A stretch of 34,330 bases of DNA from Nitrososphaerales archaeon (GTDB lineage Archaea; Thermoproteota; Nitrososphaeria; Conexivisphaerales; Conexivisphaeraceae). Both the position numbers and the translations under genes were made by a program. Positions 1 to 34,330 of this stretch are shown here, piece after piece (positions within the stretch are counted from its first letter, which is position 1; each line of letters opens with the position of its first letter). The stretch lies in the NCBI GenBank assembly GCA_023256385.1, contig JAGDXL010000017.1:1-34330 (forward strand), read 5' to 3'. The notes below the pieces were generated by a model, which ran no database searches, had not been told where the DNA came from, and saw nothing but the letters and a program-made list of their open reading frames with translations.

Positions 1-199
1 CCTGCCTCTTTCCCTTAACGGGCCTCGTCCTCCACTCGATGGCCGACCAGATGTCCTCGAGCATCCCGTTCAGCACCTCCTTGTAGGCGATGAGGAGGCC
101 CTCGATCTCGTCCCCCACGTCGTGGCTGAGCGAGTAGGTCCTCAGCAGGCCGCGGTCACCTCGCGCCCTCGTGATCGCGATCCTTCGAACCCGACCCAT
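1..199 (-). CDS. tnpB: TnpB, IS607-associated RNA-guided nuclease, N-terminal fragment cut by the window edge
   Basis: From ATG at 199 the minus strand stays open to base 1, giving about 66 residues. After a basic leader (MGRVRRIAITRARGDRG) the protein reads LLRTYSLSHDV, then an acidic helix, then MLEDIWSAIEWR. I recognise this as the N-terminal wedge-domain start of crenarchaeal TnpB proteins carried by IS607-type elements. TnpB is an RNA-guided RuvC nuclease; the catalytic part lies outside the window. The gene overlaps the 3' end of the resolvase remnant in another frame, which is usual for IS607 tnpA-tnpB. The exact start is uncertain. Whether the protein is intact cannot be judged. Confidence 0.6.
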   Translation of the reverse strand, partial: MGRVRRIAITRARGDRGLLRTYSLSHDVGDEIEGLLIAYKEVLNGMLEDIWSAIEWRTRPVKGKRQ

Positions 200-344
200 C
201 GCCCGATACGAGCTTCCTCCTCCTGCCGCCGTCGCCGACCGTCCCGACAACTCTTATCCTACCATCCTTATCCCATCTCTGAATAGTGCGCGTGGTGACC
301 CCTAGAAGTCCTTTGGCATCCTTGAGGGCGTAGAGCCCACCCAT
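156..344 (-). pseudogene. tnpA: IS607-family serine resolvase (TnpA) remnant, MerR-like head only
   Basis: The 62-residue frame begins LYALKDAKGLLGVTTRTIQRWDKDGRIRVV. This is the MerR-like helix-turn-helix with which IS607 serine recombinases start (family knowledge). Intact proteins then continue for roughly 130 residues with the catalytic serine domain (YARVSS motif). Here the frame instead runs into an arginine/glycine-rich tail and stops, and TnpB begins immediately. The catalytic domain is therefore missing, and the element cannot transpose itself with this copy. It sits 28 bp beyond the aminotransferase stop codon, so the insertion landed just outside that gene. Confidence 0.65.
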
Positions 345-372
345 TTTCCTCGTATTTTATCATGACTAATGT

Positions 373-1620
373 CTATTTAAGCTTATCTATTTTGGAGCTG
401 TTAGCAACGGCGGCGCCCCGTGAAGATGCGCTTGAGTGCTCAGAAATTATACCGGCAAGTATGCGCGTGCCCTCCTCTATCTCCTCATTGGAGGGCGGGC
501 CTAGGCTCAATCTTATGCTGCCAATGTCACCCTCCGGCACGAAGAACCTGCGCGCCGGAACGTAGATGATCCCTCTCCTGATTGCATCTATGAGGTGTTG
601 CTCGGCGTCGAATCCGGTGGCCGACACGAGCTGGAAAAGTCCGCACCCATTAGGTTCCCAGTTCACGTTGGGGGGCATGTTCTCGCTCAGCGAATCCTCG
701 AGGACATGGCGCTTCCTCAGGTAGTGCGCCCTGAGCGCGGAGGCTGTGGAATCCACTAGGCCGTGGCGGAACGACTCCAGCGCTATGTGCTGCGTCAGAG
801 TTGACGTGGTTATGTCGTAGTTCTCCAGCATGGAGACTGCCGATGCCACCTCGGGCGGCGCGGCGATCCAACCTATCCTGAGGCCGGGCGCGAGCACCTT
901 GCTAAGCGTCCCGACGTAGATGACGCGGGATCCGTTGTCCAGCGAGACCAGTGCTGGAGGCTGAGCCTCGGAGAATGCCCTATAGGGCTCGTCCTCTATG
1001 ATCAGCGCGTCATATTTCTCCGCGAGTTCCAGGACCTCGTGACGGTCGTCCTCACTCATCGTTATACCCGTTGGATTATGGCACGTGGGTATCAGGTAGA
1101 TCACGGAGCTGCCCGGGTCTAGGGCCTTCAGTGCCTCCTCCATGCGACCGAGATCCAGTCGGCCGGAGGAGAAAGGTATCCCGTGCACATGGGAACGCAG
1201 CTTGAGCGGCGCTAGCGTCTCGACGAACGTTGGACTCTCGCAGATGACGTGGACGTCACCGCCCCCAAGGAGCTCGGACATCAGCTTGAACGCGTGCTGA
1301 GCGCCGCTCGTGACCGATATCTCATAATTCTTGGGAATCGAGACGCCTTCCCTGGCCATGTAGAGTCTTATCTCCTTCTTCAGGTCATCCAATCCCCCGG
1401 CATCTGGATACACCAAGGACTCGTAACCAAGTGCGCCCAAGACCTCCATCGCTATCTCCGAAAGTTCCTGCACCGGAACTATCTTGGGATCCGGGTTGCC
1501 GCTGGCCATGTTTATCAGCCTAGTATCAGATGTGCGCACCAGCCTATACGCGAGCTCGACTGGAGAACTCTCCAGACGCGAGGCCGCGGCCGATAGATTG
1601 CTCCTCCACCCGGATACCAT
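373..1620 (-). CDS. Fold-type I PLP aminotransferase (LysN / 2-aminoadipate or aromatic type)
   Basis: A 415-residue class I/II aminotransferase that moves an amino group between an amino acid and a 2-oxoacid. Visible landmarks: the substrate-loop sequence MASGNPDP (about 38-45), YPDAGG (71-76), HNPTG (181-185), the PLP-nitrogen aspartate in IIEDEPY (D210), the Schiff-base lysine in TLSKVLAPGLRIGW (K241) and the carboxylate-binding arginine near 390. The pattern fits the LysN/alpha-aminoadipate and branched/aromatic group rather than classical aspartate aminotransferase. Substrate cannot be fixed from sequence. A longer frame reaches 1698, but its first residues lie inside a tRNA gene, so I start at ATG 1620. 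A weak TATA-like AGTTATC lies about 30 nt upstream of that codon. Confidence 0.85.
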   Translation of the reverse strand: MVSGWRSNLSAAASRLESSPVELAYRLVRTSDTRLINMASGNPDPKIVPVQELSEIAMEVLGALGYESLVYPDAGGLDDLKKEIRLYMAREGVSIPKNYEISVTSGAQHAFKLMSELLGGGDVHVICESPTFVETLAPLKLRSHVHGIPFSSGRLDLGRMEEALKALDPGSSVIYLIPTCHNPTGITMSEDDRHEVLELAEKYDALIIEDEPYRAFSEAQPPALVSLDNGSRVIYVGTLSKVLAPGLRIGWIAAPPEVASAVSMLENYDITTSTLTQHIALESFRHGLVDSTASALRAHYLRKRHVLEDSLSENMPPNVNWEPNGCGLFQLVSATGFDAEQHLIDAIRRGIIYVPARRFFVPEGDIGSIRLSLGPPSNEEIEEGTRILAGIISEHSSASSRGAAVANSSKIDKLK

Positions 1621-1673
1621 TGCCCAATGACCCTTGAGGCGGTTGAAGATAACTGTTCTGCGCCTGCGAGGGA

Positions 1674-1747
1674 TGGGCCCGGTGGGATTTGAACCCACGA
1701 CCTACCGGTTATGAGCCGGCCGCTCCGCCAAGCTGAGCTACGGGCCC
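1674..1747 (-). tRNA. tRNA with CAT anticodon (Ile2 or elongator Met)
   Basis: A complete 74-nt cloverleaf on the minus strand: acceptor GGGCCCG/CGGGCCC, D stem GCTC/GAGC, anticodon stem GCCGG/CCGGT with loop CTCATAA (anticodon CAT), T arm GTGGG-TTCAAAT-CCCAC, discriminator A. CCA is not encoded. In archaea a CAT anticodon can belong to initiator Met, elongator Met, or Ile2, whose C34 is changed to agmatidine. The G1-C72 pair and GGGCCC acceptor argue against the initiator, which usually starts AGC. I lean to Ile2 or elongator Met without being able to choose. Confidence 0.93.
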
Positions 1748-1767
1748 CTTGGGTCCGTTGATGGTTT

Positions 1768-1778
1768 CCTTTAAAAAG
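1768..1778 (-). promoter_or_regulatory. TATA box of the CAT tRNA gene
   Basis: CTTTTTAAAGG on the minus strand, centred about 26 nt upstream of the tRNA 5' end, the canonical archaeal TBP spacing. Confidence 0.6.
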
Positions 1779-1818
1779 TTAGCTCAGAGCGTTCCGATGC
1801 GATCACGAGATCGAGATT

Positions 1819-1834
1819 ACTACTTTGAAGTAGT
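1819..1834. repeat. Inverted repeat between the divergent tRNA genes
   Basis: ACTACTT-TG-AAGTAGT, a perfect 7-bp-arm palindrome in the 225-bp spacer between the two tRNAs. I see no gene in the spacer. Function is unknown and it may be chance. Confidence 0.35.
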
Positions 1835-1942
1835 TACGCGAGGCGCCAGCTCCGGCTAACGCTAAGCACCCGCGCCGAGAGCCCGGATCTAGGATGGGGC
1901 ATTGGGCATTTGCTCGGGTACCCCGCCACGCGCGTCAGAACG

Positions 1943-1952
1943 CTTATAAAAA
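1943..1952 (+). promoter_or_regulatory. TATA box of tRNA-Asn
   Basis: CTTATAAAAA centred about 26 nt before the mature 5' end of tRNA-Asn. Confidence 0.65.
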
Positions 1953-1972
1953 GCCGGGCGCTCACTGGAGGC

Positions 1973-2057
1973 GCCGCCGTAGCTCAGTCGGTAGAGCGGC
2001 TGGCTGTTAAGGCCGGCAGAGACCAGTAGGTCGCCCGTTCGAGTCGGGCCGGCGGCG
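1973..2057 (+). tRNA. tRNA-Asn(GTT) with a 12-nt intron
   Basis: Acceptor GCCGCCG/CGGCGGC with discriminator G, D stem GCTC/GAGC, anticodon stem GCTGG/CCAGT, loop CTGTTAA (anticodon GTT), T arm GCCCG-TTCGAGT-CGGGC. The exonic parts sum to 73 nt. Twelve extra bases interrupt the anticodon loop after position 37, at about 2010-2021 (AGGCCGGCAGAG). That is the usual place for an archaeal bulge-helix-bulge intron cut by the tRNA splicing endonuclease. The exact cut may be one base later because A37 and A38 are identical. Confidence 0.95.
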
Positions 2058-2099
2058 CCTCAACGCGACTGACATCCAGGGCATCCTATGCGCTTGCGC

Positions 2100-3179
2100 T
2101 TATCTGCCCAGCTTATCGGGGAGATATTTATCAACTATATATGTAAGGCCATACTTGGCAAATGCCTCCTGCTCCGACTTCCTGCGGTGTTTAAGGAATG
2201 CATCTATCTGGGAGCTCCACGGATCGCCGGAATATCTGGGATCGCTCGAGAGTTCGCGGAGCCTCTTTATGTCAACGTCAGTCAGCTTATCGAAGGGCAG
2301 TTTGTACTTTGTTATGTCGGTGGCCCAGACTCCTATCCACGACGCGTCGGGAACGTTGAGTTGGGTTAGGTGCGCCGCGTTGGCTGATCCAGATATTATC
2401 ACCATGGCTATGTGCATTCCCCACGGATCACCATCTGTCAGGACGTAGACCGGTAGATTGAGCTCGTTCCGGAGGCGCCTGAGGAGGTACCTGGTTGCCC
2501 TGGGCGCTTGGCCAGCGGTGTTTATGAGGATCGCCTTGAAGCGATCATGTACCTTCTCCTCTATGAACCTCGTGAAGAGGCCTCCTTTCTCTATGGCTAT
2601 CACCATCTCAGCGTCGGTCTCAACGAAGTCCGCGGTGGTGAGGGCCGGACCTATCATCACGCCGTCCGGGTGTGACGTGAGATCCAGTTTCCTGCCCTCG
2701 TATCCCGGTATGTTGTATTCTATGGTGAGCCTGCCGAATATCGAGCTCCTCTCCTCCGGGTACACGTTGAACTCCTCCCTCGCCATGCCCAGGAGCGCCT
2801 CGAGCTCGGTGATCCTCTCGTCTGATTCATCCTGATCCTCGAACTCCACGTTGTATGCCTGTGCCGAGTAGAAGACGTCCCTGAGCGTGGAGGTCTTGTG
2901 GGAGGAGCTCAACAGCTTGGAGAAGTACGCCAGCCACATCAGCTGAGCGAACGCCCTCAGGTGCTTCACGTTCTTCGTGGTCCTCACGAACCTCTTCGGT
3001 CCCAGTATGTACTGGCCGAGCTTCTCGTCGTATATTATGTTGCCAACGCTCCTGTCCGGTATCCTGACTATGGGATACTCACCGCGCTCTATCTGTTCGT
3101 AGACGAGCTCGCCCAGCTTCCTGAGCCTAGCGATCGCTGCCCTGTTGCCTGCACCGCTAGCCCTGCTGCGCCTCTTCAA
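2100..3179 (-). CDS. top6A: DNA topoisomerase VI subunit A (Spo11-like)
   Basis: The DNA-cleaving subunit of the type IIB topoisomerase that decatenates and relaxes DNA in archaea. The 359-residue length is normal. The winged-helix/5Y-CAP domain contains TLRDVFYSAQ around 98-107; the catalytic tyrosine is most likely Y104, and the preceding residue, often Tyr in relatives, is Phe here. The Toprim domain shows the glutamate in AIEKGG and the acidic DGDPWG motif. The start is TTG at 3179, inside the end of top6B (23-nt overlap), because no ATG or GTG offers a better N-terminus. It is the last gene of the five-gene minus-strand operon. Confidence 0.95.
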   Translation of the reverse strand: MKRRSRASGAGNRAAIARLRKLGELVYEQIERGEYPIVRIPDRSVGNIIYDEKLGQYILGPKRFVRTTKNVKHLRAFAQLMWLAYFSKLLSSSHKTSTLRDVFYSAQAYNVEFEDQDESDERITELEALLGMAREEFNVYPEERSSIFGRLTIEYNIPGYEGRKLDLTSHPDGVMIGPALTTADFVETDAEMVIAIEKGGLFTRFIEEKVHDRFKAILINTAGQAPRATRYLLRRLRNELNLPVYVLTDGDPWGMHIAMVIISGSANAAHLTQLNVPDASWIGVWATDITKYKLPFDKLTDVDIKRLRELSSDPRYSGDPWSSQIDAFLKHRRKSEQEAFAKYGLTYIVDKYLPDKLGR

Positions 3180-4680
3180 TGTCCTGCTCCATTCCCTTAG
3201 GTATTAATATATCATACTTAGGCATCCGGTCCCGTTCGGCGAGCTCCATCGAGAATTTCGCGATGAGGGACATGTACTTCGAGTATACGTTAGCCCTGCG
3301 CGCCACCCCAACCATGCGCTCCTTCCTGCTCAGGTAGTTCCTGAGCTCCCTGAACGCGTCCCTGAGCGCAAGACGTATCTCCCTCTCCACCTCGGGTCTG
3401 TCCGCTATGTACTCCTTTCCGATCGTTTTGTAGGGTATCCTGGTCGATATCACGTGGACTATGACGCCGACCGGATCCTCCTGTCTGACGCGGTAGGAGC
3501 GCAGGTCCATGGAGTTCAGGACCTTCCAAGTAACATCGCTCGATTCATCGTAGAGCAGCGGTATCCTGTTCGCGAACCTGAAGACGGTGATTCCGGGCTT
3601 CAGTTTGGGACCGCCGTAGGCCACTGCCGCCTCAATTATGAACGGGTGGCCCTCGTAGGCCTGAGGTCTCCTAGCAACGGTCCTGCAGAACTCGGGATTT
3701 AACAGCCGGCGAACTCCTGCCTCCAGCAGCTCATGCCCCAGCGTCGACAGGTAGTTCGCGTCGGGCGGGAGGAAGTTCCCGTAGCTCCTGAGCGCCGCCG
3801 CGAGCCGCGTGAGCTCCGGGTCGCCTAGGGACCTAGGATTCAATGATGAATCCAGGCCGGCGTAGCGGAGGAATACCTCCGCCGTCTTGGGACCGACCCT
3901 CTGGAAGTTCTTGGTCATGAACTTGAGCATGTCGCCGCTCCTCCACTGCCTGATCATCTTCCTCAGAGTCTCTATGTCAACACCCGATGGATGAGGAAGC
4001 GTCTCCCTGGGAGGCTTCGGCATGCGGTCAACGACCCTCTCGAGCCTCATCTGATGCCCCTGTGGATCCCTGAAGGTTATTGAGGCGTACGGGGCAGCCA
4101 TGGCGGTCTGCTCAAGGTAACTCATCACCTTGGATTCGGCCTTCTGATAATCGCCCAGGATGGTTGCCCTCACCAGGGTGCCCCTCCAGCCGTATGCCTT
4201 TCCCTCATATTTCCTGATAATGATTGGACGATTTCTCTCTATATCCACCTTCATCAGGAGGCCATGGTATCGTCTGCCGGTGGTGGAGCTGGCTACGAAC
4301 GACGGTTTCCCGGTGGTGGCTTGGGCGTAGAGCAGCGTCATCGTCGCCCCCATCCCGAATACTCCGCGCGACTGCTTGAGCCGGAACTTGTTACCGTAGA
4401 AGATGCGCCCAAACGCGTCGGGAAGGCTGCCAGCTGGAACGCCCATTCCATTGTCCTGTACCGTGAGCCTGTAGAACCGAGGATCCTCGCGGGGACCGTC
4501 ATCATCGACCTCTATTGATATGAAGAGCTCCGGGAGTATCTCGCCGGACTCGCACGAATCGAGTGAGTTCTCTATCAACTCCTTCAGGGAGAAGTAGAGT
4601 GCCCTGACGGGGTTCGTGAACCCCGCGAGATCCCTGTTCCTGTAGAAGAACTCACTGGGGGAGATCTCGTTGAATCCCAT
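3157..4680 (-). CDS. top6B: DNA topoisomerase VI subunit B (GHKL ATPase)
   Basis: The ATP-binding subunit that dimerises on nucleotide and drives strand passage with subunit A. The Bergerat fold is clear: ELIENSLDS (about 34-42, N-box), DNGMGVP (G1), GVFGMGATM (G2). An H2TH segment around GPKTAEVFLRYAGL and a transducer domain follow. The 507-residue length fits the family. I start at ATG 4680, two bases after the KH gene's stop; an in-frame GTG at 4692 would add four residues. The end overlaps top6A, so A and B are co-translated. Confidence 0.95.
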   Translation of the reverse strand: MGFNEISPSEFFYRNRDLAGFTNPVRALYFSLKELIENSLDSCESGEILPELFISIEVDDDGPREDPRFYRLTVQDNGMGVPAGSLPDAFGRIFYGNKFRLKQSRGVFGMGATMTLLYAQATTGKPSFVASSTTGRRYHGLLMKVDIERNRPIIIRKYEGKAYGWRGTLVRATILGDYQKAESKVMSYLEQTAMAAPYASITFRDPQGHQMRLERVVDRMPKPPRETLPHPSGVDIETLRKMIRQWRSGDMLKFMTKNFQRVGPKTAEVFLRYAGLDSSLNPRSLGDPELTRLAAALRSYGNFLPPDANYLSTLGHELLEAGVRRLLNPEFCRTVARRPQAYEGHPFIIEAAVAYGGPKLKPGITVFRFANRIPLLYDESSDVTWKVLNSMDLRSYRVRQEDPVGVIVHVISTRIPYKTIGKEYIADRPEVEREIRLALRDAFRELRNYLSRKERMVGVARRANVYSKYMSLIAKFSMELAERDRMPKYDILIPKGMEQDIEEAQQG

Positions 4681-4681
4681 C

Positions 4682-5299
4682 TCACATGCCACCTCCTCCA
4701 GGAATCGGCCCGGGACCCCGATCCCGCTCCGGCTCCCCGGGCTTCCTCCAGAGCTTCATCCTCTCCATCCTCATCATCGTCCTCCTCTCCTGGAGCTTCC
4801 CGTACACGACCTTGTGCATGCCACCAGAGGCAAGTTCCCTCACGGCCTCCTCCGCGGCCTTCACCTGATCCACGGTACCTGCTATTGCGACGAAACGGTC
4901 GTAGACCGATATGTAGGCGCCTGTAAGTTCCTCGATCACGCGCCTAGCCTTACCCTCCTCCCCGATTATCCTCCCCTTTATCCTCTTAAGGTCACTCCTC
5001 GAGTGGCCCGCATACTCCCTCAGGTCGACTATCACCAACGTATTGCCGGGCTCCAGCAGCCGAGATGCCCGCTCATAGGAGAAGCCGTGTCCTATAGCGT
5101 CGGCAATCATCCTAGCCGTGGATATATCCGACTCCTCGGGGACGTCGCCGGCGGATATCTCTACGTCGCCGGTCCTGCTGTCAATCCTCAGCTTGACGCC
5201 GCACTCCTGCTCTATCTTGGCCTTCGTGGAGCCATCTCTTCCTATTAATGCACCTATTCTATCCTTGGGGAGCCTGAGTACGATGTTATGTATGGACAT
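4682..5299 (-). CDS. Two-KH-domain RNA-binding protein (archaeal Pno1/Dim2-like)
   Basis: About 205 residues with two KH domains: GxxG loops LIGRDGST near residue 18-25 and RIIGEEGKA near 110-118. The tail is basic and Met/Arg-rich, then Pro/Gly-rich. The family is the archaeal relative of eukaryotic Pno1/Dim2, which works with RIO1 in small-subunit maturation; its gene directly follows rio1 here. The start ATG overlaps the rio1 stop as TGATG, a coupling arrangement. A GTG one codon upstream is the alternative. Confidence 0.88.
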   Translation of the reverse strand: MSIHNIVLRLPKDRIGALIGRDGSTKAKIEQECGVKLRIDSRTGDVEISAGDVPEESDISTARMIADAIGHGFSYERASRLLEPGNTLVIVDLREYAGHSRSDLKRIKGRIIGEEGKARRVIEELTGAYISVYDRFVAIAGTVDQVKAAEEAVRELASGGMHKVVYGKLQERRTMMRMERMKLWRKPGEPERDRGPGPIPGGGGM

Positions 5300-6081
5300 C
5301 ACCCGAGCACCTCCTCCACAACTTCCTCGGGATCCCTCACGGATATTCCGTGCCGCTCAAAGAACTTTGTTATTATTTCGACATCCCGCCTGAGGAATTC
5401 CTCCGCCATCGGGTGCGACACGTCCACCGAGCTTCCGAAGTCGAATAATATCACGTCGCCCCGCCACTTGAAGACGTTGTACTCGGAGAGATCCGCGTGC
5501 ACTATCGAGGCATCCCTCCAGAGCTTTCCTATATCTTCAATTAAGATATTGTAATCGCGTTCATCGACTTCAGACTCGGCCAAGAGCGGAGCAGGCCGGC
5601 CGCCCTCCCCAACGAACTCCATGACTAGTACGTTTCCCCTCACAGCTATGGGCGCAGGAACCTTTACCCCAGCGTCGTGAGCCTGTTTAAGGTTGGCGTA
5701 CTCCTTCCTAGCCCAGACCTCCGCGAGTCCGTGGGGATCGCGCCTGATCGAGGTGAAGCGCGGATCTCCCTCTATGTACATGAGCCTACGCTTGAACTGG
5801 GACGCCACGGTGTAATATATCTTGACTGCAACCGGGGCGCCTGACGGCGTGGACCCCCAGTATACGCGCGCTTCCTTCCCCGATTTCACTGCGCCCTTTA
5901 TCGAGCCGATGTATCCTCCCTTCATTAGGGAGTAGACGAACATCAGGGTCCTTGAATCAAAGACGCCCTCGATTACCTTGTAGTCATCCGCGTCCTTTAC
6001 CTTGATTCTATCCCTGCGCTCGCGCTTCAGGAACTCCCTAGATGCCCTCTCTGAAGCGCGATCCTCCTCGTCCTCGGACAT
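5299..6081 (-). CDS. rio1: RIO1-type serine protein kinase/ATPase
   Basis: 260 residues. The N-terminal RIO segment is followed by the nucleotide-binding loop KSGKEARVYWG (66-76), the catalytic lysine in VAVKIYY (K87), the catalytic loop HADLSEYN (D197, N202) and the metal aspartate in LFDFGSSV (D214). These are the RIO-family signatures, and the STGKEA-like loop marks RIO1 rather than RIO2. RIO1 is expected to act in late 30S ribosomal subunit maturation. It begins two bases after the aIF1A stop. Confidence 0.95.
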   Translation of the reverse strand: MSEDEEDRASERASREFLKRERRDRIKVKDADDYKVIEGVFDSRTLMFVYSLMKGGYIGSIKGAVKSGKEARVYWGSTPSGAPVAVKIYYTVASQFKRRLMYIEGDPRFTSIRRDPHGLAEVWARKEYANLKQAHDAGVKVPAPIAVRGNVLVMEFVGEGGRPAPLLAESEVDERDYNILIEDIGKLWRDASIVHADLSEYNVFKWRGDVILFDFGSSVDVSHPMAEEFLRRDVEIITKFFERHGISVRDPEEVVEEVLG

Positions 6082-6083
6082 TC

Positions 6084-6392
6084 CTATACATCCTGGGGAA
6101 GATAACCCTTCTGCCTTAGAAGGTCCGCCTGGGGTATCGTATACCTCCAGAGGACGTCGCAGCGGTCATCCTGGAATTCCCAGGGGGCGATAAGCACGAC
6201 GTCATTCTCCCTGACCCATATGCGCCTCTTGAGCTTTCCCCTTATCCTGCCCACGCGGACCTTGCCGTCGGCGCACTTCACCATTATATGGTCACTGCCC
6301 AGGAGCTTGACCACCCTGCCCAGCATCTCTCCTTGCCCGGGCAGGACCAGTTCCTTAAGCTCCTCCTCACTTATAACCTTGCGTTTGCCCAC
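6084..6392 (-). CDS. eif1A: Translation initiation factor aIF1A
   Basis: 102-residue OB-fold (S1-type) factor that binds the 30S A site and helps scanning and initiator tRNA placement. Landmarks: EMLGRVVKLLGSDHIMVKCADG, KVRVGRIRGKLKRRIWVRENDVVLIAPWEF and a short tail ending QKGYLPQDV. The start is GTG at 6392, supported by a TATA box 24-25 nt upstream, so the mRNA is probably leaderless. First gene of the aIF1A-rio1-KH-top6B-top6A operon. Confidence 0.95.
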   Translation of the reverse strand: MGKRKVISEEELKELVLPGQGEMLGRVVKLLGSDHIMVKCADGKVRVGRIRGKLKRRIWVRENDVVLIAPWEFQDDRCDVLWRYTIPQADLLRQKGYLPQDV

Positions 6393-6411
6393 ACACAGCG
6401 CAGGGGCGTCC

Positions 6412-6421
6412 TTTATTAAAA
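6412..6421 (-). promoter_or_regulatory. TATA box of the aIF1A-to-topo VI operon
   Basis: TTTTAATAAA on the minus strand, centred about 25 nt before the GTG start of aIF1A. It is the only clear promoter for the five-gene run. Confidence 0.6.
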
Positions 6422-6509
6422 GATTCCTTGTATCTTATAGGGACTCGAGCGCCCGCTGACCATGGGAGGATTCGCGCTCATCTCATTCCCGAAGGTCAAG
6501 CTTTCTTTC

Positions 6510-6818
6510 TCACGGCCCGTAATTACCAGATGTGAACTTGAATATCATGAGGAATGGAACGCCATCTATCGTCCTCACGGCCCCTGGATGGGCAAGGCCC
6601 CTCCTCAACACCTCCCCAACTATAGAGCTGCCCACCAAGTTCACTATCGCTGCCTCCTCGATCAGCGCTATTGCGGACTCGAGCTTCATCGACTCGCCGG
6701 AGAAGTATTCAGGTGTTATGTCGACCGACAGCTCGCCCTCCGAGAGATGCCTGCCGAGTAGCTCCTCGTCGCACACATTGACCATCAGCATATTCTTGTA
6801 GGGAACCTTCCTGACCAC
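6510..6818 (-). CDS. DUF424 family protein
   Basis: 102 residues matching the archaeal DUF424 pattern as I know it: VNVCDEELLGRHLSEGELSVDI, then an alternating helix region with AAIVNLVGSSIVGEVLRRGL and VRTIDGVPFLMIF. Its molecular function is not known. It starts with GTG 30 nt after the aIF2-beta stop and must share that transcript. DUF424 genes accompany translation genes in many archaea, so a translation or RNA-related role is inferred. No catalytic motif is visible. Confidence 0.8.
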   Translation of the reverse strand: MVRKVPYKNMLMVNVCDEELLGRHLSEGELSVDITPEYFSGESMKLESAIALIEEAAIVNLVGSSIVGEVLRRGLAHPGAVRTIDGVPFLMIFKFTSGNYGP

Positions 6819-6848
6819 GAACCGTCCGGTGGAGGCAGAATCCTGCAG

Positions 6849-7268
6849 CTACTTCACCTCGCGGACAGGGCTCCTAGCTCCACACGCCTCGCAGACGAGG
6901 AACGTTACCTTGCGCTCCTTGACGAGCTTAGTGTCAGGGCTGCCGCACACCGGACATATCACGTATTCCTTGAAATAGCGCTGAATAACTCTCTCTATAG
7001 ACTCGCGGTCCTTCCTACCGAGCAGTATCAGCCTGAACTCCTGATCCAAGTTGGCGGACGTGGCGAGCTCCTTGCCCATGAAGACCGCCATCCTCTGCGG
7101 ATCCCGACCTATCACGTCTGCTATCTGACGGAAGTTCCTTATGATTGTCCTGTTGCCCACCCAAACGATGTCGGGTGACGGTATCTCAAGCCTGCTGACC
7201 CTTCCAGAGCCTTCGCTCCTGAGATTATCCTTTATCCTCTCCAGAAGCGATATGTAGTCGTCCACCAT
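6849..7268 (-). CDS. eif2B: Translation initiation factor aIF2 subunit beta
   Basis: 139 residues. The N-terminal helix segment (YISLLERIKDNL) would contact aIF2-gamma, the alpha/beta core includes IIRNFRQIADVIGRDPQRMAVFMGKELAT, and the C-terminal zinc ribbon has CPVC and CEAC pairs near residues 105-131. The factor is part of the aIF2 heterotrimer that delivers initiator tRNA. ATG 7268 lies 26 nt downstream of a TATA box, indicating a leaderless start. DUF424 follows on the same strand. Confidence 0.95.
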   Translation of the reverse strand: MVDDYISLLERIKDNLRSEGSGRVSRLEIPSPDIVWVGNRTIIRNFRQIADVIGRDPQRMAVFMGKELATSANLDQEFRLILLGRKDRESIERVIQRYFKEYVICPVCGSPDTKLVKERKVTFLVCEACGARSPVREVK

Positions 7269-7289
7269 CCTGAGGTATCCGCAGAGGCA

Positions 7290-7298
7290 GTATTTAAA
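7290..7298 (-). promoter_or_regulatory. TATA box of aIF2-beta / DUF424
   Basis: GTTTAAATA on the minus strand, centred 26 nt upstream of the aIF2-beta ATG. Confidence 0.6.
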
Positions 7299-7327
7299 CG
7301 GCGAGAAACACTGGAGATGTGCTATCT

Positions 7328-8194
7328 CTAGAGCTCGTACAGGTCCAGCGGTATCTCCACTCTGGCCGGGAGCGTCGGCTCCATGTCAAGCGCGGGGACC
7401 GCTCCGCCGGCATGTCCGCTCAGGGCTGTGTATATCGGATCCTCCTGGCGCAGGTCGCGCCTCATCACGATGTAGTTGACCCCCTCGGTGCCGCCGGACA
7501 CAGCGTCTATGCCGACGCCCAGCGCGCTGGCCAGGGTGGTGGCCATCACGAGTTCGGAGACCGATGATGACGGAATCACGGCGACGGATGGTGTACCCTC
7601 CAAGGCACTCACCAGTGCCATATCCTTCGCGTCCTTGAAGCCTCCGACCATAAGTAGATAATTCCCGCCGTCCTCCAGGAGCTCTGAGAGCGGTGGGCGG
7701 TCGGATCTCCTCAGAAAGTCCGAGAGGGCAGCCGACATCCTCCCCATGATGGACTCCTCCAGATCGGTGCCGGACGCATCGTGCAATGATGTACCATCGC
7801 CCAACTCGACGTTGACCAGTATGCCGTCCACGTTGAGCCAGTTAGCCATGAGCCCTACGTTGAACCTGAAGAACTTCTCCAGGCGCTTCTCGTATGGCAG
7901 TGGAGGAATCATGAAGATTGCCGTGTGAGGGCGCGGATTCCACATCTCCATGAACAGGCGGGCCGTCTGGACGCTCCTGTCGGAATAGCCATCCACCAGC
8001 AGGAGGATCCCGCTGCGCCCCGATAGCTTGGAGATCGCCGCACCTATGGAGCCCAGGAGCTCGTCCGCCGGGGCGTTGGGCGCGACGTTCAGCCTGCTGG
8101 TGGCCAGCTCGAATCCAGCGGCGGAGATCCTCCTGACAACGCTCTCCAGCAAGGAGGAAGCACGTACTCCGACCGCGAGAGCGCCGTCCAGCAA
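7328..8194 (-). CDS. Unassigned protein, possible degenerate tubulin/FtsZ-like fold
   Basis: 288 residues from TTG at 8194; no ATG or GTG fits further upstream. I do not recognise it firmly. By eye its order of elements follows FtsZ: ALAVGVRASSLLESVVRRISAAGFEL (strand-helix start), GILLLVDGYSDRSVQTARLFMEM where FtsZ has its GGGTGTG loop, then LPYEKRLEKFFRFNVGLMANWLNVDGILVNVELGDG like the FtsZ strand, helix and IPND region, and SELLEDGGNYLLMVGGF like the FtsZ DLRTVLSGGG segment. The glycine-rich GTP loop is absent, so GTPase activity is unlikely. No signal peptide or membrane segment is seen. A TATA-like ATTTAATATG lies about 35 nt upstream. Fold assignment is inference. Confidence 0.55.
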   Translation of the reverse strand: MLDGALAVGVRASSLLESVVRRISAAGFELATSRLNVAPNAPADELLGSIGAAISKLSGRSGILLLVDGYSDRSVQTARLFMEMWNPRPHTAIFMIPPLPYEKRLEKFFRFNVGLMANWLNVDGILVNVELGDGTSLHDASGTDLEESIMGRMSAALSDFLRRSDRPPLSELLEDGGNYLLMVGGFKDAKDMALVSALEGTPSVAVIPSSSVSELVMATTLASALGVGIDAVSGGTEGVNYIVMRRDLRQEDPIYTALSGHAGGAVPALDMEPTLPARVEIPLDLYEL

Positions 8195-8396
8195 TTCCCT
8201 TCGCGCGTAGTAAGGGTGGACGGCATATTAAATGGTGAAGGTAAACGAGCGATGACGAGTTGAGATCCATCGTTGACAAATTGAACCACATGTCTTGAAA
8301 ATATTATAATAAGCAACGGGAGCAAGCGGACATAATATGTGTAAAGATCCGTTATCTTTCATTTTGATTGATAACTGGTCAGCACATCTGGATAAA

Positions 8397-8406
8397 CGTT
8401 AATATT
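8397..8406 (+). promoter_or_regulatory. TATA box of the methylthiotransferase gene
   Basis: CGTTAATATT centred 24-25 nt before ATG 8426. It supports the first of two close ATG codons. The rest of the 231-bp divergent spacer (8195-8425) shows no gene. Confidence 0.55.
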
Positions 8407-8425
8407 CCTATCGTCTTCCGACGAA

Positions 8426-9811
8426 ATGGGACAAATGCCGCGGTACTACATCGAGACCTACGGGTGCGCAGCCAACCAGGCGGATGGCGAGATAATGTCC
8501 AAGATCCTAGACGACTCAGGCTACGAGCGCTCGGCGGATCCGCGGAACTCGGACGTCGTAGTACTCAACACATGCGGCGTCAAATCGCCCACCGAGAACA
8601 GGGTTGTGAGCCGCCTGGTGGAGCTCGCTGGTCTAGGGAAGCCTGTTGTGGTAGCTGGGTGTTTGACCATCATAAATTGGAGGAGGCTGGAGGCCACGGC
8701 GGGTTTCGGAGCCGCGCTCACCCCCCGCAGCGTAAACAGAGTGCTGGAGGCCGTGGAGATTGCCAGGAAGAATCCCGGTGGAAGAATTCTATTAGATTCC
8801 CCCGAGCCGCCGGATAAACCATCGCTCACACGCGCGCGCCTCGGAAGCGTCATAGGAACAATAGAGGTGGAGGACGGATGCACGTTCTCCTGCAGTTTCT
8901 GCGCCACGAAGTTCTCCAGGGGTGTGACGTATAGTTACGATCCCCGGTCCATACTGGACGCAGCGCGCTCTATGGTGGACTCCGGGGTCGTGGAGCTGCG
9001 CCTGACAGGTCAGGACGTGGCGTCCTATCGTTCAAATGGTGTAGATCTCCCGGGCCTCGTGGAGCTCATCGCGTCCAGGATCGCGGGGGACTACCGCGTC
9101 AGGATAGGGATGATGACGCCGGTCCTGGCGAAGAGGATCCTCGATGGGTTGGTGAAGGTCTACGGCCTGAGACAGGTGTACAAGTTCGCGCATCTGCCCT
9201 TCCAGAGCGGGAGCGAGAGGATTCTGAGGCTTATGAGGCGCGGGCACGGGCCCGAGCTCATGGAGGAACTGGCCTCGTACCTGCGGTCAAATATCCCGAT
9301 GATGACGCTGGAGACCGATATAATAGTGGGACACCCAGGAGAGGACGATGAGGACTTCGAGCGCACCTTGGAGCTCATGCGCTCCATGCGCCCGGACGTC
9401 GTGAACATATCGAAGTATGGCAACAGGCCCGGGACCGAGGCGAGCAGGATGAAGCAGGTCCCGAGTGAGGTCGTCTCCGATAGAAGCAGGATTGCATACC
9501 GCGAGGCCATGCGCATAATGGATGAGCGCAATTCGACGTGGATGGGATGGAAGGGGAGAGCGCTCGTGACGGAGCTTGGGACGAGGCCGGGAACCTTGAT
9601 AGCCAGGAACGACTGGTATAAGCCCATAGTCGTGGAGGGAAGTGCCGATCTCCTTGGGAAGTGGCTGGAGGTCCGGGTGATCGGGCACACGCCGGTGCAC
9701 TTAAACGGTGAGGTGACGTCCGAGTACGCACTTGAGAGCGAAGGGTGGAGCCGGAAGGACGGCGTTCCTGGCCAAGTTCGTGCTGCCGGAGGCACGCGGC
9801 AGTTGGATTAA
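8426..9811 (+). CDS. tRNA (t6A37) methylthiotransferase, archaeal CDKAL1/MtaB type
   Basis: 461-residue radical-SAM enzyme that adds a methylthio group to t6A37 of tRNA to give ms2t6A. The UPF0004 domain carries three cluster cysteines: C14 (YGCAANQAD), C50 (LNTCGVKSPTENR) and C79 (VAGCL). The radical-SAM triad is C152-x3-C156-x2-C159 in EDGCTFSCSFCATKFSRG. A TRAM-like C-terminal region follows residue 370 or so. YGCAANQ and NTCGVKSPTENR place it with the archaeal/eukaryotic group. Its last 80 bp overlap the start of the downstream deaminase gene, so its C-terminal 25 or so residues are probably a late extension. Confidence 0.9.
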   Translation: MGQMPRYYIETYGCAANQADGEIMSKILDDSGYERSADPRNSDVVVLNTCGVKSPTENRVVSRLVELAGLGKPVVVAGCLTIINWRRLEATAGFGAALTPRSVNRVLEAVEIARKNPGGRILLDSPEPPDKPSLTRARLGSVIGTIEVEDGCTFSCSFCATKFSRGVTYSYDPRSILDAARSMVDSGVVELRLTGQDVASYRSNGVDLPGLVELIASRIAGDYRVRIGMMTPVLAKRILDGLVKVYGLRQVYKFAHLPFQSGSERILRLMRRGHGPELMEELASYLRSNIPMMTLETDIIVGHPGEDDEDFERTLELMRSMRPDVVNISKYGNRPGTEASRMKQVPSEVVSDRSRIAYREAMRIMDERNSTWMGWKGRALVTELGTRPGTLIARNDWYKPIVVEGSADLLGKWLEVRVIGHTPVHLNGEVTSEYALESEGWSRKDGVPGQVRAAGGTRQLD

Positions 9812-11066
9812 GGATGCCGCGCTGCTCGTCGAGGATGGTATTATCATGCATGTGGGTCCCAGGGAGGGACTCGATATGCAGGGATTTGAGAAAGTGGATC
9901 TAGGTAACGTCGCGGTCATTCCGGGATTCGTGAACGCGCACGCACATGTGGCGATGTCCCTCCTGAGGGGATATGGTGATGGTCTCCCGCTCCACGCGTG
10001 GCTCGAGCGCATCTGGAGGATCGAGGCCAGGATGGATCAAGAGGTTATCTACCATGGAAGCCTGCTGGGGGTGGCGGAGCAGGTCAGATCCGGCATAACG
10101 TCGTTCGTGGACTTCTATAATGTTGAGCCCATGTTGAGGGCGCTGCGCTATCTGGATCTTCACGTCAGGGCGGTCCTGACGCTAGCCTTCATGGATAGGG
10201 TCGAGTACATGGTGGAGGAGAGTTGGAGGCGTCTCAGGAGCATCGGGGAATATGCGTCCATGGTAAGGGAATGGGATGGCGGGAGGCTGGATCTGGCGCT
10301 CGGGCCACATGCCCCCTACAGCTGCAGCCCGGAGATGCTCAGGGATCTGGCGGAGGCGTCGGCCAAGCTGAAGTTGCGCGTGCACACGCACCTCTCGGAG
10401 ACCGAGGAGGACGTCGCCAAGGTGAGGGAGGAATCCGGCATGACCCCGGCGGCTTATCTGGAGACCCTCGGCCTGTTGAACGAGCGCCTGATAGCGGCAC
10501 ATGGTGTGCACTTGACCGATGATGAAATATCGCTGATGGGTAAGAGGGGGGCCAGCGTCGTCCACTGCCCTCGGTCCAATTCCCGCCTGGGGACCGGGGT
10601 CGCTAGGATCAGGGAGATGATGGACGCTGGAGTGAACGTGGCGCTGGGAACTGACGGGCCGGCCAGCAGCGATTCGCTCGATGCATTTGAGGAGATGAGG
10701 CTCATGGTGTACCTTCAGAGGGCGCGTCTGGGGAGCCCCTCCGCCATAGGAGCCAGTGACGCGTTACACGCGATGACGCTGGGATCTGCGAGGGCCGCGG
10801 GACTGGACGACGTGGGCGCCCTGAGGCCGGGTCTCCGGGCCGACTTCGTCGCTCTGGATCTGGGATCCATCCACATGAGGCCGGCGTGGGATCTGACCAC
10901 TAATGTGGTGATGTCAGCGGGGCGGGCCGACGTCAGATATGTGTACATAGAGGGAAAGCCGGCGGTGGAGGAAGGACGTATGTTGCTGCGCGGGGTGGAG
11001 GAGGCGATTGCCAGCGCCGACGAGTTTCGCGATCTCTTCCGGGACGCCGAAAATGCCGTTCGTTGA
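9732..11066 (+). CDS. mtaD: 5'-methylthioadenosine / S-adenosylhomocysteine deaminase (amidohydrolase)
   Basis: 444 residues of the metal-dependent amidohydrolase family. Metal and active-site motifs: PGFVNAHAHVAMSLLRG (H70, H72), THLSETEEDV, AAHGVHLTDDEI, HCPRSNSRLGTGVA and LGTDGPASSDSLD. This set is typical of the ATZ/TRZ/MtaD branch that deaminates SAH, MTA or adenosine. The TTG start at 9732 is chosen because the first beta-strand (TAFLAKFVLP) would be lost with the later GTG at 9780. It overlaps the previous gene by 80 bp and meets ahcY tail to tail 17 bp downstream. Deaminated SAH (S-inosylhomocysteine) is a substrate of some archaeal SAH hydrolases, so the neighbourhood supports a role in clearing SAH. 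Confidence 0.85.
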   Translation: MRAKGGAGRTAFLAKFVLPEARGSWIKDAALLVEDGIIMHVGPREGLDMQGFEKVDLGNVAVIPGFVNAHAHVAMSLLRGYGDGLPLHAWLERIWRIEARMDQEVIYHGSLLGVAEQVRSGITSFVDFYNVEPMLRALRYLDLHVRAVLTLAFMDRVEYMVEESWRRLRSIGEYASMVREWDGGRLDLALGPHAPYSCSPEMLRDLAEASAKLKLRVHTHLSETEEDVAKVREESGMTPAAYLETLGLLNERLIAAHGVHLTDDEISLMGKRGASVVHCPRSNSRLGTGVARIREMMDAGVNVALGTDGPASSDSLDAFEEMRLMVYLQRARLGSPSAIGASDALHAMTLGSARAAGLDDVGALRPGLRADFVALDLGSIHMRPAWDLTTNVVMSAGRADVRYVYIEGKPAVEEGRMLLRGVEEAIASADEFRDLFRDAENAVR

Positions 11067-11083
11067 GGAGTGCTCGGTGGCCC

Positions 11084-12319
11084 TCAGCGCCACGACTCCA
11101 AATAGCGCTTCTGCTCCTCCGTGAGCGAATCCAAGCCGACGCCCTCTATCCTGAGCTTCCTCCTAGCTATCTCCTCGTCAAGCTCGTCCGGGAGCGTGTA
11201 CACGCGTCTCTCGAGCCTGCCCCTGTTCCTCACTAGGTAGAGGACCGAGAGCAACTGCGTGGCGAAGCTCAGGTCCATGACCTCTATAGGGTGGCCGTCA
11301 GCCGCCACCAGATTGACGAGTCTACCCTCGCCGAGCAGGTAGAGGCGGCGCCCGTCGGGCATCACGAACTCCCTCACGTTGGGCCTCACCTCGTCCTCGG
11401 AGGTCGCCATAGATCTCAGGGCCTTCACGTCGACCTCCACGTCGAAGTGACCGGCATTCGCGAGTAAAGCCCCATCCTTCATGACCCTGAAGTGTTGATC
11501 TGTCAGGACCTTTATGTTACCAGTACAAGTGACAAATATGTCGCCCACCTTGGCGGCGTCCATGGATCCCATGACGTCGTAGCCATCCATGTAGGCCTCT
11601 AGCGCCTTGAATGGATCGATCTCAACCACTATGACGCGGGCGCCCAGCCCACGGAACCTCTCGGCCACGCCCTTTCCCACCCAACCGTACCCCAGGACCA
11701 CGACGCGCTTTCCGCCTATCTGCACGTTGGTGGACCTCAGCACGCCATCCACGACGCTCTGGCCGCTTCCGAAACGATTGTCATACAAATGCTTACTCTT
11801 GGCGTCATTGACGGCTATCACAGGAAACCCCAGGGCGCCGTCCCTCTCCATGGCACGAAAGCGGAGCACCCCAGTCGTGGTCTCCTCGGTAGCACCGAAC
11901 ACGCGGCCGGCTATGCCCGTCGAGTGCGCCATGACCGAGAGATCCGCGCCGTCGTCCACTATGACCTGAGGCCCATCGGCCAGTACACGCCGATGGTTCT
12001 CCTCATATTCCGAATCGGTCTCGCCCCTCCAGGCATAGACGCGGTATATCATCTGGGATAGCGCGGCCGCCACGTCGTCCTGCGCGCTCAGCGGATTGGA
12101 CGATGTTATCGATACGCGAGCGCCCAGCCTCTCCAGGCTGATGGCCAAGGCCGCAGTCTTGGCCTCCAGGTGAAGACTGATACCTACTGATATCCCGGCT
12201 AAGGGCTTCTCAGATTCCATCTCGGACACGAGCGATGAGAGAACGCGCATGCGGTTCATTGCCCACTCGATCTTCCTGCGCCCGGCGGGCGCCAGCCCGA
12301 CATCCCTGACTATGCTCAC
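11084..12319 (-). CDS. ahcY: S-adenosylhomocysteine (or S-inosylhomocysteine) hydrolase
   Basis: 411 residues from GTG 12319. Motifs: SVGISLHLEAKTAALA, DDGADLS, EETTTGVLRF, the NAD-domain loop VVVLGYGWVGKG, and the tail MDLSFATQLLSVLYLV. NAD-dependent cleavage yields homocysteine and a nucleoside, relieving product inhibition of methyltransferases. The frame reaches 12382, but GTG 12319 lies 26 nt after a TATA box (TTATAACC) and gives the N-terminus SIVRDVGLAPAGRRKIEWA expected for the family. The C-terminus is the short archaeal/Thermotoga type. It is convergent with the deaminase gene. Confidence 0.93.
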   Translation of the reverse strand: MSIVRDVGLAPAGRRKIEWAMNRMRVLSSLVSEMESEKPLAGISVGISLHLEAKTAALAISLERLGARVSITSSNPLSAQDDVAAALSQMIYRVYAWRGETDSEYEENHRRVLADGPQVIVDDGADLSVMAHSTGIAGRVFGATEETTTGVLRFRAMERDGALGFPVIAVNDAKSKHLYDNRFGSGQSVVDGVLRSTNVQIGGKRVVVLGYGWVGKGVAERFRGLGARVIVVEIDPFKALEAYMDGYDVMGSMDAAKVGDIFVTCTGNIKVLTDQHFRVMKDGALLANAGHFDVEVDVKALRSMATSEDEVRPNVREFVMPDGRRLYLLGEGRLVNLVAADGHPIEVMDLSFATQLLSVLYLVRNRGRLERRVYTLPDELDEEIARRKLRIEGVGLDSLTEEQKRYLESWR

Positions 12320-12339
12320 GGCAGACCGTTTAAAGCGAT

Positions 12340-12367
12340 GGTTATAACTCCTTTTCCAACCTTTGAT
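12340..12367 (-). promoter_or_regulatory. ahcY core promoter, sharing a 28-bp sequence with the end of the TnpB element
   Basis: On the minus strand this holds a BRE-like purine stretch (GGAAAAGGA) followed by GTTATAACC, with the TATA centre 26 nt from GTG 12319. The 28 bases match 28406-28433 at 25 of 28 positions; all three differences are T/C transitions. Confidence 0.6.
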
Positions 12368-12415
12368 CGATAGATCGAACAAATTTCACAGATGGGTCGG
12401 AATTAATCCAAAGGA

Positions 12416-12423
12416 CTATAAAG
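12416..12423 (+). promoter_or_regulatory. TATA box of the geranylgeranyl-reductase-like gene
   Basis: CTATAAAG, preceded by an AAAGGA BRE-like stretch, centred 27 nt before GTG 12447. It supports that start over the open frame that reaches 12363. Confidence 0.6.
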
Positions 12424-12446
12424 ATTGGCGGAGCATTGGAGGGGGC

Positions 12447-13502
12447 GTGGCGGATGTCTTCATAGCGGGGACCGGGGTCGCGGGCTCCTATCTAGGGGCC
12501 AGATTGACGCTCTCAGGTGTAGATGTGGAGGGTGTGGATTCGCAGGACGTAACAAAGTACCATTCCGCATGCGCTTGGGCAACTAGCATCGAGGGGATGC
12601 GGGAACGTCTCCGCGCGCTGGACGTAGATATAGATGAATATGTGATGAGGGAGGCCAATGGCGTGTACGTGGATTTAGGAGGCACCCTGCACTACGTGCC
12701 AACACGCCACCTCGCTACATTCGATAAGCCGGCACTTATCAGGAAGCTCATCGGAAAGTTCCGGGTCAAGTATCCGGTGCGAATCAGGGGGATGCCCGAT
12801 GCATCGTCGCGGTTAGTGATAGATGCTACCGGCGTTCACAGGGTTGTCCTAGGACCTGCAGATCCCGGAACGGATTTCATGTTACCCGCCTACCAGCTGC
12901 GGGTGCGTTATCGGAACCCTCCTATGGAGGACTTCTACGTCAAGCCGTTCCCAAGGTACTCTGGATATCTCTGGTACTTCCCGCTAGGTGGTGGCGAGTT
13001 CTTCGTGGGAGCCGGGGATCTACATCATATGCACCTCGAATATCTCTCTGAGTTCTTGGAGAGGTATGCGCCGGACGATGTGCTATACAGGGAGGGCAGA
13101 CCGATCAGGATTTCTCCTCCGGGTATACTGAGACCGCTGGCTAGGCGGCCGCGGACAGTGGCGGTAGGTGAGGCGGCCGGCGTGGTGCTCCCGATACTTG
13201 GTGAGGGGATTCTTCCGAGCATGGAATCGGCCGAGATCCTCGCTAGGCGCATTCTGCAGGACGGGCCGGAAGCGCTCGATGTACGGCGCTATGAGGAAGA
13301 GCTGAAGAGGAAATTCTCAGCGTTCACCGCGGCGTATAGATTTGTGCGGAGAAAACAGTCCGGCACTTGCCGCGCGACAGATTTATCATGCATTGCGGAC
13401 GCATTAAGATTGGCGCTGTTCTTCGCGTCCAGCGGAGGCAGGAAGCTAACCGGGCTTGCCCCAAAGCTGGAGCACGTACGTCTGGCAGTGAGCCCGTTCT
13501 GA
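12447..13502 (+). CDS. FAD-dependent oxidoreductase, geranylgeranyl reductase family
   Basis: 351 residues from GTG 12447. The N-terminal Rossmann FAD site is VFIAGTGVAGSYLGARL (about 4-20). PRYSGYLWYFPLGGGEFFVGAGD and the second FAD motif TVAVGEAAGVVLPILGEGILPSMESAEILA follow. This is the digeranylgeranylglycerophospholipid reductase/para-hydroxybenzoate hydroxylase-like fold. In archaea such enzymes saturate isoprenoid chains of membrane lipids, but the family also contains other oxidoreductases, so the substrate is inferred. A GGAGGG stretch just before the start could act as a ribosome site, although the TATA spacing suggests a nearly leaderless mRNA. Confidence 0.75.
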   Translation: MADVFIAGTGVAGSYLGARLTLSGVDVEGVDSQDVTKYHSACAWATSIEGMRERLRALDVDIDEYVMREANGVYVDLGGTLHYVPTRHLATFDKPALIRKLIGKFRVKYPVRIRGMPDASSRLVIDATGVHRVVLGPADPGTDFMLPAYQLRVRYRNPPMEDFYVKPFPRYSGYLWYFPLGGGEFFVGAGDLHHMHLEYLSEFLERYAPDDVLYREGRPIRISPPGILRPLARRPRTVAVGEAAGVVLPILGEGILPSMESAEILARRILQDGPEALDVRRYEEELKRKFSAFTAAYRFVRRKQSGTCRATDLSCIADALRLALFFASSGGRKLTGLAPKLEHVRLAVSPF

Positions 13503-13638
13503 ACTGCGGGTTGTAATTCTGCACCAATCACCGCCTATACCATGTAGATCTCTGTAGAGAACTCCGAGAATTTTGCAACAAGAGAGGCCACGTGCCTGGC
13601 CTTTAATGCGGAATTTTCTCCCTCTTTGAACCTCCACT

Positions 13639-13648
13639 CTTATAAATC
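13639..13648 (+). promoter_or_regulatory. TATA box of the small membrane protein gene
   Basis: CTTATAAATC centred 25 nt before GTG 13668. It lies inside the longer open frame that begins at 13626, so it argues against that upstream start. Confidence 0.6.
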
Positions 13649-13667
13649 AGATAATGCCATCGATGAT

Positions 13668-13901
13668 GTGTCGAAACCCAGGAGCCGGCTAGCACGACAT
13701 CTGTACGCACTGGCGCTGGCAGCGCTCATAGGAGGGGTAAGCCTAGGGGTTTTCATGGCCATCTATGATTATCTATCGAGAGCTACCGGTTATGTCTACG
13801 CCGATCTCGTTGCGCTGGGTGCTTCTATAGTGGTGCTCTTCGCTATGATGCTGTTCGCGTATGAGATTACCAAGAAGTTGGTGAAAAGAGATCTATTGTG
13901 A
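13668..13901 (+). CDS. Small two-helix membrane protein, unknown function
   Basis: 77 residues from GTG 13668. A basic N-terminus (SKPRSRLARH) precedes a first membrane segment around 13-32 (LALAALIGGVSLGVFMAIY) and a second around 46-65 (LVALGASIVVLFAMMLFAYE), then a basic tail (KKLVKRD). By the positive-inside rule both ends face the cytoplasm. I recognise no family. It converges on atpK, with 31 bp between the ends. A link to the ATPase is possible only from position. Confidence 0.6.
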   Translation: MSKPRSRLARHLYALALAALIGGVSLGVFMAIYDYLSRATGYVYADLVALGASIVVLFAMMLFAYEITKKLVKRDLL

Positions 13902-13932
13902 TATAGTAACGATGTTGCGGACCCCTCGAAGA

Positions 13933-14202
13933 TCAGCTAGGGAGACGGCCGAGGAGCAGGATGGCTATTGCGATTCCGTATATAGCGATCGTCTCACCGA
14001 ACGCCAGTATCACTATGCTCCAAGTCCTGAGCTCAGGCTTCTCAGCCGTGACGGCGAGACCTGAGGATCCTATTCTGGCCATGGCAATACCGGCACCCAC
14101 GGCAGCCAGCCCGAACGCTATCCCGGCCGCCAAGAGCCCCATTCCATAGCTGCTCGAGAGGGTGGCCGATTGCAACATCATGAGGATCGTATCCACCAAC
14201 AT
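13933..14202 (-). CDS. atpK: A-type ATP synthase subunit K (rotor proteolipid, c subunit)
   Basis: 89 residues. A short leader precedes two membrane helices: GMGLLAAGIAFGLAAVGAGIAMA (about 20-42) and WSIVILAFGETIAIYGIAIAILLL (61-84). The ion-binding carboxylate is E70 in FGETIAIYG. A polar GSSGLAVTAEKPEL loop contacts the central stalk. It forms the membrane ring of the A-ATPase. It stands alone, about 1.9 kb from the atpF-D operon, with its own TATA-like CTTTAAAG at 14229-14236, some 31 nt before the ATG. Confidence 0.93.
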   Translation of the reverse strand: MLVDTILMMLQSATLSSSYGMGLLAAGIAFGLAAVGAGIAMARIGSSGLAVTAEKPELRTWSIVILAFGETIAIYGIAIAILLLGRLPS

Positions 14203-14401
14203 ACGCTCTTGGGGCGCCCATATCCTCTCTTTAAAGATTGCTATATAGCAAGTTTTGAGAGATGATTGTCGAATGTGGCATCATACAATCTGAGAAATAT
14301 CGGGACGATTGCGCATGAATCTCGGCAGTTCTCGTGAAGATTCATGTTTCCGTCCTATGGCACGTCTTACTGCCTCAGCGAAAGGCGTGAACACGAGCCC
14401 T

Positions 14402-15205
14402 TCACGCGGGTGGGCTTTGCCCGCCTTGGACTCTCCTCCTGGCCTCGAATGCACATTTGTCGGAGCCATCGTTCACGCACTCGACCTCCTCCACGTCCCA
14501 GTCCCCTCCCTCGGCACCGGTGAGTATGCCCGCGATCATTCCCCTCATCCAGTGGGACGTCCTGCCGCTCCTGTGTCCCTTGAGGAGGTCGCACTCCACG
14601 AGGTCGTGCACATCTATCCTGTAGCGCGAGCCATCTGGGCTCCTGAGGACCTCGAGCGATGAGGCGTATCCATGGGACCGCAGTATTGAGAAGTTGACGC
14701 TCGGCGCGGCGCCGGGACCCAGGAGCTCCACATGCTCGCGGGCGGCCTCCCTCCCGGAGTAGTATCCTATGTAGTAGAGGAGCGCCTTTCCCACGTCCTC
14801 GCCCAAGAACTCCCTGGCTCCAAGAAGCATTCCGAGGAGCGCGCGGCCGGTCATGAGCAGGGACCTGGTTCCGGCGGCCTCCACGATCAGCCCTTGATGC
14901 GCAGCGAACCCCCGCGGGGATCCCTCGACCATCGCGATAGACCTCACGCCGTCCAGGGATCTCAGCTTCCCCTCCAACTTCGAGGGATCGGCCTCGCCGA
15001 GATCTAGTATCGACATACAGCCCACCAGCCCGTTGCGTTGAAAGCAGAGCGACTCCATCATCCTGGCGCCCGCTGCATCTACGGAGTCGTGCACGAGCTC
15101 CACCGCGCGGTAAGAGCTGGCCTCAAGCCTGAGGGCCGCAAGCCTGTGTCCGGGATAGACCCAAGAGAGCGGAAGCCTCACCACGTCGCGCCGTTCCTCA
15201 GCCAT
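14402..15205 (-). CDS. V4R-domain protein with N-terminal ACT-like region, probable ligand-sensing regulator
   Basis: 267 residues from ATG 15205, placed 28 nt after a TATA-like CTTAATG; the frame reaches 15247. Residues about 50-95 (GLVGCMSILDLGEADP, then RSIAMVEGS) look like an ACT-type alpha/beta segment. The C-terminal part is a V4R (vinyl-4-reductase) domain: ALLYYIGYYSGREAAREH, EVLRSPDGSRYRIDVHDLVECDL, and the closing C-x-N-x-G-x3-C-x-F signature in VECVNDGSDKCAFEA. V4R domains bind small hydrophobic ligands or metals and occur in archaeal regulators. No DNA-binding domain is obvious. It is transcribed away from the ferritin-like gene across a 149-bp AT-rich spacer. Confidence 0.72.
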   Translation of the reverse strand: MAEERRDVVRLPLSWVYPGHRLAALRLEASSYRAVELVHDSVDAAGARMMESLCFQRNGLVGCMSILDLGEADPSKLEGKLRSLDGVRSIAMVEGSPRGFAAHQGLIVEAAGTRSLLMTGRALLGMLLGAREFLGEDVGKALLYYIGYYSGREAAREHVELLGPGAAPSVNFSILRSHGYASSLEVLRSPDGSRYRIDVHDLVECDLLKGHRSGRTSHWMRGMIAGILTGAEGGDWDVEEVECVNDGSDKCAFEARRRVQGGQSPPA

Positions 15206-15228
15206 GGAGCATAGCAGACGAGGTTGGA

Positions 15229-15333
15229 CATTAAGTTTACCACTCAAACCACATGTCCTGAGACAATAATAAATATCATTATATATAATATTTACTATAT
15301 AATCAGTTCGACCTGACGTACAAACCTATTAAC
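15229..15333. promoter_or_regulatory. Divergent AT-rich control region between the V4R gene and the ferritin-like gene
   Basis: Two TATA-like boxes point outwards: CTTAATG on the minus strand (15229-15238, 28 nt from ATG 15205) and CTATTAAC on the plus strand (15326-15333, 26 nt from ATG 15355). Between them 15264-15306 is almost pure A/T and contains a perfect 12-bp palindrome, ATTATATATAAT, at 15278-15289. It is a plausible operator; this is inference. Confidence 0.45.
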
Positions 15334-15354
15334 AGCAAAATCCAAATAATAACT

Positions 15355-15820
15355 ATGATGCCGAGCAAGGACGATGCGTTGTGCTGCATGGCACTCCTGG
15401 AGCACGTGTTGGCTGATGTGTATGGAAGAGCAGCTAGCAGCGTGAAAGATCGCGCCTTGAAGGCCGTGCTCGAGTTCATCTCCGCCGACAGCGCGGAGGG
15501 TACTTGAAGCCCTAGGATCCGGGGAGCATTGCACCCGCGAGCAGTGCCAGAAACTAATGGGCGTCGCCTGGAGCTCCGAGGTTGAGGCAGCGGAGCGCGT
15601 GTCGAACCTTGATGCATTGATGACTGGCTACGATGAAATGGACCAGCTTGAATACGCGGCGGGCGAGGAGTATTCGATGCCAGCCTGCATAGCAGCGTAT
15701 GAGCTCCGTGGCGCCGGATCCAAGCTCGTATCCGAGCTCCTCAGGATGATATCTGAGGATGAGGGTAGGCATGCTGGGCTGCTCTCATCCCTGAGAAAAG
15801 AGCTTGGACAGGATAGGTAA
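15355..15820 (+). pseudogene. Ferritin-like (rubrerythrin/diiron-type) four-helix protein split by a frameshift
   Basis: From ATG 15355, 26 nt after a TATA box, the frame encodes 50 residues (start MMPSKDDALCCMALLEHVL; end EFISADSAEGT) and stops at 15505-15507. The next frame is open across the same point and continues RRVLEALGSG... to a stop at 15818. Joined near 15495, about 155 residues show the ferritin-like order: LLEHVLADVYGRAAS, FISADSAE(x)RRVLEAL, YAAGEEYSMPACIAAYELR, and ISEDEGRHAGLLSSL with its E-x2-H metal pair. The first E-x2-H histidine is missing exactly at the break. A lost 8-base segment between CGGAG repeats would explain this. It is either a pseudogene or a sequencing error. 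Confidence 0.65.
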
Positions 15821-15911
15821 CACCTGAGGGCTCCATCGGGCCGTCGGATCGGTCCACGAAATTCCACGACCAATGTTTACCTTGTGACGCTAAGACTAGC
15901 CGAATTCTGAT

Positions 15912-16082
15912 CTATCCTTGGATCTCCGCCAGGGCCCTTCTGTACTTCTCGCGGATCTCCTCCAAGCGGCCATGTATGGAATCCATCTGAGCCTGGGACG
16001 CCCTCTTTACCTCCTCGGCTACACCGTTGAACGCTTCATCTACCTCTGATCTGCCACCGTTCGAGTCGGTGCTCGCGCTCAT
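15912..16082 (-). CDS. 56-residue charged helical protein at the end of the A-ATPase operon, unknown
   Basis: A short frame starting [10 protein letters not shown] and ending RALAEIQG. Its ATG overlaps the atpD stop as TGATG, the same junction as atpE-atpA in this operon, which argues for translation. Residues 12-56 predict one amphipathic, highly charged helix (EVDEAFNGVAEEVKRASQAQ, then RLEEIREKYRR). There are no cysteines or membrane segments. I recognise no family. Because it is coupled to the central-stalk subunit D gene, a role as an accessory ATPase protein or assembly factor is inferred from position only. The stop is TAG at 15912-15914. Confidence 0.6.
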   Translation of the reverse strand: MSASTDSNGGRSEVDEAFNGVAEEVKRASQAQMDSIHGRLEEIREKYRRALAEIQG

Positions 16083-16726
16083 CACTCCGACCTCCCGGAA
16101 CGCCTCTCCTCGATGACATATTTAAGCTTCTTCAGTCTGATGAACTCCTCGCGCTCGCGCTCCTCCAGGACCATTGAGATAAACTTTATATTTTCTTCAT
16201 ATCTAGGTATTATTATATATTCTAACGCGTTTATCAATCTCTGCGTCCTCTTCAACTCCGCCGCTATGCGAAAAATCGTATTCTCCACCTCCGCGGCCTT
16301 CAGGATATCGGCAAGCGATGAGGAGAGCCTCCTCACGGCCTCGTCCAGCTCCGGGCTCGTGTCCACTACGCCGTAGCGCGCCGCGGATCCGGCGCTGCCC
16401 ATTATCAGTACTGGAATGCGAACATCCATCACCTTCTTCACTTTGACGTCCACGTCCAGCCGAGCCCTGGAGGATCCAGCTATGCTGTCGAGCTTCGTAG
16501 ACCCCATGTCAACGTACGCCCTGAGCAGGTGCGCATATGTGCCGAGTAGATCCTCGGAGAGCTTGTGCCTAATGCTCTTCGCCTTCTCAACGTTCTCGTT
16601 GAGCTCCCTTATCAGAACTTCCTTCTTATCCTCCAATATCTTATGGATACGCCTGGAGACCGCGACGTTCCTCTTGAGATTTATGAGCTGGAGCTTCGTG
16701 GGTTGGACGTTCCTGAGGGAGCTCAT
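16082..16726 (-). CDS. atpD: A-type ATP synthase subunit D (central stalk)
   Basis: 214 residues. The family opening [33 protein letters not shown] is present, then a long helix, a small middle domain ([27 protein letters not shown]) and a second long helix with [24 protein letters not shown]. Subunit D is the coiled-coil shaft turning inside the A3B3 head. Its ATG overlaps the atpB stop by four bases (ATGA). Confidence 0.95.
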
Positions 16727-18153
16727 CTGCCCCCTGCACCCGCCGTCGGGCTCGCCGTCTGGCCCTGCTTACCCCGATAGTACTTCTCTATGTTGGAGCG
16801 CTTTATCTTTGTGAGCTCGGACTCCGGGAGCACCGAGAGCACCTCCCAGGCCAGGTCCAGCGTCCTCTCTATGCTCCTGTTCTCGGTGTAGGGCTGGCTG
16901 AGGAACGTGCGCTCGAAGGCGTCGCCGAACTCCAGGTACTTCAGATCGACCTCGGAGAGCCCTCCTCTTCCGATGATCTCGGCTAAAGCCCTCAGGTCCA
17001 CCGCCCTGGAGTAGGCGTCGTAGAGCTGGTTGCTGACCTCCGAGTGATCCCCCCTGGTCTTACCCTCGCCTATTCCATCCTTCATGAGCCTGCTCAGGCT
17101 CATCAGAACTCCGACCGGTGGGTATATTCCCTTCCTGTAGAGCTCCCTGCTCAGGACCACCTGTCCCTCCGTTATGTAGCCGCTCAGGTCCGGGATCGGA
17201 TGAGTTATGTCGTCGCTGGGCATCGTGAGTATGGGAAGCTGGGTTATGGATCCCTTCTTCCCCTTTATCCTGCCGGCCCTCTCATATATAGTCGCCAAGT
17301 CCGTGTAGAGATATCCGGGATAGCCCTTCCTGCCCGGTACCTCCTCACGAGCGGCGCTGATCTCCCTGAGTGCCTCGGCGTAGTTCGTCATATCCGTCAG
17401 GATAACCAGTACGTGCATGTCGAGCTCGAACGCGAGGTACTCCGCCACGGTGAGCGCTACCCTGGGCGTCATTATCCTCTCCATGGCTGGATTATCCGCC
17501 AGGTTCAGGAAGAGCACGCTCCTCTTCAGGGCACCCGACTCCTCGAGGGACTTGCGGAAGAACTCGGCCTCATCGTGCTGGACGCCTATGGCCGCGAATA
17601 CGACAGCGAACTCCTCGCTCCCCCTGACCGTGGCCTGCCTAGCTATCTGCGCCGCCAGGAGGTTATGGGGAAGCCCGGATCCGGAGAAGATGGGGAGCTT
17701 CTGTCCCCTGACCAGGGTGAGCATTCCATCTATCACGGAGACCCCTGTCTGTATGAAGTCCTCCGGATATTCCCTGCTGGCGGGATTTATCGGGGATCCA
17801 TTCACGTCGAGCCTCTCCTCGCCGACAGGCGCGGGAAGCCCGTCCAGGGGCCTTCCGAGCCCATCGAAGACGCGGCCCACCACGTCCGGCGAGACCGGCA
17901 TCTCGAGCGCCCTTCCCAGGAACCTGGCCTTTATTCCGCTGGTCGATAGACCAGAGGTTCCCTCGAACACCTGCACTATAGCCAGCCCCACTCCCGTCTC
18001 CAAGACCCTGCCGAGCCTCCTCTCACCGCTCGATAGTTCAATCTCGACGAGCTCGTCGTATGCGGCCCTGGTGACGCCCTCGACCGCTAGGAGGGGTCCC
18101 CTGATCTCCCTTATGCTGCTGTACTCGACGCCGCCCCAGCTGGAACTAGACAA
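16723..18153 (-). CDS. atpB: A-type ATP synthase subunit B (non-catalytic)
   Basis: 476 residues. The N-terminal beta barrel begins [18 protein letters not shown]. The nucleotide domain lacks a true P-loop, reading [20 protein letters not shown], as in archaeal B subunits. [40 protein letters not shown] follows. It alternates with A in the A3B3 hexamer. The frame extends to 18249, but the residues before TTG 18153 are arginine-rich shadow of atpA. TTG 18153 overlaps the atpA stop by eight bases and yields the expected N-terminus. Confidence 0.95.
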
Positions 18154-19930
18154 CTTCCTTCGCCACCTCCGAGAGAAGCGCGTCGAACTCGGCACGCATC
18201 TGCCTCTCGACCTCCTCGAGTTTTCCGAGCTGGTCCTCCGGGACCTCATACCTGAGCCTGGGAAGAAGGGACGCTGTCTTCAGCGCGCGCACGTCATCTA
18301 TCTTCGCGCCCTTCTCGATGGCGTCCAGTGCCCTGTTGTAGAACTCCACGAACAGCCTGAGCAGGGCCACCTGCTTCCTTGGACTCGCGTAGCTGTCCAC
18401 GGGGTCGTACGCGTTCTGCTGCAGGAAGCCAAGCTTCATCAGCCTCGCGACGTCCAGGACGAGCTTCTCCTCGTCCGGGAGCGCCTCGGGCCCCAGCAAC
18501 CTCACTATATCCTTCAACGCATCCTCCCTCTGCAGGACCTCGTACGCCCTGTCGCGCAGATACCTCCATTCCTTGTCCACGTTGGACTCCCACCAGCCCT
18601 GCACGGAATCCAGATAGCCGGAGTAGCTCATTATCCAGTTTATTGCCGGATAGTGCCTCGAGTACGCAAGCGCTGTGTCGAGCGCCCAGAAGACCCTCAC
18701 GAACCTGAGGGTATGCGTCGTGACGGGCTCCGTGAAGTCCGCGCCGGGCGGAGATACTGCGCCCGCGAGGCTGACGGACCCTATTCTGGACGGCTCCCCG
18801 AGTACCTCGGCCCTGCCGGCCCTCTCGTAGAACTCCGCCAGGCGAGAGGCGAGATAAGACGGGAATCCCTCCTCCGCTGGCATCTCCTCGAGCCTGCCAC
18901 TGATCTCCCTGAGTGCCTCGGCCCACCTGCTCGTGGAGTCCGCCACCATTATCACGTCGTAGCCCATATCCCTGTAGTACTCCGCGATCGTCACCCCCGT
19001 ATAGATGCTGGCCTCCCTTGCCGCCACGGGCATGTTGCTCGTGTTGGCTATCAGGACGGTCCTCTCCATCAGGGGCCTCCCTGAGTACGGATCCTTGAGC
19101 TCCGGGAACCTCACCAGGACCTCGGTCATCTCGTTCCCCCTCTCCCCGCATCCCACGTAGACCACAACCTTCGCGTCGGCCCATGAAGCTATCTGGTGAA
19201 GGGTGACGGTCTTGCCCGTGCCGAAACCGCCGGGGATCGCGGCCGTCCCGCCCTTAGCGAGCGGGAAGAACGTGTCCAGTATGCGCTGACCTGTTATGAG
19301 CGGCACGTTCGGCGGAAGCCTCGCGCGATAGGGCCTCTTCTGCCTCACCGGCCAGTAGTGATAGAGCTTGAGCTCGCGCTTTCCCCCTGGACCCTCGACG
19401 GTCACTATGGGATGCTCTAGGTCATAGTCCCCCTCAGGCTCCACGGACGTGACCTTGGAGCGCGGAAGATCCGGCGGTGCCAAGACGCGGTTCTCTAGGA
19501 TTGGGGTCTCCTGAACGGTGCCGAGTATCCAGCCGGCACCGATCTCATCGCCGGCCTTGACCGTGGGCACGAAGTGCCACTTCCTGTCCATGGGTATGTT
19601 CTCGACGGAAACGCCCCTCTTGACGAATGGCCCCACCATTTCGGCTATGCGGTTGAGCGGTCTCTGCAGTCCATCGAATATGCTGCCTATGACGCCCGGA
19701 CCCAGCGCGACCGAGAGAGGGCGGCCGGTCCTCTCCACGGGCTCACCCGGCCTTATGTTGCTGGTGGATTCGTACACCTGTATGAACGCGGTGTCCCCCT
19801 CGAGCTTTATGACCTCGCCCACGAGCCTGTCCTCGCCGACGTTGACGACCTCATACATGCGAGTTCCCGACATGTTGTCGGCCTTCACCGCCGGGCCGCT
19901 GACCCAGATTATCCTCCCCTGCGATGACAT
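18146..19930 (-). CDS. atpA: A-type ATP synthase catalytic subunit A
   Basis: 594 residues. N-terminal barrel ([15 protein letters not shown]), the non-homologous insert around 115-190, the P-loop PGGFGTGKT near 233-241, CGERGNEM with the catalytic glutamate, and [31 protein letters not shown]. The catalytic site lies at the A/B interface. There is no intein. The P-loop reads GGFGTGKT where many archaeal A subunits have GPFGSGKT. ATG 19930 overlaps the atpE stop as TGATG; a GTG one codon earlier is also possible. Confidence 0.96.
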
Positions 19931-20574
19931 CACTTACCCCCCTTCAACTCATCCGCTATTGCGCTCTTAATAGTTTCCCGATACCTAGCCAACCTGGCCT
20001 CGAACGTGTTATCGTAGGAGACCTTCCCGTCAGCGCTCGACACCACGAGGCCGCCGACGGACTCCACGACCTCGTCCGAGAGCTTCAGCGAGACGCCCCT
20101 GAAGCGCTTCGTGCGGGAGGCCCTGGTGAGCACCTTCTTGGCGAGCGCGGCATCGGGCGCAGCCGGCCTGACCACGAGCTCCGGGGAGCCCACGGCAACT
20201 GAGGCCTCCTCGAGGAGCGCCAGAAATATCTTCTCATAGTCGGAGTCGCGGGGCATGGCAGATATCCTTGACATCGCCTCCCTCATGATATCCTCGGACT
20301 TCTCATCCATGATCCTGAGGAGCTCGCCCCTGGCCCTGATCTCGGCCATTCCGAGGAGCCTGGACTTGGCGCCCTCGATCTTCGTCGCGTATTCGCGCCT
20401 GACCTCCTCGAGCTCCTTGAGTGTAGCCTCCTTGGACACGCGTATTCTCTCAAGGGCCTCGGACTCGGCGGACGACACCAGCTCCTCTATCCTCTTCTTC
20501 TCCAGGTCCACCACGTCATCGACTACTGAGGGTCCGCGCTCTGTTCCCGTCTGCTGCTGGGTGCCGGAGCTCAT
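19930..20574 (-). CDS. atpE: A-type ATP synthase subunit E (peripheral stalk)
   Basis: 214 residues. The first half is a long charged coiled coil ([20 protein letters not shown] onward) that pairs with subunit H. The globular C-terminal half carries the family signature [22 protein letters not shown] near residue 183-204. The peripheral stalk holds the A3B3 head static against rotor torque. The Ser/Gln-rich first 20 residues look disordered. ATG 20574 overlaps the atpF stop by four bases. Confidence 0.93.
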
Positions 20575-20867
20575 GAGCCCATCATCTCCTTCACCATCTC
20601 CATGTAGTCGATCTCCCTCGGGCTGCCGCCGGGTGACGGAAGCTCGTAGATGAGCGGCACCGCGTACTTCCCCTTTATAACGGCAAGCTCGGGTTCTATC
20701 TGCGATGCGAAGTCATCGCTCAGGAGGATGAGCCCGACGTTCCCTGAGTCCAGAATACGCCGGAGCTCCTCTAGCATCTCGCGAGGGCCGGACACCTCTA
20801 TCCCATCCGCCCCTACCAACCGAAATGCGTTGACGAATATCTTGTCGCCTATGGCGACTACCCTCAC
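20571..20867 (-). CDS. atpF: A-type ATP synthase subunit F
   Basis: 98 residues with a Rossmann-like start VVAIGDKIFVNAFRLVGADGIEV and the conserved middle NVGLILLSDDFASQIEPEL, ending with PLIYELPSPGG. Subunit F joins D in the rotor shaft. The start is GTG 20867, 26 nt after a TATA box, so it heads the F-E-A-B-D operon with a probably leaderless transcript. Confidence 0.93.
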   Translation of the reverse strand: MRVVAIGDKIFVNAFRLVGADGIEVSGPREMLEELRRILDSGNVGLILLSDDFASQIEPELAVIKGKYAVPLIYELPSPGGSPREIDYMEMVKEMMGS

Positions 20868-20888
20868 GCTTGGCTATCGCGATGTCCT

Positions 20889-20907
20889 CTATAAAAAAGT
20901 TAAAATG
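20889..20907. promoter_or_regulatory. Overlapping back-to-back promoters of atpF and atpI
   Basis: On the minus strand TTTTTTATAG (20889-20898) is centred 26 nt before the atpF GTG. On the plus strand GTTAAAATG (20899-20907) is centred 26 nt before the atpI GTG. The two boxes abut, so the 61-bp spacer can hardly serve both directions at once. That could balance rotor and stator synthesis (inference). Confidence 0.55.
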
Positions 20908-20928
20908 CGATAGAACTAAGCCTCCAGC

Positions 20929-22929
20929 GTGCCCGTCGAGCGCAGTCAGCGCGTTGTCCTGGCGACGAGCAGGGAAAAACTGGATAGGTTCGTCTCAGAC
21001 CTGGTATCCTTCGAATATTTTCACTTCGCTGAGGAGAGCCAGGAGTTCCTGGACTACGCGCTGGCCCAGCGCGTGGACGAAATGTACTCCAGGCTCCTCT
21101 CGCTGGCTGATAGGCTACACCTGAAGAAGGACGTGGGCGTGATGGACTCGTTCCGCGAGGGATATCCGCCGAGCAAGAGGACAGTGATAAGCGCCGCTGA
21201 TCTCTCGGGGCTAGTGGCGGAGCTGGAGGCGCGCGAGGAGGCGGACGCCGGGGAAATGAGGAAGCTGATGGACGAGTTGGATCAGGCCAGCAAGCGCGAG
21301 GAGTCGCTGGAGAGGCTCCACGCGACGGTGGGCGCGTTCTCCAGGCTGGAGCTGGACCTCAGTTCCCTAGCCAGCCTGCGCAGGCTTTACGTGGAATTAT
21401 TCGTGGCTGATAGAAAGGACGTGGCGGAGATAGCCAGGAGCGTGGGGGACAAGGGCGCCCTCTACAGCGAGCCGCTGGATGTGAGGAGCGCGCTGTGCGC
21501 CGTGATAGCGCTCAGGGAGAACGCGGACTACGTGGAACGCGCGGTCAGGGCATTCGAGGTCTCCTACCTGAGGTTGCCGGAGGGCTATCCGAGCGTGCCG
21601 AGCGAGGCCTACCGGAGGATATCGGAGGAGCTGGAGGCGGCGAGGAAAGAGGTCGAGGAGATCTCGAAGCGGGTGAAGGCGCTCGCGGAGGAGAAGGGTA
21701 GGAACATCGAGGAGCTGCTGGAGGCGGTGGAGCTGGCGAGGGCACAGACTGCGCGCATGAGGTCGAGCAACCTGAAGCGGGTCGCGATAGTCGAGGGCTA
21801 CGTCCCCTCGGGAATGCTGGAGGACTTCAGGAGAAAGTTCAGCGGATATCTGGTGGGGGTGGAGGAGCAGACCGGCGACGAGCCCGGAATTTTCAGGAAT
21901 AACAGGTACAGCGCCAATTACGAGGAGATAACCCTGCAGCAGGGACCGCCCTCCAAGAGGGAGGTCGACCCGACCACGATAATCTCATTCGTGTTCCCCA
22001 CCTTCTTCGGTTTCATGTTCGGGGATCTGGGACATGGAATCCTGCTGATTATACTGGGACTAATACTAAGGCTCAGGGGCTACGAGAGCCTGAGGAGATG
22101 GGGGAACCTGATAATCTCGTTCGGCGTCGGAGCGGCCATAATGGGGGTGCTGGACGGCGAGGTCTTCGGACTGGAGCTTTGGCACCTCATAGGGGTGAGC
22201 AGGCTCTACGGAATACCGGTTCCGATAATACCGGCCCACGACGTAGTCACCGTGAACAGCGCGTATGTGGTGGACCTCCTCTTAGTGTTAGCGCTGCTGA
22301 TAGGAGTGGGGCACATACTTTCCGCGTACACGCTCGGATTCTACCAGGAGGCGAGGGCCCGTGGACTTAAGTATGCGGCTATCCAGCGGATACCGGTCTA
22401 CGCGTTCTACATATCCGCGCTCTTCTGGGGCTACGCCTTCATAATGTCGGGGTACAGCTTCAGCGCAGTCATGGGGCCAGTGATGACGCCGCTGGGCGTG
22501 ACGACCGAGACGATAAGCCATGTGACGCTGCCAATAGTGCTGGCGGGATCCATAGGCATGATCGTCACTAAGGCCATGGAGAGCAATTACATGGAGAGCG
22601 TCATAGACTGGTTGGTGAACGTGATAGAGATAATATCAAACTCGATAAGTTATCTCAGGCTCGCAGTGCTGCTGATGGTGCACATAGCGCTGCTCTACAT
22701 CGTCGATATGTTCTACCCTGCGGGCGTGGCCGGCGCCGCGGCGGCCGTGGGATATACTGGTTGGATACTGGGTAACATTGGGGTGGCGGCGCTCGAGGGC
22801 CTGATGGTGTACATACAGGACATAAGGCTCCACGCGTATGAGTGGTTCATAAGGTTCTACGAGGGGAAGGGGAAGCTGTTCCAGCCCACAGGTTCCAGTG
22901 GTAGATGGATGTCACTCTGGGAATCTTAA
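20929..22929 (+). CDS. atpI: A-type ATP synthase subunit I (a subunit, membrane stator)
   Basis: 666 residues. The cytoplasmic first half (about 1-345) is long helices and coiled coil (SEELEAARKEVEEISKRVKA). The membrane half begins near ISFVFPTFFGFMFGDLGHGILL and contains about eight helices. SNSISYLRLAVLLMVHIALL near 565-585 carries the conserved arginine needed for proton passage past the K ring. Start GTG 20929 is set by a TATA box 26 nt upstream. It is on the opposite strand from every other ATPase gene here, divergent from atpF and overlapping the end of atpC by 18 bp tail to tail. Confidence 0.94.
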   Translation: MPVERSQRVVLATSREKLDRFVSDLVSFEYFHFAEESQEFLDYALAQRVDEMYSRLLSLADRLHLKKDVGVMDSFREGYPPSKRTVISAADLSGLVAELEAREEADAGEMRKLMDELDQASKREESLERLHATVGAFSRLELDLSSLASLRRLYVELFVADRKDVAEIARSVGDKGALYSEPLDVRSALCAVIALRENADYVERAVRAFEVSYLRLPEGYPSVPSEAYRRISEELEAARKEVEEISKRVKALAEEKGRNIEELLEAVELARAQTARMRSSNLKRVAIVEGYVPSGMLEDFRRKFSGYLVGVEEQTGDEPGIFRNNRYSANYEEITLQQGPPSKREVDPTTIISFVFPTFFGFMFGDLGHGILLIILGLILRLRGYESLRRWGNLIISFGVGAAIMGVLDGEVFGLELWHLIGVSRLYGIPVPIIPAHDVVTVNSAYVVDLLLVLALLIGVGHILSAYTLGFYQEARARGLKYAAIQRIPVYAFYISALFWGYAFIMSGYSFSAVMGPVMTPLGVTTETISHVTLPIVLAGSIGMIVTKAMESNYMESVIDWLVNVIEIISNSISYLRLAVLLMVHIALLYIVDMFYPAGVAGAAAAVGYTGWILGNIGVAALEGLMVYIQDIRLHAYEWFIRFYEGKGKLFQPTGSSGRWMSLWES

Positions 22930-23961
22930 TAGGGCATATATGTCGTCCTTGGGTACCCCGTTCTCTATCCCGAACGCGATCGCGGACAGATTGCGAACCT
23001 CGTTCTCGACGAGGAAGACCAGGGCGGCCAGCACCGGAGGCTCCATGGCGGCGGCCGCCCACGCGCCATCAGCAGTATGAAGTCTGAAGGAGATCACGGA
23101 GCTGACCACGGCGTTCGCGTCGTCGCCCTTCAGATATGCGCCATAGGGGGTCCTTCTCAACACGTCGGCATAGGACGCAGGAGGTGCCCCTTCAGACATC
23201 AGTCTTCTCAGTGGATCCGGAGACAGGTATAGATTACCCTCCGTTATCAGGAGCTGGGAGGCCTGCGTCGCCGGGAGGCCTATCGACGCGTGCCTGAGCG
23301 CAAGCCCCAAGTTGTATTCGTCCACCATTGAGAGCACGAGTCTGCCAACATATGTATCCTCATCCTCCCCGCCTCTGATCGCGATGCGGGCGATACCGCC
23401 GATCGTGAAGCGATCCACCACTATATCGAAGGACGCGGGATCCCCCGTGGATTCGTAGATCTTGAGACCCTCCTGCGCCACGTCGTAGTACTCCGTGCCC
23501 GAGAGGCCCATCACGGCACCCCCGAGGTCCTTGGCGGCGGCCGCCCTAACGACCAGGTCGCGCCTTCCGAGCAGCTCCTCGGCCCTCATGTAGAGCCCAT
23601 CCAGTATCTGCTCGTAGGCCTGCCCAACTGCCTTACCCCTCAGCACAGCCTTGACATCCCAGGACGTGTACCGCTCGAAGAGAGCTGTGAGCACCCCATC
23701 TCCGGAGTACAGGCGCATCAGACGATAGTGAAGGTCCATCAGGCTTCCCATGAGTATCTTCTCCAGATCCTTCGCCCGGGAGATCCGTTCGTTCCCGAGG
23801 GATTGTGCGTAGCGCGTGGACCTGAGCCTCTCGGAGAGCTCTTCTACGCTCGTGAAGCCCACGGCCAGTTTGAAGAAGGTCCTATCCAGCAGCGTGCCCC
23901 TAATGAAGTATGCCTTGGTTATCGCGTACACGTCATCCTCGTACTCGGTCAGCCGCGGCAA
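22912..23961 (-). CDS. atpC: A-type ATP synthase subunit C (rotor cup, V-type d homologue)
   Basis: 349 residues, helical throughout. Family features include YAITKAYFIRGTLLDRTFFKLA at the start, EYYDVAQEGLKIYESTGDPASFDIVVDRF in the middle and VFLVENEVRNLSAIAFGIENGVPKDDIYALL at the end. Subunit C couples the D/F shaft to the K ring. The gene begins three bases after atpH stops, and its 3' end overlaps that of atpI, transcribed from the other strand. Confidence 0.92.
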   Translation of the reverse strand: MPRLTEYEDDVYAITKAYFIRGTLLDRTFFKLAVGFTSVEELSERLRSTRYAQSLGNERISRAKDLEKILMGSLMDLHYRLMRLYSGDGVLTALFERYTSWDVKAVLRGKAVGQAYEQILDGLYMRAEELLGRRDLVVRAAAAKDLGGAVMGLSGTEYYDVAQEGLKIYESTGDPASFDIVVDRFTIGGIARIAIRGGEDEDTYVGRLVLSMVDEYNLGLALRHASIGLPATQASQLLITEGNLYLSPDPLRRLMSEGAPPASYADVLRRTPYGAYLKGDDANAVVSSVISFRLHTADGAWAAAAMEPPVLAALVFLVENEVRNLSAIAFGIENGVPKDDIYALLRFPE

Positions 23962-23964
23962 GGG

Positions 23965-24315
23965 TCACTCCTCTCCCCTTCCATTGGGGATGAGAATCTT
24001 GAGTGCACGCTCGACCAATATGGCGCGTTTCTCTTCGAACTCCGCGGCGAAGGATCTGAGTTTCTCCTCCTCGGTCCTCAGGATCTCCTCAGCCTTGGCA
24101 GATGCGTCCTCCTCAGCTGCCTTCAACTCCGCCTCGCCCTTGGCGCGCGCTTCCTCGAGTAGCTTTGCCCTGGCCTCCGAGGAGAGCTTATCCGCCTGGC
24201 TCAGAAGCTGTCTGCTCCACGCACGGACACTCGCCTCTAACTTGTCAAGCTCTACATCGAGCTCGGAGAACAGCTTCACCGCCTTCTCGACAACCTTCGG
24301 CTCGCGCTGTCCCAC
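23965..24315 (-). CDS. atpH: A-type ATP synthase subunit H (peripheral stalk coiled coil)
   Basis: 116 residues from GTG 24315. Nearly the whole chain is charged helix with alanine/glutamate heptads (KLSSEARAKLLEEARAKGEA, then EEILRTEEEKLRSFAAEFEE), as expected for the H subunit that winds around E. The frame is open to an ATG at 24363. GTG 24315, however, is 27 nt from a TATA box, which falls inside that longer version, and the shorter protein has the usual family length. It heads the H-C pair. Confidence 0.8.
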   Translation of the reverse strand: MGQREPKVVEKAVKLFSELDVELDKLEASVRAWSRQLLSQADKLSSEARAKLLEEARAKGEAELKAAEEDASAKAEEILRTEEEKLRSFAAEFEEKRAILVERALKILIPNGRGEE

Positions 24316-24337
24316 ATTGTGGGCGATGACCGGCGCC

Positions 24338-24345
24338 AATAAATA
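24338..24345 (-). promoter_or_regulatory. TATA box of atpH-atpC
   Basis: TATTTATT on the minus strand, centred 27 nt from GTG 24315. It moves the atpH start downstream of the first ATG. Confidence 0.55.
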
Positions 24346-24461
24346 GTTATCTGTGCCGGCCATGTTCTGGACTGATAAGTCGCCGACATTCTACATGTAT
24401 CACGTGCTTCCACGCGTAGAGCCTCCCATCCATGCATAAGCTCTCACGTGACGCGACTCAG

Positions 24462-24473
24462 ATTTATTAATAT
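24462..24473 (+). promoter_or_regulatory. TATA box of the 43-residue zinc-finger gene
   Basis: ATTTATTAATAT, centred 27 nt before TTG 24495. Confidence 0.55.
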
Positions 24474-24494
24474 GCGCTTACGATATACCGGGCA

Positions 24495-24626
24495 TTGAAG
24501 GCTAGGTTCAGAGGGGTGTGCCCCGAGTGCGGCAGTGAGATAAAGGTAGGTCAGGAGATCATTAGGTATCGTGGAAGATGGGTGCACAGAAGTTGCGCCC
24601 CCGAGGTGGAGCCGGAATCCGAGTGA
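24495..24626 (+). CDS. 43-residue zinc-finger protein
   Basis: Very small gene starting with TTG 27 nt after a TATA box. The protein reads KARFRGVCPECGSEIKVGQE, then IIRYRGRWVHRSCAPEVEPE. CPEC at 9-12 and H-x3-C near 32-36 form a C2HC zinc site of the kind seen in small archaeal and bacterial nucleic-acid-binding fingers. The basic residues between the pairs fit DNA or RNA contact. The specific partner is unknown. It lies between atpH (divergent) and another cysteine-rich gene on the same strand. Confidence 0.65.
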   Translation: MKARFRGVCPECGSEIKVGQEIIRYRGRWVHRSCAPEVEPESE

Positions 24627-24645
24627 AGCGACATGTGAACCAGAT

Positions 24646-24655
24646 CTTTATATTG
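24646..24655 (+). promoter_or_regulatory. TATA box of the cysteine-rich 125-residue gene
   Basis: CTTTATATTG, centred 27 nt before ATG 24678. Confidence 0.6.
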
Positions 24656-24677
24656 ACCAGGCACCATGTAGCGAGGC

Positions 24678-25055
24678 ATGGCAATTAAGGTGAAGCTGGA
24701 CGAATGGATGCGACTGCCAAGGCTGGGCACAGAGGCGTTCAAAGAACTCATGAGGTCAGGTGTACGCTACGATACTGGAAGGGGGTTCTTGGTCCCTCGT
24801 GGAGCAGACCTCCTGCGCATTAAGCGCGCAATATCGGGTGCGCTCAATGGGGCGCCCGTGGAGTTTGAGTTCAAGTGCATGCTATGCGGACGTGAAATGT
24901 CGTGTGAGGACTGCGAGTACCATGACGTATGCTCCATAGAGACGTCATCCCCCTCATGTATATGCTCAAACTGCGCAAAATCCGCGAGCTTCGAGGCATA
25001 CATGGAATTGTGGAGGGAGCTCTCACAGGATAATACACGTGGCCTACAGGCATGA
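24678..25055 (+). CDS. Cysteine-rich protein with N-terminal alpha/beta domain, unknown function
   Basis: 125 residues. The N-terminal 60 are compact and hydrophobic-patterned (LPRLGTEAFKELMRSGVRYD, GRGFLVPRGADLLRIKRAIS). The C-terminal half has eight cysteines between about 67 and 99, in the order CMLC, CEDC, C, C, C and C, around EMSCEDCEYHDVCSIE. Two zinc sites or an iron-sulfur cluster are both possible. I believe similar proteins exist in other TACK archaea but cannot name a family. The leaderless start is supported by its TATA box. Confidence 0.65.
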   Translation: MAIKVKLDEWMRLPRLGTEAFKELMRSGVRYDTGRGFLVPRGADLLRIKRAISGALNGAPVEFEFKCMLCGREMSCEDCEYHDVCSIETSSPSCICSNCAKSASFEAYMELWRELSQDNTRGLQA

Positions 25056-25194
25056 TATTTAGCTACGTTCTGAAGTTGCTCAGCACTCAAGATCCCGGCC
25101 ATGTTAAGCCAAGGGCTAGAGTCATCATCGCGACCTAATTTAGCGTCCTCATCAACATAAATTCTTTTAGAGGAGGACGTCTCAGTTATGATGC

Positions 25195-25662
25195 ATGGTG
25201 GCGCTGCTGAAGGTGGACAAGGAGGTATCACTTGATAAATTCAGGAAATTCCTGATAATGAGTACGTGCAAATCGTTCATACCTGAAGAGTATGAACGCG
25301 ATTTTCTGGTGTTTCCGGAGAGATATGGAGAAAAAGGTGTTATATATGTGGAGGCGGCCGACAAATATACCCTTGATAAGGCTAGGGACATAACGTTCGT
25401 ACGCGTCAAGGACGTTCTCGGCGTCATATACGAGTCCAAGAGCGGTAATACATACCTCAGATGGAGGCAGACCCGGGGGAAGAACGGGAGGGTCTCCGGC
25501 CATGCCTCGACCAACGCGCTGGTAAATCTGATAGCCGCCGGAGTGCTATCAGAGGAGGACGTGAGAGATCTTCAGGCGATCTCTGGGGCTGCTGAAGGCG
25601 AGGACAAGGAGAAGGCCGGTGGGGAGGAGTCTGGAACCGACAACGGAGAAGTGAAATCATGA
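25195..25662 (+). CDS. Uncharacterised 155-residue protein with acidic tail
   Basis: From ATG 25195. Residues 1-125 look globular (LDKFRKFLIMSTCKSFIPEE, RYGEKGVIYVEAADKYTLDK, GHASTNALVNLIAAGVLSEE). The last 30 are acidic and probably disordered (AEGEDKEKAGGEESG). There is no membrane segment or known motif. A weak TATA-like CTTTTAG lies 27 nt upstream. It ends 20 bp before the convergent dihydrolipoamide dehydrogenase gene. Codon use resembles its neighbours, so I take it as real. Confidence 0.6.
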   Translation: MVALLKVDKEVSLDKFRKFLIMSTCKSFIPEEYERDFLVFPERYGEKGVIYVEAADKYTLDKARDITFVRVKDVLGVIYESKSGNTYLRWRQTRGKNGRVSGHASTNALVNLIAAGVLSEEDVRDLQAISGAAEGEDKEKAGGEESGTDNGEVKS

Positions 25663-25681
25663 TTATGATCGACTGATGTTT

Positions 25682-27142
25682 TCACAACGAGAATCTTATG
25701 GCAGCGCGGTCTATTGATTCGAATATTGTTGGATGCTGATGGGCAAGTAACGCCAGATCCTTCACCTTAGAATTAGTTGCAATAGCCAGTGCTACCTCAT
25801 TTATCAGGAGTGATGCCGCTTCACCTAGTATCAGCCCCCCTATTATCCTCTGGGTCTCGCGCTCCACCACGATCTTGACCCAGCCCTTCCTGACGCCCAT
25901 TATCTGGGCATATGCGTCGTCGGCGAGATCGTAGCTGACCACGGAGTGCGGAATCCCGGCCTTCCTAGCGGCCGCAGGCGTGACACCTACGTATGCGGCC
26001 TCCGGCTCCGTGAAGAGTGCCTGCGGTATGGAGTTGAAGTTCACCTCGTATACAGGATGCCCGTGCAGGATGTTCCACGCGGCGATCGTCGACTCCTTCA
26101 CGGCGGCGTGAAAGAGCATGAATTTACCGAGGAGATCACCGGTCGCGTATACCCCATTCCTCTTGGTCTCCATCGTGGGCTCCACCACCGCGCGCCCGTT
26201 CTGGATTATCCCCAGGTGCTCCAGTCCCTCCACGTATGGAATCCTCCCGGCCGCCATCACCACCTCGTCCCCCACCGCAGTCCCCCTCGACCCGTCGGGA
26301 CGCACGTACTCCACCACTTTCTGGGAGCCCTCGGAGCGAATCTCCGTGACCTTGGAGTTAGTCATGACCTTGACCCCACGCGCGCTGAGCTCCTGACCTA
26401 TGGAATTCACCACATCCTCGTCCCATCCGCTGAGGATGCTGGGAAGCATCTCGAGCAAGGTCACGCTTCTCCCGGCTGAGGCGGCCATCAGCGACGCCTC
26501 CACGCCTATGTAGCCGCCGCCCACCACGACCAAGGAGTCAGGCATCCTCCTGAAGCTCGTCCTGTAGCCGAACAGTTCGAGGCTTCCTATCGTCAACTCG
26601 GATCCCCTGATCGGCGGCCTCAGTGGAACTGATCCCTGCGCTATTATCAGGTTCCTTCCGCGCACCTCCTTCCTCCAAGAGCCATCCAGATCCTCGACGA
26701 CGACCCTGTGCTCGTCCAGTACACGGGCTATTCCCTTCACGAACTCCAGGTTTCCATGTTCCTTGATCTCCCTTATGTGTTGATGGTACCTTATCGTCTG
26801 CACGTCGTCCTTGTGCGACACCGCGTCCTCCCAGATGGCCCTGAGGGCAGGAGCTCCGGCGTTCCTGCTGCCCACGCTCTCCAGTATGCCTCTGACCTTC
26901 TCCATCAGGTACACGGTCATGGCGATGGCCTTCGAAGGTATGCATCCCTCGTAGAGGCAGTTGCCGCCTAGGTTCCCCTTATCGTCCACCATCAACACGC
27001 GACGGCCGCCCTTACTCAGCTCGAACGCACCGTGATATCCGGCACCTCCGGCGCCGACTATGACCACGTCGTATTCCTCCGTCCTAGGAGGATCTAGGAA
27101 CTCCTGATCGGTTGGTGGAAAAACTGGATACTTGCCGAGCAT
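25682..27142 (-). CDS. lpdA: Dihydrolipoamide dehydrogenase-type FAD disulfide oxidoreductase
   Basis: 486 residues from ATG 27142. FAD site VVIVGAGGAGYHGAF (about 26-40), redox disulfide C62-x4-C67 in GGNCLYEGCIPSK, NAD site VVVGGGYIGVEAS, second FAD motif VYATGDLLGKFMLFHAA, and the C-terminal His-Glu pair in AHQHPTIFESIDRAA. These are all class I pyridine-nucleotide disulfide reductase hallmarks. The enzyme would re-oxidise a dihydrolipoyl group of a 2-oxoacid or glycine-cleavage complex; no such complex is in the window. The frame runs to 27205, but a TATA box 27 nt before ATG 27142 sets the start. Confidence 0.9.
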   Translation of the reverse strand: MLGKYPVFPPTDQEFLDPPRTEEYDVVIVGAGGAGYHGAFELSKGGRRVLMVDDKGNLGGNCLYEGCIPSKAIAMTVYLMEKVRGILESVGSRNAGAPALRAIWEDAVSHKDDVQTIRYHQHIREIKEHGNLEFVKGIARVLDEHRVVVEDLDGSWRKEVRGRNLIIAQGSVPLRPPIRGSELTIGSLELFGYRTSFRRMPDSLVVVGGGYIGVEASLMAASAGRSVTLLEMLPSILSGWDEDVVNSIGQELSARGVKVMTNSKVTEIRSEGSQKVVEYVRPDGSRGTAVGDEVVMAAGRIPYVEGLEHLGIIQNGRAVVEPTMETKRNGVYATGDLLGKFMLFHAAVKESTIAAWNILHGHPVYEVNFNSIPQALFTEPEAAYVGVTPAAARKAGIPHSVVSYDLADDAYAQIMGVRKGWVKIVVERETQRIIGGLILGEAASLLINEVALAIATNSKVKDLALLAHQHPTIFESIDRAAIRFSL

Positions 27143-27163
27143 AACACCGCGCCAAGTTCTACG

Positions 27164-27175
27164 AGTTTTTAAATA
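27164..27175 (-). promoter_or_regulatory. TATA box of lpdA
   Basis: ATATTTAAAAAC on the minus strand, centred 27 nt before ATG 27142. Confidence 0.55.
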
Positions 27176-27235
27176 TTGTGCCCTAAAATTAAATAATAAT
27201 ATCATGTTAATAGTTAAATCATATTTTTCTACATC

Positions 27236-27655
27236 GTGCGAGATGTTGTGCGGCTAAGCCGATTTGTGGTGCGTCCAGATACGTCAACTAACGGTAGAGC
27301 CCTCCGCTTTATCATTAAATTTGTAAATAATTCAATTGATTTGTGGCAGGATGTTCGGCTCAGACCCAACTATTTAATAGGCAATTCCTTCGACTATAGT
27401 CCGATGTCCCAGCCTGAGATAATAGATTTTGAGATAGTGAAGGATTGTGGGTGGATGGAGCTGAAGCTAGCCAACGGCGCCATTTTGCGCGTGAAAGTGG
27501 AGCCGAGCGCTGTGGCGTATGCGGGCAACGATCCCAATACCGGGCTACCGATATTCTCGATACAGATAGGCGCTATAGTTCAACTCGCAAAGGTACCTCG
27601 CGAGCTCATGCGCAGACCTGGACAAGGTGAGCAGGCTCAAGGTGCATACAGATGA
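27236..27655 (+). CDS. Uncharacterised 139-residue protein
   Basis: From GTG 27236, 26 nt after TTAATAG. Residues 8-125 alternate strands and loops (FVVRPDTSTNGRALRFIIKF, LRPNYLIGNSFDYSPMS, ILRVKVEPSAVAYAGNDPN, SIQIGAIVQLAKVPRELM), suggesting a small beta-rich globular domain. Its base composition at the 5' end is more A/T-rich than the neighbours. I know no family or motif for it. Confidence 0.55.
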   Translation: MRDVVRLSRFVVRPDTSTNGRALRFIIKFVNNSIDLWQDVRLRPNYLIGNSFDYSPMSQPEIIDFEIVKDCGWMELKLANGAILRVKVEPSAVAYAGNDPNTGLPIFSIQIGAIVQLAKVPRELMRRPGQGEQAQGAYR

Positions 27656-27832
27656 GTTATACTCCCACTACTGAACAGGAACTGCCGGCTCCACGAACAT
27701 CTATTTGTTCCCGGCTATCCAGTGGGAATGGTCACTATGCACTTCCGCATGTAGAAGGTAGTGGCCTTTGCTTTCCATATCCCCAGTCAAAATGTGAGAT
27801 AGGCGCACGTCCTAGTGGGCGTTCATCGACAC

Positions 27833-27842
27833 ATTTTTATCT
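27833..27842 (+). promoter_or_regulatory. TATA box of the 112-residue conserved archaeal gene
   Basis: ATTTTTATCT, centred 27 nt before ATG 27864. The stretch 27656-27832 before it holds no convincing gene. Confidence 0.6.
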
Positions 27843-27863
27843 AGGAGCGCTCGCGCATTTACA

Positions 27864-28202
27864 ATGTCGACGTCCACTGAGGAGAAACTAAGGGAATTCC
27901 TCAGGGATGGTAAGGATTGGGCGAGGCTCAGGACCAGCGTACCTGGCATCTTCGTGATAAAGATGCCCGGGTACAAGGGCTCCCAGAGCAGACTCGCAGT
28001 CGAGATAAATCCAGTCGGTGAGGACGGCAGGCCGAAGAAAAGGAATGGTCTGGTCATAAGGAACGCGGCGGAGCTGAAGGAGTTCTTGAACCTAGTGTCC
28101 AGCCCCAGCCTAGAGAAGCTGATCGATGAAATTACGCGCGTAAATCCGGAGATGAAGAAGGCCGCGACCCATGAAGGTGGCGAGGGCGTCCTTGAAATCT
28201 GA
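27864..28202 (+). CDS. Conserved archaeal protein of unknown function, 112 residues
   Basis: Compact basic protein: LREFLRDGKDWARLRTSVPG, IFVIKMPGYKGSQSRLAVEI, NPVGEDGRPKKRNGLVIRNA, then a helix LKEFLNLVSSPSLEKLIDEI. The pattern feels familiar from other TACK archaea as a conserved hypothetical, but I cannot name a family. The GRPKKRNGL loop could contact nucleic acid (inference). It is followed by a hairpin with a T run at 28267-28296 that could end its transcript. Confidence 0.68.
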   Translation: MSTSTEEKLREFLRDGKDWARLRTSVPGIFVIKMPGYKGSQSRLAVEINPVGEDGRPKKRNGLVIRNAAELKEFLNLVSSPSLEKLIDEITRVNPEMKKAATHEGGEGVLEI

Positions 28203-28259
28203 TACGTATAGATGAACGCGACGAGCGTGGCGAGATATTTTATTTAGCTCCTTGAATAC

Positions 28260-28432
28260 ATTCATCATCCCACTACCCTCTCCGGGTTGGGATTTTGTCC
28301 GCGCTTAAGCTGCACATGTGGATAGCACTATTAACCATGTAACTTCTCACCCGCGACTGTAAGTAGCTAAAACCAGCGTACAGCACAATCCTTCTGCTCC
28401 CACAAGGTTATAACTCCTTTCCCAACTTTTGA
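28260..28432 (-). ncRNA. Candidate noncoding RNA downstream of tnpB (omega/reRNA-like)
   Basis: The 170 bases after the tnpB stop carry no gene. They include a TATA-like motif on the tnpB strand (GTTATAACC, 28406-28414) that could start a transcript near 28380, and then a strong hairpin (28267-28293). TnpB proteins use a guide RNA made from the 3' end of tnpB and the right end of the element (established for the family). That this stretch is such an RNA is inference from position and structure only. Confidence 0.3.
28267..28296 (+). terminator. Hairpin with T run after the 112-residue gene
   Basis: ATCCCA-ct-ACCC-TCTCC-GGGT-TGGGAT followed by TTT: ten paired bases with a 2-nt bulge. On the plus strand it lies 65 bp after the upstream gene and is followed by T residues, so it may terminate it. 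On the minus strand the same hairpin may belong to the tnpB right end. Confidence 0.45.
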
Positions 28433-28433
28433 C
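28406..28433. repeat. 28-bp sequence shared with the ahcY promoter
   Basis: GGTTATAACTCCTTT, then YCCAACYTTTGAY, matches 12340-12367 at 25 of 28 bases. It ends inside the last codon of tnpB and includes one arm of the hairpin at 28422-28441. Confidence 0.6.
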
Positions 28434-28441
28434 TAAGTTGG
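28422..28441. repeat. Inverted repeat at the tnpB stop codon
   Basis: CCAACTT-TTGACT-AAGTTGG: perfect 7-bp stem, 6-nt loop. It spans the tnpB stop and is a likely subterminal hairpin of the element's right end. Confidence 0.5.
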
Positions 28442-29917
28442 ATATGTGCCAGGGCTTTGGGCATTACCTCCCTTTGCGGAGGCTATACGGTTCGCGGGCA
28501 CGACCCCGCTGTGGTCCACGATGAACGAGAGCAGTCTGAGGTTCTCCTTCCCCTGGACCAGCACTCCGGAGCCGCGCCTCAGTATGTTGAGCGCGCCGTT
28601 GAGGTCGCTGTGCAGCCTGTGGTCGCCGACCGGGCACGTGACGATGCCGCGCGGATGCCGTGAGACCTCCGCGCCGTGGTAGGCGCAGTGGCTCGATGTC
28701 CCGCGCTCGAACACCTCGTAGACCGCGATCCCGTACTCGCGGGCCTTGGCCTCTATCACTCCCACCAGCTCGCGATAGGCCCATATGTTCACGCTGTACT
28801 TGTTCCCCCTCTCCTGTGCTATATCGTACGGGTAGCCCACGTAGATCGTGGAGACGCCGCTGGAGACGCCGCGGTCCCACAGCTCATGGATCAGATGTGA
28901 TGCCAGGTTCCTGTACAGGTGGAGGCGCCTAGCGGTCCACTTCCTCTTCAGCCGCCTCACCTCTGCCCACAGCTTGTAATACTTCACCTCGTCGCCCCCT
29001 GCCTTGGCGTGGGCGGCCTCCGACTCCAGCCTCGCTATCCTTCCCTCGAAATAGAAGTAGTCCTCCTTCAGCCTAGCTCCCCTGTAGAGGAGCCACGCCC
29101 CGTCGCTGACCACGACGGACGCGATGATGTTCACCCCGAGGTCTATGCCCGCGACCTCGTCGCCCTTCGGCCTGGCGACCTCTATCGAGCGGCGCTTCCC
29201 CTGCACTATGTGCGGTGGCCTGGTGCCGTTCCTCGTCGTCTCCGCTCCGACCTGCACGGCTATGGACGCGTACCATGCATGCCTAGCGTCGTCGTACCAT
29301 ATCTCCATCCTCCCCTGCTTCCCGTACCAACGGATCTCGCCAGCGAACCGCAGGTGCAGGTTGTAGCGAGGTATGTAGATGACGTGCGCCTCCGGATCCA
29401 CGGTGTACATCTCGTGGCGCACCGGGATCCATAACCGGCGCCTCCCGGCCGCGCGGTCCTTCCTGTAGCCCGGCGGCGATGGATGGATCCACGGCGGCAG
29501 CCTGCCCTCGAACTTGGCCACAAGTGTCTTCCTGAACGCACTCCAGGCCTCCGAGTTCTTCCTCTCCACCTCCCAGGCCGCCGCGCCGAGGACCTCCGTG
29601 TACTTCGGCACATGCTTCTTCCGCGTGCCCCTGAGATCCACATGTTTCAGGCTGGCCCATTGCGACATCCCCCGTCTTCTAGCCTCGAAGTACTCCTGTC
29701 TCCTCTCGTAGCTCAGCTCGTTCCATAACCGCGAGGCGGCGTCCGCTAGGCGCCGCAGTTTGCGCTCCTGCGCGCCGCTGGGGAGGAGGCGAACGATGAC
29801 GGCGCGCACTCCGTTGTCCTCCGGCGCGGGGAAGACCATGTTATCCGTTGACGTTGATGTGCCCGGCCCCTCGAGCGCCGGGTTGAATTGTGGAGTCATC
29901 CCCGTGCCGTTATCCAT
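28433..29917 (-). CDS. tnpB: TnpB, RNA-guided RuvC-like nuclease, with non-canonical RuvC-II site
   Basis: The frame opens at 29935 (500 residues). ATG at its residue 7 (29917) is 28 nt from the TATA-like ACTTTTTAAG and is my start (494 residues). Numbering from 29935: a Ser/Thr/Pro-rich leader to about 42, a wedge/REC region, RuvC-I D265 in VAGIDLGVNI, a charged helical pair at 285-350, YVGYPYDIAQERGNKYSVNI at 365-384, FERGTSSHC at 409-417, and RuvC-III D444 in HSDLNGALNIL. In most TnpBs the RuvC-II glutamate sits in an EDL-type motif; here that place reads VGYP (G367). E410 just before the TSS is a candidate substitute. The zinc knuckle is C417-x2-H420 and C434-x4-H439 rather than four cysteines. 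Confidence 0.9.
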   Translation of the reverse strand: MDNGTGMTPQFNPALEGPGTSTSTDNMVFPAPEDNGVRAVIVRLLPSGAQERKLRRLADAASRLWNELSYERRQEYFEARRRGMSQWASLKHVDLRGTRKKHVPKYTEVLGAAAWEVERKNSEAWSAFRKTLVAKFEGRLPPWIHPSPPGYRKDRAAGRRRLWIPVRHEMYTVDPEAHVIYIPRYNLHLRFAGEIRWYGKQGRMEIWYDDARHAWYASIAVQVGAETTRNGTRPPHIVQGKRRSIEVARPKGDEVAGIDLGVNIIASVVVSDGAWLLYRGARLKEDYFYFEGRIARLESEAAHAKAGGDEVKYYKLWAEVRRLKRKWTARRLHLYRNLASHLIHELWDRGVSSGVSTIYVGYPYDIAQERGNKYSVNIWAYRELVGVIEAKAREYGIAVYEVFERGTSSHCAYHGAEVSRHPRGIVTCPVGDHRLHSDLNGALNILRRGSGVLVQGKENLRLLSFIVDHSGVVPANRIASAKGGNAQSPGTYPT

Positions 29918-29938
29918 CGACTCAACTATATACATGCT

Positions 29939-29951
29939 AACTTAAAAAGTT
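29939..29951. promoter_or_regulatory. Palindrome containing the tnpB TATA box
   Basis: AACTT-AAA-AAGTT. On the minus strand CTTTTTAAG is centred 28 nt before ATG 29917. The palindrome may double as the left-end hairpin of the element. Confidence 0.5.
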
Positions 29952-30073
29952 TTTTATTGAATCAGAGACGGGCGGTGCAAATAGATGATCGCTTGAAACG
30001 ATTTTATTTATACATAAAAATGTTCAGTGGCTCAAGCCAAAGAACTATTACGCTGGTCGCTAAAACCTTTGAC

Positions 30074-30541
30074 GTGGAACATAAGTACAGGAAGGTCGCG
30101 ATAGGCGGCACGTTTGATCCATTTCACAGAGGTCATCGTGCGCTGATCGATGCGGCGTTCTCAATCGGCGACGAGGTGCTCATAGGGCTCAGCTCCGACG
30201 AGCTCGCGCAGAGGATGGGGAAATCCCCGGATAGGTCCTTCGAGGAGCGCGCCTGCGACCTCCTGGAGTATCTTGAGTCGAAGTACCGCGACAGGATCTA
30301 CGCGATATACAAGCTAGAGGACCCGTTCGGTCCCCTGGCGCAGGATCCGAGCATAGAGGCGCTGGTGGTCAGCCCCGAGACCGAGGAGAGGGGGAGCGCG
30401 GCGAACGCGGCCAGGAGGTCCCGGGGGCTCGGCGAGGTCGACGTGGTGCGGATAGACTTCGTGCTCGCGGAGGACGGGGAGCCCATAAGCTCCCGCCGCA
30501 TAAGGAAAGGCGAGATAGATAAGGAGGGCAGGATTCTGTAG
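30074..30541 (+). CDS. coaD: Phosphopantetheine adenylyltransferase, archaeal type
   Basis: 155 residues from GTG 30074. It has the nucleotidyltransferase loop VAIGGTFDPFHRGH at the N-terminus, LIGLSSDELAQRMGK, and the C-terminal ISSRRIRKGEI motif. The enzyme converts 4'-phosphopantetheine and ATP to dephospho-CoA in coenzyme A synthesis. The frame is open much further upstream, and an ATG at 30020 exists. The codons between 30020 and 30073 look unlike gene sequence, and a TATA-like CTATTA lies 27 nt before GTG 30074. pheS follows with no gap, so the three genes coaD-pheS-pheT probably share a transcript. Confidence 0.85.
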   Translation: MEHKYRKVAIGGTFDPFHRGHRALIDAAFSIGDEVLIGLSSDELAQRMGKSPDRSFEERACDLLEYLESKYRDRIYAIYKLEDPFGPLAQDPSIEALVVSPETEERGSAANAARRSRGLGEVDVVRIDFVLAEDGEPISSRRIRKGEIDKEGRIL

Positions 30542-30553
30542 GTGGGTGGGCAA

Positions 30554-32058
30554 ATGTCGTCGAACGCGGCTGACGTCGATGCACTCCACCCACTGGAGGG
30601 GAGGGTCCTGAGGGCGCTGCTCGAGGCCGGAAGGCCCATGGACGTCGAGGAGGTCGCGTCCGCCGCCGGCGTTTCGGTCGACCAGGCCCGCCGCGCCGTG
30701 GAGTGGCTCAGGTCCAGGGGGCTCGCGCGCATATGTCGGTGCTGCTGGGCCGGAACGGCCGGACCGCGTCGGAAAGGGGCCTCCCGGAGGACGTGCTGCT
30801 CAGCGCCCTCGAGAGGTCGGGCGGCGAGCTGAACCTGTCCGGCCTCGCAAATGCCCTTGGGATGAGCCCGTCTGAAATCAACGCCGCAGTGGGCAGGCTC
30901 GTGAGGGAGGGGTTCGTTTCGATATCGGGCGGCAGGCTGCGCATGTTGAGAGGGGGCCCCTACGCGCCGGCCCTGCAGTCGCTGCTGAGGAAGATAGCCG
31001 AGGCGGGGGAGCTGCCGCTGGACTCGCTCACGCCGGAGGAGCGCTCGGCGCTCGACGCGCTCTCGCAGCGCCCGGAGTTCGTGGAGATCCGCGAGTCGAG
31101 GGACACGTTCGTATCCGCGACGGAGGAGGCATCCGCGCTACCGCATCCATCGTTGGAGGGCGTGGTGACGCAGCTGACGCCGGAGGATCTGTCGACTGGC
31201 AGGTGGAGGTCGCTGCGTCTATCCAGGCTCAACGTGGAGGCGGCGGTGCCCACGGTATATCCCGGCAGGCGGCACGTGATAACGGAATACATCAGGCGCG
31301 TCAAGGAAATATTCACGTCCATGGGATTCCAGGAGATATCCGGCAGGATACTCCAGATAAGCTTCTGGAACTTCGACGCCCTCTACACGCCGCAGGATCA
31401 TCCGGCGCGCGAGCTCCAAGACACGTTTTACGTGGATACCGGTCCATTCGAGGAACCTCCAGCCGACGTCGAGGCAGCAGTGAAGGCGGTCCATGAGAAC
31501 GGCTGGAGGACGGGCTCCACCGGCTGGGGCCACGAGTGGAATCCCGAGGAGGCACGCCGGGTAGTCCTTAGAACGCACACGACCGCGCTGACGGTCAGGG
31601 CGCTCGCCGCAGCGCGTGATCTGCCGGTGGCAAAGGTGTTCAGCGTGGGGAGCGTCTTCCGCAACGAGAAGGTGGACTCCAGGCACCTGGTGGAGTTCCA
31701 CCAGGTGGAGGGCATAGTGAAATCGCCGGACGCCAACCTCCGTCGCCTGATGGGTTACATCTCGGAGTTCTACTCGCGCCTGGGATTCAGCGAGATGAAG
31801 TTCTGGCCCACGTACTTCCCCTACACAGAACCATCGCTGCAGGTAATGGTGAAGGTCGGCGACATATGGCTCGAGATGGGCGGAATGGGCATATTCAGGC
31901 CGGAGGTGACGATGCCCCTCGGGGTGAAGGAGCCCGTGCTCGCCTGGGGCCTGGGACTTGAGCGCATGATAATGGTGAAGATGGGGGTGAGCGACGCGCG
32001 CGAGCTGTACGCGAACAGGCTGTCCTGGCTAAGGGGGGTTCCAAGCTGCCGGTCGTAG
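30554..32058 (+). CDS. pheS: Phenylalanyl-tRNA synthetase alpha subunit, interrupted by an apparent frameshift near 30732
   Basis: Frame one starts at ATG 30554 (or GTG 30542) and encodes the first winged-helix of archaeal PheRS-alpha: LHPLEGRVLRALLEAGRPMD, VEEVASAAGVSVDQARRAVE, WLRSRGLARI. After ARI it turns into an implausible Cys/Arg-rich string. At the same point the next frame takes over with SVLLGRNGRTASERGLPEDV, the second winged-helix and the catalytic core (motif 2 near FYVDTGPF, motif 3 GLGLERMIMVKMGV). Joining them with two bases removed after ATA (30730-30732) gives about 501 residues, the usual archaeal length. Without joining, ATG 30733 gives 442 residues lacking the first tRNA-contacting domain. 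A sequencing error, a real mutation and recoding are all possible. Confidence 0.85.
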
Positions 32059-33713
32059 AGGTCGACCTGAGAAGGCTTGCCGCCCTGACGGCGTGGCACG
32101 GATCCCCGGAAGATCTACTGGACGTCGTGCCGTACGCTGGACTGGACATAGAGTCCGTGGAGGGTTACACCGCGCGCCTAGAGTACAGCCCAAACAGGCC
32201 CGACTTCGCCACCGAGTGGGGGATCGCGCACTATCTCAGGGGGCTCACGGGGGTTGAGCTGGGCCCCGCGGAGATACCGCTCTCTCCATCCGGGGTGCTC
32301 GTGAGCGCCGATCCCGCGCTCAGGGGAATACGCCCCTACGTAGCCGGGCTCGTCTCCAGGGGGCTCAAGCTGGACGATGACTCCCTGAGGCAGCTGATAC
32401 GCATGCAGGAGGATCTCCACGAGGGCCTGGGCCGTCACCGCAGGAGGGTGGCAATAGGGCTGCACGACCTCGACAGAATAACGCCGCCAATACGGTACGT
32501 GGCCGTCGGCGGCGATCACGCGTTCGTGCCGCTCGGGGAGTCCAGATCGTGGACCGTGAAGAGCATACTCGAGGAACACGAGCTGGGCAGAAAATACGGC
32601 TCCGGCTTCTCGGGAGCGTCCCTGTACCCGGCGCTGATCGACTCGGCCGGTAACACGTTATCGTTTCCCCCGATAATAAACGGCGAGCACACGCGCGTAC
32701 ATGGAGGCACCCGCTCGCTGTTCGTGGACGTGACCGGCACCTCGCTCCCCAAGGTGATGGATGCGCTCTCGGTGCTGGCCCTGACTCTGCACGAGATGAA
32801 GGCGCGCATAGAGTACATCTCGGTCGACTACGGCGACCTCGTCCTGCGGACCCCTGATCTATCGAGCCGCGAGCTATACGTGAGCGCTTCGCGCGCGTCC
32901 TCCCTCCTCGGCCTCGACCTGAAGCCATCCGACTTAGCGGAATACCTCGGCAGATCCAGGATCGGCGTGCGCGAGGTGCTGCGCGATGGCGTCGTCGCGC
33001 TCATTCCCCGCTACAGGTTCGACGTCATGCACGAGGTGGATCTCGTGGAGGAGGTCGCCTACGGCTATGGATATTCAAGGCTCTCGCCTGAGCAGCCCCG
33101 CGAGCCCGGCATAGGCGAGCTCTCCCCGGCTTCGTTGTTCGACGAGATGGTCCGGGACGTCGCTGTAGGCATGGGAATGCAGGAAGTTATAACGACCCAC
33201 CTCACGAGCTACAACATCCTTTACAGGGCTACGGGTCGCTCGCCCGAGCATTCCATCAGGGTACTCTCCAGCAAGAGCAGTGAGCATGAATATATCAGGG
33301 ACAGCTTGATTCCCGGCCTGCTCTACGTGCTCTCCACAAACGTCCACGAGGAATATCCTCAGAGGATCTTTGAGGTGGGCGTAGTCGCACGCCGCGAGGG
33401 CACCACCGCAGGTGAACATCGCCGGTTCGCGGTGGCGGTAGCCCACGCCAAGGCGAACTTCACGGAGGTCAAGTCAATTGTGGACACATTGGTGAGATCG
33501 CTGCTGGGGACCCAGCCGTCCTACTCGGCATCTGGGTGCGCGCCCCCTTTCATCGATGGCAGATGCGCTTCAACGTCGCTCTCCGGCGTCGAGCTGGGCG
33601 TTTTGGGCGAGATAGCGCCCTCAACGCTGGAACAGCTCCACATACAGGTTCCGGTGGCAGCCGCCGAGCTGGACGTGGATATTTTGCGCGCCCTCTGCGG
33701 AATGAAACAGTAG
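32046..33713 (+). CDS. pheT: Phenylalanyl-tRNA synthetase beta subunit
   Basis: About 555 residues. N-terminal domain, B3/4 editing region (LGRKYGSGFSGASLYPALID, FPPIINGEHTRVHGGTRSLF), B5 domain (ELYVSASRASSLLGLDLKPS, YRFDVMHEVDLVEEVAYGYG) and a C-terminal catalytic-like fold (QEVITTHLTSYNILYRA, IRDSLIPGLLYVLSTNVHEE). It forms the (alpha-beta)2 enzyme with PheS. The first ATG/GTG in frame is GTG 32127, which would drop 27 residues. CTG 32046 gives PVVEVDLRRLAAL, the expected archaeal N-terminus, and follows an AAGGGGGG ribosome-binding-like run. It overlaps the pheS stop by 13 bases. Confidence 0.93.
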   Translation: MPVVEVDLRRLAALTAWHGSPEDLLDVVPYAGLDIESVEGYTARLEYSPNRPDFATEWGIAHYLRGLTGVELGPAEIPLSPSGVLVSADPALRGIRPYVAGLVSRGLKLDDDSLRQLIRMQEDLHEGLGRHRRRVAIGLHDLDRITPPIRYVAVGGDHAFVPLGESRSWTVKSILEEHELGRKYGSGFSGASLYPALIDSAGNTLSFPPIINGEHTRVHGGTRSLFVDVTGTSLPKVMDALSVLALTLHEMKARIEYISVDYGDLVLRTPDLSSRELYVSASRASSLLGLDLKPSDLAEYLGRSRIGVREVLRDGVVALIPRYRFDVMHEVDLVEEVAYGYGYSRLSPEQPREPGIGELSPASLFDEMVRDVAVGMGMQEVITTHLTSYNILYRATGRSPEHSIRVLSSKSSEHEYIRDSLIPGLLYVLSTNVHEEYPQRIFEVGVVARREGTTAGEHRRFAVAVAHAKANFTEVKSIVDTLVRSLLGTQPSYSASGCAPPFIDGRCASTSLSGVELGVLGEIAPSTLEQLHIQVPVAAAELDVDILRALCGMKQ

Positions 33714-34001
33714 TCCCGAAGGTGGTTTTAAGGTGTAATTTAGATGATTAGATGATATAGCATAGCACTGTTGCGAGTGATGGGGCAATGTGACTGGACG
33801 CTACCGCTCGTCCACCGGGTCCAAGGCGAACAAGGTTGTCGACTAGGAGGCGGAAGGATCTGTCACTGGATGTTTTGGAGAAGATTCTGTGTGGGATCAT
33901 CGAAATAGGAAGCTAGCTTCTCCGACCGCCCGGCTCAGGAAACCCAGAGGACTGCGGAAAGTTCGCAGTCCACGCGCTGCGGCCGTGCTTCAATTCCAAG
34001 G
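33714..34001. other. Non-coding or degraded stretch with a strong hairpin
   Basis: No convincing intact gene. A short plus-strand frame at 33836-33916 reads STRRRKDLSLDVLEKILCG, then IIEIGS before a stop; this resembles the first helix of archaeal winged-helix regulators and may be a decayed one. A perfect palindrome GAAGCTAGCTTC lies at 33909-33920, and a stem GGACTGCG/CGCAGTCC with a 7-nt loop at 33949-33971. These could mark a structured RNA or recombination debris. Confidence 0.4.
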
Positions 34002-34330
34002 TCATTGCCGAGTGTGAGCTGCGTCCGCGTGCCCATCCCCCAGGTCTATCACGTACTGCACCACCACGACTTCCCTCTTCACCCTGAAGGGCGGCGCTAA
34101 TTGCTTCAGGCGGGGGGAGCCTAGGGGGTCGAACACGACGTACAGGCGATAGCTGTCCCCGAAGAACTCCGAGGCCTTGAGCTCGTTATGCGTGAGCGTC
34201 ACCTCATCGCCCTCCCTGGAGAGGCCCTTCACCTCTATCCGCAGCTTCTCCATGCCGTTTCTGCTCTCTATGTCATAGCCCATGTCCTCCTCGTGCACGT
34301 CCCTCGGCACCCACCCCCTCCCCCTCTCGT
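34002..34330 (-). CDS. DUF3883-domain protein, C-terminal part, cut by the window edge
   Basis: The minus-strand frame is open from the right edge for about 109 residues. It contains RDVHEEDMGYDIESRNGMEK, LRIEVKGLSREGDEVTLTHN, ELKASEFFGDSYRLYVVFDP. GYDIES...IEVKG and LTHNE are the marks of DUF3883, a PD-(D/E)XK-like domain found at the C-terminus of helicases and of some restriction or defence proteins. D and E-x-K residues are present. A GTG at 34310 could be a start, but the open frame and basic residues before it suggest a longer gene outside the window. Confidence 0.7.
   Translation of the reverse strand, partial: ERGRGWVPRDVHEEDMGYDIESRNGMEKLRIEVKGLSREGDEVTLTHNELKASEFFGDSYRLYVVFDPLGSPRLKQLAPPFRVKREVVVVQYVIDLGDGHADAAHTRQ

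Follow-up and report, generated by a model that had tools for sequence, protein, structure and literature searches.

A Family of Archaeal TnpB Elements That Probably Enters TTTAA TATA Boxes and Replaces Them with Its Own Ends

A family of TnpB elements of the IS1341 type (IS200/IS605) very probably enters TTTAA motifs that act as TATA boxes in an archaeal genome and replaces them with its own ends, the sequence in front of the adenosylhomocysteinase-like gene ahcY being a derivative of that family. This reading starts from direct observations, namely a sequence match between the ahcY promoter region and the end of a tnpB gene in the 34,330-nt stretch of DNA that was analyzed (the window), the presence of both element ends at ahcY, insertion inside TTTAA, and exact spacing to the genes downstream. 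In the mechanism that we propose, the element would insert inside TTTAA, the TATA box of mostly leaderless promoters, and the left junction would become TTTATA on insertion. The right end (GAAAGGRGTTATAA) would place a TATA box, together with a BRE-like stretch rich in A, where the box of the target had stood, and the downstream gene would keep a core promoter at a spacing of 22 to 27 nt. The left junction, read in reverse (AAAGAAC-TATAAA), would do likewise for a divergent neighbor. At ahcY, a derivative of ~76 nt would have split a box shared by ahcY and the divergent gene into two core promoters.

Genomes and Gene Models

The window belongs to an archaeal bin (560 kb, 55% complete), 96% of which was covered by the stretches analyzed. 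It was compared with a sister genome of the same genus, a single 1.594-Mb contig that is 99% complete and was covered whole, and with an outgroup from the same genus whose ahcY is 81% identical to that of the window. A gene set of 2,076 genes was called by codon bias, with predicted start codons, and gene names come from reading the sequences rather than from family searches. The ahcY start at 12319 comes from a coding-potential caller, whereas the starts of gatB, pyrB, and the rpb10-like and RNA-methyltransferase-like genes were picked by hand among in-frame candidates rather than taken from the automated call.

Two Copies of a 28-mer in the Window

The sequences at 12340-12367 (GGTTATAACTCCTTTTCCAACCTTTGAT) and 28406-28433 (GGTTATAACTCCTTTCCCAACTTTTGAC), both with the minus strand as the functional strand, are identical at 25 of 28 bases, and re-reading them bore out the statement of an earlier note on this DNA that all the differences are T/C transitions, three in number. 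In minus-strand form both read RTCAAARGTTGGRAAAGGAGTTATAA followed by CC. When every 28-mer pair with at most three mismatches was counted on both strands of the 34-kb window, only two loci were recovered, the 12340/28406 pair and a stretch common to the V-ATPase A and B paralogues; 30 simulated order-2 Markov windows yielded no such pair, which agrees with the same note's view that the match is beyond chance. The terminal CC lies outside the element, and its agreement is a coincidence because other copies vary at those two bases (TC, GC, AG, TA, and others). The placement of the two copies also stands as first described: the copy at 12340 would supply the ahcY TATA box, TTATAA at 12342-12347, 22 nt ahead of the likely GTG start at 12319, and the copy at 28406 adjoins the tnpB stop codon and takes in half of the tnpB hairpin.

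The TnpB Element and Its Family

The tnpB gene (28436-29935, minus strand) was recognized by domain matches to OrfB_IS605 and the Cas12f1-like TNB domain (PF01385, E = 3.5e-22; PF07282, E = 1.1e-10). TldRs, which are named in PMC13418256, are nuclease-dead TnpB-like transcription regulators, and the window's protein is like them in being a TnpB relative whose guide region would fall in promoters. We rejected assignment to the TldRs: the canonical RuvC-II glutamate position aligns with a glycine, but, unlike in TldRs, a glutamate is retained at an alternative position (residue ~410, with the RuvC-I aspartate at ~263 and the RuvC-III aspartate at ~444), six residues ahead of a zinc-finger cysteine (VFERGTSSHC), in all five TnpB copies checked. 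Such an alternative-position glutamate corresponds to the "Ealt" layout (PMC10711439), and its retention in all five copies leads us to expect that this TnpB is nuclease active.

The right end of the element, at 28408-28492 (minus strand), is an 85-nt unit with two hairpins, described by a profile with more than 30 copies. Read 5′ to 3′, it consists of a CCTCCnCAAAGGGAGG hairpin, GCCC...GGC, a hairpin formed by CCAACTT and AAGTTGG, and then GGGAAAGGGGTTATAA, closing as ...GGRGTTATAA. Conservation stops at TTATAA, and the sequence beyond differs from copy to copy, which is the layout expected of a TnpB right end that carries a putative omegaRNA scaffold with the flank as guide; the ~20 nt downstream of the right end (28407 to ~28388) would be the putative guide. 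The predicted RNA fold of the right end (−25.4 kcal/mol) is better than that of shuffled sequences (z = −2.5), and a search of Rfam with the right end gave zero matches. The left end (GTTCTTTGGCTTGAG...) was located by profile at 29936-30045 (minus strand), and its junction, which reads AAAGAACTATTA on the plus strand, stands 22 to 23 nt ahead of the GTG at 30074 that begins a coaD-like gene. The copy as a whole (28408-30045) joins the flanks of two insertions: its right flank corresponds to an empty site at 182.6 kb in the sister genome and its left flank to coaD/map at 46.5 kb, and the counterparts of these two halves are found at C2:661 and C29:139 of the window's bin. Either recombination between copies or misassembly of the bin would produce such mixed flanks.

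Profile searches of the two genomes identified ~35 right ends and ~30 left ends, the family form of the left end being TTTATA/GTTCTTTGATTAATATTTGACGTATAAATAAAATC (slashes mark junctions here and below). Far more copies are found in the sister genome, which contains five near-intact tnpB genes plus many decayed or miniature copies. Among 61 relatives, several right ends occur only in the window's genome and the sister genome; scattered matches in other relatives were no commoner than those of a reversed-pattern control, and the three that were inspected (L067, L071, and L081) are unlike the family right end. Two tnpB copies of the sister genome (C1:972991-974494 and 1045365-1046853) are 77 to 78% identical to that of the window and have a different right end, ...GGGCCCGGGATAGGGGTCA, which suggests that, inside a single genome, the element recently exchanged its ends and its target. 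The copy at 1045 kb has a second right end upstream of it, in inverted orientation.

The features of the family are those of the tnpB-only IS1341 group of IS200/IS605: a TnpB with RuvC and TNB domains, a subterminal right-end hairpin (CCAACTT with AAGTTGG), neither terminal inverted repeats nor a long target duplication, and insertion 3′ of a short A/T motif, TTTAA becoming TTTATA...TTATAA. There is no tnpA in the element, and no Y1 transposase (PF01797) was found in the four genomes searched (G000-G003), the nearly complete sister genome included. Assignment to IS607, which uses a serine recombinase, was rejected, the target being TTTAA and not GG; serine recombinase genes do occur in these genomes, all those seen being outside the elements. 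Several noncoding copies retain both ends around an internal deletion (~76 nt at ahcY; ~80 to 320 nt at 266k, 308k, 239k, and 942139), as is usual for miniature nonautonomous elements. They are not classical MITEs, since the left end (TAGTTCTTTG) and the right end (GGRGTTATA) are not inverted repeats of each other.

Filled and Empty Sites

Comparison of filled and empty sites shows that insertion takes place inside TTTAA. Ten orthologous pairs of filled and empty sites were found between the window's genome and the sister genome. In nine of them (the window's tnpB, the window site at 27378, gatB, rpiA, C10:238, an OBG-type GTPase, tRNA-Lys, 279k, and pyrB), TTTAA/N′ at the empty site corresponds to the right end ...TTATAA/N′ at the filled one. 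The tenth pair (119k) has TTAG/N′ when empty and TTATAG/N′ when filled, so the last base belongs to the flank. On the left, filled sites read TTTATA/GTTC or a close variant wherever that side was available. The simplest parse would be TTTA/TAGTTC...GTTATA/A, and a TA core would fit equally, the exact cut being ambiguous by 1 to 2 bases (TTTA/A or TA core). An empty target is preserved in the window itself, TTTAA at 27373-27377 (plus strand), 26 nt ahead of the ATG at 27404; the orthologous site of the sister genome contains the element, with the right-end TTATAA at the identical 26-nt spacing.

Element Ends at Promoter Positions

TTTAA is the predicted TATA box of this archaeon. Genome-wide, TTTATA and TTTAA were found 20 to 28 nt ahead of starts at 14% of sites versus 0.46% of random positions, and with the codon-bias gene calls, their distance to the start has a sharp peak at 21 to 27 nt, which makes genes of this kind look leaderless. 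Several starts in the sister genome have another recurrent type of promoter, which is CCCCTRACATCTTATAAA-like.

The right-end TTATAA lies 22 to 27 nt ahead of the starts of ahcY, gatB, rpiA, hemC, pyrB, the rpb10-like gene, PAC2, RNA-methyltransferase-like and metallophosphoesterase-like genes, and others, and 23 nt ahead of tRNA-Lys. Roughly half of the right ends have no called gene start at 20 to 28 nt. With automated starts, promoter spacing is seen for ~9 of 31 independent right ends versus 17.8% of all intergenic TTTAA sites, so that any favoring of promoters over and above the TTTAA motif itself is only suggested and not proven.

The left junction presents the same arrangement to the other side. 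In TATAAA promoters of the sister genome, the host BRE is A-rich (AAA 5 to 7 nt upstream of the TATA box), and the reversed left junction, AAAGAAC-TATAAA, has an A-rich stretch at this position. In that genome ~15 left-end-type sites have a divergent gene start 20 to 32 nt away, and by position and motif the left-junction TATAAA would supply divergent genes such as GGR (geranylgeranyl-reductase-like), coaD, and mvk. At mvk and at an acyl-CoA dehydrogenase gene, the outgroup has TTAAA at the same position where the sister genome has TATAAA, as expected if the element entered TTTAA on the opposite strand. Some of the left-end-type promoters, recognized by a 7-base match plus weaker similarity, may be host promoters that converged on this form. 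The divergent pair coaD/map shares a GTTAA box in the sister genome; in the window's genome, the coaD side carries the left end (window 30045) and map carries the right end (contig C29).

The position and motif of the right-end and left-junction TATA boxes suggest that they are bound by TBP and transcribed. We also infer that TnpB recognizes TTTAA and that TATAA, one base away from it, still works as a TATA box but evades TnpB. We see an even chance that the right end is constrained in both respects, as a TATAA competent for TBP and unlike the TTTAA of TnpB, and that core promoters have been rewired or supplied by the elements at ~25 genes. If so, insertion into essential promoters would be nearly harmless and invisible to TnpB, empty TTTAA alleles would stay cleavable, and the ~25 genes would include cases in which a shared divergent TATA box was split into two. 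The prediction that follows is that the right-end TATAA is accepted by TBP and rejected by TnpB.

The TATA boxes could instead be incidental, TTTA being chosen for transposase reasons and the right-end TTATA arising because the cleavage motifs of the two ends are alike, with no function in expression. Left and right cleavage motifs are indeed related in IS200/IS605 elements, and many copies of the present family are distant from gene starts. The TTTAA motif is, moreover, the left motif, insertion site, and TAM of IS605 TnpB elements in Sulfolobus islandicus (PMC10640517, PMC11043419). Decayed copies at ahcY, hemC, the HMGR-like gene, and mvk, however, have kept their TATA-bearing ends with the remainder of the element gone, as would be the case if the ends were in use, and without these ends the essential gatB, tRNA-Lys, and ahcY would have no TATA box at their starts. 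We regard a purely incidental restoration of the TATA box as rather unlikely, though clearly the strongest of the alternatives.

The ahcY/GGR Intergenic Region

The replacement of TATA boxes by element ends can be followed most closely at ahcY (11084-12319, minus strand; orthologues in seven relatives at 45 to 81% identity), whose GTG start is likely leaderless and which is divergent from GGR (12447-13502, plus strand; GTG start at 12447), a name again given from sequence reading. A miniature element of ~76 nt (12343-12418, minus strand), parsed as TTTA/TAGTCC...GTTATA/A, is predicted between them, both of its ends having been recovered by PSSM. The right-end core RTCAAARGTTGGAAAAGGAGTTATAA (12342-12367, minus strand) scores 25.5 bits and ranks 14th among 558 TTATAA sites (background mean −27.6, SD 8.8). 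The left end, TTTATA/GTCCTTTGGATTAAT, lies on the same strand 75 nt upstream of the right end and, with one inserted base permitted, scores 14.0 bits, ranking 18th among 509 TTTATA sites (background −15.8, SD 8.5). Its junction is TTTATA on the minus strand and hence TATAAA on the plus strand (12417-12422), 24 nt ahead of the GGR GTG, and the AAAGGAC directly upstream of that TATAAA comes from the left end of the element. Because both ends score and the interior resembles that of a short copy at 942139 in the sister genome (GCATCTGTGAAAT-AGTTTCGATCTA), the ahcY copy is best read as an internally deleted element that has kept a left and a right end. The sibling at C1:942139 has the right end GGGAAAAGGGTCATA, whose form lies between the GTCA type of end and the TTATA type.

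A near-identical copy occupies the same place in the sister genome. In the outgroup, the region between ahcY and the divergent gene is far shorter and contains no element; it has one A/T box, TTATTATTTTA, ~22 nt from the ahcY GTG and at a similar distance from the divergent gene. Before the insertion, ahcY and the divergent gene probably had one box in common, which the element entered and divided into two core promoters; in the simplest history, ahcY would now use TTATAA at 22 nt and GGR TATAAA at 24 nt. The earlier note had proposed either that an element end became a promoter or that the element captured, or sits beside, a promoter-like target. The first of these proposals gains support at ahcY from the two ends in the intergenic region and from the shorter, element-free region of the outgroup, and proximity to a promoter-like target proves true in a stronger form, as the family inserts into the TATA boxes (TTTAA) themselves.

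Independent origin of the 28-mer at ahcY and at the tnpB end, whether as a regulatory site of the host or as a strong BRE/TATA consensus, is very improbable. The host BRE is A-rich, and the GAAAAGG-TTATAA part could for that reason be convergent, but the match runs 11 bases further upstream than the BRE, a correctly oriented left end accompanies it, and the outgroup lacks the whole insert. The distribution of right-end scores is, besides, bimodal: 26 sites exceed 9 bits, a single site has 4.2, and the remainder are far below. Many copies in ordinary promoters had been put forward as the sign of a common regulator site unrelated to the element; many promoter copies do exist, but they are recognizable element ends, so that the 28-mer is not such a site. 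Even less probable is capture, in which the right end would derive from the ahcY promoter: the ahcY copy is indeed fixed in both species in a conserved gene context, but the right end is no fragment of ahcY: it is a conserved 85-nt omegaRNA-like unit common to the tnpB copies, and its placement is that of the hairpins at the right ends of distant archaeal TnpB elements (...GGCGGGGAGGAGGTCAG). The ahcY copy has a left end too and is absent from the outgroup.

Relation to Known Elements

The family that appears to replace TATA boxes resembles the IS200/IS605 elements of S. islandicus in its TnpB gene, a 3′-end omegaRNA followed by a variable guide, an AT-rich TTTAA target, and the lack of terminal inverted repeats. 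It differs from them in its right end, TTATAA here but TTCAC rather than a TATA box in TnpB7, which leaves its own target, flanked by TTCAC, uncleaved (PMC10640517, PMC11043419), and in having insertions in TATA boxes and miniature derivatives that form divergent promoters. The solo-tnpB IS1341 group of S. islandicus has TTTAT as its left motif (PMC10640517, PMC11043419), which may be the same TTTAA-derived junction. An archaeal IS1341-type TnpB family with the GGCGGGGAGGAGGTCAG right end occurs in the outgroup, EvPrim.Bin21, and Marsarchaeota, with TnpB proteins 46 to 56% identical in the best-matching relatives. Both families have a hairpin and then a G-rich run at the right end, but the other ends in GGTCAG and has a TGAT/TGAC-like left flank, and its inspected copies in the outgroup are away from promoter TATA boxes. 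The Correia elements of Neisseria are promoter-bearing miniature elements (PMC10969869) and, like the short copies described here, are nonautonomous and lie upstream of genes with outward promoters; unlike them, they have bacterial sigma-70 promoters and terminal inverted repeats, whereas in the present family an archaeal TATA box is replaced in precisely the place that it had occupied.

Taken singly, neither a TTTAA target nor the carriage of outward promoters by a mobile element is new. The literature searched, from which subscription papers were mostly absent, contained no description of TnpB elements or insertion sequences in archaea that target TATA boxes and put a TATA box in their place. 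Within that literature, the combination of insertion into TATA boxes, an end that replaces the TATA box at exact spacing, and miniature divergent promoters is, as far as could be shown, new. It would represent a naturally occurring selfish element that aims at the core promoter and repairs it on arrival, with the geometry visible in the empty sites of the sister genome. It suggests a way for TnpB elements to persist in archaeal genomes that are compact and densely packed with genes, and it offers a traceable route from transposon ends to promoters of housekeeping genes, bidirectional ones included.

Elsewhere in the window, ARAGORN calls an 87-nt tRNA at 1973-2059 with the anticodon TTA and the label "Stop," which is probably a miscalled intron-bearing or long-arm tRNA.
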